Shown here in pieces: positions 1-64,000 of a stretch of DNA of 64,000 nucleotides (position 1 is the first letter of the stretch; every line of letters starts with the position of its first letter). The stretch is from Shinella fusca (GTDB taxonomy: Bacteria > Pseudomonadota > Alphaproteobacteria > Rhizobiales > Rhizobiaceae). Below the pieces are notes generated by a model. That model searched no databases. It was given only the letters and a program-made list of their open reading frames with translations, and was not told the DNA's origin. The stretch spans positions 310,001-374,000 of the forward strand of contig NZ_JACHIK010000001.1 in assembly GCF_014203155.1 (NCBI RefSeq). The letters run 5' to 3'. The position numbers and the translations under genes are program-made.

Positions 1-2
1 CC

Positions 3-1844
3 GCGCAGACCGGCTCCGGCAAGACCGTCGCCTTCGGCCTCGCGCTCGCCTCGACGCTGCTCGGCAGCGAGGAGCGCTTCGGGCGCGCGGCAGGCCCGCT
101 CGCCCTCGTCATCGCCCCGACGCGCGAACTGGCCATGCAGGTCAAGCGCGAGCTGGAATGGCTCTACGAGATGACCGGCGCCGTCATGGCCTCCTGCGTC
201 GGCGGCATGGACATGCGCACCGAGCGGCGCGGCCTCGAACGCGGCGCGCATATCGTCGTCGGCACGCCCGGCCGCCTGCGCGACCACATCACCCGCGGCA
301 ACCTCGACCTGTCCGACATCCGCGCCGTGGTGCTCGACGAGGCCGACGAGATGCTCGACCTCGGCTTCCGCGAAGACCTCGAATTCATCCTCGAATCGGC
401 GCCGGAAGACCGCCGCACGCTGATGTTCTCGGCGACCGTGCCGAAGGAGATCGCCGCGCTTGCCAAGAACTACCAGCGGGACGCCCTGCGCATCTCGACC
501 GCCTCGGAGAAGGAGCAGCACGTCGATATCGACTACCGCGCCCTCCTCGTCGTGCCGGCCGACCGCGAGAACGCCATCATCAACGTGCTGCGCTACTACG
601 ATGCGCAGAACGCCATCGTCTTCTGTTCGACGCGCGCGGCGGTCAACCACCTGACGGCCCGCTTCAACAATCGCGGCTTCTCGGTCGTGGCGCTCTCCGG
701 CGAACTCAGCCAGAACGAGCGCACCCATGCGCTGCAGGCCATGCGCGACGGGCGCGCGCGCGTGTGCATCGCCACCGACGTCGCCGCCCGCGGCATCGAC
801 CTGCCGAACCTCGAACTGGTCGTCCATGCGGACCTGCCGACCAATCCGGAAACGCTGCTGCACCGTTCGGGCCGCACCGGCCGCGCCGGCCGCAAGGGCG
901 TCAGCGCCCTCATCGTGCCGGTGAGCGCCCGCCGCAAGGCCGAGCGCCTGCTGCAGGCCGCCAACCTCAAGGCGAACTGGGCAACGCCCCCCTCGGCCGA
1001 AGAAATCCTGCGCCGCGACGACGAGCGCCTGCTCGCCGATCCGCTCCTGACCGACGCGGTGACGGAAGACGAGGCAGCGACGGTCGATGCCCTCGTCGCC
1101 AAGTTCGATGCCCGCCAGCTTGCCGCCGCCGTCACCCGCTTCTTCACGGCCGGCCGTTCGGCCCCGGAAGACCTGATCGAGGTCTCGCTGGAACAGCGCA
1201 AGCCGCGCGAGCGCACCGAAGGCCCCTTCCCGACCGAGCCGAAGCGCCCGCGCGAAGGTTTCGGGGCGAGCCTGTGGATCTCCGTCTCCGTCGGCCGCAA
1301 GCAGCGCGCCGAGCCGCGCTGGCTGATCCCGATGCTCTGCCGCAACGGCAACATCACCAAGAACGAGATCGGCGCGATCAAGATGCAGCCGGAGGAGACC
1401 TATATCGAGCTTGCCGCCGATGCCGCCAGCGGCTTCCTCGACAGGCTCGGCCCCGGCAACATGCTGGAGCGCGGCATCCGCGTGACGGTGCTCGAGGGCC
1501 AGCCGGACCTGACGCCGCAGCCCTACACCCGCGCGCCCGGCGAAAAGACCCAGCGCTACGACAAGCCCGTGCGCAACGAGGAACGCCGCGCCGACTGGAA
1601 GCCGCGCGGCGAATTCGAGAAGAAGGGCGGCTACGACAAGAAGGCCCGTTTCGAGAAGAAGCGCGATTTCGACAAGCCGGAAGGCGCGGCCAAGCCGCAC
1701 TGGAAGGACCGCGAGGACGGCGGCAAGAAGCCGGCCAAGCCCTTTGCCGGCGCAAAGCCCTTCAAGGGCAAGCGCGACGACAAGGCGGCAAAGCCCGAGG
1801 GCGGCCCGCGCAAGCCGAAAACCAGGAAGCCTGATCGCTTCTAA
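3..1844 (+). CDS. DEAD-box ATP-dependent RNA helicase, 5' end missing
   Basis: ATP-driven RNA unwinding, probably in ribosome assembly or RNA decay. The reading frame is already open at base 3 with the Walker A motif AQTGSGKT, so only the N-terminal Q-motif region lies outside the window. DEAD is encoded at 336-347, SAT at 429-437 and the helicase-C motif HRSGRTGRAGR from 861. A DbpA-type RNA-binding domain follows at about 1255-1500; in E. coli DbpA this domain binds 23S rRNA. The last 100 residues are a Lys/Arg/Gly-rich low-complexity tail that probably adds nonspecific RNA affinity. Known from family: DbpA/DeaD-like helicase. Inferred: rRNA target. The internal ATG at 135 is not the true start. 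Confidence 0.93.
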   Translation, partial: AQTGSGKTVAFGLALASTLLGSEERFGRAAGPLALVIAPTRELAMQVKRELEWLYEMTGAVMASCVGGMDMRTERRGLERGAHIVVGTPGRLRDHITRGNLDLSDIRAVVLDEADEMLDLGFREDLEFILESAPEDRRTLMFSATVPKEIAALAKNYQRDALRISTASEKEQHVDIDYRALLVVPADRENAIINVLRYYDAQNAIVFCSTRAAVNHLTARFNNRGFSVVALSGELSQNERTHALQAMRDGRARVCIATDVAARGIDLPNLELVVHADLPTNPETLLHRSGRTGRAGRKGVSALIVPVSARRKAERLLQAANLKANWATPPSAEEILRRDDERLLADPLLTDAVTEDEAATVDALVAKFDARQLAAAVTRFFTAGRSAPEDLIEVSLEQRKPRERTEGPFPTEPKRPREGFGASLWISVSVGRKQRAEPRWLIPMLCRNGNITKNEIGAIKMQPEETYIELAADAASGFLDRLGPGNMLERGIRVTVLEGQPDLTPQPYTRAPGEKTQRYDKPVRNEERRADWKPRGEFEKKGGYDKKARFEKKRDFDKPEGAAKPHWKDREDGGKKPAKPFAGAKPFKGKRDDKAAKPEGGPRKPKTRKPDRF

Positions 1845-1887
1845 CCTGCTGGCGGCGCGGAACTTTTTCCGCCGCGCCGCATTACAT

Positions 1888-1906
1888 CCCTCGCTTTTAC
1901 GAGGGG
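1888..1906 (+). promoter_or_regulatory. Hairpin covering the ribosome binding site of the next gene
   Basis: CCCTCG (1888-1893) pairs perfectly with CGAGGG (1900-1905) across a six-base loop, and the right arm is the Shine-Dalgarno GAGGGG of the gene starting at 1914. Just upstream, GCGGCGCGG (1852-1860) pairs with CCGCGCCGC (1872-1880), which may end the helicase transcript although no T-run follows it. Translation control is an inference from pairing only. Confidence 0.4.
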
Positions 1907-1913
1907 TGATCCG

Positions 1914-2750
1914 ATGACGGACAGGGCGGCAGACGCGGAGAACCATGTCGGCCGCTTCCTGACGGGGCTCGGCCGCGGCGTCGCCAGCGCGCTCTTCCTG
2001 GCGCTGCCCATGCTGATGACCATGGAAATGTGGTATCTCGGCTTTTACATCACGCGCGAGCGCCTGCTGCTTCTGCTCGTCGTCAACATTCCCCTCCTGA
2101 TCCTCCTTTCCCACCGCATCGGCTTCGAGGAGACCTTCACCTGGCGCGAATCGGTGAGGGACGCCACCATCGCCTACGGCATCGGCATTCTGACCAGCTT
2201 GCTCGTTCTGGCGGCGCTCGGGCTTCTGAGGGGCGACATGCCGGCGAGCGAGCTTCTCGGCAAGGTCGCCCTGCAATCGGTGCCGGCCAGCATCGGCGCC
2301 ATGCTCGGCCGCAGCCAGCTCGGCCGGGGCATGAGCGAGGACGACGACGGCACGGAAACGCCCTATCACAGCGAATTGCTGCTGATGGCGACGGGCGCCC
2401 TCTTCGTCTCCCTCAACATCGCGCCGACCGAGGAGACGATGGTGCTCGCCTACAAGATGACGGCCTGGCACGCGCTTGCCGTCATCGTGCTGTCGATCCT
2501 CGTCATGCACGGCTTCGTCTACGCGGTCTCCTTCATCGGCGGCCACGAACTGCAGCCGGAGACGCCCTGGTGGCACGCCTTCGTGCGCTTCACCCTGCCC
2601 GGCTATGTCGTCGCCCTTGCCGTCAGCGTCTTCACGCTGTGGGTCTTCGAGAGCTTCGGCAACAGTTCCGCGGTCGAGATGCTGCATTCCGTCATCGTGC
2701 TCGGCTTTCCCGCCTCGCTCGGCGCCTCCGCCGCGCGCCTGATCCTGTGA
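1914..2750 (+). CDS. TIGR02587 family integral membrane protein
   Basis: Function unknown. The 278-residue protein is mostly hydrophobic, with about seven membrane segments in two blocks separated by an acidic loop (SEDDDGTE) near residue 140. The ATG at 1914 has a strong GAGGGG eight bases upstream. Sequence character and the partner gene match family TIGR02587, known from rhizobia and some cyanobacteria, where it occurs as a two-gene unit with TIGR02588. The partner begins eight bases after this stop, as expected. Localisation to the inner membrane is inferred from hydrophobicity. No catalytic motif is visible. Confidence 0.85.
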   Translation: MTDRAADAENHVGRFLTGLGRGVASALFLALPMLMTMEMWYLGFYITRERLLLLLVVNIPLLILLSHRIGFEETFTWRESVRDATIAYGIGILTSLLVLAALGLLRGDMPASELLGKVALQSVPASIGAMLGRSQLGRGMSEDDDGTETPYHSELLLMATGALFVSLNIAPTEETMVLAYKMTAWHALAVIVLSILVMHGFVYAVSFIGGHELQPETPWWHAFVRFTLPGYVVALAVSVFTLWVFESFGNSSAVEMLHSVIVLGFPASLGASAARLIL

Positions 2751-2757
2751 GGCCGCA

Positions 2758-3168
2758 ATGACCCGCTCCGAAAAAGGCCGCCATCACGAACGCCACGATC
2801 CGCACTGGGTGGAATGGCTGACGGGCATCCTCTCCGCCATCCTCGTCATCGGCATGCTCGGCTGGATCGGCTGGGAGACCGTCACGCGGGAGGCGACCCC
2901 GCCGGACCTGACCGTCCGGGTGCTGACGACGGAAAGGACGACGGCCGGCTACCGCGTCGCTTTCGACATCTACAATACCGCCACCACGACCGCCGCCGCC
3001 GTCACTGTCGTCGGGCGGCTTGCGGAGGGTGGACGGGTGATCGAGGAGAACCATGTGATCTTCGACTACGTCGCCGCCGAATCGAAATCGGCGGGCGCGC
3101 TGCTCTTCGAGAACGATCCCGCGGGCCGCACCCTCGACATCCGCCCGGCAGGCTATACCGAACCGTGA
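2758..3168 (+). CDS. TIGR02588 family single-pass membrane protein
   Basis: Function unknown. The 136-residue product has a charged His-rich N-terminus, one membrane segment at about residues 20-42, and a soluble C-terminal domain of about 90 residues with alternating beta-like pattern that should lie in the periplasm. It begins seven bases after the TIGR02587-type gene and is surely co-transcribed with it. The family is described as always paired with TIGR02587, which suggests that the two form a complex; that is inference. No enzyme motif or metal-binding cluster is visible. Confidence 0.82.
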   Translation: MTRSEKGRHHERHDPHWVEWLTGILSAILVIGMLGWIGWETVTREATPPDLTVRVLTTERTTAGYRVAFDIYNTATTTAAAVTVVGRLAEGGRVIEENHVIFDYVAAESKSAGALLFENDPAGRTLDIRPAGYTEP

Positions 3169-3298
3169 GCAAACAACGCCAAGACGCGGAAGAGATTCGC
3201 GAAAACGGAACCAATATCGCCGACGGGGATTGAGCAGGAATGAATGCGTCCGTGTCCGGCGATGAGGAAGGACATGGCTCACCTGCAAGGCCCGATCC

Positions 3299-6593
<3,295 letters not shown>

Positions 6594-6603
6594 AAAGCCG
6601 CCC

Positions 6604-8274
6604 CTACCCCCCGCCCGAAAGCAGCCGCGCCGCAGCGGCCCTTGCCTCGTCCGTCACCGAAGCCCCGGCGAGCATGCGGGCGATCTCCTCGGTGCGGGCG
6701 TCGTCGTCCATGCGGGCGACGCGGGTGGCGACGGTCTCGCTGCCCTCGACGGGCCCCTTGGAGATGAGAAGGTGCGTCGCGGCCCGCGCGGCGACCTGCG
6801 GGGCGTGGGTGACGGAGAGCACCTGCACGGTGGAGGAGAGCCGCTTCAGCCGCTGGCCGATGGCATCGGCCACCGCGCCGCCGACGCCGGTGTCGATCTC
6901 GTCGAAGACGAGCGTGGGCGCCGAGCCGCGGTCGGCGAGCGCCACCTTGAGCGCGAGCAGGAAGCGCGAGAGCTCGCCGCCCGAGGCGACCTTCATGATC
7001 GGGCCGGGCCGCGTGCCGGGGTTCGTCTGGACATGGAACTCGACGGTGTCGATCCCCTCCTCCGCGCCGCCCTCCGGGTCTGTGGCGATCTCGACGGTAA
7101 AGCGCGCGCGCTCCAGCTTCAGCGCCGGAAGCTCGGCCATGACGGCGGCGGCCAGCGCCTCGGCGGCGTGGTGGCGCCTTTCGGAAAGCGAGCGGGCGGC
7201 GATCTCGTAGGCGGCGCGCGCCTCGGTAAGGCGGGCTTGAAGCTGCACCAGCTTCTCCTCGCCGGCGTCGAGGTCGGCAAGGTCGGCGATCATCCTGGCG
7301 GCGAGCGCCGGAAGGCCGGTGACGGGCACGGAATATTTGCGGGCGGCCGCGCGCAGCGCGAAGAGCCGTTCTTCCGTGCGCTCCAGCTCCTTGGGATCGT
7401 ATTCCGTCTTGCGCAGCGCCGCCTCGACGGCCATCTGCGCGTCGGAAAGCTGGTTCAGCGCCTGGTCGAGCAGCTCCACCGTCTCTTCCAGCAGCCCCGG
7501 CGCCTCGTGGCTCTTGCGCTCCAGCCGGCGCACCAGCGCGGCGATCAGCGGCACGGGCGAGGCATTGCCGTTGAGGAACTCGCTCGCCTCGTTGATGTCG
7601 CCGGCAATCCGCTCGGCCTTCATCATGCGCGCGCGGATTTCGGCAAGCGCATCCTCCTCGCCGTCCTGCGGCGAGAGGACTTCCAGCTCCTCGACGGAGG
7701 AGCGGAGATAATCGGCCTCGCGCGCGGCCGCCTCCACCTTCTCGCGGTGGCGGCGCAGCGTGCGCTCGGCGTCCTTCCACTGATGATAGAGCGTGCCGAC
7801 GTCGCCCGCCGCCTCGCCGAGCCCGCCGAAGGCGTCGAGCAGCAGGCGATGCGCGTCGGTATCGACGAGCGCACGGTCGTCATGCTGGCCGTGGATCTCG
7901 ACGAGCAATTGCCCGGCCTGCCGCATGAGCTGCACGGAAACCGGCTGGTCGTTGACATAGGCTTTCGTGCGCCCGTCGGCAGACTGCTGGCGGCGGAAGA
8001 TAAGGTCGCCGTCGTCGTCGATGCCGTTGTCGCGCAGCAGAAGACGGGCGGCATGGCCCTGCGGCACGTCGAAGACGGCCGTCACCTGCCCGCGCTCGAT
8101 GCCGTGGCGCACCAGCGAGCCGTCGCCGCGCCCGCCGAGCGCCAGCGAAAGGCTGTCGAGGAGGATGGATTTACCGGCGCCCGTCTCGCCCGTCAGCACG
8201 GAGAGGCCCGGCTCGAAAACAAGGTCGAGCCGTTCGATCAGGACGATATCGCGGATCGATAGCTGCGCCAGCAT
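6604..8274 (-). CDS. recN: DNA repair protein RecN
   Basis: SMC-like ATPase of double-strand break repair, bringing DNA ends together before RecA-dependent recombination. Walker A is GETGAGKS (residues 29-36). The long middle (about 150-370) is Glu/Arg/Ala-rich coiled coil, and Walker B with catalytic acid is LVFDEID (455-461), preceded by the ABC signature SGGELSRF. At 556 residues it has the usual length. It begins 20 bases after bamD, so the two are probably co-transcribed, an arrangement common in rhizobia. The ATG at 8274 leads directly into the conserved LxIRDIVLIE start. Confidence 0.97.
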   Translation of the reverse strand: MLAQLSIRDIVLIERLDLVFEPGLSVLTGETGAGKSILLDSLSLALGGRGDGSLVRHGIERGQVTAVFDVPQGHAARLLLRDNGIDDDGDLIFRRQQSADGRTKAYVNDQPVSVQLMRQAGQLLVEIHGQHDDRALVDTDAHRLLLDAFGGLGEAAGDVGTLYHQWKDAERTLRRHREKVEAAAREADYLRSSVEELEVLSPQDGEEDALAEIRARMMKAERIAGDINEASEFLNGNASPVPLIAALVRRLERKSHEAPGLLEETVELLDQALNQLSDAQMAVEAALRKTEYDPKELERTEERLFALRAAARKYSVPVTGLPALAARMIADLADLDAGEEKLVQLQARLTEARAAYEIAARSLSERRHHAAEALAAAVMAELPALKLERARFTVEIATDPEGGAEEGIDTVEFHVQTNPGTRPGPIMKVASGGELSRFLLALKVALADRGSAPTLVFDEIDTGVGGAVADAIGQRLKRLSSTVQVLSVTHAPQVAARAATHLLISKGPVEGSETVATRVARMDDDARTEEIARMLAGASVTDEARAAAARLLSGGG

Positions 8275-8294
8275 ATCGCGTCATATCTCTTGCG

Positions 8295-9152
8295 TCAGAC
8301 GCCGATCAGCTTCTTGCCGGCGCGCGAAATCCAGGAGCCGGAATTCTCGCGCGGTTCCAGGCCCTTCGTCTGGAGCAGCTTGTAGCTGTCGGCATACCAC
8401 TTGCTGTCCGGGTAGTTGTGGCCGAGGACGGCGGCGGCCGTCTGCGCCTCGCTGTCGATGCCCATCGCGTAATAGGTCTCGACGAGGCGGGCCAGCGCTT
8501 CCTCGATCTGGTTGGTCATCGGGTATTTCTCGACGACGACGCGGAAGCGGGTGGCCGCCGCGATGAATTCCTTGCGCTCGAGGTAGTAGCGGCCGATCTG
8601 CATTTCCTTGCCGGCGAGCTGGTCGCGGGCAAAGCGGATCTTCGTCTGCGCGTCCTCGACATATTCCGATTCGGGATAGTTATCGACGACGGCCTGCATC
8701 GCCTCGATGGTCTGCTGCGAGGCGCGCTGGTCCTGCGTCACGCTCGGGATCTGCTTCCAGTAGGCAAGGCCGATGATGTACTGCGCATAGGCCGCGTCTT
8801 CCGAGCCCGGATAGAGCGAGAGGTAGCGCTTGGCCGCGCTGATGGCCTCTTCGTTGCGGCCCTGGCGGTAATTCGTGAAGGCCAGCATGACGAGCGCCTT
8901 GCGCGCCTCGTCGGAGAACGGGTTCTGCCGGTCGACGGCCTCGAACTTGCGCCCCGCCTCGCCGACCTTGCCGGCATTGAGGTTCGCCAGGCCCTGATTG
9001 TAGAGCGTGCTGGAAGACTCGGTCTCGCCGGTCAGCTTCGTGATGTCGATGTCCGGATCCGACTGGCACGCCGAAAGACCGATCGAAGCGAAAAGCGCAA
9101 GAGAGACAACGCGCGCCGTCTTCTTCACACCAACAGACCCTGCAACAACCAT
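8295..9152 (-). CDS. bamD: Outer membrane assembly lipoprotein BamD
   Basis: Essential lipoprotein subunit of the BAM complex, which folds beta-barrel proteins into the outer membrane. From the ATG at 9152 (preceded by CTGGGA) the protein is 285 residues with a signal peptide ending in lipobox LSAC, acylated at C29. A TTG at 9170 would add six residues and is less likely. The rest is tetratricopeptide-type helical repeats (about 45-265) of the YfiO/ComL family. It sits between lpxC and recN as in other Rhizobiales, and recN follows by 20 bases. Confidence 0.95.
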
Positions 9153-9323
9153 GTGACAATCCCAGTTCAACGGCCCAGTTCAACGGCGCCCAATGCGGAC
9201 GGGCCGCGCACGCGCCCCGCGTTGTATCTCCAAATACGTGAAGACCGCAACGCCATGGCGGCGCATTAACGCATTTTTATGGCAACCATGTCGGGAAGAC
9301 GGCAGGGCCGGCCGGCCCCGGCC

Positions 9324-10268
9324 TCAAAGAGCCCAGGGCGCGAATTCCGGCGCGTTGACGGCGATCAGCTCGCGCTGGCCGGGACGCGAGCGGGCGGCTT
9401 CCACCACCTCGTAGGCGGCGGGGTCGCTCAAAAGCGCCTTCAGCGCATAGGCGTTCATCTTGTGGCCGCCGCGATAGGAGCGGTAGCAGCCGATGAAGGG
9501 CGCGCCGGCAAGCGCAAGGTCACCCACGGCGTCGAGCGTCTTGTGGCGGACGAACTCGTCCTTGGCGTAGCGCAGGCCCTCGACATTGATCACGGTGTTG
9601 TCGTCGGAGATGACGACGGAGTTTTCGAGCGAGGAGCCGAGCGCATGGCCGGAGGCCCACAGCCGCTCCACGTCGCGCATGAAGCCGAAGGTGCGGGCGC
9701 GCGAAAGCTCGTTACGGAAGGTCGCGGGCGTCAGGTCGCCCTTCCAGGACTGGCGGCCGATCAGCGGGCAGTCGAAATCGATCTCGACCTCGAAGCGCGT
9801 GCCGTCATAGGGCGTGAACTCGGCCCAGGAAGCGCCCGATTCGATGCGGACCGGCTTGATCACGCGGATATAGCGGCGCTTGACGGCAAGCGGGACGATG
9901 CCGACCTGGTCGATGGCGTCGATGAAGGGGGCGGAGCTGCCGTCCATGATGGGCATCTCGGCGCCGTGCACCTCGATCAGCACGTTGTCGAGGCCGAGCG
10001 CATAGAGCGCGGCCATGACGTGCTCGACCGTCGCGATGGCGGTCGCCGGGGAAAAGCCGAGGACGGTGCAAAGGTCCGTGTTGCCGACCTGCGAGGAGAC
10101 CGCGCGGTATTCGCTGACGGTGCCGTTGTCGTGCTGGCGCTGGAAGACGATGCCGCTGTCGGCCTCGGCGGGGTTGAACGTGATGGAAACCGCCGCACCG
10201 GAATGGACGCCCGTCCCGGCAATCGTCACCGGGTTCATGATCGTCGTCTGGAAACCGAGCATCGTCAT
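9324..10268 (-). CDS. lpxC: UDP-3-O-acyl-N-acetylglucosamine deacetylase LpxC
   Basis: Zinc deacetylase for the first committed step of lipid A synthesis, acting in the cytoplasm. The 314-residue protein shows all expected active-site residues: E82 and H83 (EHVMAAL), H242 and D246 (HKTLDAVGD) and H269 (GGHKMN), each offset by four from E. coli numbering. The ATG at 10268 is preceded by GAAGG; an upstream GTG at 10298 gives an unlikely Arg-rich extension. It lies downstream of ftsZ on the same strand but is separated by a strong terminator and 324 bases, so it likely has its own promoter. Confidence 0.97.
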   Translation of the reverse strand: MTMLGFQTTIMNPVTIAGTGVHSGAAVSITFNPAEADSGIVFQRQHDNGTVSEYRAVSSQVGNTDLCTVLGFSPATAIATVEHVMAALYALGLDNVLIEVHGAEMPIMDGSSAPFIDAIDQVGIVPLAVKRRYIRVIKPVRIESGASWAEFTPYDGTRFEVEIDFDCPLIGRQSWKGDLTPATFRNELSRARTFGFMRDVERLWASGHALGSSLENSVVISDDNTVINVEGLRYAKDEFVRHKTLDAVGDLALAGAPFIGCYRSYRGGHKMNAYALKALLSDPAAYEVVEAARSRPGQRELIAVNAPEFAPWAL

Positions 10269-10592
10269 CTGTATTCGCCTTCGTCTTGTTGCCGGCACAT
10301 TCCGCCGGCATTTTCTTTTTATGGCTCAGGAAGTCCCGCGCCGGACGCAAGCGCCCGCCGACTGTCCTGCCGGAACGTCTGGAATGGTTTACTGCTCTCC
10401 GGCGATGCCGGCGCGGCGAATCCTGACTGCCCCTTTGCCCAGGCTGAATGTAGTAGGACCCTCACTGTCAGACAAATCACTGTTTCTTTCGCTTTGTTAC
10501 GCAGTTTTCGGCCTGCAAGCACCTGAAACAAAAGGCGAAATAAAAATGCCCGGATCGGGATCCGGGCATTCTGTGACAAAGTGCGTGAAGCG
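10269..10592 (-). other. ftsZ-lpxC intergenic region
   Basis: No gene is seen in these 324 bases. They hold the ftsZ terminator (10540-10570), the presumed lpxC promoter, and a second hairpin near lpxC (10290-10320). That hairpin pairs TGCCGGC with GCCGGCA and runs into TTTTCTTTTT on the + strand, so it would act as a terminator only for an antisense transcript; on the lpxC strand it lies in the leader. No clear -35/-10 pair could be fixed by eye. Confidence 0.5.
10540..10570 (-). terminator. Rho-independent terminator after ftsZ
   Basis: Perfect 11-base arms AATGCCCGGAT (10545-10555) and ATCCGGGCATT (10560-10570) with a four-base loop. On the minus strand the stem is followed by TTTTTATTTC. 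It lies 23 bases past the ftsZ stop and ends the ddlB-ftsQ-ftsA-ftsZ transcript. Confidence 0.88.
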
Positions 10593-12341
10593 TCAGTTCG
10601 ACTGGCGGCGCAGGAAGGCCGGAATCTCGAGCTGATCGTCCTCGCCGAGCGAGCGCGGCTGCGGGTTTGCGCGGCCGTGATCGTCGAGCTGGCCGCGGCG
10701 CGGCGCATAGAGGCTGGCTTCCGGCGAGAGCGTGCGGCGCTGCTGCTGGGGTGCCGCCGCCGCCTGCTCTTCGCCATGGGCTTCCTCATGACGGCCGAGC
10801 GAGGAGGTCAGGCGACGCAGGAGACCCATCGGACCGCGCTCCTCGCCATGCCCGAGGGCCGGCTGCTGGGCTGCGCGGTGATCGATCTCGGCCTGCACGA
10901 CCGGCGGGAAGTCCTCGATCTTCGGCATGCGCATGGTCTGCGGCTCCTGGCGGATGACTGGAGCGGCCGGCTCGACGCGCTGCTGCATGACCGGGGCCTG
11001 CGGAACCGGCTGCTGGACCGGGGCCGGACGCTGCATGACCGGCGTTTCCGCCGGAGCGGCGAAGATGCGGTTCTGCAGGCGCGGCTCCTCGTGGTGCGTG
11101 GCGACCGGCTGGACGGGAGCCGGGCGGCTTGCCGGGATGGCGAGCTCCCGCTCGAGGCTTTCCTCCGAGGCGCGGATGGCGTCGGCGATCGGATCGGCCA
11201 CCGGCTGCTGGACGACCGGCTGCTGCAGGACCGGCTGCGGCTGGGCGACGGGCTGCGGCTGCGGGGCAGCGGCGACCGGCTGGGCCTGCGGCTGGACCGG
11301 AACGGCGGCGGACGGGCGGACTACCGGCTTGCTGAGGTTGCGAAAGTCAGCATTGCGGGCAGCCACCTCCGAGGCCGCGCGGTCGATACCCGTTGCAACG
11401 ACGGAAACACGGATCAGGCCTTCGAGCTCTTCGTCGAAGGTTGCGCCGAGGATGATGTTTGCGTCCGGATCGACTTCTTCGCGGATACGGGTTGCTGCTT
11501 CGTCGACTTCGAAGAGGGTGAGGTCACGGCCGCCGGTGATGGAGATCAGCAGGCCCTGCGCGCCCTTCATCGAGGTTTCGTCGAGCAGCGGGTTGGCGAT
11601 GGCGGCTTCGGCGGCGGCCATGGCGCGGCCCTCGCCCGAGGCTTCGCCCGTGCCCATCATGGCGCGGCCCATCTCGCGCATCACCGAGCGGACGTCGGCG
11701 AAGTCGAGGTTGATGAGGCCTTCCTTGACCATGAGGTCGGTGATGCAGGCGACGCCCGAATAGAGCACCTGGTCGGCCATCGCGAAGGCGTCGGCGAAGG
11801 TGGTCTTGTCGTTGGCGATGCGGAAGAGGTTCTGGTTCGGGATGACGATCAGCGTGTCGACCGACTTCTGCAGTTCCTGGATGCCCTCTTCGGCAAGGCG
11901 CATGCGACGGCCGCCTTCGAAGTGGAACGGCTTGGTGACGACGCCGACGGTCAGGATGCCCTTGTTGCGGGCAGCCTGCGCGACGATCGGGGCCGCACCC
12001 GTGCCGGTGCCGCCGCCCATGCCGGCGGTGACGAAGCACATGTGGGTGCCGTTGAGGTGATCGATGATCTCGTCGATGCACTCTTCGGCGGCCGCGCGGC
12101 CGACTTCCGGCTGCGAGCCGGCGCCGAGGCCTTCGGTGACCTGCACGCCCATCTGGATGATTCGCGAAGCCTTGGTCATGGTCAGCGCCTGGGCGTCGGT
12201 GTTGGCGACGACGAAATCGACGCCTTCCAGGCCCGCGGTGATCATGTTGTTGACAGCGTTGCCGCCGCCGCCGCCGACACCGAAGACGGTGATGCGCGGC
12301 TTCAGCTCGGTGATGTCCGGCTTCTGGAGCTTGATAGTCAT
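10593..12341 (-). CDS. ftsZ: Cell division tubulin homologue FtsZ
   Basis: GTPase that polymerises into the division ring. The 582-residue protein has the tubulin-type GTP loop GGGTGTG at 109-115 and a conserved GTPase core to about residue 320. A very long Pro/Gln/Val-rich linker with repeated PQPV/QQPV units follows (about 325-565), and the C-terminal peptide [10 protein letters not shown] binds FtsA and other partners. Long linkers are typical of rhizobial FtsZ. The ATG at 12341 has AAAGGA upstream. Ninety-six bases separate it from ftsA, more than elsewhere in this operon, so an extra promoter is possible. Confidence 0.98.
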
Positions 12342-12437
12342 TTCAGTGTTCCTTTCGTTTCCGGCCGCTTCGCCCAGCCGGTCTATTCCCAAAACTCGTT
12401 GTCGGTCTTTCCCGCCGGCGCGCCGCCGGAAAACCCG

Positions 12438-13769
12438 TCAGAAACTTTCCTTCAGCCACTGGCCCATGCGGGCGATGCGGCCGTTGCCACCCGTGAGCTG
12501 CGAGAGCATGCCGCCCTGCACAGCGTGTTCTTCCAGTTCCGCGACCTGCGGATAGATCATGAGGCCGACCGCCGTCGAAAACGCCGGTCCCTTGGCCGCC
12601 GTCGGCAGGCCGGAGACGCCGAGCGGACGGCCGATGCGCACATTGCGGGCAAGGATGCGGCGGGCCGCTTCCGGCAGGCCCGTGAGCTGGCTCGCGCCGC
12701 CCGTCAGCACGATCCGTTTCCCGACGATCGGCGAGAAGCCGGAGCGCTGGATACGGTCGCGGATGAGCTCCAGCGTCTCCTCGATGCGCGCACGCACGAT
12801 GCGCGAGATGAGCGAGCGCGGCACATGGGTCGGCTGGTCGCGGTCGTCCTCGCCGATGGGCGGGACGGTGATGATGTCGCGCTCGTCGCCGGCATTCGGC
12901 AGGGCCGAGCCGTGGACGACCTTGAGGCGTTCGGCATCCTCGATGCGGGTCGAAAGGCCGCGCGCAAGGTCCGTCGTGACGTGGTGGCCGCCGAGCGAGA
13001 CGGCGTCGGAATGCACCAGCTTGCCTTCGGCGAAGACGGAGATGGTCGTCGTGCCGCCGCCCATGTCGATGCAGGCGCAGCCGAGTTCGACTTCGTCGTC
13101 GACGAGGGCCGAAAGGCCGCTGGCATAGGGCGTCGCAACCATGCCTTCGACGGAAAGGTGCGCGCGGTTGATGCAGAGCTCCAGGTTCTTCAGCGAGGTG
13201 CGTTCTGCCGTCAGCACATGCATGTCGACGCCGAGCACGTCGCCGAACATGGAGAGCGGATCGCGGATGCCGCGCTCGCCGTCGAGCGAAAAGCCCGTCG
13301 GCAGCGAATGGAGGATGGCGCGGTCCTGGCGCAGCGACTGCTGGCCGGCGACGGCGAGCACCTTGCGAAGGTCGTTGGCGTCGACCTCCTGGCCGCCGAG
13401 GTCGATGGTCGCGGTGTAGACGTCGCTCTGCAGGCGCCCGGCCGAGACGTTGACGATCAGGCTTTCAATGGTGAGGCCCGCCATGCGCTCGGCCGCATCC
13501 ACGGCAAGGCGCACGACGCTTTCGGCCGCATCGAGGTCGGTGATCACGCCGTTCTTCACGCCGCGGGATTTCTGGTGGCCGATGCCGATGATCTCGACAT
13601 TGTGCGTGCGCCCCGGAAGGATCTCGCTCTCGGCGCGCGGCGTCAGCCGGCCGATCATGCAGACGACCTTGGTGGAGCCGATGTCGAGCACGGAAACGAC
13701 ATGGGCGCGCTTGGAGGAAAGCGGCTTCAGGCGCGGCAGGCCGAAATGGGAGGAACCGAAAATGCTCAT
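12438..13769 (-). CDS. ftsA: Cell division protein FtsA
   Basis: Actin-like ATPase that tethers FtsZ filaments to the inner membrane. The 443 residues show the phosphate-1 motif VLDIGSTKV (27-35), the second phosphate motif in CIDMGGGTTTIS and the adenosine motif VLTGGASQL. The C-terminus RMGQWLKESF is an amphipathic membrane-targeting helix. The start codon overlaps the ftsQ stop by four bases (ATGA), indicating translational coupling. Gene order ddlB-ftsQ-ftsA-ftsZ is standard. Confidence 0.97.
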   Translation of the reverse strand: MSIFGSSHFGLPRLKPLSSKRAHVVSVLDIGSTKVVCMIGRLTPRAESEILPGRTHNVEIIGIGHQKSRGVKNGVITDLDAAESVVRLAVDAAERMAGLTIESLIVNVSAGRLQSDVYTATIDLGGQEVDANDLRKVLAVAGQQSLRQDRAILHSLPTGFSLDGERGIRDPLSMFGDVLGVDMHVLTAERTSLKNLELCINRAHLSVEGMVATPYASGLSALVDDEVELGCACIDMGGGTTTISVFAEGKLVHSDAVSLGGHHVTTDLARGLSTRIEDAERLKVVHGSALPNAGDERDIITVPPIGEDDRDQPTHVPRSLISRIVRARIEETLELIRDRIQRSGFSPIVGKRIVLTGGASQLTGLPEAARRILARNVRIGRPLGVSGLPTAAKGPAFSTAVGLMIYPQVAELEEHAVQGGMLSQLTGGNGRIARMGQWLKESF

Positions 13770-14686
13770 GTGCGCTTCGCTGCCTTCTTCAGCTCCTTGG
13801 CCCTCTGCTCGACCGCCACGTTGCGGCGTTCCAGCGCCCCTTCCGTCAGGCGGATGGTCGTGCGGTCGTCGAGGCGCAGGTCCACGGCGGCGATATCGCG
13901 CTCCAGGAGCCCCTGCTCGCTTTCCAGCGTCGCCAGCTCGTCCATGGCGCGCGGCACGTTGTGCTCCGGCAGCTTCACGACGATGCCGTTGTGGAGCTGG
14001 AGGTCCCAGCGCCGCCCGGCGACCCGGATATAGGCCTTCACCCGCGACTTGATGTCCGGCCAGCTGTCGAACTCGGCGGCAAAGCCGGCGGCGGCCGTTT
14101 CCGCATCGCGGCCGACGAAGAGCGGCAGCGTGGAGAACTTGTTGTCGCGCAGCGGCGCGATCACGCTGCCGTTCTTCTCGATCAGGGAAAGGTCTTCGCC
14201 GTGCTGCCAGATCGCGAAGGCCTCGCGCTCCTTCAGCGCGATCTCGATCGTGCCGGGATAGACCTTGCGCACCGAGACGTCCTCGACCCAGGGCAGCTCG
14301 GCAAGCTTGCGGCGGGCCTCGTTGACGTCGAGGGCGACCAGCGAGGTCGTGCCGTCGAGGTCGAGGCGCTCGAGAATATCGATCTCCGACGTCTCGCGGT
14401 TGCCGGAAACCTTCACGTCCTCGATGGCAAAGCCCATCGCGGTCGTCGAGGCTTCGGCGAAATCCTGCGAATGGCCGCCGAGGGACATGCCGTAAAGACC
14501 CGTCGCGCCGAGGAACAGCGCGGTCGCGACGCTGCCGGTGTGGCGCGGGATATGGATGCGGCCGGCCGCAAGGCTGACGAGGAAGCGGACGATGCGGCGC
14601 AGCGGGCGCGGCAGCACGCGGCCGGCTTCCGCCTCGGCAAGCCCGGCGGGACGCACCCTCGTCTTTCTGACGCTCAACGCAAGCAC
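13766..14686 (-). CDS. ftsQ: Divisome protein FtsQ
   Basis: Bitopic inner-membrane protein that links cytoplasmic and periplasmic parts of the divisome through FtsB/FtsL. The 306 residues have a basic cytoplasmic N-terminus, one membrane segment at about 52-72, a POTRA domain starting at about [11 protein letters not shown] (95) and the beta domain with the family stretch around residues 150-290. It overlaps ddlB by 13 bases and ftsA by four, so the three are tightly coupled. Confidence 0.95.
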
Positions 14687-15600
14687 GACGCGTCCTCCAC
14701 CATCCAGCTCAAGAATTCACCAAAGGAATGGCCGGCATGGACGGCCATTTCGGGCACCAGCGAGGTCGGGGTCATGCCGGGCTGGGTGTTGACCTCCAGC
14801 CAGATAAGCTCGCCATTCTCGGAGAAGCGGTCGTCGTAGCGGAAGTCGGAACGGCTGACGCCACGGCACCCGATCGCTTGATGCGCCTTGAGCGCGAGTG
14901 TTTGTACTTTTTGGTAAATATTCGGTGAAATCTGCGCCGGGATGACGTGTTTCGAGCCGCCCTTCACATATTTGGAATCGTAGTCGTAGAAGGCGTGCCC
15001 CTGCGGGATCACCTCGGTGACGCCGAGGGCGACGTCGCCCATGACGCCGCAGGTGAGTTCCCGGCCGTAGACGTAGCGCTCCACCATGACGGCATCGCCG
15101 TAGCGCCACTCCGAGGAGGTGATGATCTGCGGCGGATGCGACTGGTCTTCCTTGACCATGACGACGCCGAAGGACGAGCCCTCGCGCACCGGCTTGACCA
15201 CATAGGGCGGCTTCATCGGATGGGCCGAGGTGAAATCGAAGCGGTTCATCAGCCGCTGCTCGGCGATGGGAATGCCGGCGGCCCTGGCGACGATCTTCGC
15301 CTGCGCCTTGTCCATCGCAAGTGCGGACGCAAGCACGCCGGAATGGGTATAGGGGATTTCGAGATATTCGAGGATGCCCTGGATGGTGCCGTCCTCGCCG
15401 AAGGGACCGTGCAGCGCATTGAAGGCGACGTCGGGCTTCAGCTCGGCAAGGACGCTGGCGACGTCATGGCCGACATCGACCCGCGTGACCCTGTAGCCGA
15501 CGGCCTCCAGCGTGTCGGCGCAGGCGTTCCCCGAGGAAAGGCTCACCGGCCGTTCCGACGAAAAACCACCCATCAGCACCGCGACATGCTTTACGCTCAT
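14674..15600 (-). CDS. ddlB: D-alanine--D-alanine ligase
   Basis: ATP-grasp enzyme making the D-Ala-D-Ala dipeptide that MurF adds to the peptidoglycan precursor. The 308-residue protein starts with [17 protein letters not shown] and shows the ATP-grasp loop near residue 150 ([12 protein letters not shown]) and metal-binding [11 protein letters not shown] near the C-terminus. The ATG at 15600 has GAGGG seven bases upstream; upstream codons give a non-conserved extension. It is the first gene of the ddlB-ftsQ-ftsA-ftsZ transcript and has a CtrA-like site about 110 bases upstream. Confidence 0.97.
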
Positions 15601-15866
15601 AGAACCCTCGACTGAATTCCGCACTCTGTTCCCCGTCGCTTGCGCGGACCTGATCGGTTCCGGATCCGACTCGGCGAGCGAGGTGGGACCACTAGAGCCT
15701 GATTAAGGTTAATGAAGCGTTTACTTTCGTTAACCCGGCCCGGCGCGGAACGAATTTTCCGGGCGCCGAATCAAGGAACGCTTCGATTCTCCTTCTGGAA
15801 TCAGAGAGTTGAGCCTGACGCAAGGGGAAGCATCGCCAAAAGGCGCCTGTGCCGCGGCAAGACGCG
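15601..15866 (-). promoter_or_regulatory. Promoter region of ddlB-ftsQ-ftsA-ftsZ with a CtrA-like box
   Basis: No gene is seen between ddlB and the aquaporin terminator. At 15709-15723 TTAA and TTTA are separated by seven bases (TTAATGAAGCGTTTAC), one mismatch from the CtrA consensus TTAA-N7-TTAA. Further TTAA words lie at 15703 and 15730. CtrA controls ftsQA and ftsZ in Caulobacter, so regulation here is plausible but inferred. Confidence 0.5.
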
Positions 15867-15890
15867 AAAAGGCCCCGCCACGGCGGAGCC
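15867..15890 (-). terminator. Rho-independent terminator after the aquaporin gene
   Basis: On the minus strand GGCTCCGC pairs with GCGGGGCC around a CGTG loop, followed by TTTT. It lies just past the aquaporin stop (15918) and insulates the division genes downstream. Confidence 0.78.
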
Positions 15891-15917
15891 CCGTTCAAAC
15901 GCACGGATGAGCCCGGC

Positions 15918-16604
15918 TCAGCGCGCCTCGCCGACCGCCTTCCAGACGAGCGCGCCGATCACCGCGCCCGCCATCGGCGCCACCCAGAACAGCCAGAGCT
16001 GCGAGAGCGCGCCCGTCTCGGCGAAGAGCGCAAGGCCGGTCGAGCGCGCCGGGTTCAGCGAGGTGTTGGTGACCGGGATGGAGACGAGGTTGATCGCCGT
16101 CAGGCTGAGGCCGATGGAGATGGGCGCGAAGCCCGCGGGCGCACGGTCGTGGATCGAGCCGAGGATGATGAAGACGAAGAGGACCATCAGCACCACCTCG
16201 GCCACGAAGCCCGCCGTCAGCGAATAGCCGCCCGGCGAGAGCTCGCCATAGCCGTTCGCGCCGAAGCCGCCCGCCACGAAGCCGGCCCTGCCGGAGGCGA
16301 TGAGGTAGAGCATCGCCGCCGCCGCCGTCGCGCCCGCCACCTGCGCCAGCGCATAGGGCAGCACATGGCCGGCGGGGAATTTTCCCGCGACGGCCAGCCC
16401 CACGGAGACGGCAGGGTTCATGTGGCCGCCGGAGACGCCGCCGATCGCATAGATCATCGCCATCAGCGCGATGCCGGCGGAAAGGGAGATGCCGACGATG
16501 CCGATGCCGATCCCGGCGAAGGTCGCGGCCAGTATGCCGCTGCCGCTGCCGATGAAGATGAGCCAGAACGTGCCGATGAACTCGGCGGAGAGTTTCCTGA
16601 ACAT
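15918..16604 (-). CDS. aqpZ: Aquaporin (AqpZ-like) with altered selectivity filter
   Basis: Six-helix inner-membrane channel of the MIP family, 228 residues. Both NPA half-helices are intact (63-65 and 184-186), and the sequence aligns readily with E. coli AqpZ. Two of the four selectivity-filter residues that make AqpZ water-specific differ: F43 is A43, and H174 is N172; T181 and R187 are kept. The pore may therefore pass more than water. The ATG at 16604 has GGGGG upstream; a TTG at 16616 is less likely. It sits between murB and ddlB inside the dcw cluster, on the same strand, with its own terminator. Confidence 0.93.
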
Positions 16605-16750
16605 GAATGCCCCCAACTGGAGCCCCGCACGGCAGGGCCCGGCCGCGCGGCTGGCGCGGCTCCAAACGGTTTTCGATGGACTTGCCTGTTGGGGGAGAGG
16701 GAGTGCGGGCGCCCTCCGGCGGCGCCGAACTCCCCAGCAAGGAGAGAGAA

Positions 16751-17725
16751 TCAGGCCGTTGCGCGGCCGAGGAATTCCTTTACCTCATAGCCCGGCATGA
16801 AATTGCCGAGACGCTTGATTTCCCATTGCAGCACGATGCCGGAATGCTCCAGCACGCGGCTGCGCACGGTTTCGCCGAGATATTCCAGCTCGTAGCCGGT
16901 CGCCTGCCCCGTGTTGATCATGAAGTTGCAGTGCATCGGCGACATCTGCGCGCCGCCGATCATCAGCCCGCGGCAGCCCGCCTCGTCGATGAGCTTCCAG
17001 GCCGAATGGCCTTCCGGGTTCTTGAAGGTCGAGCCGCCCGTCTTCTCGCGGATCGGCTGGACGGTCTCGCGGTGCTGGCGCACGGCGTCCATCTTGGCGC
17101 GGATCTCGTTCTTTTCACCCGCCTGCCCCTCGAAGACGGCATGGGTGAAGATGAGATCGGCGGGCGCTGCGGAATGGCGGTAGGTATAGCCCATGTCCGC
17201 ATTGGAAAGCACATGCCGCTCGCCCTTGCGGTCGACGGCGTGGACTTCCACCACGAGGTCCTTGGTCTCCCCGCCATTGGCGCCGGCATTCATGCGCAGC
17301 GCCCCACCGATGGAGCCGGGAATGCCGTAGTAGAACTCGAAGCCGGCAATGCCGTGGTCGAGCGCCATGGCGGCGATGTTCTTGTCCGGGCAGATCGCGC
17401 CCGCCTTGATGCGGCTCTCGCCGGCAAGCTCGACATCGCCGAAGCCCTTGGCCGAAAGGCGGATCACGACGCCCGGAATGCCGCCGTCGCGCACGAGGAG
17501 GTTCGAGCCGACGCCCGTCACCGTCAGCGGCACCTCTTCCGGCAGCAGCTTGAGGAAGGTCACGAGGTCGTCGACGTCGTGCGGGTGGAACATCAGCTCG
17601 GCAAGGCCGCCGGCGCGGAACCACGTCACGCGGTCCATCGGGGCATCCGGCGTCAGGCGTCCGCGGACCTCCTTGATGCCCTCGCCCAGCGACGCCAGAA
17701 GTTTTGCCCCGTCAACTGTCTTCAT
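16751..17725 (-). CDS. murB: UDP-N-acetylenolpyruvoylglucosamine reductase MurB
   Basis: FAD- and NADPH-dependent enzyme that makes UDP-MurNAc, the second committed step of peptidoglycan precursor synthesis. The 324-residue protein shows the FAD-binding stretch [10 protein letters not shown], the [15 protein letters not shown] motif (about 145-160) and the C-terminal [14 protein letters not shown] region with the catalytic Ser/Glu set. The start codon overlaps the murC stop by four bases. A 146-base gap to the aquaporin gene follows, without a clear terminator. Confidence 0.97.
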
Positions 17726-19137
17726 GCCACCTCACCCGAAATGCCTGCCAGTTCCTTCGGCAGCGCCTGTGCCCAATAGGTGATGCTGCCAGCGCCCAAG
17801 AGAACCACGAAATCGCCGGGCTTTGCAATGCCGGCGACGGTAGAGGCCAACGCCTCCGGCCCGGAAAGGAAGCGTGCATCGCGGTGGCCGGCGGACTTGA
17901 TGCGGGAAACCAGCTCCTCCGCGCTGACGCCCTCGACGGGGTCCTCGCCCGCCGCGTAGATCGGCGCGATCATGATCGTGTCGGCATCGTTGAAGCAGCC
18001 GGCGAATTCCTCGAAGAGGCTCGCGACGCGGCTGTAGCGGTGCGGCTGGTGGACCGCGATGATCCGGCCGGAGCAGGCTTCGCGCGCCGCGCGCAGCACC
18101 GCCTTGATCTCGACCGGGTGGTGGCCGTAGTCGTCATAGACACTGACGCCGTTCCAGCTTCCGGTGAGCGTGAAGCGGCGCTTCACCCCGCCGAAGCTCG
18201 CAAGTCCCCTGGCGATTGCTTCCGGCGCGATGCCGAGGCGCTGGGCGACGGCGATGGCGGCCGTGGCGTTGGAGACGTTGTGGCGGCCGGGCATCGGCAG
18301 GCGCAGGTCCTTCAGCGAGATCACCTGGCCGGTGCGGCGGCGGCGAATCTCCACGTCGAAGACCGACGTCGCGCCGTCCATGCGGATGTTGGAGAAGCGC
18401 ACGTCGGCCTGCGGGTTCTCGCCGTAGGTGATGACCTTGCGGTCCTCGATGCGGCTGACCATGGCCTGCACTTCCGGATGGTCGAGGCACATGACGCCGA
18501 AGCCGTAGAAGGGCACGTTCTCGACGAACTGGCGGAAGGCCGCGCGCACGGCGTCGAAATTGCCGTAATGGTCGAGATGCTCGGGGTCGATATTGGTGAC
18601 GACGGCGATGTCGGCCGGCAGCTTCAGGAAGGTGCCGTCCGATTCGTCGGCCTCCACCACCATCCACTCGCCCTCGCCCATGCGGGCATTGGTGCCGTAG
18701 GCGTTGATGATGCCGCCGTTGATGACGGTCGGATCGAGCCCGCCGGCTTCCAGCAGCGTCGCGACCATCGAAGTCGTCGTCGTCTTGCCGTGCGTGCCGC
18801 CGATGGCGATGGCATTGCGGAAGCGCATCAGCTCGGCGAGCATTTCCGCGCGGCGCACGACCGGCAGCAGCTTTTCGCGCGCCGCGATCAGTTCCGGATT
18901 GTTCTTCCTGATGGCGGTGGAGACGACGACGACTTCCGCGTCGCCGAGATTTTCCGCCTTGTGGCCGACGAAGACCTCGATGCCCTTGTCGCGCAGGCGC
19001 TGCACGTTGGCGCTGTCCGCCTGGTCGGAGCCCTGCACGCGATGGCCGAGATTGTGCAGCACCTCGGCGATGCCGCTCATGCCGATGCCGCCGATGCCGA
19101 TGAAATGAACGAGCCCTATGCTCTGCGGCATCTTCAT
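17722..19137 (-). CDS. murC: UDP-N-acetylmuramate--L-alanine ligase MurC
   Basis: Adds L-Ala to UDP-MurNAc in the cytoplasm. The 471 residues contain the N-terminal Rossmann glycine motif GIGGIGMSG, the Mur-ligase P-loop [10 protein letters not shown] (about 118-127) and the ADE/DES metal region ([11 protein letters not shown]). It overlaps murG by four bases at its start and murB by four at its end, so murG-murC-murB form a translationally coupled block. An ATG two codons inside the chosen start is also possible. Confidence 0.97.
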
Positions 19138-20255
19138 GGCCGTTCTCCCTTGAATTCTGCGATCGTCTTTCCGCCCGCAATAGCCTCAACCATCGAGGCG
19201 AGCAAGCGCGCGGCGTCCGGTTTGCCCGCCTTTCTGGCATTCGCGGCCATCGCCGCCATGCCCGAAGGATCGTGCATCGCCCTGGAGACGATGCCGGCAA
19301 GGCGCTCCGTCGAAAGCTCGGACTGCTGGATCACCTTCGCCCCGCCGCCAGCCGCGAGCGCTGCGGCATTGGCCGCCTGGTCATGGTCGAGCGCGTGCGG
19401 ATACGGCACGAGGATCGACGGCCGGCCGATCACCGAGACCTCGGAAACGGTCGAGGCGCCGGAGCGGCTGATGACGAGATGGGCATGGCCGATGCGCGCG
19501 GCCATGTCGGTGAAGAAGGGCGAGACCTCGGCGGGGATCGCAAGGTCGGCATAGCTGCGCACCACCTCGTTGCGGTCTTCCGGCCGCGCCTGCTGGGTGA
19601 TGACGAGCCGCGCCCGGTCTTCCGGCTCCAGCGCGGCGATGGCGGAGGGAATGGCCTTGGAGAAGAACTGCGCGCCCTGGCTGCCGCCGAAGACGACGAG
19701 GCGGAACGCCCCCTCCGCAGAGGCTTCGTAGGGAATGTTCGCGGCCTCCAGCACGGCGGGGCGCACGGGATTGCCCGTCGTCACGGTCTTGTCGGCGTAC
19801 TGGCCGCCCGTCTCGGGCAGGAAGCCGCCGGCGATCGCCTTCACGCGCGCGGCGAGCGCCTTGTTGGCGCGGCCCATGACGGCATTCTGCTCGTGGATCA
19901 TCGAGGGAATGCCCATGCCGGTGGCGGCCAGCAGCGGCGGCAGGGTCGGATAGCCGCCGAAGCCGACGACGACCTTCGGCTTCAGCCGCGCCAGCAGCCG
20001 GCGTGCCGCCCGCATGCCCCGCCAAAGCGTGAAGAGGGATTTGGCCACGCTGACCGGGTTCTTCGAGCCGATGGTCGCGGAGGGAACGACATGGATTTCG
20101 TCGGCGGGGAACTTGCCGGCAAAACGCTCGGCGCGGCTGTCGGTGACGAGATGCACCGCCCAGCCGCCGGCCTTCAGCTCATGCGCCAGCGCCTCCGCCG
20201 GAAAAAGATGGCCGCCGGTGCCCCCGGCGGCAAGAAGAACGATGCCCTTGTCCAT
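19134..20255 (-). CDS. murG: Lipid II synthase MurG
   Basis: GT-B glycosyltransferase that adds GlcNAc to lipid I on the inner face of the membrane, giving lipid II. The 373 residues have the N-terminal [12 protein letters not shown] loop (about 8-19), [12 protein letters not shown], the [10 protein letters not shown] motif and the UDP-GlcNAc region [10 protein letters not shown]. Length is normal. It starts nine bases after the ftsW stop, which couples lipid II synthesis to the septal polymerase. Confidence 0.97.
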
Positions 20256-20264
20256 TTCAAACCC

Positions 20265-21419
20265 TTATTCGGCCGGCGCCACGATGCCGCTGCGGAAGAG
20301 GCTGCGCTCGGAGGCGCGCTTTTCCGGCCGGTGGCGGGTCAGCGCCAGGATGAAGCCGGCGGTCACGCAGATGGCGATCATCGAGGAGCCGCCATAGGAG
20401 ATGAGCGGCAGCGTCATGCCCTTGGCCGGCAGCAGTTCGAGGTTCACGCCGATATTGATCATCGACTGTATGCCGATCTGCAGGACGAGGCCCGCGACGG
20501 CGAAACGGGTGAAATCGTTGCGCTCCTTGAAGGCATGATTGAGGCCGCGCATCACCACGAAGGCGAAGATCGCCACGATGACCATGCAGAAGACGATGCC
20601 GAACTCCTCCGCCGCGACGGAGAAGATGAAGTCGGTATGGCTGTCGGGGATGATGCGCTTGATGATGCCCTCGCCCGGCCCCTGGCCGAACCAGTCGCCG
20701 CGGATCAGCGCCTCGCGGGCCGTGTCCATCTGGAACGTGTCGCCCTCGCCCGTCATGAACTTGTCGATACGCGCGGCGACGTGCGGCAGGAGCGTATAGG
20801 CCGTCAGCAGGCCGCCGGCACCCGCGCCGCCGAGCACGATGATCCACAGCCACGGCATGCCGGCCATGAAGAACATGCCGCCCCAGACGGCGGCGGTCAG
20901 GATCGTCTGGCCGAGGTCGGGCTGGGCGATGAGGAGCGCGGCGACGATGCCGAAGAGGATGATGGCGAAGAGGTTGCCGGGGATTTCCGGCTGGCGCGCA
21001 TGTTCGGCGAAGAGCCAGGCGCAGACGATGACGAAGGCCGGCTTCATGAATTCCGACGGCTGGACGGAGAAGCTGCCGATGGAGATCCAGCGCCGCGAGC
21101 CCTTGACCTCCACGCCGAAGAACAGCGCCAGCACCATGGCCCCGAGCGAGAGGATGAGCAGGATCATCGCCGCCCGCCGCACCTGACGGGGCGTAAGGAA
21201 GGAGATGCCGAGCATGACGGCGATGGCCGGCAGGAGGAAGAGCGCATGGCGCTTGACGAAGTGGAAGCTGTCGAGGCCGATACGCTCGGCAACCGCCGGG
21301 CTTGCCGCGAAGGACAGCATGAAGCCGACCCCCATCAGGAGGATGAAGGCCGCCAGGAAGAAGCGGTCTATCGTCCAGAACCAGTCCGCAAGTGCACCGC
21401 GTTCGGCTCGGCTAACCAT
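20265..21419 (-). CDS. ftsW: Septal peptidoglycan glycosyltransferase FtsW
   Basis: SEDS-family polymerase that works with FtsI at the division site. The 384-residue protein has about ten membrane segments, the conserved SRRWISIGSFSVQPSEFMK region after TM3, and the Asp-containing extracellular loop. The ATG at 21419 follows GAAGGGA; reading further upstream gives a hydrophilic, non-conserved 30-residue extension that falls partly in the adjacent repeat. A palindromic repeat separates it from murD. Confidence 0.96.
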   Translation of the reverse strand: MVSRAERGALADWFWTIDRFFLAAFILLMGVGFMLSFAASPAVAERIGLDSFHFVKRHALFLLPAIAVMLGISFLTPRQVRRAAMILLILSLGAMVLALFFGVEVKGSRRWISIGSFSVQPSEFMKPAFVIVCAWLFAEHARQPEIPGNLFAIILFGIVAALLIAQPDLGQTILTAAVWGGMFFMAGMPWLWIIVLGGAGAGGLLTAYTLLPHVAARIDKFMTGEGDTFQMDTAREALIRGDWFGQGPGEGIIKRIIPDSHTDFIFSVAAEEFGIVFCMVIVAIFAFVVMRGLNHAFKERNDFTRFAVAGLVLQIGIQSMINIGVNLELLPAKGMTLPLISYGGSSMIAICVTAGFILALTRHRPEKRASERSLFRSGIVAPAE

Positions 21420-21472
21420 GATCAAATCCCTTCGTTGAGCGGTATCGGGCTTTCGTGTCTCCTCCCCCTCCC

Positions 21473-21559
21473 TCCGTCGTCCTCGGGCTTGACCCGAGGA
21501 TCCATTCACGCCGCGGATGCCGCGTGGATCCTCGGGTCAAGCCCGAGGATGACGAAGGA
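21473..21559. repeat. Large inverted repeat between murD and ftsW
   Basis: Two arms of about 32 bases (21473-21504 and 21525-21559) both built round CTCGGGCTTGACCCGAGGAT and its inverse, each arm being itself a small hairpin. A related element lies at 57432-57515. This is a REP-like repeat frequent in alphaproteobacterial intergenic regions, here placed inside the dcw transcript. Confidence 0.85.
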
Positions 21560-21592
21560 GAGGCAGGGAGCGAAACGAACCCCGGCACCATC

Positions 21593-22990
21593 CTAAACCT
21601 CGATCAGCATGGTAACGCCCGGCAGCGCCGCGACATGCTTCACGAAGGCATCGCCTCTGACTTCGAAGTTCTTGTACTGGTCGAAGCTTGCGCAAGCCGG
21701 GGAAAGCAGCACGGCGATGCCGCCGCTTCCGTCTTTTTCCGCATCCGCCGCCGCATCGGCCACCGCGCGCTCCAGCGTGCCGGCGATCTCGAAGGGCACG
21801 GCCTCGCCCAAGGTCGCGGCGAAGGCCGGCGCCGCCTCGCCGATGAGATAGGCTTTCGCGATCTTCGGGAAGAAGCCGCCGAGCGACGCAATGCCGCCTT
21901 CCTTTGGAAGGCCGCCGGCGATCCAGTAGATGCGCTCGAAGCTCGAAAGGGCGGGCGCGGCCGCATCGGCGTTCGTCGCCTTGGAATCGTTGACGAAGAG
22001 CGTGCCGCCCCGCCGGCCGACCGGCTGCATGCGGTGCTTCAGCCCCGGGAAGGAGGCAAGCCCGGCGCGGATCTCGTCCTCACTGACGCCGACCGCAAGG
22101 CAGGCAGCGACGGCCGCCGCCGCGTTCTGCGCATTGTGGCTGCCGCGCAGCGTCTGGATGGCGGAAAGGTCCGCGATCTCGCGCGTCGTTCCGCCTTGCG
22201 CCAGAAGAAGGCGCGCGCCGTCGGCAAAGATACCGTCGGCCAGCACGTTGCGCTTCGAGATGCGCACGACCTTCGTGCCGGTCCGCTCCACGCGGTCGGC
22301 GATCCTCGTGCAGAAGGTGTCGTCGACGCCGACGATGGCGGTGTCGCTCGCCGCGACCAGCCGCTCCTTGACGTCGGCATAGTGCTGCATGGAGCCGTGC
22401 CGGTCGAGATGGTCGGGAGTGAGGTTGAGGAGGATGCCGGCGGAAGGGTTCAGCGTCGGCGCAAGGTCGATCTGGTAGGACGAGCACTCGACGACGTAGA
22501 AGCGGCCCGCCTTCGGCGGATCGAGCGTCAGCACGGCCGTGCCGATATTGCCGCCGAGCTGCGTGTCGCGCCCGCTCGCCTTCAGGATATGGGCGATCAG
22601 CGCCGTGGTAGTCGACTTGCCGTTGGTGCCGGTGATGGCGACGAAGGGGCAGTCCGGCGCGTGGGCGCGCCGCTCGCGCACGAAGAGCTCGACGTCGCCG
22701 ACGATCTCGACGCCCGCCGCGCGCGCAAGGTCCGCGCTCCAGTGGGGCTTGGGGTGGGTCAGCGGCACGCCGGGCGAGAGCACCAGCGCATCGAGCGCAC
22801 TCCAGTCCAGCGCCCGGAGGTCGCCGGTCTTCACGCCTGCGGCCGAGGCGTTTTCGACGCTTGCCGGATTGTCGTCCCAGGCGGTGACGTCCGCCCCGCC
22901 CGCGGCGAGCGCCAGCGCCGTCGCAAGGCCCGAGCCGCCGAGCCCGAAGAGCGCGACCGACTTCCCCTTGAAGGTGGTGACGGGGATCAT
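21593..22990 (-). CDS. murD: UDP-N-acetylmuramoylalanine--D-glutamate ligase MurD
   Basis: Adds D-Glu to UDP-MurNAc-L-Ala. The 465 residues show [13 protein letters not shown] near the N-terminus, the P-loop [11 protein letters not shown] (about 122-132) and the C-terminal [11 protein letters not shown] motif that holds the carbamylated-Lys/ligase region. It starts seven bases after mraY. The gap of 173 bases to ftsW holds a palindromic repeat that could affect mRNA processing. Confidence 0.97.
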
Positions 22991-22996
22991 GGCGCC

Positions 22997-24097
22997 TTAC
23001 CGCAGCTTGAGCGTGGAAAGGCCGACCAGCGCCAGCACGACCGAGATGATCCAGAAGCGCACGACGACCTGGCTTTCCGTCCATCCCTTCTTCTCGAAGT
23101 GATGGTGGATCGGCGCCATGAGGAAGACGCGCTTGCCCGTGAGCTTGAACGAGCCGACCTGGATGATGACCGACAGGGTCTCCATGACGAAGAGGCCGCC
23201 GATGATGGCCATGACGATCTCGTGCTTGGTGGCGACGGCGACCGAGCCGATGAGCCCGCCGAGGGCGAGCGAGCCCGTATCGCCCATGAAGATGGCGGCC
23301 GGCGGCGCGTTGAACCACAGGAAGCCGAGGCCGGCGCCGATGACCGCGCCGAGCACCACGGCAAGCTCGCCCGTGCCGGGCACGAAATGGATCTGCAGGT
23401 AGTTGGCGAAGACCGCGTTGCCGGCAAGATAGGCGATGAGGCCGAAGGCCGCCGCCGAGATCATCACGGGAACGGTGGCGAGCCCGTCGAGCCCGTCCGT
23501 CAGGTTCACCGCATTGCCGGCCGCCACGATGACGAAGCCGCCGAACAGCACGAAGAAGATGCCGAGGTTGACGAGGAGGTCCTTGGCGAAGGGAAAGGCG
23601 ATGGACGAGGCGAAGGTCGAGCCGGAAGCCCCGGCAGACATCGAGGCGCGCATCATGAAATAGGTCGCGATGCCGGCGATCAGGAATTCGAGGCCGAGGC
23701 GCGCCTTGCCCGAAAAGCCCTTCTCCGTCTGCTTGGTGACCTTGAGATAGTCGTCGTAGAAGCCGATGGCGCCGAAGCCGAGCGTGACGAGGAGCGTGGC
23801 GACGACATAGACGTTGGAAAGGTCCGCCCACAGCAGCGCGCTGCCGACGATGCCGGCAAGGATCATCAGGCCGCCCATGGTGGGCGTGCCGGCCTTCTTG
23901 AAATGCGTCTGCGGCCCGTCGGCACGGATCGGCTGACCCTTGCCCTGGCGGATACGCAGGGAGGAGATGATCATCGGCCCGAACAGGAAGACGATGGTGG
24001 CCGAGGTGAACAGCGCGGCGCCTGTCCGGAAGGTAATGTAGCGGAACAGGTTGAACACCTGGATGGTGTTCGCCAGCTCGACGAGCCAAAGCAGCAT
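22997..24097 (-). CDS. mraY: Phospho-N-acetylmuramoyl-pentapeptide transferase MraY
   Basis: Integral membrane enzyme that moves phospho-MurNAc-pentapeptide to undecaprenyl phosphate, making lipid I. The 366 residues have ten membrane segments and the family motifs GTPTMGG (about 70), [10 protein letters not shown] with the catalytic Asp pair, and the histidine stretch [12 protein letters not shown]. The ATG at 24097 follows AAAGGG; a GTG two codons upstream (24103) is an alternative. A terminator-like hairpin lies between it and murF. Confidence 0.97.
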
Positions 24098-24168
24098 TGT
24101 CACCCTTTCCCCAAAAGGTTCCTGGAAGCATCCGCGGCGTGACGGGCCGGGATGGGAAGCAGATCACA

Positions 24169-24206
24169 TAAAAAGAAGGTCCGGCGGGCGTCTGCCCGGC
24201 CGAACC
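24169..24206 (-). terminator. Terminator-like hairpin between murF and mraY
   Basis: On the minus strand GGTTCGGCCGGGC (24206-24194) pairs with GCCCGCCGGACC (24189-24178), with one bulge and one G-T pair, followed by TTCTTTTTATG. It begins four bases past the murF stop and lies about 80 bases before mraY. It looks like a terminator or attenuator within the dcw row. Confidence 0.6.
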
Positions 24207-24209
24207 TCC

Positions 24210-25643
24210 TCAACTCCGGCCTTCCCTCTCCGGGAATGCCTGGTATTTGTCAAGCAGGGCCGCAACGATGCGGCTGAAGCCCGTGCCCTTCGACGATTTG
24301 ACGACGAGGACGTCGCCCGGACGCACGCTTTCCAGCGCATGGGCGGCGAGCTCGTCGGCCGTCTCGCGGTAGGTCGTCTCGATGGTCTCCGCCAGCGCGT
24401 CGCGCAGCGCCGCCATGTCCGGGCCGCCGAGCCAGACGGTGGCAATGCCCGCCTCGGCGAGCGGTTCGGCAAGGCCGGCATGGACGGCGGGCGAGTGCTC
24501 GCCCATCTCCAGCATGTCGCCGAGCACGGCGATGCGCCGGCCCTGCCCATGCGGCTCGGCGTCGCGCAGGAGCGCGATGGCCGCGCGCATCGAGGTGGGG
24601 TTGGCGTTGTAGCTCTCGTCGATCAGCGTGAACCAGCCGCCGTCCTTTGCCAGCCGGTAGCGCCGGCCGCGGCCCTTTTCCGCCTGCATGGTGGCAAGGC
24701 CGGCCATCGCCTTCTCGATATCGCCATGGGCAAGATGCACCGCGCCGAGCACGGCGACGGCGTTTTCCGCGATATGCCGGCCGGGTGCGCCCATCGGCAC
24801 CTCCAGCGTCTGGTTGCCGATGGCGGCGCGCAGCAGGCTGCCCTCCGGCCCGCTCACGAAATCGAGCAGGCGGAACTCGGCCTTCGGGTCCGCGCCGAAG
24901 CCATGGATATGCGAGACGCCCGCCGCGCGCGCGGCCTTTTCGAGGAAGGCGTATTGCTCGTTGTCGCGGTTGATGAGCGCATGGCCGCCCGGCACCACGC
25001 CCTCGAAAATCTCGGCCTTGGCGGCGGCGATCTCCTCGAGGTCACGGAAATTGCCGAGATGGGCCGGGGCGATGGTCGTCACCATCGCGATATGCGGGCG
25101 CACCATGGAAACGAGCGGGCGGATTTCGCCGGCATGGTTCATGCCGATCTCGAAGATGCCGAAATCCGTTGTTTCGGGCATCCTGGCAAGCGTCAGCGGC
25201 ACGCCCCAATGGTTGTTGAAGGAGGCGACGGAGGCGTGCACGGCACCGGAGGGCGCAAGCGCCTGGCGCAGCATCTCCTTGGTCGTCGTCTTGCCGACCG
25301 AGCCGGTGACGGCGACGATGCGGGCGGCCGTGCGGTCGCGCGCCGCGCAGCCGAGGTCCACCAGCGCCTGCAGCACGTCCGGCACGACGATCATCGGCGA
25401 GACGAGGCGGCCGAGCGCCGGGAGCTTCGCCTCGCTGACGACGAGCAGCGCCGCGCCGTTGGCAACGGCAAGGCTTGCGAAATCGTGGCCGTCGACCCGG
25501 TCGCCCTTGATGGCGAAGAAGGCCTCGCCCGGCGTGATGCCGCGGCTGTCGATGGAAATGCCGGTCACGCCCTGCGGCAGGTTGCCGATGGGGCGGCCGT
25601 TCATGGCCGCGACGAGATCAGCGCTTGTCCAGAGCCATGTCAC
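24210..25643 (-). CDS. murF: UDP-MurNAc-tripeptide--D-alanyl-D-alanine ligase MurF
   Basis: Adds D-Ala-D-Ala to finish the cytoplasmic peptidoglycan precursor. The 477-residue protein starts with a GTG at 25643 whose GTGA overlaps the murE stop by four bases; the frame stays open further upstream but only as a shadow of murE. The P-loop is [11 protein letters not shown] (about 113-123), followed by [10 protein letters not shown] and the [12 protein letters not shown] motif in the C-terminal third. Translational coupling to murE is the obvious reading. Confidence 0.95.
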
Positions 25644-27091
25644 CGTGCGCTCTCCTCCAGTGCCTTGCCGAGCTCGGCATGGTCGGAAAAGGGCAGCGTC
25701 ACGGAGCCGACGGTCTGGCCCTCCTCGTGTCCCTTGCCGGCGACGATCAGCGTGTCGCCCGCCTGCAGCATGCCGACAGCGCTGCGGATCGCCTCCGCGC
25801 GATCGCCGATCTCGGTCGCGCCCTTCGCGGCGGCCATGATCTCGGAGCGGATGACGGCCGGCACTTCCGAGCGCGGATTGTCGTCGGTGACGATCACCAC
25901 GTCGGCAAGGCGCGTGGCGATCTCGCCCATGATCGGCCGCTTGCCCTTGTCGCGGTCGCCGCCGCAGCCGAAGACCACGATGATGCGGCCCGTCGTGAAG
26001 GGGCGCACGGAGGTCAGCACGTTCTCCAGCGCATCCGGCTTGTGCGCATAGTCGACATAGGCGAGCGCGCCGTTCTTCGCGTGTCCCACCAGTTCGAGCC
26101 GGCCGGAAGCGCCGACCAGTTTTTCCAGCGCGGCCATCGCGGTTGCGGCGGGAACGCCGGTCGACATGGCAAGGCCGGCCGCGACGAGCGCGTTGGCCAC
26201 CTGGAAATCGCCGGCGAGCGGAATGTGCACTTCGAAGATGTCGCCGCCGACATGGATCTCGGCGGTCTGCTTGTGGCGGAAGTGCTCGACGCGCTTCAGC
26301 GCCAGATAGTCGCCCTTGCGGCCGACCGTGCGCACGTCGCAGCCCGCCTTGCGGGCCGTGTCGATCGCCGTGCCCGACCATTCGTCGTCGGCATAGACGA
26401 CGGCGGGCGCGCCCTTCGGCAGCAGCGTATCGAAGAGCCGCATCTTGGAGGCCATGTAGTGCTCGACCGTCGGATGGTAGTCCATGTGGTCGCGGCCGAG
26501 ATTGGTGAAGGCGCCGGCGGAAAGCTTCACGCCGTCGAGGCGCGACTGGTCGAGGCCGTGGCTGGAGGCCTCCATCGCGGCATGGGTGACGCCGGCATCG
26601 GCCAGCTCGGCGAGCAGCGCATGCAGCGAGACGGGGTCCGGCGTCGTCAGCGAGCCGTAGTCGTTGCGGCCGGGCGCGACGACGCCCGTCGTGCCGATCA
26701 TCGCCGCGGCATGGCCGGCATGCGCCCAGATCTGCCGCGTGAAGGCGGCGACGGAGGTCTTGCCCGCCGTGCCGGTGACGGCGACCATGGTTTCCGGCTG
26801 GCGGCCGTAGAAGCGGGCGGCGGCAAGGGCGAGGAAGCGGCGGGGCTCCCTGACCGCGACGACCGGCACGGACGCATCGACCGACGCTCCGGCCGAGACG
26901 ACGACGGCGGCGGCCCCGCGCGAAACGGCATCGGCGATGAACGCGCTGCCGTCGGCCTTGGTGCCGGAAAGGGCGACGAAGAGATCGCCCGGTTTCACCT
27001 TGCGGCTATCGCTGGCAATGCCCGTCACGTCCGTCGCGGCGACGGCATCGGGAAGTGCGATTTCGGGTCCGGCAAGGTCACTGATCTTCAT
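25640..27091 (-). CDS. murE: UDP-MurNAc-L-Ala-D-Glu--2,6-diaminopimelate ligase MurE
   Basis: Adds meso-diaminopimelate to the stem peptide. The 483 residues carry the N-terminal uridine-binding domain, P-loop [11 protein letters not shown] (about 110-120) and the C-terminal DNPRSE motif, which selects diaminopimelate rather than lysine and so confirms a Gram-negative cross-link type. It lies 63 bases after ftsI and overlaps murF by four bases. Confidence 0.97.
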
Positions 27092-27154
27092 TGTCCGCTC
27101 TGTCTTTCTGTTGGCAGCCGTTTCGCCTCCGAATCGGCGTCCCGTCTTCTCCGT

Positions 27155-28903
27155 TCAATAAGACACAAGCAAGGCAGAGCCGTCGTCACCGAATTTCGGC
27201 TTTACACCGAGAAGCGCGGCGGAACGGCGGATGATCTCGCCCACCATCGGGGCGGCGTTGCTGCCGGCGGTGCGCCCGCCGCCCTTGCCCGTCTGCGGGG
27301 CGTCGATGAAGGTCAGGACCACGTAATCGGGGTTGTCGATGGGGAAGCCCGAGACGAAGGCGTTGAAGTTGAGCGTGTTGGAATAACGCCCGTTCACCAC
27401 CTTGTTGGCCGTGCCCGTCTTGCCGCCGACATTGAAGCCGGGAACGAGCGCGTTGCGGCCGGAGCCGTCGTTGCCGTTCAGCTTGTAGAGGTAGCGCATC
27501 GCGTCCACCGTCGACGGCTTGACGACCATCTTGGCGATCTCGTCGGCCTCCTCGCGGCTGCGCGGCAGGAAGGTCGGGTTGATGAGCTTGCCGCCGTTGA
27601 GGAGCGCGGCGGCGGCGACGGCCGTCTGCAGCGGCGTCGTCGAGACGCCGTGGCCGTAGGAGATGGTGATCGAGTTGATCTTCTTCCAGACGGCCGGCTG
27701 GCTCGGCGTCTTGACCTCGGGAAGCTCGGTTTCGAGCCGCGTCAGCAGGCCCATGCGGGTGAGGAATTCCTTGTGCCCCTCGATGCCGATGACGTCGGCC
27801 ATCTTGGCCGTGCCGATATTGGAGGAATACTGGAAGATTTCCGGCACCGTCAGGACGCGGTGCTTGCCGTGGAAGTCGTGGATGGTGAAGCCGCCGATGC
27901 GGATGGGCTTGCTGGCGTCGAAGCTGTCGGTGAGCTTCACCTTGCCCGAATCGAGCGCCATGGCGAGCGTGAAGCTCTTGAAGGTCGAGCCCATCTCGAA
28001 CGTACCGTTCGACATGCGGTTCAGCCAGCCCTCCTCGGCGCCTTCGGCCGGGTTGTTCGGGTCGAAGTCAGGGTAGGAGGCCATGCCGAGGACTTCGCCG
28101 GTATGCACGTTCAGCACCACGGCGCCGGCCGAGATGGCCTTGTACTTCTCCATGCCGTCCTTGACGACGTCGCGCACGATCGCCTGCACGCGAAGGTCGA
28201 TGGAAAGGCGCACCGGCTCCAGCTTGGCGTCGCTCGTCATGCCGATGGCGGCAAGGTCGGCAAGGCCCTGGTTGTCGATGTAGCGCTCCATGCCGGAGAT
28301 GCCGCGGTTGTCGATATTGACGTAGCCGACGATGTGCGAGGCGGTGGGGCCGCCCGGATAGAAGCGGCGCTTTTCCGGCCGGAAGCCGACGCCGGGAATG
28401 CCGAGCGCCAGGATGCGGCTCTGCTGCTTGGGCGTCAACTGGCGCTTCAGCCACTGGAAGCGGCTCTTGGAGGTGAGCTTGCGGTAGATGTCGCGCCGGT
28501 CGAGGTCCGGCAGCACGGTGGCGAGCATCTCGACGGCCTCGTCCGCGTCGACGATCCTGTTCGGCTCGGCATAGAGCGAGACGGTGCGGATGTCGGTGGC
28601 GAGGATCTCGCCGTTGCGGTCGACGATGTCCGGGCGCGAGGCCATCAGGCGGTCGGCCGGGCTGATCGAGGAAACGGTCTCGGGCGAGGCCATGCCGTAC
28701 TGCACGAGGCGGCCGCCGATGACGGCATAGGCGACGCCGAAGCAGCAGATCATGACGGCGACGCGGCTGCGGGCCTGCGAGCCGGAGCGCTTGCGCGTGC
28801 CTTCGAAGGACTGGCCGCCGGCGCCGGCCGAACGGTTGTTGTTGCCGCCGGCGTTGAAGTGCGCCTTGCTCTTGACGACCATGATACGGGAAAGGAAGGA
28901 CAT
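27155..28903 (-). CDS. ftsI: Septal transpeptidase FtsI (PBP3)
   Basis: Class B penicillin-binding protein that cross-links septal peptidoglycan together with FtsW. The 582-residue protein has a Ser/Arg/Asn-rich cytoplasmic N-terminus, one membrane segment at about 48-66, the dimerisation domain, and the transpeptidase motifs STFK (nucleophile Ser), SSN (QYSSNIGTA) and KTG (VGGKTGTANK). Its ATG shares one base with the ftsL stop (TGATG), indicating coupled translation. Confidence 0.97.
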   Translation of the reverse strand: MSFLSRIMVVKSKAHFNAGGNNNRSAGAGGQSFEGTRKRSGSQARSRVAVMICCFGVAYAVIGGRLVQYGMASPETVSSISPADRLMASRPDIVDRNGEILATDIRTVSLYAEPNRIVDADEAVEMLATVLPDLDRRDIYRKLTSKSRFQWLKRQLTPKQQSRILALGIPGVGFRPEKRRFYPGGPTASHIVGYVNIDNRGISGMERYIDNQGLADLAAIGMTSDAKLEPVRLSIDLRVQAIVRDVVKDGMEKYKAISAGAVVLNVHTGEVLGMASYPDFDPNNPAEGAEEGWLNRMSNGTFEMGSTFKSFTLAMALDSGKVKLTDSFDASKPIRIGGFTIHDFHGKHRVLTVPEIFQYSSNIGTAKMADVIGIEGHKEFLTRMGLLTRLETELPEVKTPSQPAVWKKINSITISYGHGVSTTPLQTAVAAAALLNGGKLINPTFLPRSREEADEIAKMVVKPSTVDAMRYLYKLNGNDGSGRNALVPGFNVGGKTGTANKVVNGRYSNTLNFNAFVSGFPIDNPDYVVLTFIDAPQTGKGGGRTAGSNAAPMVGEIIRRSAALLGVKPKFGDDGSALLVSY

Positions 28904-29292
28904 CAGCGCGCCACCGATCCGGTCTGGATTGCATCCGTGCCCGAGGCGGGCGTCTTGGCCCTGGCGACCTTGTCGTCCTTCTCCGCGGGAAGCGCGGGCA
29001 GTTCGGCGACGGGCATCGGCAGCTCGTTCGGCTGGGCGAGCTGGGTCGATTCGGTCGGAACGAGCTTCAGGTCGCCCTCGAATATCTGCACGAGGCGCTC
29101 GAGCCGGTTCGGCTGGGTCGCCAGCGCCCAGTCGGCCTTCAGGAGGTCGATCGTGTCCTCCTCCAGCTTGATCTCGGCATCGAGCTTGCGCACCTCTTCG
29201 AGCTTGTTGTCGGCCTGGTGCTTGATCGAATAGGTGACGGTTGCTGCTGCGGTCATGACGGCGATCATCACGACATCAAGGGTACGGAACAT
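28903..29292 (-). CDS. ftsL: Cell division protein FtsL
   Basis: Small bitopic divisome protein that activates FtsWI. The 129 residues comprise one N-terminal membrane segment (about 3-22), a coiled coil of about 35 residues (HQADNKLEEVRKLDAEIKLE), the LERL motif typical of FtsL, and a Pro/Ala-rich tail. Identity rests on this layout plus the invariant position between rsmH and ftsI. A GTG directly before the ATG (29295) abuts the rsmH stop and could be used instead. Confidence 0.88.
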   Translation of the reverse strand: MFRTLDVVMIAVMTAAATVTYSIKHQADNKLEEVRKLDAEIKLEEDTIDLLKADWALATQPNRLERLVQIFEGDLKLVPTESTQLAQPNELPMPVAELPALPAEKDDKVARAKTPASGTDAIQTGSVAR

Positions 29293-29295
29293 CAC

Positions 29296-30321
29296 TCAGC
29301 TTCCCATCTTCTCGAGGCCGGCAAGGTTGGGCAGGTTGAAAATGGACAGATCATCCGTCCCGGCGGGGGCGCTGGTGCGCTCGCCTGCTCTCAGCTTCGC
29401 GGATCGTGCGCGCGGGTTGACCGCGCTCTCCTCGTCGCCGGCGGCCACCATAGGGCGCCCGACTGGTGCGAAGGTTGCGGCGCGGTCGTGAACCTCCGGC
29501 AGGTGCCGGGAGCCCGCAGCCTTGCCGGAGCGATCCTGGAAGAATTTCTTGACGATGCGGTCCTCCAGCGAATGGAAGGAAACGACGACGAGCCGCCCGC
29601 CGGGCTTCAGCGCGCGCTCGGCGGCGATCAGCGCGCGGGCGAGCTCGCCGAGCTCGTCGTTGACGAAGACGCGCAGCGCCTGGAAGACGCGCGTTGCCGG
29701 ATGGATCTTGTCCTTGGCCTTGCGCGGGGTCGTGAGCTCGATGAGGTTGGCGAGCTGCCGCGTCGTGGTGAAGGGCTCCTTCTCGCGCGCCTTCTCGATG
29801 GCCCGGGCGATGCGGCCGGCCTGCTTCTCCTCGCCGAGGAAGCCGAAGATGCGGGCAAGGTCGGAGACCTTCGCGCGGTTCACCACGTCGGCGGCCGAGA
29901 CGCCGGAGGCGGACATGCGCATGTCGAGCGGGCCGTTCTTCTGGAAGGAGAAGCCGCGTTCCGCCTCGTCGATCTGCATGGAGGAGACGCCGATATCGAG
30001 CACGACGCCGTCGAGCCCGCCTGCGGGCGCGTGGTCGGCAAGATCGGAAAAGCGCGAATGGATGAGCGAAAGCCGGCCGCCGGAGGCCTTTACCAGCCCC
30101 TGCCCGCCTTCGATGGCCGTCGGGTCGCGGTCGAGCGCGATGACGTTGGCGCCGGCAGCCAGGATCGCCGACGTGTAGCCGCCGGCTCCGAACGTGCCGT
30201 CGAGGATGACGGCGCCGGGCCTCGGCGCGAGCGCCTCGATGACCTCGGAGAGAAGAACCGGAATGTGACGGACCGGTCCGCCATCGGCATCAGTAGAACC
30301 TCCGCCAAGATCCGCCGCCAT
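29296..30321 (-). CDS. rsmH: 16S rRNA (cytosine-1402-N4)-methyltransferase RsmH
   Basis: Methylates C1402 of 16S rRNA with SAM. The 341 residues begin at the ATG at 30321, the first start before the conserved HIPVLLSEV; the frame upstream is only mraZ read in another phase. The SAM motif is [15 protein letters not shown] (about 40-54), and [11 protein letters not shown] marks the C-terminal part. The ribosome binding site CGGAGAA lies in the 14-base gap after mraZ. Also known as MraW. Confidence 0.96.
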
Positions 30322-30335
30322 TCCGATTCTCCGTC

Positions 30336-30776
30336 TTACTCCGAGCCCAGACCTCGCGTCCTGAACTCTTCCCGGGCAGCCGCCTGCGTGGCTAGGAATG
30401 TCTGCGGTGCCCAGAGCTGAAAATGATCCGCCCGACCGACAAAGGTCACGTCCGTCGTAATGCCCGTATAGTCCCGGATGAAATCCGTGACCGGCAGGCG
30501 TCCCTCCGAATCGAGCTTCATGAAGACGCCGCCCCCGTGAATGAGGAGCGACATCCGGTTGGCCTTCGGCGCAAAAGCGTCCTCGCTGGCGATCTGGCGC
30601 TCGAGACGATCGAGCAGATCCGGGCCGCCGACGCTGATGGCCGGAAACATGAAATCCTGGAAGCAATAAAGTTCCCGGATGTCCCGTTGCGACAGGACGG
30701 AACGGAATGCCGAGGGAACGGAAACCCTCCCCTTGGCATCTATCCTGTTCGTCGCATTGGACAGGAACCGGGTCAT
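30336..30776 (-). CDS. mraZ: Transcriptional regulator MraZ
   Basis: DNA-binding AbrB-like protein, first gene of the dcw row and in E. coli a repressor of it. The 146-residue protein has the two tandem MraZ repeats; each holds the conserved [13 protein letters not shown] / [13 protein letters not shown] signature. The ATG at 30776 precedes [16 protein letters not shown], as in other rhizobia; upstream codons add a Cys/Arg-rich shadow. Four TGGGN repeats 180-215 bases upstream are its probable operator. Confidence 0.95.
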
Positions 30777-31198
30777 GACGCGATACAGCCGCTTCCCCCG
30801 CCGGGACGCTGTGCATCCGCCCCGACATAACCGACACAACACTGCGCCCGCAATCCAGCCTCGGCGCGGCGCAAAAGCGCCTCACCGTCCCCAGCCGGTC
30901 GACCTCAAAGGTTTGCGATGATCGGACGCTCATGCGTCCTCGTGCAGTGCGATTTTGGGATACCATGGGACCATATGGGCGTCAATGGGAAGAGACCTCG
31001 TCTCCCGTCTTCGGACCTCCAATCGTTTATAAGCCGTTAAGTTTAACAAAAGGTTAGGAAACGTCGTTCAACGCCTTGGATTTGCACGAGGCGGGACAGC
31101 GCCCGCGCGCAATTCGCCGTACTGCAAGGCGCGCGCGAACCCCAAGGAATTCAGCACCTTGGCGTGCCGCGAAAAAACTTCGCAAGGGAAGGAGATTT
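30777..31198 (-). promoter_or_regulatory. mraZ upstream region
   Basis: About 420 bases without a gene between rnpB and mraZ. It holds the MraZ-type repeats (30956-30990), a CtrA-like TTAA-N7-TTAG at 31043-31057, and the palindrome GTTAAGTTTAAC at 31036-31047. A short inverted repeat CCAAGG/CCTTGG lies near 31141-31162 beside the rnpB 3' end. The dcw promoter must lie here, but no single -35/-10 pair stands out. Confidence 0.6.
30956..30990 (+). promoter_or_regulatory. Four TGGGN repeats, probable MraZ operator
   Basis: TGGGA at 30956-30960, TGGGA at 30966-30970, TGGGC at 30976-30980 and TGGGA at 30986-30990, each separated by exactly five bases. MraZ of E. coli binds direct TGGGN repeats with five-base spacers. 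Here the words read on the strand opposite to mraZ. Binding is inferred from the match. Confidence 0.8.
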
Positions 31199-31598
31199 TT
31201 GCCAGTTGGCCTGTAAGCCGGGTTCTGTATGGCTCTGGCTTTCGCCGGAACGTGGCAGCCATTCATCTGGGACCGGACTTGCGCCCGGCCTCTTGCAACC
31301 CACCCGGATGACCGGCCCGGAAACAGGCTGGACCGCTTGCGCGGCCCGCGTCATCCCTATTCGGTTTTGCTCCCGGTGGGGTTTACCGTGCCGGCCCTGT
31401 CGCCAGGACCGCGGTGGGCTCTTACCCCACCCTTTCACCCTTACCTTCCAAGGAAGGCGGTTTGCTTTCTGTGGCACTTTCCCTGGGGTCACCCCCGCCG
31501 GACGTTATCCGGCACCGTGTTTCCGTGGAGCCCGGACTTTCCTCACCCTGCGGCCTTTCGACCCTTGCAAGGCGCGGCTGCCCGGCCAACTGGCAGGC
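31199..31598 (-). ncRNA. rnpB: RNase P RNA (bacterial class A)
   Basis: Catalytic RNA that matures tRNA 5' ends. On the minus strand the 5' half has GAGGAAAGTCCGGGCTCC (31544-31527) and the 3' end has AGAACCCGGCTTA (31226-31214), the two universally conserved RNase P signatures. The terminal P1 helix pairs GCCAGTTGGCC with GGCCAACTGGC at the two ends. Ends are accurate to about ten bases. Open frames inside it are coincidental. It lies 37 bases downstream of a protein gene on the same strand, so its promoter must overlap the end of that gene. Confidence 0.95.
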
Positions 31599-31634
31599 GC
31601 TGCCTAGCCGATACCGACAGGAAAGACCAGAGCC

Positions 31635-32813
31635 TCAGCGAAAATGAACGGCGAAATCCGTCGCATAATCCGGCTCGTCGAGCCGGCCGCGAAGGAGAAG
31701 GTCCGCGCCGACGCGGCCGATCTCGTCAGAACTCTTCGCCGCCGCCCCGTTGCCGCCGGTCATGAGCGCGATGCGCTCGCCCTCCACGAAGCCGGCATAG
31801 GGATAGCCGTGCACCGTATAGGTCGTCACGCACGGAACGGAGACGAGGCGCACCGGGTCGAGGCCCGGAATGGAACGGGCGAGCAGCCGCTTCAGATGGG
31901 CCACCGCCCCCGGGTCGCCCTGCCCACGGAACCAGTCGCGGATCGCCTGCTCCTCGTCGAGCTCGATCTCCGTCGGATCGCCGCCGATCTTGAGATAGGA
32001 ATGCCCGTCCGGGTAAACGATAGGCGGCAGGAAATAGAAATGGTCCGAAGGATCGCCGCTCTCGTCGATCCACGAAGGCATGCCGGAAAAGGCCTCCGCC
32101 TGCCCGGGCGTCAACTGCGCCAGCACGACCGTCCGCGCCTTGACGACCAGCGCCGGCACCTTCGGCAGGAGCCCCGGCGCCCGCGAGAAGCCGCCGGTCG
32201 CAACGAGCACGCGCCCGCCGGTGACCGAACCGCCGGATCCGAGCGCAACGGTCGCGCGGTCGCCGGTTTCCGTCACGGAAAGCGCCTCGTCGAGGATCGG
32301 CACGCCGCCGGCCTTTTCCAGGCAGGCGACCTGCGCGGCGACCAGCTTGCGCGGATCGACATAGCCCGCCCCCTTCGCCTCGAAGACGCCGGAGGAGGTT
32401 TCCGGCAGCGCGAACCAGGGAAAGCGGCGACCAAGCTCCGCCCGGCCGAGCAGGGGCGCATCGAGCCCGTAGCGCTTTGCGACGGCCTCCACCGAGCCGA
32501 TGAAGGCGCCGCCGGACGCCCCGCTGATCAGGCACCCGGTCTCGCCGTAGAAGGCGATGCCGCTCTCGGCCTCGATTTCGCGATAGCGGGCGATGGAGCG
32601 GTTGGCGAGCAGCGCCCAGTCGGGATCGTTGTCGATCGTGCGGGTGATGCGGCCGCTGTCGTAATGGCTGGCGAAGACGCCGTCATGCGCCTGCCAGTCG
32701 GCCGGCTCCCCGCGCCCGACGAGCGCCACCGAGGCGCCCGTGCGCGAAAGATGCCGCGCCGCCGCGGCCCCCATCATGCCCCTGCCGACGACGACGAAAT
32801 CGAAATGCCGCAT
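31635..32813 (-). CDS. FAD-dependent amine oxidoreductase (DAO family)
   Basis: The 392-residue protein is a D-amino-acid-oxidase/sarcosine-oxidase-type flavoenzyme. The N-terminal FAD motif is VVVGRGMMGAAAARHLS (residues 8-24), and the C-terminal TGGNGAAAKSSDEIG fits the second FAD contact. The ATG at 32813 has an excellent GAGGAGGA site. The closest characterised type is monomeric sarcosine oxidase or N-methyltryptophan oxidase, but the substrate cannot be read from sequence; a covalent-flavin cysteine (YTVHGYPYAG lacks Cys there) is not evident. It stands alone before rnpB. Confidence 0.85.
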   Translation of the reverse strand: MRHFDFVVVGRGMMGAAAARHLSRTGASVALVGRGEPADWQAHDGVFASHYDSGRITRTIDNDPDWALLANRSIARYREIEAESGIAFYGETGCLISGASGGAFIGSVEAVAKRYGLDAPLLGRAELGRRFPWFALPETSSGVFEAKGAGYVDPRKLVAAQVACLEKAGGVPILDEALSVTETGDRATVALGSGGSVTGGRVLVATGGFSRAPGLLPKVPALVVKARTVVLAQLTPGQAEAFSGMPSWIDESGDPSDHFYFLPPIVYPDGHSYLKIGGDPTEIELDEEQAIRDWFRGQGDPGAVAHLKRLLARSIPGLDPVRLVSVPCVTTYTVHGYPYAGFVEGERIALMTGGNGAAAKSSDEIGRVGADLLLRGRLDEPDYATDFAVHFR

Positions 32814-32938
32814 CCTGTCCTCCTCACCTGTCGTCCCTGCCAATAGCATGGCGGGATGCCGATTCCAGCCTGCGAAAAGTCGCCTCAGGACCGATCGACA
32901 TTCAGTTCAGGCCGGATTGGGCTGAATGGCGATCGGTC

Positions 32939-33592
32939 CTAGTCGATGAGGGCCTGCACCTTGCCGCAATAGCGCTTGGAGACCGGGTTCATGCGCCGTG
33001 CGCCGTGGCCGGCATTGTACTTGAGGATGGTGCTGCAGGTCGTGCCGTCGCCGAGGTCCTGCGCCATGGCGAGGTATTTCATGCCGAACTTGATGTTGGT
33101 CTCCGGATCGTAGAGCCCCTTGGCGCTGCCGCGATAGCCCATCATGCGCGCCGTCGCCGGCTTGATCTGCATGAGGCCGATCTCCCCGGCGCTGCCGCGC
33201 GCCCGCGGATTGAAATTGCTCTCGACGCGGACGACCGCATGGGCAAGGTCGACCGGCACGCCGTAGGCCTTGGCATAGGACTGGATGAGGCCCGAATAGC
33301 CGGCGACCTTCACGCCCTCCTTCAGCGGGTTCTCGGCCTTCGGATAGCCGGTGGTGCTCCTGAACGTCTGCAGCGAGCCGGTGATGATGCCGTCCTTGTC
33401 GATCACCGCCTTGCGCTTGTGGCGCTTGGCCGCCGTCTTGTGGGCTTTCGCCTTGCCCTTCGCCTTGGCCTGGAACAGGGGGCGGGTCTTCTCCGTTTGG
33501 GTCTTGTGGCCGGACGCCGCATGCGCCATGCCGGCGGAAAAAACGGACGCGCAAAGGCAGGCCGCGCCGAGGGCGGCAAGAAGTCTTCTCAT
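32939..33592 (-). CDS. Periplasmic lytic transglycosylase (SLT domain)
   Basis: Cleaves the glycan backbone of peptidoglycan, forming 1,6-anhydro-MurNAc. The 217 residues have a signal peptide (1-25, ending AHA), a Lys/Ala-rich stretch (40-62) that may bind wall or nucleic acid, and a compact SLT domain (about 95-215) with catalytic E124 in VRVESNFNP, followed by GLMQIKPATA. Two C-terminal cysteines (C187 and C210 approximately) may form a disulfide. A second, lipoprotein member of the family is encoded at 37661. Confidence 0.92.
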   Translation of the reverse strand: MRRLLAALGAACLCASVFSAGMAHAASGHKTQTEKTRPLFQAKAKGKAKAHKTAAKRHKRKAVIDKDGIITGSLQTFRSTTGYPKAENPLKEGVKVAGYSGLIQSYAKAYGVPVDLAHAVVRVESNFNPRARGSAGEIGLMQIKPATARMMGYRGSAKGLYDPETNIKFGMKYLAMAQDLGDGTTCSTILKYNAGHGARRMNPVSKRYCGKVQALID

Positions 33593-33816
33593 GTAGTTCC
33601 AGTCTCCAATGGGCGCAAAGGCTAAGCCCTGGCGCGCAGCGTCCTCCGCCGCGCGCCTTGCGCAAAAGTCGTGATCCTCGTTGAGTGCGATCAGGCCCTG
33701 ACCGCATGCTGCGCTGCAACGAACGCAGAGGGAAAGAACATGCCCATTCGGGTCAGGGTGTGGCGGAGCGGTAAACTTCCGTTACAGCCGGTAACAATTC
33801 CGGGAAATCGCCCTTG

Positions 33817-34581
33817 TCAGGCGGCCAGCCGCGGCAGGGCGGAAAGCAGCCGGTGCAGCGTGTCGATGGTGGAGAAATCGGCGATGCCGTCCACCCGCTC
33901 GGGCCGGAAATGCCGCTGGAAGGCGGCGACCGCTCCTTCCGTCTTTTCCGAATAATTCCCATCGATTTCAACGCCGTAACCATAGAGCGACAGCATGGTC
34001 TGGAGCGCTTCGACGGGCTGGCCCGCATCCCCCCGCTGGAAGAAGCGCCCGCCCGTGACCGGCGACGGCGCGACCCAGTGCCCGACGCCCTTCTCATGGA
34101 GCCGGCCCCAGGGGAACTTTTCGCCCGGATCGACCTTGCGGACGGGGGCCACGTCGGAGTGCGCAAGCATCCGTTCGGGGGCAATGCCCCACCTTCCGCC
34201 ACAATCGAGACAAAGTTCGACGACCGCCGCGATCTGCGCGTCGGGGAAATCCGGCAGCCCGCCGGGATGGCCGGCATTGGCGATCTCGATGCCGATGGAG
34301 GCGGAGTTGATGTCCGTCTCGCCCTTCCAGAAGCTCTTTCCGGCGTGCCAGGCGCGATCCGTCTCGCGGACGAGCTGCTCGATACGCCCGTCCTCATGCA
34401 CGAAGTAATGGCAGGAGACCTGGCTTTCCGGCGCACGGAGCCATTTCAGCGCGCCGTCGGCCGTTTCCATGCCGGTGTAATGCAGGAGGATGATATCCGG
34501 GGACCGCCCGCCCGCCCGTTCGCCGAAATTCGGCGACGGCGCGGCGGTCGCACCGGAATAGTCGCAGACAAATGCGCTCAT
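33817..34581 (-). CDS. N-acetylmuramoyl-L-alanine amidase (AmiD-like)
   Basis: Zinc amidase that splits MurNAc from the stem peptide. The 254-residue protein has an Amidase_2 domain (about 20-165) with zinc ligands in ILLHYTG and MLAHSDVAPVRKVDPG and the conserved SIGIEIAN. A C-terminal peptidoglycan-binding domain (about 180-245) follows. No signal peptide is visible, so it may act on cytoplasmic recycled muropeptides like AmpD or be exported atypically. The ATG at 34581 overlaps the preceding gene's stop by four bases. Confidence 0.9.
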   Translation of the reverse strand: MSAFVCDYSGATAAPSPNFGERAGGRSPDIILLHYTGMETADGALKWLRAPESQVSCHYFVHEDGRIEQLVRETDRAWHAGKSFWKGETDINSASIGIEIANAGHPGGLPDFPDAQIAAVVELCLDCGGRWGIAPERMLAHSDVAPVRKVDPGEKFPWGRLHEKGVGHWVAPSPVTGGRFFQRGDAGQPVEALQTMLSLYGYGVEIDGNYSEKTEGAVAAFQRHFRPERVDGIADFSTIDTLHRLLSALPRLAA

Positions 34582-35318
34582 GCGGCGCAGCGTTCCTTCT
34601 CGATCGCCTCGAAGGCGGCGTTGAGCGCGGCCATGCGGTCGTTCGCGATCCGGTGGAACTCGGCCGGCACGCCGCGCGCCACCAGCCTGTCGGGATGGTT
34701 CTCCGAGGCGAGCACGCGGTAGCGCTTGCGGATCTCGGAAAAATCGTCGCTCGGCTTGACGCCCAGCACCTTGTAGGGGTCGCGCCCGCTGAGATGGACG
34801 TGCCGCGCGGTGATCTGCTCGAAGCGCTCCTCGGCCATGCCGAAGATCTCCGCCACGCGGGAAAGGAAGGCCATCTCGTTCTCGTGGATCACGCCGTCCG
34901 CCTTGGCGATGTGGAACAGGCCGTCGACGATGTCTTCCAGGATCGGGCAGTTCTTCTCGCAGGAGACGCACAGCGCCCGCATCTTCTCCGCGTAGGCCTC
35001 GAAGCCGGCGACGTCCTGGCGGGCGAGGTTGTAGAGCCGGGCGACATTGGCCGCCTGGTCGTCGGGATACTTGAAGATGTCCTTGAAGGCATCGACCTCG
35101 GCGGCCGTCACCACGCCGTCGGCCTTCGCCATCTTGGCCGAAAGCGCGATCATGGCGACGGAAAAGGCCACCTGCCGGCGCGTCTCCGCGTCGCCCTCGA
35201 AAAGGGTGCGCACGGCCTCCACCACGCCGGACAGCACATTGCTGGCGGCCTCAGTGACCATGCCGACGAGGCGATCCCACACGGCACCGATGAAACAGGT
35301 TCTCGAATTCTGGAACAT
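34578..35318 (-). CDS. DjlA-like TerB/DnaJ co-chaperone
   Basis: The 246-residue protein combines a TerB-like helical domain (about 40-165, with repeated KADGVV/ADGVIHENE metal-type motifs) and a C-terminal J domain (about 180-243) with the DnaK-stimulating HPD (SENHPDRL). This is the DjlA arrangement, but a clear N-terminal membrane anchor is missing. The start is uncertain: ATG 35318 has a poor ribosome site, and GTG 35282 (VWDRLVG) fits family N-termini better. It overlaps the amidase gene, suggesting a shared envelope-stress or recycling role. Confidence 0.85.
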   Translation of the reverse strand: MFQNSRTCFIGAVWDRLVGMVTEAASNVLSGVVEAVRTLFEGDAETRRQVAFSVAMIALSAKMAKADGVVTAAEVDAFKDIFKYPDDQAANVARLYNLARQDVAGFEAYAEKMRALCVSCEKNCPILEDIVDGLFHIAKADGVIHENEMAFLSRVAEIFGMAEERFEQITARHVHLSGRDPYKVLGVKPSDDFSEIRKRYRVLASENHPDRLVARGVPAEFHRIANDRMAALNAAFEAIEKERCAA

Positions 35319-35614
35319 AAGGTGATCTTGATCAGACAATTGCAGGGAAAGCAAGGCAGAAAACATGCCATGACAAAATTTTGATGCCCCTCAATAAGTG
35401 GATGCATCCGAAGCGGAGATACCGGATTTTCGCCGGAAAGGCATAGAAGTCAAAACGTCACGGAGTGCGGATAAGTTCGCCGCGCCGTTCCCCTCAAAGG
35501 GATTCTGCGCTAGGAGCAACTCCAGCAAAAGTGTGGAGCGGTTTTGCGTGCGGAGATGCGCAGACGAAGACCGCAACGGCACCCATCGAGACGTGCTGAA
35601 GCCGAGGAGGAATT
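35319..35614 (+). promoter_or_regulatory. Divergent intergenic region with a rhizobial palindrome
   Basis: These 296 bases lie between the DjlA-like gene (-) and the phosphofructokinase gene (+). No gene is supported. At 35514-35561 is a degenerate copy of a common rhizobial repeat: GAGCAACTCCAGCAAAA, then inverted TTTTGCG, with GTGTGGAGCGG between. The phosphofructokinase site GAGGAGG stands at the right end. Promoters for both genes must be here. Confidence 0.5.
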
Positions 35615-36829
35615 ATGGCCAAGCAGAAAGTCGCAATGCTGACCGCCGGCGGGCTCGCCCCCTGCCTGTCGTCCGCGGTCGGAGGCCTCATCGAACGCTA
35701 CAGCGACGTCGCGCCGGAGATCGAGCTCGTCGCCTATCGCTCGGGCTACCAGGGCCTGCTGCTTGCCGACCGCATCGACATCACCAAGGAGATGCGCGAG
35801 AAGGCCCCCCTCCTCCATCGCTACGGCGGCTCGCCCATCGGCAACAGCCGCGTGAAGCTGACGAACGCGGCCGACTGCGTGAAGCGCGGCCTCGTCAAGG
35901 AAGGCGAGAACCCGCTGCGCGTGGCGGCCGAGCGCCTTGCCAAGGACGGCATCACCATCCTCCACACGATCGGCGGCGACGACACCAACACGACGGCCGC
36001 CGACCTTGCCGCCTATCTCGGCGCGAACGGCTACAACCTCACCGTCGTCGGCCTGCCGAAGACCGTCGACAACGACGTCGTGCCGATCCGCCAGTCGCTC
36101 GGCGCCTGGACGGCGGCCGAAGTCGGCGCCGGCTTCTTCGACCATGTCAGCAACGAGCAGAGCGCGGCGCCCAAAACCCTCGTCGTGCACGAGGTCATGG
36201 GCCGCCATTGCGGCTGGCTCACCGCGGCCACCGCCCGCGCCTATATCCAGAAGACCAGCGGCAACGAATATGTCGACGGCTTCATGATGAACAAGCAATT
36301 GAAGAACATCGACGGCCTCTACCTGCCGGAGATGGACTTCAACCTCGAAGGCGAGGCCGAGCGCCTGAAGGCCGTCATGGACCGCACCGGCTTCGTCACG
36401 CTGTTCGTCTCGGAAGGCGCCTGCCTCGACGCCATCGTGGCGGAACGGGAAGCGGCCGGCGAGACCGTCAAGCGCGACGCCTTCGGCCATGTGAAGATCG
36501 ACACGATCAATGTCGGCAACTGGTTCTCCAAGCAGTTCGCGGCCCTTCTCGGCGCCGAGCGCTCCATGGTGCAGAAATCGGGCTACTACGCCCGCTCGGC
36601 CCCGGCCAACCGCGACGACCTCCGCCTCATCCAGAGCATGACCGACCTTGCCGTCGAAAGCGCGCTGAACAAGGTCTCCGGCGTCACCGGCCACGACGAG
36701 GCGCAGGGCGGCAAGCTGCGCACCATCGAGTTCCCGCGCATCAAGGGCGGCAAGCATTTCGACACCTCGGCGAAATGGTTCGGCGAGGTGATGGACGCCA
36801 TCGGCCAGAAATGGAAGCCGGCCGGCTGA
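35615..36829 (+). CDS. pfp: Pyrophosphate-dependent 6-phosphofructokinase
   Basis: Interconverts fructose 6-phosphate and fructose 1,6-bisphosphate with pyrophosphate instead of ATP. In this 404-residue protein the donor site is GGDD (120-123) where ATP enzymes have GGDG, and the catalytic motif is PKTVDND (148-154) with K149 where ATP enzymes have Gly; both changes define the PPi type. MGRHCGW (about 195) contacts the sugar. Start ATG has a GAGGAGG site. Rhizobia mostly use the Entner-Doudoroff route, so the enzyme probably serves reversible or gluconeogenic flux. A hairpin terminator follows. Confidence 0.93.
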   Translation: MAKQKVAMLTAGGLAPCLSSAVGGLIERYSDVAPEIELVAYRSGYQGLLLADRIDITKEMREKAPLLHRYGGSPIGNSRVKLTNAADCVKRGLVKEGENPLRVAAERLAKDGITILHTIGGDDTNTTAADLAAYLGANGYNLTVVGLPKTVDNDVVPIRQSLGAWTAAEVGAGFFDHVSNEQSAAPKTLVVHEVMGRHCGWLTAATARAYIQKTSGNEYVDGFMMNKQLKNIDGLYLPEMDFNLEGEAERLKAVMDRTGFVTLFVSEGACLDAIVAEREAAGETVKRDAFGHVKIDTINVGNWFSKQFAALLGAERSMVQKSGYYARSAPANRDDLRLIQSMTDLAVESALNKVSGVTGHDEAQGGKLRTIEFPRIKGGKHFDTSAKWFGEVMDAIGQKWKPAG

Positions 36830-36866
36830 AATATCCCGCTTGACGGCGTGAAATCGCAATGGCTTG

Positions 36867-36898
36867 CTCCCCGGACCGCACTCGATCCGGGGAGTTTT
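36867..36898 (+). terminator. Hairpin ending pfp and covering the lysE-like ribosome site
   Basis: CTCCCCGGA (36867-36875) pairs perfectly with TCCGGGGAG (36886-36894) across ten bases, followed by TTTTC. It has the form of a Rho-independent terminator for pfp, yet the right arm GGGGAG is also the Shine-Dalgarno of the ATG at 36900. Confidence 0.8.
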
Positions 36899-36899
36899 C

Positions 36900-37529
36900 A
36901 TGTCGCTCGACCACTGGCTTGCCTTCGCCGCCGCCTCCGCCGTCATGCTGGCCATTCCCGGCCCGACGATCCTCCTCGTCATCTCCTATGCGCTCGGCCA
37001 CGGCCGCAAGGCGGCGGGTGCCACGGTCGCCGGCGTCGCGCTCGGCGACTTCACTGCCATGACCGCCTCCATGCTCGGCCTCGGCGCGCTGCTCGCCACC
37101 TCCGCCGCGATCTTCACCGTGCTGAAATGGGCGGGCGCGGCCTATCTTGTCTGGCTCGGCATCAAGCTGTGGCGTGCGCCCGTCTCGCTCGGTGCCGAGG
37201 GCGAGGCGCCGACGGAGGGAAAGCCCTTCCGCATCTTCGCCCACGCCTATGTGGTGACGGCTCTCAACCCCAAGAGCATCGTCTTCTTCGTCGCCTTCCT
37301 GCCGCAGTTCCTCGACGTGTCGCAGCCCGTCCTGCCGCAGATGGCGATCTTCGAGGCCACCTTCCTCGCGCTCGGCTCGCTGAACGCGCTCTTCTATGCG
37401 CTCCTCGCCTCCGCGGCGCGCAAGACCATCCGCAAGCCCTCCGTCCAGAAGGTGGTCAACCGCGCCGGCGGCACGCTGCTGATCGGCGCCGGACTGCTGA
37501 CGATCGGCCTCAAGCGGGCCGCCGCCTGA
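36900..37529 (+). CDS. LysE/RhtB family exporter
   Basis: Inner-membrane efflux carrier for amino acids or related metabolites. The 209 residues form about six membrane helices with the family hallmark AIPGPTILLVISYALGHG (17-34) and ALNPKSIVFFVAFLPQF in the middle. The ATG at 36900 is chosen because it leads straight into the family N-terminus; its ribosome site lies inside a terminator hairpin. The substrate cannot be deduced; family members export Lys, Thr, homoserine or homoserine lactone. Confidence 0.92.
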   Translation: MSLDHWLAFAAASAVMLAIPGPTILLVISYALGHGRKAAGATVAGVALGDFTAMTASMLGLGALLATSAAIFTVLKWAGAAYLVWLGIKLWRAPVSLGAEGEAPTEGKPFRIFAHAYVVTALNPKSIVFFVAFLPQFLDVSQPVLPQMAIFEATFLALGSLNALFYALLASAARKTIRKPSVQKVVNRAGGTLLIGAGLLTIGLKRAAA

Positions 37530-37660
37530 GGCATGGCGAAGCCTGCGGGTTGCCGCCCGGCGCCCGATCGGCTATGAGCGGGGCACGGCCACGGCCGATT
37601 GATTTGCAAAGCCGGGGCGTTTCGGCGCCCCCGCATCCCGGCAAACCGAGAGCGACGACC

Positions 37661-38581
37661 ATGGCATATTCCCCCGTTCACCGTCTTGCCGCGCTGGCCT
37701 GCGCGGGCCTTCTGGCCTCCGTCGCCGGCTGCGCGAGCGTTGCCGAGGACACGGCGACGGCAAGGACGACGGTGACGCCCGCCACGGCGCAAACCCCCGC
37801 CGCCACGGACCTCGCGGCCGCCGACGGCACCGTGACGGAAGTCGCCTACGCCGTGCTGCCCGTCGCCAAGCCGGGCACGGAGAACACGCCCGACGCCCTG
37901 CCGATGGCGGTCGCCTCGCTGGACGACGCCGCCGTTCCTGTCTCCGCCCTTGCCGAAGCCAGGCCCGTCTCGGACGCGGCCGCCGCCACGGCGGCGCTCG
38001 CCGGCAATTCGGGCGATGCGGCAAGCCCGGTCGCCGCGGCGGCGCAGTCCTACGACACGGTGAGCGGCGTCTCCTACATGGAGCCCGGCTTCGACACCGG
38101 CGAGCCGGAAGGCCTCGAGCAGCTCGTCGCCACCCACAAGATCGTGCCGATCGCCAAGCCGGCGCTTCTCAGCAATGCGGTGCTGACCACCCGCACGGGC
38201 CTCGTCCCGCAGCAGGCCTTCACCAGGTCGGGCACGCCGATCGACGGCCTCATCACCAAATACGCCGCGATCTACGGCATTCCCGAATCGCTCCTGCATC
38301 GGGTCGTCAAGCGCGAGAGCCGCTACAATCCCAAGGCCTATAACAACGGCCACTACGGCCTGATGCAGATCAAGTACGCGACGGCCAAGAGCATGGGCTT
38401 CGACGGCCCGGCCGAAGGCCTGTTCGACGCCGAGACGAACATCAAGTATGCCGGCAAGTACCTGCGCGGCGCCTGGCTGGTGGCCGACGACAAGAACGAC
38501 GGCGCCGTCCGCCTCTACGCCGCCGGCTATTACTACCACGCCAAGCGCAAGGGCCTGCTCGACGAGACGGGCCTGCGGTAA
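37661..38581 (+). CDS. Lipoprotein lytic transglycosylase (SLT domain)
   Basis: The 306-residue protein has a lipoprotein signal peptide with C24 in VAGC, a long Ala/Thr/Val-rich spacer (about 30-195) that can span the periplasm, and a C-terminal SLT domain with catalytic E219 in VKRESRYNP, then HYGLMQIKYATAKSMGF. It resembles the transglycosylase at 32939 in the core (LYDPETNIKFG/LFDAETNIKYAG) but is outer-membrane anchored. The frame is open upstream but the ATG at 37661 alone gives an export signal. Confidence 0.92.
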   Translation: MAYSPVHRLAALACAGLLASVAGCASVAEDTATARTTVTPATAQTPAATDLAAADGTVTEVAYAVLPVAKPGTENTPDALPMAVASLDDAAVPVSALAEARPVSDAAAATAALAGNSGDAASPVAAAAQSYDTVSGVSYMEPGFDTGEPEGLEQLVATHKIVPIAKPALLSNAVLTTRTGLVPQQAFTRSGTPIDGLITKYAAIYGIPESLLHRVVKRESRYNPKAYNNGHYGLMQIKYATAKSMGFDGPAEGLFDAETNIKYAGKYLRGAWLVADDKNDGAVRLYAAGYYYHAKRKGLLDETGLR

Positions 38582-38600
38582 GCGCTCTTCGCGCCACTCC

Positions 38601-39197
<597 letters not shown>

Positions 39198-39259
39198 ATC
39201 CGTGAATGTTCCCAAAGGCTTGAACAATGCTATAAGGGCTGCGCCCGTAGGACAACGAT

Positions 39260-39673
39260 ATGAGGGATGAGATGCCGGCAAAAGAGACGATCCGCGCCTA
39301 TTACGATGCTTTCAACAGGCAGGACATGGAGGCCTTCTTCGATCTCTTGCACGACGACGTCGTCCACGACATCAACCAGGGCGGCCGCCAGGTCGGCAAG
39401 GACGCCTTCCGCACCTTCATGGAACACATGAACCGCTCCTACCGCGAGACGCTGACCGACATCGTCATCATGGCGAACGACGACGGCACGCGCGGGGCGG
39501 CCGAATTTATCGTCAACGGCCAGTACCTCGCCACCGACGAGGGCCTGCCGGAAGCGAACGGCCAGACCTATGTGCTGCCCGCCGGCGCCTTCTTCGAGAT
39601 CCGCGACGGCAAGGTCGCGCGTATCTCCAACACCTACAATCTCAACGACTGGATCGCTCAGGTCGGCGCCTGA
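39260..39673 (+). CDS. SnoaL-like (NTF2 fold) protein
   Basis: The 137-residue protein is a ketosteroid-isomerase/SnoaL-like alpha+beta barrel with the typical opening AYYDAFNRQDMEAFFDLLHDDVVHD and closing FEIRDGKVARISNTYNLNDW. Such proteins isomerise, cyclise or bind small hydrophobic molecules; the actual reaction is unknown. An ATG four codons later (39272) with GAGGGATG before it is an equal alternative start. Its 3' end overlaps the convergent serine hydrolase gene by 16 bases. Confidence 0.85.
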   Translation: MRDEMPAKETIRAYYDAFNRQDMEAFFDLLHDDVVHDINQGGRQVGKDAFRTFMEHMNRSYRETLTDIVIMANDDGTRGAAEFIVNGQYLATDEGLPEANGQTYVLPAGAFFEIRDGKVARISNTYNLNDWIAQVGA

Positions 39674-41064
39674 CCGGCCGTCGCCTTCGAGGCGTCCATC
39701 GCATCGAGGATGCGCTTCACCAGCGGTTGGGGCCGGTAGCCGAGTTTCGACGGCGTCAGCCCCAGCCGGATCACCGCCAGCCCTTGCGAGGGAACGACGG
39801 CGACCGACTGGCCGTCATGCCCGAGCAGCCAGAAGGCATCCTCCGGCAGGCCGTAATCGGCATCGCTCTTTTCGCCCGGCCCCTGCGTCCAGGTCTGCAT
39901 ATGGCTGTAGACGCCGCCGGAAGCCTCGGTGGGCGCCGCCATCGCCCCGACGAACCCCTCCGGCAGCAGCCGGCTTCCCTTCCACACGCCGTCCTGAAGC
40001 AGGAGCAGCGCGAAGCGCGCCCAGTCGCGTGCGCTCGCATACATATAGGAGGAGCCGACGAAGATGCCGGTCTCGTCCGGCTCCATGACCGCGCTCGCCA
40101 TGCCGAGCGGCGCGAAGAGCCCGCGCGCCGGGAAGGAGAGCGCCTGCACGCGCCCGCCGAGCGCGCCCATCCAAAGGCGCGACAGCAGCACGGCCGTGCC
40201 GCTGGAATAGTTGAACGTTTCACCCGGATTGGTCTCGAGCGGCAGCGAGAGGACGAAGCGCGTCATGTCCGGCTCGAGGAAGAGCATGCGCGTGACGTCG
40301 GTGACGGTGCCGTAGTCCTCGTTGAAGGCAAGCCCGCTCTCCATCGCCAGAAGCTGCGCCAGCGTGATGCGCGAACGCGCGTCCCCGCTCCATTCGGGAA
40401 AGAGCCCGGCCATGTCCGGCGAAAGCGCGCCGGCCGCAAGCAGCCTGCCGATGAGCGCCGCATTCACCGACTTCGTCATCGACCAGCCGAGGAGCGGCGT
40501 TTGCGCCGAAAAGCCCTCGTCGTAGCGCTCCGCGACGATGCGGCCGTCCTTGACCACGACGATCGCCCGCATGCCCGGGCCGGCGAGCGCGGGATCGGCG
40601 AGCGCCGCGGCAAGCCGCGCGTCCGGCGTCACCGCCTTCCCGTCCGGCCAGAGGACGGCGGGATCGCCCGCCGGGATTTTCGGCAGGGGAACGTCCGACA
40701 CGGCCTGCCGCGCGGCGCGGAAATCGCCGTCCGGCACGCCGGAGCAGCCGAAACCCTCGTGCCACACGGCATAGCCGGGCGCGAAGATGCCGAAGAGATG
40801 GGTCGTGACGGTCTTTTCCGTGTAGTCGACCGTTTGTCCCATGAACCGGAGAAGCGGATGGCCGGGCGCCTGCACGTCCTCGGCCAGCACCCTGTCGGCA
40901 TTACGGCCGGAAACGAAGACGCTGGAGCAGACGATCTTGGCCGCATAGGCCGAGCCGACGCTGAAGAGCGCGGGCGGCGATACGATGAGCCAGCTTGCCC
41001 CGACGACCAGGACAAGGGCGAGGACGGAAAGCGCCCAAGCGGCCAGCCTGTAGAATCGTCTCAT
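39658..41064 (-). CDS. Beta-lactamase-related serine hydrolase (class C fold)
   Basis: The 468-residue protein has an N-terminal membrane anchor (about 8-30) and a class C beta-lactamase/esterase domain. The nucleophile motif is S195-M-T-K198 (GWSMTKSVNAAL), the Tyr motif is FNYSSGT, and the third motif is the HDG in LLGHDGQSVAVV instead of KTG. This pattern is that of 6-aminohexanoate-dimer hydrolase-like esterases and peptidases rather than true beta-lactamases. Strong AGGAGAGG precedes the ATG at 41064. It probably acts in the periplasm on an unknown ester or amide. Confidence 0.88.
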   Translation of the reverse strand: MRRFYRLAAWALSVLALVLVVGASWLIVSPPALFSVGSAYAAKIVCSSVFVSGRNADRVLAEDVQAPGHPLLRFMGQTVDYTEKTVTTHLFGIFAPGYAVWHEGFGCSGVPDGDFRAARQAVSDVPLPKIPAGDPAVLWPDGKAVTPDARLAAALADPALAGPGMRAIVVVKDGRIVAERYDEGFSAQTPLLGWSMTKSVNAALIGRLLAAGALSPDMAGLFPEWSGDARSRITLAQLLAMESGLAFNEDYGTVTDVTRMLFLEPDMTRFVLSLPLETNPGETFNYSSGTAVLLSRLWMGALGGRVQALSFPARGLFAPLGMASAVMEPDETGIFVGSSYMYASARDWARFALLLLQDGVWKGSRLLPEGFVGAMAAPTEASGGVYSHMQTWTQGPGEKSDADYGLPEDAFWLLGHDGQSVAVVPSQGLAVIRLGLTPSKLGYRPQPLVKRILDAMDASKATAGQAPT

Positions 41065-41141
41065 TGCGGCCTCTCCTTCGAGTCCCGGAGACAATCAGGA
41101 ATCCGCCGTGATGAAAAGGCCTTTCGCATCCGCGCAAGGCC

Positions 41142-42695
41142 TCAGGCGGAAAGCCGGTTTTCGGCCTGCGCCAGCAGGGCAGACGCATCGGAGGCAGAGA
41201 CCGGCGGGCAGATCAGGTCGCCCTGCACCTCGCATGTCCCGTGCTGCCGCAGGAAATCGAGCTGGCCTTCCGTCTCGATGCCCACCACCGTCGCCGTCAT
41301 CTGGAATGCCCGGGCGAGCCGCAGGAGGATGCCCGTAAGATCGCCGTCGCGGGCGTTCTCCGCCATCGTCCGGGCAAGCGCGCGGTCGATCTTCAGCCCG
41401 TCGACGGGCAAGGCCCGCAGGCTCTCGATGGCGGACGGGCCGGCACCGAACCCCTCGAGCACGATCCGTACGCCGCGGGCGCCGAGCGCCCCGAGCGTTT
41501 CGCGAACGGCCGCATCGGCAAGGAAGACCGCCTCGCGCACCTCCACCGTCAGCCGCCCCGGCGCAAGGCCGCTCTCGCCAAGGCATTCGGCGACGTGGTC
41601 GACGAAGGCACGGTCCCGGAGTTGGTCGCCGGCGACGTTGACGGCGATGCCGGTCGGCGCCGGCCAGCCGGCCGCGACCCGGCAGGCCTCCCGCAGCGCC
41701 CAGTTGCCGAGCGGCCGGATGAGGCCGGCCTTCTCCGCGATCGGCAGGAAGGCGCCGGGCAGCAGCACGCCCCGCTCCGGGTGGCGCCAGCGCAGCAACG
41801 CCTCGAAGGCGCGCACCGCGCGGCTCTCGATGCCGACGATCGGCTGGTATTCGAGGAAGAATTCGCCGGCCGGAAGCCCCCGGGCGATATCCCCGGCAAG
41901 CGCCGTGCGGGCGGCATTCTCCGCCGCGAGCGCCGCATCGAAGAAGCGCACGCCGCCCGGCGCGCCCTTGGCGGCGTAAAGCGCGATATCGGCCCGCTTG
42001 ACGAGCTCGGACATCGTGGTGTCGCCCGCCTCCAGGAAGGTGACGCCGATGCTGCAGCCGCTCGCAATGCGCGCCTGCCTCAGCTCGAACGGTTCGGCAA
42101 GGAGCGCGCGGATGGCGCGGCAGGCATCCTCCACCTTGCCCGTCGACGGCGCGCCCGGGATCGTCACCACGAATTCATCGCCGCCGAGGCGGTAGACCTT
42201 GCCCGTCGTGCGCAGCGCCTGCGTGAGGCGCGCGGCGAGCGCCGCCAGAAGCTGGTCGCCGGCATCGTGCCCGAGGCTGTCGTTGACGGCCTTGAAGCGG
42301 TCGAGATCGAGAAGCAGCAGCGCCGGGCGGCTTTCGGCGGCGCCCGCCCGCAGGAGATCGCGGATATCCCGCTCCAGGCAGAAGCGGTTGGCAAGCCCGG
42401 TCAGCCGGTCGTGGTAAAGCCCCCGCACCAGCCGCTCCTCGCGCTTGCGCCGTCGGCGCAGTTCGGCGAGAAGGAGCGCCCTTTGCCGTCCCAGCCGGTA
42501 GAAGCCCATGCCGAAGATCGGCGCGAGCGCAAGCGCCGCCGCGGCGGAGGCGGAAAAACCGAGGGTGTCTGCCCCGGCATAGGTGCTGAGAATGTGATGG
42601 GCGGCAAGGCAGGCGGCGGGCAGGAAGGCTCCGAAGACCGCTCCCGCGAGCGCAGGATGCCGGCCGGTCCCCGGCAACGAGGTTTTCAACATCAT
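41142..42695 (-). CDS. GGDEF-EAL protein with intact GGDEF and degenerate EAL
   Basis: The 517-residue membrane protein has two N-terminal membrane segments (about 17-35 and 47-66), a GGDEF domain (about 95-250) with intact GGDEF at 171-175, and an EAL domain (270-510). The EAL signature EALLRW is kept (298-303), but the metal-binding LDDFGTG is LEGFGAG (413-419), and AEGVET is VGIETEG (471-477). It probably makes cyclic di-GMP and does not break it down. Start may be either of two consecutive ATGs. Confidence 0.93.
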   Translation of the reverse strand: MMLKTSLPGTGRHPALAGAVFGAFLPAACLAAHHILSTYAGADTLGFSASAAAALALAPIFGMGFYRLGRQRALLLAELRRRRKREERLVRGLYHDRLTGLANRFCLERDIRDLLRAGAAESRPALLLLDLDRFKAVNDSLGHDAGDQLLAALAARLTQALRTTGKVYRLGGDEFVVTIPGAPSTGKVEDACRAIRALLAEPFELRQARIASGCSIGVTFLEAGDTTMSELVKRADIALYAAKGAPGGVRFFDAALAAENAARTALAGDIARGLPAGEFFLEYQPIVGIESRAVRAFEALLRWRHPERGVLLPGAFLPIAEKAGLIRPLGNWALREACRVAAGWPAPTGIAVNVAGDQLRDRAFVDHVAECLGESGLAPGRLTVEVREAVFLADAAVRETLGALGARGVRIVLEGFGAGPSAIESLRALPVDGLKIDRALARTMAENARDGDLTGILLRLARAFQMTATVVGIETEGQLDFLRQHGTCEVQGDLICPPVSASDASALLAQAENRLSA

Positions 42696-42837
42696 GTAAC
42701 CCTAAACCGTTGTTATCATGACAACAGGGTGCTTCGGCCACCACGGCCTGAGGGTGTTCTAGCGGACAAAGGATGACAGAGTGTTAAGCGTCCCTTGGCA
42801 TCCGCACCCCAAGAAATAAGGGGAGGCTTCTTTTTCG

Positions 42838-42862
42838 GGAACCGCGGCCCGCCTGGTGCGTT
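42838..42862 (+). promoter_or_regulatory. EcfG-type general stress promoter before the Omp25-like gene
   Basis: GGAAC (42838-42842), 16 bases, CGTT (42859-42862): an exact match to the alphaproteobacterial EcfG consensus GGAAC-N16/17-CGTT. It is 64 bases before the ATG at 42926, leaving a leader of about 55 bases. Confidence 0.75.
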
Positions 42863-42925
42863 GGAGCCATTGTTGTCATTCGCGCGCGGGGCTTCGCGCG
42901 AGTATCGAGCGGGAAGGACCATTCC

Positions 42926-43597
42926 ATGAAATCCATGATCTTCGGTGCCGCCGGCATCCTCTTGAGCGCCAGTGCAATTCCGGCATTTTCGGCCGACATG
43001 GCCGTAGCCGAACCGCCGGTGGAAACCCCGATCACCGAGGTGGCGGGGGTTTACGACTGGGGCGGCTTCTATGTCGGCGTGAACACGGGCTACGCCTGGA
43101 CGGGCGTGGACTATTCCGCGGGCGGCGCCTCCCTTGTCGACCGTGACCTGAACGGCTTCGCCCTTGGCGGCTATGCAGGCTACAATTTCTTCAACGACGG
43201 CTGGGTCTACGGCGTTGAAGCCGATATCAAGCGCGACTTCAACGACGAGCGCTTCGATGCCGGCGCCGGCACGACGCTGGAGACGGAAACGACCTGGGGC
43301 GGCTCGGTGCGCGCGCGCATCGGCTATGCCATCGACCGTACCCTGATCTACGGCACCGGCGGCTACGCCTTCACCCATGCGAAGCTGAACAACGTCACGA
43401 CCGGCGCGAGCGAGGGCGAAACCCTGCACGGCTGGACGATCGGCGCCGGCGTTGAGCACGCCTTCACCGACAATGTGGCGGGGCGTGTCGAGTACCGCTA
43501 TTCCGACTACAGCAAATCGGACGTCTTCGGCGCCGCCGGGCTCGATGGCGATATCGATTCGCACGCCATCATGGTCGGCGTCAGCATGAAGTTCTGA
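42926..43597 (+). CDS. Omp25/RopB-like outer membrane beta-barrel protein
   Basis: Eight-stranded outer-membrane porin-like protein of the Omp25/Omp31 family, abundant in rhizobia and Brucella. The 223 residues have a signal peptide (1-22, ending FSA), the typical WGGFYVGVNTGYAW first strand, alternating aromatic strands and a terminal Phe (GVSMKF) recognised by BAM. An EcfG-type promoter upstream predicts induction in general stress, and a terminator follows at 43618. Exact orthology to RopB or Omp25 is not provable here. Confidence 0.93.
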   Translation: MKSMIFGAAGILLSASAIPAFSADMAVAEPPVETPITEVAGVYDWGGFYVGVNTGYAWTGVDYSAGGASLVDRDLNGFALGGYAGYNFFNDGWVYGVEADIKRDFNDERFDAGAGTTLETETTWGGSVRARIGYAIDRTLIYGTGGYAFTHAKLNNVTTGASEGETLHGWTIGAGVEHAFTDNVAGRVEYRYSDYSKSDVFGAAGLDGDIDSHAIMVGVSMKF

Positions 43598-43617
43598 CGC
43601 CGCGGCGGACCGAACGC

Positions 43618-43650
43618 AACGGGCGGTGCCGACGCGCCGCCCGTTCTTCT
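43618..43650 (+). terminator. Rho-independent terminator after the Omp25-like gene
   Basis: AACGGGCGG (43618-43626) pairs perfectly with CCGCCCGTT (43637-43645), followed by CTTCT. The T-run is short, so termination is probable but perhaps incomplete. Confidence 0.65.
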
Positions 43651-43782
43651 GCGCGCTTAACGTCCCGCTAACCGTAATTTTACGAAAAGGCGCGATAGAT
43701 CGAAGGCCCCGTCACGCGTGTCCCTCTTTACGGCCCGCCCCTTTCGAGGCAGGCTTCATAAACACGCAACAACGGGACACTC

Positions 43783-44562
43783 ATGCGTCGGCTCATTCCG
43801 GCTCTCCTGCCTCTCGCGCTCCTTGCGACCTCCTGCTCGACCACCGATTACGATCTGGTGTCGACGGCTTCGCTGCCGCGTTTCAAGGACAAGGATCCGC
43901 AGGATTTCGGCGCGCGCAGCCCGCACCGCCACCAGGTGCACGGCATCGACGTGTCCAAGTGGAACGGCGACATCGACTGGCAGACGGTGAAGAAGAGCGG
44001 CGTCACCTTCGCCTTCCTGAAGGCGACGGAAGGCACGGACCGCCTCGACAGCCGCTTTGCCGACTATTGGCGCGGCGCGCGCGCCGCCGGCCTCGCCCAC
44101 GCACCCTATCACTTCTATTACTTCTGCTCGACGGCGGATGCGCAGGCCGACTGGTTCATCGCCAACGTGCCGAAGGAGGCCGTGCAGCTTCCCCCCGTGC
44201 TGGACGCCGAATGGAACCCCGCCTCGCCGACCTGCAAGCTGCGGCCGCCGGCAGACGAGGTGCGCACCGCGCTCAAGCGCTTCATGGACCGCCTCGAAGC
44301 CCATTACGGCAAGCGGCCGATCATCTATACGACGGTCGACTTCCACCGCGACAACCTCGTCGGCTATTTCGACGATTACCATTTCTGGCTGCGCTCGGTC
44401 GCCAACCATCCGGAGAACATCTATCCGGCGCGCAAATGGGCGTTCTGGCAATATACCTCGACGGGCGTGGTGCCCGGCGTTGCCGGCGAACACACGGACA
44501 TCAACGTCTTTGCCGGCTCGGCGAAGAACTGGAACGCCTGGGTCGCTTCCGTTTCCCGCTGA
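43783..44562 (+). CDS. GH25 muramidase-family lipoprotein
   Basis: Lysozyme-type (Cellosyl/LytC) glycosidase domain. The 259-residue protein has a lipobox LATSC (C18), then GIDVSKWNGDIDW (D56), FAFLKATEG (E83) and the catalytic DAE (D141, E143), so all acidic active-site residues are present. It ends with the WQYTSTG strand. It should be an outer-membrane-anchored muramidase, one of several wall enzymes here. The TTAA-N7-CTAA at 43657-43671 upstream resembles a weak CtrA half-site pair. Confidence 0.92.
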   Translation: MRRLIPALLPLALLATSCSTTDYDLVSTASLPRFKDKDPQDFGARSPHRHQVHGIDVSKWNGDIDWQTVKKSGVTFAFLKATEGTDRLDSRFADYWRGARAAGLAHAPYHFYYFCSTADAQADWFIANVPKEAVQLPPVLDAEWNPASPTCKLRPPADEVRTALKRFMDRLEAHYGKRPIIYTTVDFHRDNLVGYFDDYHFWLRSVANHPENIYPARKWAFWQYTSTGVVPGVAGEHTDINVFAGSAKNWNAWVASVSR

Positions 44563-44676
44563 CGGCCGACTTTTTGCGGTGCAGGGCCGGCTTGCACGCC
44601 AGGCTTGCCTTTTTCTTCTTGCTTCCGTCACATTCATCTGAGACAGCCGGGCGGACAACGGATCCAGGAGAACGAG

Positions 44677-45873
44677 ATGCGGCAGAACCTTACGACGACA
44701 CTGGCAGCGGGCCTTGCGGCTTTCCTTCTCGCCGGCGGCGCGCAGGCCCAGACGGCCCCCGCCTGCGGCGGCGACCTTGCCACCTTCCTCGAAGGCGTGA
44801 AGGCCGAGGTGCAGACGCTCGGCGTTTCCGCCGAGGTGGCCGACCGGGCGCTCGCCGGTGCGGCGATCGACCAGAAGGTGCTCTCGCGTGACCGCGCCCA
44901 GGGCGTCTTCCGCCAGACCTTCCTCGAATTCTCCAAGCGCACCGTCAGCCAGGCCCGCCTCGACATCGGCCGCAAGAAGCTGAAGGACCTCGCGCCGGTC
45001 TTCGCCCGCGCCGAGCAGGAATTCGGCGTGCCCGGCCAGGTGATCGCCGCCTTCTGGGCGATGGAAACCGACTTCGGCGCCGTGCAGGGCGATTTCAACA
45101 CCCGCAACGCCCTCGTCACGCTCTCGCACGATTGCCGCCGGCCGGAAATCTTCCGCCCGCAGCTTCTCGCCGCCATCGAGATGGTCGGCCATGGCGACCT
45201 CGACCCGAACGGCACGACGGGCGCCTGGGCCGGCGAGATCGGCCAGGTGCAGATGCTGCCGCGCGACATCATCGCCTACGGCGTCGACGGCGACGGCGAC
45301 GGCCATATCGACGTGAAGAAGAGTTCGCCCGACGCCATCCTGACCGCCGCCAAGTTCATCCAGCATCTCGGCTTCGTGAAGGGCCAGCCGTGGATACAGG
45401 AAGTCTCCGTGCCGGACGTCATGCCCTTCGAGAAGACCGGCCTGCAGCCAGGCATGAAGGCCGCCGACTGGTTCGCCCTCGGCGTCAAGCCGCGCGACGG
45501 CGACACCTCCTTCGGCAACCTCGAAGCCTCGCTGGTGCTGCCGCAGGGCCGCAAGGGCCCGGCCTTCATCACCTATCCGAACTTCAACGTCTATCTCGAA
45601 TGGAACCAGTCGTTCATCTACACGACCTCGGCCGCCTATTTCGCCACCCGCCTTGCCGGCGCCCCGCCCTATGAGCGCGGCAACCCGGAGGAAGGCCTTT
45701 CCGACGAGGCCATGAAGCAGCTCCAGACCAAGCTGCAGGCGCGCGGCCACGACATCGGCAAGATCGACGGCATCCTCGGTTCCGGCACCCGCGCGGCGAT
45801 CCAGAAGGAACAGCTCCGCCTCGGCATGCCCGCCGACGGCTGGGCCACGCAGGCCCTGCTCGCCGCGCTCTGA
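44677..45873 (+). CDS. Lytic murein transglycosylase, MltB type, with PG-binding domain
   Basis: The 398-residue protein has a signal peptide (1-24), an SLT_2 domain (about 30-325) with catalytic E130 in WAMETDFGAVQG and the family DGDGDGHIDVK loop, and a C-terminal PG_binding_1 repeat (about 340-398). Rhizobial homologues are annotated as soluble lytic murein transglycosylase B. The ATG at 44677 follows CAGGAGAA. It lies 114 bases after the GH25 gene on the same strand; co-transcription is possible. Confidence 0.94.
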   Translation: MRQNLTTTLAAGLAAFLLAGGAQAQTAPACGGDLATFLEGVKAEVQTLGVSAEVADRALAGAAIDQKVLSRDRAQGVFRQTFLEFSKRTVSQARLDIGRKKLKDLAPVFARAEQEFGVPGQVIAAFWAMETDFGAVQGDFNTRNALVTLSHDCRRPEIFRPQLLAAIEMVGHGDLDPNGTTGAWAGEIGQVQMLPRDIIAYGVDGDGDGHIDVKKSSPDAILTAAKFIQHLGFVKGQPWIQEVSVPDVMPFEKTGLQPGMKAADWFALGVKPRDGDTSFGNLEASLVLPQGRKGPAFITYPNFNVYLEWNQSFIYTTSAAYFATRLAGAPPYERGNPEEGLSDEAMKQLQTKLQARGHDIGKIDGILGSGTRAAIQKEQLRLGMPADGWATQALLAAL

Positions 45874-45901
45874 TCGGGCGCGGACGATCGGGCTTCAAGA
45901 C

Positions 45902-46031
45902 CCTCTCTGCCTGCCGGCATCTCCCCCACAAGGGGAGAGAACGCTGGAGGCTTGCTCTTCCTTCCCATTTTTCCGTAACGGGGCGGCGGGTTAAGTCCCT
46001 CCCCCTTGTGGGGAGGGATTTAGGGAGGGGA
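45902..46031. repeat. Palindromic intergenic repeat of CTCCCCCACAAGGGGAG type
   Basis: Holds TCTCCCCCACAAGGGGAGAGA (first hairpin, near 45920-45940) and TCCCTCCCCCTTGTGGGGAGGGA (second, near 45996-46018), which are roughly inverse to each other. It resembles short repeats found many times in rhizobial genomes and fills the gap between the transglycosylase and the exporter gene. Confidence 0.65.
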
Positions 46032-46151
46032 CTTCAATCCCATCGAAATCGGGTGGCCGCCCGCTGCCCGTTGCGCTAGGAATGCCCCGACCTTGAAGCG
46101 GCGCATCCCGAATGCCGGGCCGGCCGCTTTTCCCATGCCTTGAGGAAACAC

Positions 46152-47081
46152 ATGGAACAGCCGGCAGCATCGACGCGCATGAGCGCGGCAACCTGGGGCC
46201 TGCTCGCGCTGCTCGGCATGATCTGGGGCGGCTCGTTCTTCTTCGCGCGCGTCGCGGTCGGCCATGTGCCGCCGGCGACGCTGGTGCTGCTGCGCGTCGG
46301 CATCGCCGCGCTTGCCCTCCACGCCTATATCGCCGGCCGCTTCGACATCTATGCGACGCTGCGGGGCCGCTGGCGCGAATTCCTGCTGCTCGGCCTCCTC
46401 AACAACGCCGTGCCGCACATGCTGATCTTCCTCGGCCAGACGCAGATCGGCGCGGGCCTCGCCTCCATCCTCAACGCGACGACGCCCATCTTCACCGTCC
46501 TCATCGCCAACCGCATGACGGTGGACGAAAAGCTCTCGCCGCAGAAGATCGCCGGCTGCCTCATCGGCCTTCTCGGCACCGCCGTGCTGATCGGCCCCCG
46601 GGCGCTCGCCCCCTTCACCGGCGCGGGCGGCCCGCCGCTCTGGGCCGTCGTCCTGCCGGTGCTCGCCGCCGTCTCCTACGGTTTCGCCGCGACCTACGGC
46701 AAGCGCTTCCGCGGCGTGACGCCGCCCGTCATCGCTAGCGGCCAGCTCACGGCCTCCACGCTCCTGATGCTGCCCGTCTCGCTTACGCTCGATTCGCCCT
46801 GGCAGATCCCCCTGCCGCCGCTCTCAGTGATCCTCGCCGTGCTGGCGCTGGCCCTCCTCTCCACCGCCTACGGCTATATCCTCTTCTTCCGGATCATGGC
46901 GGTCGCCGGCGCCACCAATACCTCGCTCGTCACCCTGCTCGTGCCGCCGAGCGCGATTCTCGCCGGCATGCTCTTCCTCGGCGAACGGCTGACGCCGCTC
47001 GGCCTCCTCGGCATGGCGCTGGTGCTTTTCGGCCTCGTCGTGCTCGACGGACGCGTTTTTTCCCGCTTGCGCAAGCGCTGA
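46152..47081 (+). CDS. DMT superfamily (EamA) transporter
   Basis: Ten-helix inner-membrane exporter with two EamA repeats, 309 residues. Recognised by GMIWGGSFFFARVAVG in helix 1, LNATTPIFTVLIA in the first repeat and the second repeat from about residue 165 (PVLAAVSYGFAATYGKRF). The ATG at 46152 has GAGGAAAC; a TTG at 46140 would lengthen it by four. Substrate unknown; family members export amino acids, purines or other metabolites. An EcfG-like promoter begins just after its stop. Confidence 0.9.
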   Translation: MEQPAASTRMSAATWGLLALLGMIWGGSFFFARVAVGHVPPATLVLLRVGIAALALHAYIAGRFDIYATLRGRWREFLLLGLLNNAVPHMLIFLGQTQIGAGLASILNATTPIFTVLIANRMTVDEKLSPQKIAGCLIGLLGTAVLIGPRALAPFTGAGGPPLWAVVLPVLAAVSYGFAATYGKRFRGVTPPVIASGQLTASTLLMLPVSLTLDSPWQIPLPPLSVILAVLALALLSTAYGYILFFRIMAVAGATNTSLVTLLVPPSAILAGMLFLGERLTPLGLLGMALVLFGLVVLDGRVFSRLRKR

Positions 47082-47089
47082 GAGCGCCG

Positions 47090-47114
47090 GGAACAAAGCG
47101 GCCTTCCCGCCGTT
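47090..47114 (+). promoter_or_regulatory. EcfG-type promoter upstream of a 25-residue membrane peptide gene
   Basis: GGAAC (47090-47094), 16 bases, CGTT (47111-47114): exact EcfG consensus spacing. The next supported gene on this strand is the small one at 47361, which would give a leader of about 240 bases containing two hairpins (the palindrome TCCGGCCGCGGCCGGA at 47263-47278, and GTTGC/GCAAC at about 47280-47295). Confidence 0.65.
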
Positions 47115-47360
47115 TCATGGCAATGCCTCGGATTGCGAGGTCGCCTTCGAGCAGCATGGTAAATGAACAATGTCTGCACTCGTCATCCGTTAGGGATTGT
47201 GAATTTTTTGTGGCGCGCAAAATAAAGGAGGAAATTCAGCAGGTTAACATTGTGAATAACCGTCCGGCCGCGGCCGGATGTTGCAACGCAGCAACAAAAC
47301 GCCTTTCCAACACGCTTTTTTCGGTCGTAATATCGGATCGTAAACGCAAGGAGGTAAGCC

Positions 47361-47438
47361 ATGGGACTCACACATTCCTTGAATGTTCTGATGATCAGTG
47401 CAGCGTTCCTCTTCATCGCAACGATGATCTTCATCTGA
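47361..47438 (+). CDS. 25-residue hydrophobic membrane peptide
   Basis: A small gene with an excellent AAGGAGGTAA site eight bases before its ATG. The product starts MGLTHSLNVLMISAAF and continues with LFIATMIFI: a short polar N-terminus and one membrane helix. A hairpin terminator follows at 47499. The strong ribosome site, single helix and terminator support a real gene; function unknown. It may be driven by the EcfG promoter at 47090. The antisense frame over it has no such support. Confidence 0.7.
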   Translation: MGLTHSLNVLMISAAFLFIATMIFI

Positions 47439-47498
47439 GGCGATCAAGCGAAAAGAAAGGTCAGGGAGAAGCACAAACCCTGCCGAAACCCATTCAGG

Positions 47499-47536
47499 AA
47501 TGCATGGCCCCGGAAACGGCGCCATGCATTTTCATT
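47499..47536. terminator. Terminator between the small gene and metF
   Basis: AATGCATGGC (47499-47508) pairs with GCCATGCATT (47521-47530); the loop can add two more G-C pairs. TTTCATTTC follows on the + strand. It lies between convergent genes and may serve both, but the tail is best on the + strand. Confidence 0.65.
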
Positions 47537-47549
47537 TCGGGGGAAGCCT

Positions 47550-48455
47550 TCAGGCCGCGGCGCCCGCCGCAGCGGCACGGTCGATCCGGGCAAAGCCGGC
47601 GCCGTCGCACACCGCCGACACCAGCGCCGCGCGGTTCATCGTATAGAAGTGGAACTCGCTGACGCCGCGGGCGACAAGGTCCTCCACCTGGCGGATCGCC
47701 AGCTCCACCGCCACGGCGGCGCGCTCCTGCGGCCGGTCGTCTACGGGGGCGAGCCTCTCGGCCAGCCAGCCCGGCACGGAAGCGCCGCACATGCCGGCGA
47801 ATTTCTGCACCTGCGCGAGGTTGTGCACCGGCAGGATGCCCGGCACGACGGGAATGGTGATGCCAGCCTTGCGCACCCGCTCCAGGTAGCGCTCGAAATC
47901 GTCGTTCTCGAAGAAGAACTGGGTGAGCGCGCGCGTGGCGCCCGCATCCACCTTGCGCTTCAGCATGTCGATATCGGCCGCCACGTCCGGGCTCTGCGGA
48001 TGCTTTTCCGGATAGGCGGAAACGGAGACCTCGAAATCGGCGATGCCGCGCAGGCCTGCGACAAGTTCGGCGGCATTGGCATAGCCGCCCGGGAAGGGCC
48101 TGTAGGCCGTGCCGACGCCCTCCGGCGGATCGCCGCGCAGCGCGACGAAATGGCGGACCCCGGCGGCGCGGAAATCCGCGACGACGGCATCGACCTCCGC
48201 CTTCGTCGCGCCGACGCAGGTCAGGTGCGAGGCGGCCGGAAGGCCCATGGCGAGAAGGTGGCGCACGGTGGAAAGCGTCGGCGCCTTGGTGGAGCCGCCG
48301 GCCCCGTAGGTGACCGACATGAAGCCCGGCGCATAGGCCGAAAGCGCGGCGGCCGTTTCCCAGAGCTGGCCTTCGGCTTCCGCCGTCTTCGGCGGAAAAA
48401 ACTCGAAGGACAGGCGGATGTCCTTGCGGGCTGGGCTGGCGGTCGCCTGCTTCAT
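47550..48455 (-). CDS. metF: Methylenetetrahydrofolate reductase MetF
   Basis: FAD enzyme reducing 5,10-methylene-THF to 5-methyl-THF, the methyl donor for methionine synthase. The 301 residues show the N-terminal FEFFPPKT barrel strand with the catalytic Glu, VTYGAGGS, LRGDPP and the FFFEND motif. The ATG at 48455 has AGGAGGAG and begins one base after the stop of the ArsR-methyltransferase gene, so the two form an operon. This layout means its expression follows that regulator. Confidence 0.96.
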   Translation of the reverse strand: MKQATASPARKDIRLSFEFFPPKTAEAEGQLWETAAALSAYAPGFMSVTYGAGGSTKAPTLSTVRHLLAMGLPAASHLTCVGATKAEVDAVVADFRAAGVRHFVALRGDPPEGVGTAYRPFPGGYANAAELVAGLRGIADFEVSVSAYPEKHPQSPDVAADIDMLKRKVDAGATRALTQFFFENDDFERYLERVRKAGITIPVVPGILPVHNLAQVQKFAGMCGASVPGWLAERLAPVDDRPQERAAVAVELAIRQVEDLVARGVSEFHFYTMNRAALVSAVCDGAGFARIDRAAAAGAAA

Positions 48456-48456
48456 G

Positions 48457-49464
48457 TCAACTCCTCCTGCGTATGGCAATGGCGTCGGCTGCTTCCGCGC
48501 GCTGGTCGCGGGCAAGCCAGATGGTCACGGTCAGCGCATCCTCTTCAGAATGTGCCGGCTTCAGGTCGACGACCTCCTCCACGGCAAGCCCCGCCTTTTC
48601 CAGCCATTCGGACATGGTCTGGTGCGAGAAGCCGAGGCGGATATGGGCGTGCTCGTCGCGCAGGCGCTCCAGCGCGTGCGGCGCAAGGTCGATGATGGCA
48701 AGGCGCCCGCCGGGCGCCAGCATGCGCGCCGCCTCGCTTATCGCCGCTTCCGGCTCGTCGAGGAAATGCAGCACCTGATGGATCGTCACGACGTCGAACT
48801 CGTCGCGCTCCAGCGGCAGGTTGAAGATGTCGCCGTGGCGGATCGAGGCCTTGGTGATGCCCGCCCGGTCGAGATTGGCCCGCGCCACCGCCAGCATGTC
48901 GCGGCTGGCATCGACACCGACGCCGCGCCGGTAAAGCCCTTCGAAAAGCTGCAGGATACGGCCGGTGCCCGTGCCGAGATCGAGGAAGGCATCGACCGGC
49001 GCCGTGCCGATCAGCTCGGCGAGCTTGGCCTCCACCTCCGCCTCGCTGACATGGAGGCGCCGCACCACGTCCCACTCGGCCGCGTTGCGGCTGAAATAGG
49101 CCTGCGCCTTGTCGGCGCGCACCTTCTTCAAGGCGCGCAGCCGCTCGTCATCGCGCGCGAAAACGGCATCCGCCGGATCGATGGCATCGAGCAGCCCGCG
49201 GGCGAGCGCCACGGCCGCCCCGCCCTGGCTGAGGCGGAAGAACGCCCAGGCGCCCTCCTGGTAGCGGTCGATCAGCGCGGCCTCGGCCAGGAGCTTCAGA
49301 TGGCGCGATATGCGCGGCTGGGACTGGCCGAGAATGTCGGTCAGGTCCGTCACCGTGAGGTCGCCGTGCGAGAGCAGCGCGAGAAGGCGAAGGCGCGTCG
49401 GCTCGCCCGCCGCCTTCAGGATCTCCACGATGTCGTCCAGTCCGAGTTTCTGCGTGTCGCCCAT
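48457..49464 (-). CDS. ArsR-family regulator fused to a SAM-dependent methyltransferase domain
   Basis: The 335 residues combine an ArsR winged helix (about 10-90; recognition helix around SQPRISRHLKLL, 48-59) with a class I methyltransferase domain (about 120-300; SAM loop LDLGTGTG at 161-168). This fusion matches SahR, known in Proteobacteria as a regulator of the methionine/SAM cycle that senses S-adenosylhomocysteine. Its location one base before metF and an AT-rich dyad 17 bases before its ATG fit that role. No metal-binding cysteine motif of true ArsR is present. Catalysis by the methyltransferase domain is doubtful. Confidence 0.9.
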   Translation of the reverse strand: MGDTQKLGLDDIVEILKAAGEPTRLRLLALLSHGDLTVTDLTDILGQSQPRISRHLKLLAEAALIDRYQEGAWAFFRLSQGGAAVALARGLLDAIDPADAVFARDDERLRALKKVRADKAQAYFSRNAAEWDVVRRLHVSEAEVEAKLAELIGTAPVDAFLDLGTGTGRILQLFEGLYRRGVGVDASRDMLAVARANLDRAGITKASIRHGDIFNLPLERDEFDVVTIHQVLHFLDEPEAAISEAARMLAPGGRLAIIDLAPHALERLRDEHAHIRLGFSHQTMSEWLEKAGLAVEEVVDLKPAHSEEDALTVTIWLARDQRAEAADAIAIRRRS

Positions 49465-49480
49465 GATCGTTCCAATCAAG

Positions 49481-49500
49481 ACATAAAGATATGTTTATGT
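49481..49500. promoter_or_regulatory. 20-base dyad, probable operator of the metF operon
   Basis: ACATAAA (49481-49487) and TTTATGT (49494-49500) are perfect inverse arms round a centre GATATG that is nearly symmetric. It stands 17-36 bases upstream of the regulator's ATG, in an otherwise GC-rich region. Autoregulation by the ArsR-methyltransferase protein is inferred. Confidence 0.75.
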
Positions 49501-49560
49501 GATTAACCCGCAATGCGCAAGAGCCAATCCGCCTCACCGATCTTCCCATCAACCGCGGCA

Positions 49561-49587
49561 AAGAAAAACCCCGGCGGGCCGGGGTTT
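49561..49587 (-). terminator. Rho-independent terminator for the ettA transcript
   Basis: AAACCCCGG (49566-49574) and CCGGGGTTT (49579-49587) form a perfect nine-base stem. On the minus strand TTCTTTG follows. It lies past ettA and the RIME repeat and shields the metF operon promoter. Confidence 0.75.
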
Positions 49588-49619
49588 GAAACGGATGGTC
49601 GGTGCCGGTTGCCGGGCCT

Positions 49620-49767
49620 GCCCCTCATCCCGCTGCCGCGACCTTCTCCCCGCAAGCGGGGAGAAGGAGCCAGCGGCGATGCCTCGCCAGCCAGTTGAGG
49701 AAAATAGTGCGGCAATATCCCTTCTCCCCGCTTGCGGGGAGAAGGTGCCGGCAGGCGGATGAGGGGC
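49620..49767. repeat. RIME-like palindromic intergenic repeat (copy 2)
   Basis: Same ends and internal arms as the element at 6442-6593: GCCCCTCATCC left, GGATGAGGGGC right, with CCTTCTCCCCGCAAGCGGGG and its inverse inside. The central part differs, as expected for mosaic elements. Confidence 0.82.
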
Positions 49768-49797
49768 ATTCCCCCGCTCCACCTACCCAGAGCCTGA

Positions 49798-51447
<1,650 letters not shown>

Positions 51448-51539
51448 GAAAACGCGCTCCGGATCGGACAAATTTGCCCGCTATGTAGGCGAATTCCGTG
51501 CCCGCGGCAATCGCGGCCGCGAAAACGCGGCGGCCGCCG

Positions 51540-52280
51540 CTAACCCGCCTCGCCCGCGCCCGTCACGCCGCCGGTGCAGCGGGATTTCGTCGGGGATGCG
51601 CCGGCGATCAGCGCCTTGAGCGGGCCGTCGCCGGAAGCAAGCCCGATGGTGAGGCCGGTCACGATCACGCGGTCGCCGGCCTTGCGGCAGGCAAGGCGCA
51701 CGCGCTCGCCCGCGCCCTTGCCGAAAGCGGCGTCGAAGGCGGCGCGGACCTCGGCGAGCGTGATCGCGGCGCCCTTGCGGTCCGTAAAGAGCGCGCGCAC
51801 CGGCGAGGCGTTGAGCTCGTCGAGAAGATCGAGCGAGCGGGCGTAGTAGGCCTCGGCCGAGGCGGCGAGGCAGCTTCCGCTCTTCAGCCATTGCCGCCGG
51901 TCGAGGCCGACGCGGACGGCGGGCATGGCGGCGGCAAGGCGCGTCTTCGTGGCTGCGGCGAGTGTGACGTCCGGAAGATCGGTCCACTTGCCCTTGCGCG
52001 CCTTCTCTTGGAGCGCAGCCTCGATGCCGCAATAGCTCTTGCGGGCCGCAAAGCGGTTCACCAGCGAGAACCGCCCGGCCGCAGGCGCCTCGGCGGAAAA
52101 GCCCGTGCAGCCTCGGCTCTTGGGCCGTGCGGCGCAATAGCCGGCCTGCCAGCCGACGGACAACACTTCCCGCGCCTTGCCCTCCGGCGCCGACTGCGCC
52201 GCGGCGATGCCGCCGCCGAGGAAGAGAGCGATGGAGACAACGAGAAAAGACAATACGGGCATTGCAGCTTTCGTCTTCAT
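51540..52280 (-). CDS. Exported RNase T2-like protein lacking catalytic residues
   Basis: The 246 residues have a signal peptide (1-28) and a T2-ribonuclease-type layout: LSVGWQAGYCA (40-50), the first catalytic region at 71-78, MPAVRVGLDRRQWLKSGSC (119-137) and the C-terminal helix pattern to the last Cys. In active enzymes the two motifs are FTxHGLWP and HEWxKHGTC. Here they read FSLVNRFA and RQWLKSGSC, so both histidines and the glutamate are gone. It should fold like RNase T2 but not cleave RNA. Cysteines for the disulfides remain. Family assignment is from motif spacing and moderately sure. Confidence 0.7.
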   Translation of the reverse strand: MKTKAAMPVLSFLVVSIALFLGGGIAAAQSAPEGKAREVLSVGWQAGYCAARPKSRGCTGFSAEAPAAGRFSLVNRFAARKSYCGIEAALQEKARKGKWTDLPDVTLAAATKTRLAAAMPAVRVGLDRRQWLKSGSCLAASAEAYYARSLDLLDELNASPVRALFTDRKGAAITLAEVRAAFDAAFGKGAGERVRLACRKAGDRVIVTGLTIGLASGDGPLKALIAGASPTKSRCTGGVTGAGEAG

Positions 52281-52452
52281 GACCAGCGCCCCGATAAGAA
52301 CAAAACAGGATCATTTACAACCAAAGATCAGAAAATTGCAACCCATAATCGGAAAAATCCCGAAAAACGGGACGAGGCTTCGAAATGCACGCGGCATCCC
52401 GTTGTCTTTCCACCGCAAATCGCGTTGTGCTGGCGCAAACGGGAGGAATGCG

Positions 52453-53412
52453 GTGTTCTCAGAAAGACAGGCCCTTGCCAGCGCGAGCGGCGCGACGCTG
52501 GCGCTCCGGCACGAGCCGGCGCGCGGGGCCGCGCGCGGCATCCTCCTTGTCAGCCACGGCCTTGCCGAGCACAGCGCCCGCTATGCCCGCCTTGCCGAAC
52601 GCATGGCCGGCGAAGGCTTCCACGTCTACGCCCACGACCACCGCGGCCACGGCTTCACCACCGCGCCCGATGCCCCCCTCGGCCAGTTCGCCCCGCGCGG
52701 CGGTATCGCCCGTGTGGTTGAAGACATGCGCACCGTGCGCGCCCACGCCGCCGGCCGGCATCCCGGCCTGCCGGTCGTACAGTTCGGCCATTCCATGGGC
52801 GGGCTCCTCGCGCTCGCCTTCGCGGAGGCGTATCCGGCGGAGATCGATGCGCTCGCCGTCTGGAATTCCAACCTCGCGCCGGGTCTTGCCGGGCGGGCGG
52901 CGCAGGCGCTGCTTGCCGCCGAGCGCATGTTCAAGGGCTCGGACGTGCCGAGCGCGCTCCTGCCCCGCCTCACCTTCGCCGCCTGGGGCAAGGCCATTGC
53001 CGGCCACCGCACGCCCTTCGACTGGCTGTCGCACGATGCGGCGGAGGTCGATGCCTATATCGCCGACCCGCTCTGCGGCTTCGACGTCAACGTCTCGATG
53101 TGGATCGACATCTTCGCCGTCACCTTCGCGAATGTCTCGGCGGAAGGGCTGGCGCGCCTTCCGAAAGGCCTGCCCATCCATCTCGTCGGCGGCGAGGAGG
53201 ACCCGGCGACGGATTTCGGCCGGGCAACGCGCGCGCTTGCCGCCCGACTGAAGAAATCGCGGCTTGAGGACGTGACCGCGGTCGTCTATCCCGGCATGCG
53301 TCACGAGACGCTGAACGAGGTTCCGGCGCTGCGCGATCCGGCCATCGACGCCTTTGCCGGCTGGTGTCGACAGGCGGTGGACAAAGGGCGCCGGCCCGCG
53401 GAAACCCCATGA
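52453..53412 (+). CDS. Alpha/beta hydrolase, monoacylglycerol lipase-like (lysophospholipase)
   Basis: The 319-residue protein has the Hydrolase_4 layout: oxyanion region SHGLAEHSARY (34-44), AHDHRGHG, nucleophile elbow GHSMGG with S114, acid in GGEEDPATDF and catalytic His in YPGMRHETLNE. It likely hydrolyses monoacylglycerols or lysophospholipids in the cytoplasm. A GTG start at 52453 is chosen because GGGAGG lies seven bases before; the open frame upstream covers a non-coding AT-richer region. Its stop overlaps the next gene by four bases. Confidence 0.88.
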   Translation: MFSERQALASASGATLALRHEPARGAARGILLVSHGLAEHSARYARLAERMAGEGFHVYAHDHRGHGFTTAPDAPLGQFAPRGGIARVVEDMRTVRAHAAGRHPGLPVVQFGHSMGGLLALAFAEAYPAEIDALAVWNSNLAPGLAGRAAQALLAAERMFKGSDVPSALLPRLTFAAWGKAIAGHRTPFDWLSHDAAEVDAYIADPLCGFDVNVSMWIDIFAVTFANVSAEGLARLPKGLPIHLVGGEEDPATDFGRATRALAARLKKSRLEDVTAVVYPGMRHETLNEVPALRDPAIDAFAGWCRQAVDKGRRPAETP

Positions 53413-54353
53413 GCACGACAACCGCAACGCCGCTTCGCAACGAGGTGAGTCTCGGCCTCTTCCTCATGGTGTTCTCGGTGCTCGTCTCGCCGGTCATCGA
53501 CATTTTCGCCAAGCTCGCGGTCGCCGCCGTGCCGGCGACGGAGATCACCTTCGTGCGCCTCGTCTTCCAGATGGGAGTGCTTGCGCCGATCTGCCTGATG
53601 CGCGGCACGCTCTTCGCCGTGACCTGGCGCAAGATGGGCCTGCACGCCGCCCGCGGCCTGCTGATGGCCACCACCATGATCAGCTTTGTCACGCCGCTCG
53701 CCGTGATGGAGGTGGCGGACGCCATCGCCATCTTCTTCGTCGAGCCGATCATCCTCACCATCCTCGGCTCGATCTTCCTGAAGGAGACCATCGGCTGGCG
53801 GCGCTACACGGCCTGCGGCGTCGGCTTCTTCGGCTCGCTGCTGGTCATCCAGCCGAGCCTGGAGGAAGTGGGGCCCATCGCGCTCCTGCCGGTCGTCGCC
53901 GCCTTCTCGCTCGCCCTCTTCTATCTTCTGACGCGGCTCGTGGCGCAGAAGGAGGACCCCTGGTCCATGCAGTTCTATGCGGGCCTGTGGGGCGGGCTGT
54001 TTTCCGGCCTGCTGCTCGTCATCGGCGGCAAGGCGGGCATTTCCTTCCTCACGCCCGTCATGCCGGACATGAAGACCACGCTCTATATCGCGGGCGCGGC
54101 CGTCGCGGCGGTGATCGCCGGCGTCCTCGGCGTCTATGCCTATCGCTCGGCCCCCGCCTCCACGCTCGCGCCGCTGCAATACCTGGAGATCGTCTCGGCC
54201 ACCATTCTCGGCTGGTTCGTCTTCGGCCACCTGCCCGATGCGGTGAAATGGCTCGGCATCGCCATCATCATCGGCTCCGGGCTCTACGTCATCTGGCGCG
54301 AGCGCAAGCTCAACAAGACGGCGACGACCCCGCCCGTCTCCGCCCCGGTCTGA
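53409..54353 (+). CDS. DMT superfamily (EamA) transporter
   Basis: Ten-helix inner-membrane carrier with two EamA repeats, 314 residues, similar in type but not in detail to the one at 46152. Key features are FVRLVFQMGVL in helix 2, the MEVADAIAIFFVEPIILTILG segment closing repeat one, and the LQYLEIVSATILGWFVFG segment in repeat two. Its ATGA overlaps the hydrolase stop, so the two are translationally coupled. The substrate is unknown; coupling to a lipase-like hydrolase suggests the export of a hydrolysis product or protection from one. Confidence 0.9.
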   Translation: MSTTTATPLRNEVSLGLFLMVFSVLVSPVIDIFAKLAVAAVPATEITFVRLVFQMGVLAPICLMRGTLFAVTWRKMGLHAARGLLMATTMISFVTPLAVMEVADAIAIFFVEPIILTILGSIFLKETIGWRRYTACGVGFFGSLLVIQPSLEEVGPIALLPVVAAFSLALFYLLTRLVAQKEDPWSMQFYAGLWGGLFSGLLLVIGGKAGISFLTPVMPDMKTTLYIAGAAVAAVIAGVLGVYAYRSAPASTLAPLQYLEIVSATILGWFVFGHLPDAVKWLGIAIIIGSGLYVIWRERKLNKTATTPPVSAPV

Positions 54354-54522
54354 GGGAAGGAAAGGGCGGCCGGCGCGCGGCAGGCATCATGTCAGGACAA
54401 CCCGTCATGACCTTGCGCCGCACTTCGCCTATCGTGCCTTCCGGCTTTTTGTTATCCAGAGGCAAGGGGCAAAGGGCCCGGCGGCACGCCCTTGCGGGGC
54501 GCCCGGCGAGGAGGAAAGAGCG

Positions 54523-55719
54523 ATGGACAAATCGAACCTGCCGCTTGCCGGCATCAGGGTCATCGAGCTGGCGCGGGTGCTGGCCGGCCCCTGGGCGGGC
54601 CAGATGCTCGCCGACCTCGGCGCGGACGTCATCAAGATCGAAAATCCCGAGGGCGGCGACGACACGCGCGCCTGGGGGCCGCCCTTCGTGACGGGCGCGG
54701 ACGGCGAGAATCTTTCCGCCGCCTATTACCATTCCACCAACCGCGGAAAACGCTCCATCGCCGTCGACCTCAAGACGGAGGAAGGCCGTGACATCGTCCA
54801 TCGGCTGATCGACACCGCCGACGTGGTGATCGAGAACTTCAAGGTGGGGGGCCTCGTCAAGTACGGGCTCGACTACCAGAGCCTCGCGAAGACGCATCAC
54901 AAGCTAATCTACTGCTCCATCACCGGCTTCGGCCAGGACGGGCCCTATGCCGCCCGCGCAGGCTACGACTATATCGTGCAGGGCATGTCCGGCTTCATGT
55001 CGGTGACGGGCGCGCCGGACGGCGAGCCGATGAAGGCGGGCGTCGCCATCGCCGACATCTTCACCGGCATCTATGCCGTCGCGGCCATCCAGGCAGCCCT
55101 CATCCACGTCATGAAGACCGGCAGGGGCCAGCATATCGACATGGCCCTGCTCGACGTGCAGTCGGCCGTCATGGCGAACCAGAACATGAATTTCCTCGCC
55201 TCCGGCAAGGCCCCGGCCCGGCTCGGCAACGCCCATCCCAACATCTCGCCCTACGAGGTGGTGCCGGCGGCCGACGGCCATATCATCCTCGCCGTCGGCA
55301 ATGACGGGCAGTTCCGGAAACTCTGTGCGATCCTGAAGCTCGACGGCGTGGCGGACGACGAGCGCTTCGCGACGAACCGCGCGCGCGTCGCCCATCGCGA
55401 CGAGGTGCGCCGCCTCGTGACGGGCGCGACGGTAAAGCTCGCCAAGGCGGACCTTCTGGCCGCCTGCGAGCGCGACGGCGTTCCCGCCGGCCCCATCAAC
55501 TCCATCGCCGAGACCTTCGACGATCCGCAGGTGAAGGCCCGCGGGCTGCGCATAGACCTGCCGGATGCGGACGGAAACCGCATTCCGGGCGTGCGCACGC
55601 CCATCGTCTTCTCCGGCACGCCGCTTGCCTACGACCGACCGAGCCCGCGGCTCGGCGAACACACCGCCGCCGTGCTGGCGGAGCTTGCAACCCTCGAAGC
55701 AGGAAAGAAAAGCGCATGA
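54523..55719 (+). CDS. Class III (CaiB/BaiF) CoA-transferase
   Basis: Moves CoA between carboxylic acids through an aspartyl-CoA thioester. The 398-residue protein begins with the family opening LAGIRVIELARVLAGPWAGQ, has DLGADVIKIENPEGGD, and the likely catalytic D178 in VAIADIFTG. Length is standard. The stop overlaps the start of a thiamine-diphosphate enzyme by four bases, so the pair acts as one unit. Formyl-CoA transferase/oxalyl-CoA decarboxylase is a known pair of this kind, but the partner does not look like oxalyl-CoA decarboxylase. Acid substrates unknown. Confidence 0.92.
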   Translation: MDKSNLPLAGIRVIELARVLAGPWAGQMLADLGADVIKIENPEGGDDTRAWGPPFVTGADGENLSAAYYHSTNRGKRSIAVDLKTEEGRDIVHRLIDTADVVIENFKVGGLVKYGLDYQSLAKTHHKLIYCSITGFGQDGPYAARAGYDYIVQGMSGFMSVTGAPDGEPMKAGVAIADIFTGIYAVAAIQAALIHVMKTGRGQHIDMALLDVQSAVMANQNMNFLASGKAPARLGNAHPNISPYEVVPAADGHIILAVGNDGQFRKLCAILKLDGVADDERFATNRARVAHRDEVRRLVTGATVKLAKADLLAACERDGVPAGPINSIAETFDDPQVKARGLRIDLPDADGNRIPGVRTPIVFSGTPLAYDRPSPRLGEHTAAVLAELATLEAGKKSA

Positions 55720-57365
55720 AGACCGGTGGACAGTTGATCGTCGACGCCCTCGTTGCAAACGGCGTCCAGCGTGTCGCCTGCGTGCCGGGCGAAAGCTACC
55801 TCGCGGTGCTCGATGCGCTGCATGATACGGATATCGACGTCGTCGTCTGCCGGCAGGAAGGCGGCGCGGCGATGATGGCCGACTGCTGGGGGCGGCTTAC
55901 CGGCCAGCCCGGCATCTGCATGGTCACGCGCGGGCCCGGTGCCACCAACGCCTCGGCGGGCCTGCACATCGCCCGGCAGGATTCGATCCCGATGATCCTC
56001 TTCATCGGCCAGGTGCAGCGCGACGCGCGCGAGCGCGAGGCCTTCCAGGAAGTGGAATACCGCCGCGCCTTCACCGAGGTCGCCAAATGGGTGGCCGAGA
56101 TCGACGACGCCCGCCGCATTCCCGAATTCGTTACCCGCGCCTTCGCGGTCGCCACCTCCGGCCGGCCCGGCCCCGTCGTGCTCGCCCTGCCGGAGGACAT
56201 GCTGACGGATGCGGTCGAGACGGTGGAGGCGAAGGCCCATATGCCGGTCGAGGCCCATCCCGGCCGCAGGCAGGTCGAAACGCTCGCCGCCCTTCTGGAA
56301 AAGGCCGAGCGGCCGATCGCCATCCTCGGCGGCACGCGCTGGTCGGACGAGAGCGTCAAGGGCTTTGCCGCCTTCGCCGAGCGCTGGTCGCTGCCGGTCT
56401 CCTGTTCCTTCCGCCGGCAGATGCTGTTCGATCACACGCATCCCAACTATGCCGGCGACAGCGGCATCGGCATCAATCCGGCGCTCGGCAAGGAGATCCG
56501 CGAGGCGGACCTCGTCCTCCTCATCGGCGGGCGCTATTCGGAAATGCCGTCCGCCACCTACAGCCTGCTCCAGAGCCCCTATCCGCAGCAGACGCTGGTG
56601 CATGTCTATCCCGACCCGTCCGAGCTCGGCCGCGTCTATCGTCCGGACCTTGCCATCGCCGCCGCGCCGGACGATTTCGTCGCCGCGCTGGGGGGCCTTT
56701 CGCCCAAGGCCACGCCGCGCTGGGCCGCGCGCACGAAGGCCATGCACGAGAGCTACCTGAAATGGTCGACGCCGCCGATGACCGGCCCGGGCGCCGTGCA
56801 GATGGGCCCGATCATGGCGTGGCTCGAGGAGAACACGGCCGAAGACACGATCTTCACCAACGGCGCGGGCAACTACGCCACCTGGCTGCACCGCTTCCAC
56901 CGCTTCCGCCGCTACGGCACGCAGGCCGCCCCCACCTCCGGCTCCATGGGCTACGGCCTGCCGGCGGCGGTCGCGGCCAAGCAGCTCCATCCGGAGCGCG
57001 AGGTCGTCTGCTTTGCCGGCGACGGCTGTTTCATGATGCACGGGCAGGAATTCGCCACCGCCGTGCGCTACGGGCTGCCGATCATCACGCTCGTCATCAA
57101 CAACGGCATCTACGGCACGATCCGCATGCACCAGGAGCGCGAATATCCCGGCCGCGTCAGCGCGACGGACCTCACCAACCCGGATTTCGCCGCGCTCGCC
57201 CGCGCCTGTGGCGGCCATGGCGAGACGGTGGAGAAGACGGAAGACTTCGCCGCCGCCTTCCTGCGCGCCCGCGCCAGCGGCAAGCCGGCGATCATCGAGG
57301 TGAAGCTCGATCCCGAAGCGATCACGCCGACGCGCACGCTTTCGGATATCCGTGAGGGGAAGTGA
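55716..57365 (+). CDS. Thiamine-diphosphate-dependent enzyme (acetolactate synthase-like)
   Basis: The 549 residues have the three-domain ThDP layout: N-terminal pyrimidine domain with catalytic Glu E48 in CRQEGGAAMMAD, a central domain (about 190-330), and the C-terminal pyrophosphate domain with GDGCFMMHGQE through INNGIYG (about 433-468). The FAD-type motif of true acetolactate synthase is not clear. It could be a 2-keto acid decarboxylase or ligase acting on the product of the coupled CoA-transferase. It is distinct from IlvB in having no regulatory partner next to it. Confidence 0.88.
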   Translation: MKTGGQLIVDALVANGVQRVACVPGESYLAVLDALHDTDIDVVVCRQEGGAAMMADCWGRLTGQPGICMVTRGPGATNASAGLHIARQDSIPMILFIGQVQRDAREREAFQEVEYRRAFTEVAKWVAEIDDARRIPEFVTRAFAVATSGRPGPVVLALPEDMLTDAVETVEAKAHMPVEAHPGRRQVETLAALLEKAERPIAILGGTRWSDESVKGFAAFAERWSLPVSCSFRRQMLFDHTHPNYAGDSGIGINPALGKEIREADLVLLIGGRYSEMPSATYSLLQSPYPQQTLVHVYPDPSELGRVYRPDLAIAAAPDDFVAALGGLSPKATPRWAARTKAMHESYLKWSTPPMTGPGAVQMGPIMAWLEENTAEDTIFTNGAGNYATWLHRFHRFRRYGTQAAPTSGSMGYGLPAAVAAKQLHPEREVVCFAGDGCFMMHGQEFATAVRYGLPIITLVINNGIYGTIRMHQEREYPGRVSATDLTNPDFAALARACGGHGETVEKTEDFAAAFLRARASGKPAIIEVKLDPEAITPTRTLSDIREGK

Positions 57366-57431
57366 GGTTGGGAGTTGGCGTCCCGGGGGCGGATGACGCG
57401 TTCATCATCCCTTCCTTCGTCCTGCGCCCTC

Positions 57432-57515
57432 TCCTTCGTCATGCTCGGGCTTGACCCGAGCATCCATCGCCGGTGCGGGTGGCTGTGGATCCTCGGGTCA
57501 AGCCCGAGGATGACG
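57432..57515. repeat. Inverted repeat related to the murD-ftsW element
   Basis: Left arm (57432-57466) built round GCTCGGGCTTGACCCGAGCAT and right arm (57486-57515) round CCTCGGGTCAAGCCCGAGGAT. Matches the element at 21473-21559. It lies between convergent genes, where it could also act as a transcription barrier. Confidence 0.85.
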
Positions 57516-57567
57516 GCAGAGGGTGGGGCAAAGACTGGCAGGCGACCCTGGCGGCCGCTGCCTTCCC

Positions 57568-57906
57568 TCACCCGCGGATATGCCGCGTCTGCTCGTAGGT
57601 CTTCGTCGAGCGCATGCCGGAGCGGCAGTAGCCGAGCATGGGGCGCGGCAGTTCGTCGAGGGCGTCGACCATGCCGTTCACCGCTTCGGCCGTCACACCC
57701 ATCGGGCCGACGGGCACATGGGCGGTCTCGATGCCGAGTTCCCTGGCGCGGGCGGCGATGGACGCGAATTCCGGCTGGCCGGCCTCTTCGTGGTCCGGGC
57801 GGTGGCAGACGATGGACTTGAAGCCCATGGCGGCAATCGCGTCGAGGTCCTCGACCGTGATCTGGCCGGAGACGGAATATTCGTCGTTGATCTCGCGGAT
57901 ATCCAT
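57568..57906 (-). CDS. TIGR01244 family sulfur transferase-like protein (Blh N-terminal type)
   Basis: The 112-residue protein belongs to the small DUF442 family also found as the N-terminal part of Blh/BigR-associated sulfide proteins. The active-site loop is C94-RSGM-R99, a CX4R loop as in rhodaneses. Opening motif YSVSGQITVEDL and IVCHRPDHEE are typical. Known members work in sulfide or persulfide detoxification, or have weak phosphatase activity. Here it stands alone without the metallo-hydrolase partner, so the function is uncertain. Confidence 0.9.
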   Translation of the reverse strand: MDIREINDEYSVSGQITVEDLDAIAAMGFKSIVCHRPDHEEAGQPEFASIAARARELGIETAHVPVGPMGVTAEAVNGMVDALDELPRPMLGYCRSGMRSTKTYEQTRHIRG

Positions 57907-57970
57907 GGGCGTGTCCTTTCGAAATGAGGGGCGCTCACCGTTTAAGCCGAGGCCGCGAAAGCGTCAATCG

Positions 57971-58825
57971 TCAGCGGACCTCGAAGGCGAGCGCATAGCC
58001 GACGCTTTCGCCGGGCGAGAACTCCGGCGCCTCGCCGGCCGAAATCAGTTCCGCCCGCGCGGCGAGCCGGTGCGAGACGGGCTCGATGCCGAGCACGGCG
58101 CAGCCCGGCGACTGGTTCCGCCAGACCTGGAGATAGGGCAGCGTATCGGTGCGGAAGCGGATATGCATGGAGCGCCCGCCGAGCGCGGCGATCGGCCCCA
58201 CCGCGATCTCCGCCCAGCCGTGTTCGGCGCTCCCGGCCGCCGGCACGCAGAAAATCTTCATGTCGCCCTCGTCGAAGCGCCAGGGAAGGCTGCCGCCCGG
58301 CAGCATGGCCCCCGTCAGGCGCGTCTCGTCGTCGAAGAGGCCCGTGCCGAAATTGATGTGGTACATGGCGAAGGGCGGCCATGCGCCATCGCCGGTATTC
58401 GTGACGAGATCGTCGAGCGTGATGTGCCCCGTACGCCTGTCGGCCCGCCAGCGGCGAGCAAGGTCGGCCGACCCGCCATGGGCGAGCGCCGCCGCGACAC
58501 GCCCCTCGCAGACCGCCTCCCCCTCGTCCTCCTCGAAGAGGATGTCGCGGGCGGGATGGGAGGAGAGAGAGCCGTGCAGAGGATAGAGCCGCCCGTCCGC
58601 CGCCCCCTCCACCGGCACGGGATGGCGGATATGGTCCGGCCCGCAGGTGAAGAGGAAGCCCGGCAGCGCCCTGTCGATGCGCGGATCGCCGTCGGAGGGA
58701 ATGGCCGAGCCCGGCGCAAGGTCGACGCCGGAAAAGACGGCGCTTGCCACGTCGAGCGCCGATTGCGGCGTCAGGTCCAGGCGGAAGGACTGGGTGGGCG
58801 TATCGGCGGCAAGGGCGAAGGTCAT
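57971..58825 (-). CDS. DUF4432 / aldose-epimerase-fold protein
   Basis: The 284-residue protein resembles aldose 1-epimerase-like galactose-mutarotase folds (DUF4432): central LYPLHGSLSSHPA with the conserved His, YHINFGTGLFD with a second His, and a C-terminal acidic FSPGESVGYALAFEV like the catalytic Glu strand. It probably binds or mutarotates a sugar, substrate unknown. The ATG at 58825 has GGAG before it; an ATG at 58867 would add 14 residues. No sugar-operon genes are next to it. Confidence 0.78.
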   Translation of the reverse strand: MTFALAADTPTQSFRLDLTPQSALDVASAVFSGVDLAPGSAIPSDGDPRIDRALPGFLFTCGPDHIRHPVPVEGAADGRLYPLHGSLSSHPARDILFEEDEGEAVCEGRVAAALAHGGSADLARRWRADRRTGHITLDDLVTNTGDGAWPPFAMYHINFGTGLFDDETRLTGAMLPGGSLPWRFDEGDMKIFCVPAAGSAEHGWAEIAVGPIAALGGRSMHIRFRTDTLPYLQVWRNQSPGCAVLGIEPVSHRLAARAELISAGEAPEFSPGESVGYALAFEVR

Positions 58826-59057
58826 CCGGGGCTCCAGAGGGGGGCGATCAGGCTCAGACAGAAGCATTTTTGCGCATGGGAGAAAAGCGGAAATGCCCTG
58901 CCGGGCGCCCCCTTCCGGCGGGAACCTTCATCCCGGACTGCAAGTTTTTGCAGGAAGCGTTGACGTTGCGTTCACCATCGATTCAGTTTTTCCATATTAA
59001 GGTCCGAATTGAAGTGTTCCGTCCGCGCGATATGTGCAATCCGGCAGGTCAAGAATC

Positions 59058-60488
59058 GTGAATTCGATATTCAAAACAAGCCTTTCGATACTTTTCGCGG
59101 CCTCGGCGCTCGCATTCGCGGCCGCCCCTGCCGGCGCGCAGCAGCATCAGCTCGCCCGCGACACGGTCCTCGTCACCCCGCAGGGCGATATCCTCGACTA
59201 CGTTCCCGACGACGGCAGCGTGCGCTGGATGCGCGACGGGCGCGGCCGCACGGTGCTGGTCGATAGCTGGGGCGACATCGTCGCCACCGCCATGCCGGCC
59301 GACCGCTACTTCGCCCGCGGCGACGACTATCGCCCGCGCCGCGACCGCTATCGCCAGGTGCGCGGCTACCCCGAGACGAACCCGGATTATTTCCCGCCGG
59401 CGCCCGGCTCCGACTATGGCGACGATGTGACGACGGGCTCCGTACCGGAAATGCGCGAGGCGCTGCCCGGCGATATCGAGCGCCAGTCCCTGCCGGATGC
59501 CGAGTTCGGCGGCTCGCAGCCCCTGCCCGGTGTTTCCGGCGGCAGCGAGGAGATGGCGTCCCTGCCGCAGGACGGCGCGACCGACCCGAATGCCGAATTC
59601 GTGCCCGGCCCGAAATTCGCCCCGGCCGTCGCCATCGGCAAGATGAGCTCCAACGAGATCACCGCGCTCCAGGTCTTCCTCGACCGCGAGGGTTTTTCGC
59701 CGGGCGTGATCGACGGCCGCAAGGGCTCCAACGTCGCCAAGGCCATCGAGGCCTGGCAGAACGCGACGGGCGAGACGCTCGACCCGAACAATGCCGAGGA
59801 TATCCTGGAGCGCCTTCGCCTTTCCGGCGGCATGGCGTTCACCACCTACGAGATCAGCGCCGCCGACGCGGCCGGCCCCTATGTCGCGGAAATCCCCGCC
59901 GATTACGCGCAGAAGGCCGCCCTGCCGCACATGTCCTTCACCTCGACGACCGAGATGCTCGCCGAGAAGTTCCACATGGACGAGGCGTACCTGAAGGAGA
60001 TCAATCCGGGCGTCGACTTCACCATTCCCGGCACCATCGTCAAGGTAGTCGATATCGGCGAGAAGAAGACCGGCAAGGTCGCGAAGATCCTTGCCGACAA
60101 GGGACGCAGGCAGGTGCTCGCCTATGACGCGGAAGGCACGCTGATCGCTGCCTATCCGGCAAGCATCGGCTCGGCCGATACGCCGTCCCCGTCCGGCATC
60201 GTCACGGTCGAGCGCGTCGCGCTCAATCCGGGCTATACCTACAATCCGAAGATCAACTTCAAGCAGGGCGCCAACGACAAGATACTGACGCTGCAGCCCG
60301 GCCCTAATGGCCCGGTCGGCACCGTCTGGATCGCGCTTTCCAAGCCCACCTACGGCATCCACGGCACGCCCGATCCCTCGAAGATCGGCAAGACCCAGAG
60401 CCACGGCTGCATCCGCCTCACCAACTGGGATGCCACCGAGCTCGCCAAGATGACGAGCCCCGGCGTGACGGTGGAATTCGTCGACTGA
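59058..60488 (+). CDS. L,D-transpeptidase (YkuD domain) with PG-binding region
   Basis: Makes 3-3 cross-links in peptidoglycan or attaches proteins to it. The 476-residue protein has a signal peptide (1-27), a Pro/Asp-rich linker (about 80-190), a PG_binding_1-like segment (about 195-250) and a YkuD domain (about 340-476) with active-site S448-HGC451-IR453; the catalytic Cys is C451. It starts at a GTG (59058), which gives a clean signal peptide; another GTG lies eight codons upstream. L,D-cross-links are abundant in Rhizobiales, which grow from the pole. Confidence 0.94.
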   Translation: MNSIFKTSLSILFAASALAFAAAPAGAQQHQLARDTVLVTPQGDILDYVPDDGSVRWMRDGRGRTVLVDSWGDIVATAMPADRYFARGDDYRPRRDRYRQVRGYPETNPDYFPPAPGSDYGDDVTTGSVPEMREALPGDIERQSLPDAEFGGSQPLPGVSGGSEEMASLPQDGATDPNAEFVPGPKFAPAVAIGKMSSNEITALQVFLDREGFSPGVIDGRKGSNVAKAIEAWQNATGETLDPNNAEDILERLRLSGGMAFTTYEISAADAAGPYVAEIPADYAQKAALPHMSFTSTTEMLAEKFHMDEAYLKEINPGVDFTIPGTIVKVVDIGEKKTGKVAKILADKGRRQVLAYDAEGTLIAAYPASIGSADTPSPSGIVTVERVALNPGYTYNPKINFKQGANDKILTLQPGPNGPVGTVWIALSKPTYGIHGTPDPSKIGKTQSHGCIRLTNWDATELAKMTSPGVTVEFVD

Positions 60489-60510
60489 CGCCTGCCGAAA
60501 CGGCATTCGA

Positions 60511-60540
60511 GGCCGGCCCCGGGGCCGGCCTTTTGTTTTG
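60511..60540 (+). terminator. Rho-independent terminator after the L,D-transpeptidase gene
   Basis: A perfect 20-base palindrome of GGCCGGCCCC and GGGGCCGGCC (60511-60530) followed by TTTTGTTTT. The loop must take the central bases. Strong. Confidence 0.88.
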
Positions 60541-60633
60541 GAGAGCCTCTTTTTGTCTCGCGGAGAACCGGCAAATTGCCGCTTTTGCCGGTGAAGGAAC
60601 CTTCTTTCGCCAAAACCAGCAATCCGGAATCCC

Positions 60634-61821
60634 ATGCTCGAAACGTTGCGCCCCGCCCTCCTCTGCCTCGCGCTCCTGCTGCCGTCCGCCGCCTCCGCCA
60701 CCGATCTCATGCGCTTCTGGGACACGCCGCAAAAGGGCGGCAACAGCTTCAACGCGGCCGCCCCGGACAAGGCCTATTTCGACGCGCTGGCCAAGACCGG
60801 AGCGACCTGGGTGCGCCTCACCTTCTCCAAGTGGAAAGGCGAGGGCCGGGATTTCCTGCTCGGCGATGCCGACGGATACCGCGGCCTTCCGGCCGGCGAC
60901 CTTGCAAGGCTGCGCGCGACGCTCGACGCGGCGAACGCCGCCGGGCTGAAGGTCGTGGTGACGCCGCTCAGCCTGCCCGGCGCCCGCTGGAAGCAGCAGA
61001 ACGGCGGCGTTTTCGACGACCGGCTCTGGTCCGATCCCGCCTTCGCGAAAGAGGCCGTCGCCTTCTGGCGCGATCTCGCAGCCGCGCTGAAGGACCATCC
61101 GTCCATCGCCGCCTATAACCTCCTCAACGAGCCGGCGCCGGAAAAGACGACGGGCCTTGCCGAGAACGGCACCACGGCCGACCGCCTCGCCTGGCAGGCC
61201 GAACATGACGGCGGCCCGCGCGACCTGCCCCGCCTCTACACGCAGATCATCGCGGCGATCAGGACCGTCGATCCCGTCACGCCGGTCATGGTCGACGGCG
61301 GCTACTACGCCAATCCGCGCGCGCTCGCCGCCTGGCCGCATCGCCTCGCCGACGACCGGGTGCTCTACGCCTTCCACATGTACGAGCCCTATGACGCGAC
61401 GAGCGCGCCGAACATGAAGCGCAAGACGCCGCTGCGCTATCCGGGCGTCACGACCGACTACGACGGCGGCAGGATGACCTGGGACCGCAAGGCCGTCGCC
61501 GGCCATATCGGCGCCGCCTTCGACTGGGCGAAGGCCGAGGGCCTGCCGCCGACACGCGTCGTCGCAGCCGAATTCGGCTGCATGCGCCTGTGGGCCGATT
61601 GCGGCACCTATCTCACCGACGTCATGGATGCGGTGGAGGAGAGAGGCGGCCACTGGGCCTTCTACTCCTTCCGCGAGGACGAATGGGACGGCATGGACTA
61701 CGAGCTTCCCGAAAGGCTGAAGCCCGGCCAGTTCTACTGGATGAGCGAGGAGGGCAAGGCGGACGCGCTGCCGCGCGACGGCAAGCTGATGGATCTGCTG
61801 AAAGCCCGGATGCGGAAATAG
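60634..61821 (+). CDS. Glycoside hydrolase family 5 (cellulase-like) exported enzyme
   Basis: Retaining beta-glycanase of the GH5 TIM barrel. The 395 residues have a signal peptide (1-22), acid/base E166 in YNLLNEPAP and nucleophile E313 in VVAAEFGC, plus FHMYEPYD with conserved Tyr. Rhizobial GH5 enzymes trim cellulose or exopolysaccharide or root-hair glucans; the substrate here is not known. No carbohydrate-binding module is present. It faces the convergent chemoreceptor gene, with a shared terminator. Confidence 0.9.
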   Translation: MLETLRPALLCLALLLPSAASATDLMRFWDTPQKGGNSFNAAAPDKAYFDALAKTGATWVRLTFSKWKGEGRDFLLGDADGYRGLPAGDLARLRATLDAANAAGLKVVVTPLSLPGARWKQQNGGVFDDRLWSDPAFAKEAVAFWRDLAAALKDHPSIAAYNLLNEPAPEKTTGLAENGTTADRLAWQAEHDGGPRDLPRLYTQIIAAIRTVDPVTPVMVDGGYYANPRALAAWPHRLADDRVLYAFHMYEPYDATSAPNMKRKTPLRYPGVTTDYDGGRMTWDRKAVAGHIGAAFDWAKAEGLPPTRVVAAEFGCMRLWADCGTYLTDVMDAVEERGGHWAFYSFREDEWDGMDYELPERLKPGQFYWMSEEGKADALPRDGKLMDLLKARMRK

Positions 61822-61850
61822 ACGGGCCGGACGGCCCGTCTCCGTTTCGT
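61821..61850. terminator. Terminator between the GH5 and chemoreceptor genes
   Basis: GACGGGCC (61821-61828) and GGCCCGTC (61833-61840) form a perfect stem with a four-base loop, followed by TCCGTTTCGTT on the + strand. It starts directly at the GH5 stop codon. Confidence 0.65.
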
Positions 61851-61859
61851 TCGGCCGGC

Positions 61860-63383
61860 TCAGGCCGCCCGCACATACCCCGCGCCCTCGGCGACCTGCG
61901 CCGTGCCGCTGGTGCGGAAGGCGCTGAGCTGGGCGGCGATGGAGGCGGCTTCCTGCGTCAGGGCCTGGCTTGCGGCATTGGCCTCTTCCACCATGGCGGC
62001 GTTCTGCTGGGTGATCTGGTCCATGGCGTTGATCGCCTGGTTGACGGCCTGAAGACCCGTCGCCTGTTCGGCCGTGCTGGCGCGGATGGCGTTGAACACC
62101 GAGCTCACCTCGACGACCTGCGAGACGATCTGGCGCAGCGACTGGGCGACCTCGCCCACCGAGCGAACGCCGTCCTCGACCTGCCCGTGCGACTTGGCGA
62201 TGAGGTTCTGGATGTCCTTGGCGGCATCCGCGCAGCGCTGGGCGAGCGCCCGCACCTCCGAGGCGACGACGGCAAAGCCGCGGCCCGCCTCGCCGGCGCG
62301 TGCGGCCTCGATGCCGGCATTGAGCGCCAGCAGGTTCGTCTGGAAGGCGATCTCGTCGATGACCTCGATGATGCTGGCGATGGCGGCGGACGAGGCCTGG
62401 ATCTCGCCCATGGCGGTGATCGCCTCCTCGACCACCACGCCGCTGCGCTCGGCATTGTCGCGCGCGGCCATGACGAGGGCGTTCGCCTCGTTGGCGCTCT
62501 GCGCCGTCTGGCGCACGGTGGTCGTCACCTCCTCGACGGCGGCCGCCGTCTCCTCGAGGTTCGCCGCCTGCCGCTCGGTGCGCCTGGCAAGGTCGTCGGA
62601 TGCCGCCGCGATCTCCTGCGCGCTCAGATGGATGGAGCCGGCTCCCGCGCCGATATTGCCGATGGCCTGCGAGAGCGTGGAGATGGCGTGGTTGAAGTCG
62701 TCGCGCAGCGCCTCGTAGGCCTCCGGCAGCGGGCCGATGATACGCGCCGTCAGGTCGCCGGCCGAAATGCGCTTCAGCGCGGCGCCGAAGCTGTCGCTGA
62801 CGATCTTGCGCTCCTCGGCAACCACCTGCGCCTGCACCGCCTGCTGCTTGGCGATGTCCGACATGTCCATGTAGACGGAGATGGAAAGGTCCATGTCGAG
62901 GAACATGGCCTTGAGGAGGCTCGTGAGCGTCGCGGCGAATTCCTCCGGCCCGGTCTCCTGCCGGGCGAACAGCCCCCGCTTCGGCCAGTGCGCCCGCACG
63001 GCTTCCATCAAAAGATGCTCGACGACCAGCGCATAGCCGCCGATGTACCAGCGCGGCTCCAGGCCGATGCGGGCATGCACGCGGCCGATCGTCTGCACCT
63101 TCTCGGCATAGTCGTGCGTGAAGTCGCCGTCGGCGATGTTCGCCCAATGGCCGAGCTGCGCGGCCTTCGCCCGCTCGATATGCGCGTCGCCGGAAAAGAG
63201 ATGGCTCACCTCCGGGCTCTTGCGCACGATGGCGTAGAACTTGTCGAGGGCGGGGCCCAGTTCCTTCTCGATGAAGGGCTTCAGGCTGCGCAGGCGCTTC
63301 AGCGCGGCCTCGTCGAGGCCGAGATAATCGAGCCGGCGGGCAATGTCGTGGTTCGGGCTGGCGGTCTGCGAGGCATGAGTCAT
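61860..63383 (-). CDS. Globin-coupled methyl-accepting chemoreceptor (HemAT-like)
   Basis: Soluble aerotaxis-type receptor, 507 residues and no membrane segments. The N-terminal protoglobin domain (about 15-170) has the likely proximal haem ligand H103 ([14 protein letters not shown]), with W80 and Y50 at haem-pocket positions. A short HAMP-like region (about 205-250) leads to an MCP signalling domain (about 260-490) with the hairpin tip [27 protein letters not shown] in two parts. It should sense oxygen and signal to CheA. No C-terminal CheR/CheB pentapeptide is obvious. Upstream bases 63384-63627 hold its promoter and a dyad. Confidence 0.93.
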
Positions 63384-63532
63384 TCTGGAGGCATCCTGGA
63401 AACGCGGGAACAGGCAAGGAGGACATGCATCATCGGGGCGGCATGCTCCACCCCGCGACCCTTCATGGGTCCCGCCGAAGACGTCATGGGTCTTCAGGCT
63501 CGGCTTTTTGTGGGAATATCATTAGGTTAGCC

Positions 63533-63552
63533 ATGGTAAATTGTTCATTACC
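63533..63552. promoter_or_regulatory. Dyad upstream of the chemoreceptor gene
   Basis: TGGTAA (63533-63538) and TTACCA (63547-63552) are perfect inverse arms across eight bases, in an AT-rich patch of the 244-base gap between the ParA-like gene and the chemoreceptor. The sort of factor is unknown; a regulator of either gene is possible. Confidence 0.45.
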
Positions 63553-63627
63553 AAGACGCCGGCCGGCAAAAGGAAACGGCCGCGTCCTTCGTCGCAGCCG
63601 TTCCTGACGATCGTCAATTTCGAGAGA

Positions 63628-64000
63628 TCAGGCGGCCTGCCGGATCGTGCGGAAGAAGCCGCGCTCGCCCGTCATGCGCGTGCGGGCCGGCAGCAGACGC
63701 AGCACCTCGCCGGCAAAGAGGCGAGCGTTCTCGCGCGCCTTGTCGAGGTTGCTGACCTTGGCCGGATCCATCGAATAGAGCGTGCCGCCGCAATCGAAGA
63801 TATCGCGGAAGGCGGTGCGCTCGCCGATGGGCGTATCGAGCACGGTCACGCCGCGGGACGAAAGCAGCGCCTTGATGGCCGTCATGGCGCGCGTCGTCAC
63901 CATGGAGTTCATGCGCGTCAGCACCACCGAATGGGCAATGCGGATGCCGGCCTTCTCGTCGAGCTGCCGCAGGAGCTCGAGGATCTGCGCAGCGCCCCGC
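63628..64000 (-). CDS. ParA/MinD-like ATPase, C-terminal part (5' end beyond window)
   Basis: The frame is open to the window edge, so only the last 123 or so residues are seen. They include HSVVLTRMNSMVTTRAM, DTPIGERTAFRDIF and KARENARLFAGEV, a pattern like the C-terminal half of ParA-family partition ATPases in rhizobia; the P-loop lies outside. It could segregate a chromosome or position another cellular cargo. Calling it ParA rather than another SIMIBI ATPase is a moderate inference. Confidence 0.62.
   Translation of the reverse strand, partial: RGAAQILELLRQLDEKAGIRIAHSVVLTRMNSMVTTRAMTAIKALLSSRGVTVLDTPIGERTAFRDIFDCGGTLYSMDPAKVSNLDKARENARLFAGEVLRLLPARTRMTGERGFFRTIRQAA

Follow-up and report, generated by a model that had tools for sequence, protein, structure and literature searches.

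The mraZ locus and its upstream repeats

The window, which is the whole 64,000-nt stretch of Shinella fusca DNA analyzed here, carries on its reverse strand the genes mraZ, rsmH, ftsL, and an ftsI-like gene, with the RNase P RNA gene rnpB upstream of mraZ (Table 1). At the head of the dcw (division and cell wall) cluster stands mraZ; in many bacteria the cluster encodes division and wall machinery. Elsewhere in the window, Rfam identifies a match to Atu_C9, a Rhizobiales sRNA (RF02503, 103.9 bits), at 47339–47532 on the forward strand.

Upstream of mraZ, four TGGG words start at 30956, 30966, 30976, and 30986 of the forward strand, an exact 10-bp period, and the array spans −213 to −180 relative to the mraZ ATG. 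Number, period, and placement on the strand opposite to mraZ are all as the original prediction of a reversed MraZ-type operator had stated. The features that mark an MraZ operator, at least three copies of a TGG/GTG-type word in direct repeat with a period of about 10 bp, a position in cis upstream of mraZ, and co-occurrence with an mraZ gene, are found together at this site.

Table 1. Features of the mraZ locus in window coordinates
Feature	Position	Strand	Remarks
ftsI-like penicillin-binding protein	27155..28903	-	PF00905, PF03717
ftsL	28903..29295	-	NF049847
rsmH (mraW), 16S rRNA m4C1402 methyltransferase	29296..30339	-	approximate start
mraZ	30336..30776	-	ATG at 30776; 146 aa; NF001477 equivalog
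mraZ 5′ leader (predicted)	30777..30949	-	about 173 nt; stop-free in the frame that begins 1 nt ahead of the mraZ ATG
Hairpin GGACGC-ATGA-GCGTCC	30924..30939	-	near predicted 5′ end of leader
Transcription start (predicted)	30948..30950	-	7-nt gap gives 30949, ±1; by analogy with the S. meliloti 170-nt 5′ UTR
MraZ box 4 (predicted)	30956..30959	+	shares bases with 3′ half of −10
Extended −10, TGG TATCCC (predicted)	30957..30965	-	hexamer 30962–30957
MraZ box 3 (predicted)	30966..30969	+	within spacer; immediately precedes extended −10
MraZ box 2 (predicted)	30976..30979	+	within −35/−10 spacer
−35 element TTGACG (predicted)	30980..30985	-	
MraZ box 1 (predicted)	30986..30989	+	CCCA on mraZ strand; immediately precedes −35
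CtrA-like site TAA-N7-TTAA	31042..31056	-	upstream of promoter; read by eye
rnpB, RNase P class A RNA	31198..31593	-	upstream of mraZ, same strand

With a three-word pattern allowing at most one mismatch, the array is the sole match in the window (two overlapping matches); shuffled windows gave a mean of 0.25 matches over 100 shuffles, and at least two matches in 3 of the 100. The exact three-word pattern likewise matches only the array in the whole 4.85-Mb genome (again two overlapping matches), and a control pattern matches nowhere. A four-word pattern with up to three mismatches yields 8 + 10 matches genome-wide versus 7 + 9 for a control pattern, and at two mismatches or fewer matches only the array itself and its own overlapping shift, so that this whole-genome scan reveals no further MraZ target above the control level, although weaker sites are possible. 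Together with dinucleotide shuffles of the same-family upstream regions described below, which reach a score of at least 14 in 0 of 350 cases and of at least 13 in 2 of 350, the window shuffles and controlled genome scans rule out a chance origin of the repeats.

The window protein as MraZ

The product of the window mraZ scores 223.6 bits against the NCBIfam equivalog model NF001477 (cut-off 162) and lies below the cut-off in five other MraZ models, including TIGR00242 (52.6 of 98.35), a model that is too strict for alphaproteobacterial MraZ (0 of 210 genomes of the class above cut-off). Its AlphaFold model (mean pLDDT 89) has the MraZ fold, aligning with M. pneumoniae MraZ (PDB 1n0e) with a Z score of 17.0 and an rmsd of 2.7 over 139 aligned positions, with the cryo-EM structure of the M. 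genitalium MraZ–promoter complex 9r4j at Z 16.7, and with the 4-box complex 9sz7 at Z 16.1. By sequence and predicted fold, the window protein is thus MraZ. The title of PDB entry 9sz7 describes MraZ with a 4-box promoter, and four boxes therefore fit a known binding mode.

Conservation and orientation of the array

The original prediction had named absence of the repeats from close relatives as evidence against it; the array is present there. A same-family set of 81 genomes, including the window's own, has an mraZ match in 71, and all of the 70 upstream regions used (G053 was left out) carry an antisense array, none a sense one. Within the genus, each of 21 genomes contains exactly one exact four-box site (position relative to mraZ was checked in G000 and G075 only), which suggests one strong MraZ target in the genus. 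The best 80 named loci, mostly from Rhizobiaceae and partly overlapping the same-family set, are also antisense throughout (80/80).

From 210 genomes drawn across the class, 176 of which match TIGR00242, 70 further regions were examined (the 30 best-scoring and 40 picked for family spread and completeness), of which 58 have an antisense array, 12 fall below the cut-off, and none is sense. Several of the 12 (e.g. L078, L109, and L127) retain weaker NCCA words at array spacing; L085 and L087 have no NCCA words at that spacing. Twelve extra alphaproteobacterial regions comprise nine antisense arrays, two without an array, and one nominally sense, and six regions belonging to a divergent MraZ comprise two antisense, one sense, and three without an array. 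Over all distinct alphaproteobacterial upstream regions, as judged on the last 200 nt and with Rhizobiaceae in the majority, 213 of 232 are antisense, 17 are below the cut-off, and 2 are sense. One of the two sense regions, L205, looks genuine, and the other, L329, is doubtful. L205 (genome G092) has its sense TGGG array about 204 bases upstream of the match to a divergent MraZ and possibly represents a reversal of the antisense rule.

Outside the class, a draw of 160 genomes from the phylum gave 109 matches, from which 50 gamma- and betaproteobacterial regions were examined (30 best-scoring and 20 picked). Here 45 of 50 arrays are sense at a score of at least 12 (32 of 50 at 13) and none is antisense, whereas shuffles reach a sense score of at least 12 in 4 of 250 cases. 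With 213 of 232 alphaproteobacterial regions antisense and 45 of 50 gamma- and betaproteobacterial regions sense, array orientation among the regions examined is thus nearly a character of the class. Most of the examined Alphaproteobacteria have the words on the reversed strand, and the window site is no oddity in this respect.

Neighboring exact words in the alphaproteobacterial arrays are 10 bp apart in 524 of 588 cases, the next most frequent spacing being 20 bp (21 cases). Alpha- and gammaproteobacterial units have TGG(G) in common; the base before TGGG, however, is A in 80% of the alpha units and G in 85% of the gamma units, and the recognized word is therefore not identical.

The boxes coincide with a predicted promoter

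The designation of the array as a predicted MraZ-type operator is strengthened by these comparisons across relatives; what the original prediction had not noticed is that the boxes overlap a −35 element, a spacer, and a −10 element. The typical family sequence on the mraZ strand reads CCC(A/G)TTGACG CCCANNNNNN CCCATGNTAT CCCA, with TTGACG as the −35 element, 17 bp of spacer, and an extended −10 of the form TGnTATCCC. A spacer of 17 bp fits best in 70/70 same-family regions and in the best 80 named loci, and TGnTAT is complete in 61 of the 70 and 74 of the 80. The promoter is less uniform outside the family: among the 58 class-wide arrays, the spacer is 17 bp in 36, 18 bp in 16, and of another length in 6, and the −35 element matches at five or six of six positions in 42 and at four or fewer in 16. 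In many other alphaproteobacterial families, the words fill slots displaced downstream by one unit, past the −10, in an unchanged 10-bp register to the −10.

A strict σ70 consensus scan reports no promoter at the array, TATCCC being a poor σ70 −10 match, and the promoter assignment therefore rests on conservation and on a published 5′ UTR length. Transcription starts are usually purines; the S. meliloti locus (L281) has a T at −170 and a purine 1 nt to either side. A 7-nt gap places the predicted start of S. meliloti 4H41 at about −170, in agreement with the 170-nt mraZ 5′ UTR obtained by RNA-seq reanalysis in S. meliloti, possibly of a different strain (PMC5089854); varying the gap from 5 to 9 nt shifts the predicted length from 172 to 168 nt. 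For R. sphaeroides the same article gives a 5′ UTR of 268 nt, with which a weaker array of family f24 (L118), located approximately from −305 to −266, is roughly consistent; our guess that f24 is Rhodobacteraceae comes from the shared long leader with a hairpin. A secondary start for mraZ has been reported in at least one of three agrobacteria (PMC10469942).

Comparison with known MraZ operators

The MraZ operator of E. coli is said to have been described by Eraso in 2014. In E. coli K-12 (NC_000913), three TGGG words at a 10-bp period lie on the same strand as mraZ, which bears out the predicted reversal at the window site. The two sites are alike in their TGGG words, their exact 10-bp period, and their position upstream of mraZ. 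They differ in that E. coli has three sense words, located downstream of the −10 (PMC7761207), whereas the window has four antisense words over −35 to −10.

Four units are no departure from other MraZ sites, although the count of four, as predicted against the three of E. coli, is correct. The B. cenocepacia site consists of four repeats of 7 nt separated by 3-nt spacers, hence the same number and the same 10-bp period as the window, and a fragment with the site was bound by purified MraZ in EMSA (PMC7761207). Its repeats lie downstream of the −10, over the transcription start, whereas the window array lies over −35/−10, so that the layout of the E. coli and Burkholderia sites, with words on the mraZ strand and downstream of the −10, is not the one found here; we regard that layout as a trait of the proteobacterial sites studied so far and not as a defining mark of MraZ operators. 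The M. genitalium complexes 9r4j and 9sz7, compared by title, share with the window the MraZ fold and a 4-box promoter but involve a different word, the Mollicutes repeats being AAAGTG[T/G] (PMC8475190). The B. cenocepacia site and the 9sz7 promoter together rule out four boxes as a novelty.

Among Alphaproteobacteria, the R. sphaeroides dcw leader UpsM (PMC5089854) resembles the window in that mraZ has a long 5′ UTR; in the main text of that article, "repeat" and "TGGG" occur 0 times and MraZ boxes are not described. We found in the open-access literature neither a description of an alphaproteobacterial MraZ operator nor MraZ-binding or mraZ-deletion data for any alphaproteobacterium; an earlier account elsewhere is possible.

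Array presence follows mraZ presence

Absence of mraZ was checked in 31 genomes with A1, a sensitive profile of alphaproteobacterial MraZ, which gives no hit at E ≤ 1 in 24, weak hits only in G016 (0.0075 and 0.63), and a divergent MraZ in the other six. A convincing MraZ is missing from 25 genomes; 24 of them have rsmH, giving 25 loci as the gene in G150 is split in two pieces (one locus, L236, starts inside rsmH). Within 1500 nt upstream of each of the 25 rsmH matches, no array reaches the cut-off of 13, and the scores in 23 of 25 do not exceed the best of 20 mononucleotide shuffles, L220 and L228 exceeding it by one. Some mraZ-less loci (L231 and L233) nonetheless contain promoter relics, TTGACG with CCCATGGTACCC. 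Absence of the arrays, with promoter relics kept at some loci, is what is expected if MraZ holds the boxes in place and RNA polymerase only the promoter words. Elsewhere, 8 of the 25 mraZ-less genomes contain exact three-word arrays, the control pattern being present in 2 of 25, and none of these arrays adjoins rsmH.

In family f14, inspection by eye reveals CCCN words in place of CCCA in three of five genomes (G394, G397, and G408, not G092 or G225), accompanied by a divergent MraZ. A separate observation concerns G355, a 1.5-Mb same-family genome in which mraZ was not found: positions 196032–196085 of its contig C1 (L243) contain six tandem TGGG units at a 10-bp period (TGGGATATAA repeated).

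Proposed mechanism and alternatives

We regard it as very probable that the dcw cluster has its MraZ operator in these four TGGG words, at which a ring of MraZ on the four boxes would exclude RNA polymerase and repress mraZ and the genes behind it. Since the boxes are spaced by 10 bp, they face the same side of the helix, and we infer that MraZ binds them with a single ring engaging all four. With its boxes overlapping the −35, the spacer, and the extended −10, MraZ bound as a ring would cover these elements and be a direct competitor of RNA polymerase; by blocking the polymerase, it would repress its own gene and those downstream. To judge from the sequence, repression most likely occurs by excluding RNA polymerase from the promoter, unlike at the E. 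coli site downstream of the −10. The logic of autorepression is probably common to the window, E. coli, and B. cenocepacia, with direction and position of the boxes differing.

A reading in which no MraZ is needed is that initiation is controlled by a G-quadruplex that the four GGG tracts would form on the template strand. In S. aureus, a G-quadruplex downstream of the mraZ promoter has been proposed to affect expression, and conserved G-quadruplex motifs are reported for other mraZ promoters (PMC11796246). The window array, as GGG-N7-GGG-N7-GGG-N7-GGG, conforms to the G3N1-7 ×4 sequence rule, as do 62 of 70 same-family arrays, 78 of the best 80 named loci, 34 of 58 class-wide arrays, and 4 of 9 extra alphaproteobacterial arrays. 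Of the 45 gammaproteobacterial arrays, however, only one fits (array segment only), and a G-quadruplex is therefore not what proteobacterial mraZ arrays share. Nor would a G-quadruplex alone predict the T before GGG, kept in 93% of 812 alphaproteobacterial units, the fixed 10-bp spacing, or the missing array upstream of rsmH where mraZ is gone, and we give this account little credence.

The overlap in bases between boxes and promoter, and the promoter relics at the mraZ-less loci L231 and L233, would also be compatible with the words being mere promoter sequence, CCCA being carried along by TTGACG and TGnTAT with no protein reading it. Yet the words within the spacer are conserved too, many alphaproteobacterial families occupy slots past the −10 in the same 10-bp register, and the regular array is missing from genomes without mraZ, which makes this explanation very unlikely. 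That another regulator of the mraZ promoter, be it CtrA, NtrX, or CenR, reads the repeats is extremely unlikely. NtrX and CenR are bound upstream of mraZ in Rhodobacter (PMC7240162, PMC9275681), and a CtrA motif upstream of S. meliloti mraZ is in print (PMC3616915, PMC4414408), but the motifs as published for NtrX (GCA-N9-TGC) and CtrA (TAA-N7-TTAAC; PMC3616915) are unlike 10-bp TGGG repeats, the CenR article of the two on Rhodobacter states that the mraZ site lacks the CenR motif, and array presence tracks mraZ presence.

Taking MraZ as the reader of the boxes, we lean toward a broader view in which the operator of the alphaproteobacterial class was inverted and merged into the core promoter, the shared bases evolving as one; the ring would load in the opposite direction and occlude the polymerase, the number and position of boxes would tune its effect, and L205 would be an apparent return to sense. 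If true, a highly conserved division operon would have changed its geometry of repression throughout the class. Box orientation becomes a testable evolutionary switch, and the composite of operator and promoter is a concrete site to mutate that also predicts a transcription start.

The mraZ leader

As a stable structured RNA, the leader was rejected: the fold of the whole leader has a z score of −1.04, and 31 of 200 shuffles fold equally well. Only in the short hairpin near its predicted 5′ end have pairs changed on both sides, three of five among 17 sequences. Among 131 distinct Rhizobiaceae leaders with an array score of at least 15, the frame beginning 1 nt upstream of the mraZ ATG is stop-free in 122, compared with 10% and 27% for the other two frames; in 68 non-redundant leaders, the counts are 59 versus 6 and 23, and the distance from array to ATG is a multiple of 3 in 50. 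The stop-free frame continues into mraZ and ends at +1481 in 58 of the 131 loci, a position that is the rsmH stop in the window.

An ordinary protein gene in the leader was also rejected, as GC at third positions is not raised and a common start codon is absent. Changes at third positions are mildly in excess (411 versus 326 and 325 over 46 pairs), and codon positions show no clear signature. The likeliest reading is that the leader is translated, perhaps in a frame overlapping the mraZ start. In R. sphaeroides, a leader ORF showed low but significant lacZ activity (PMC5089854).
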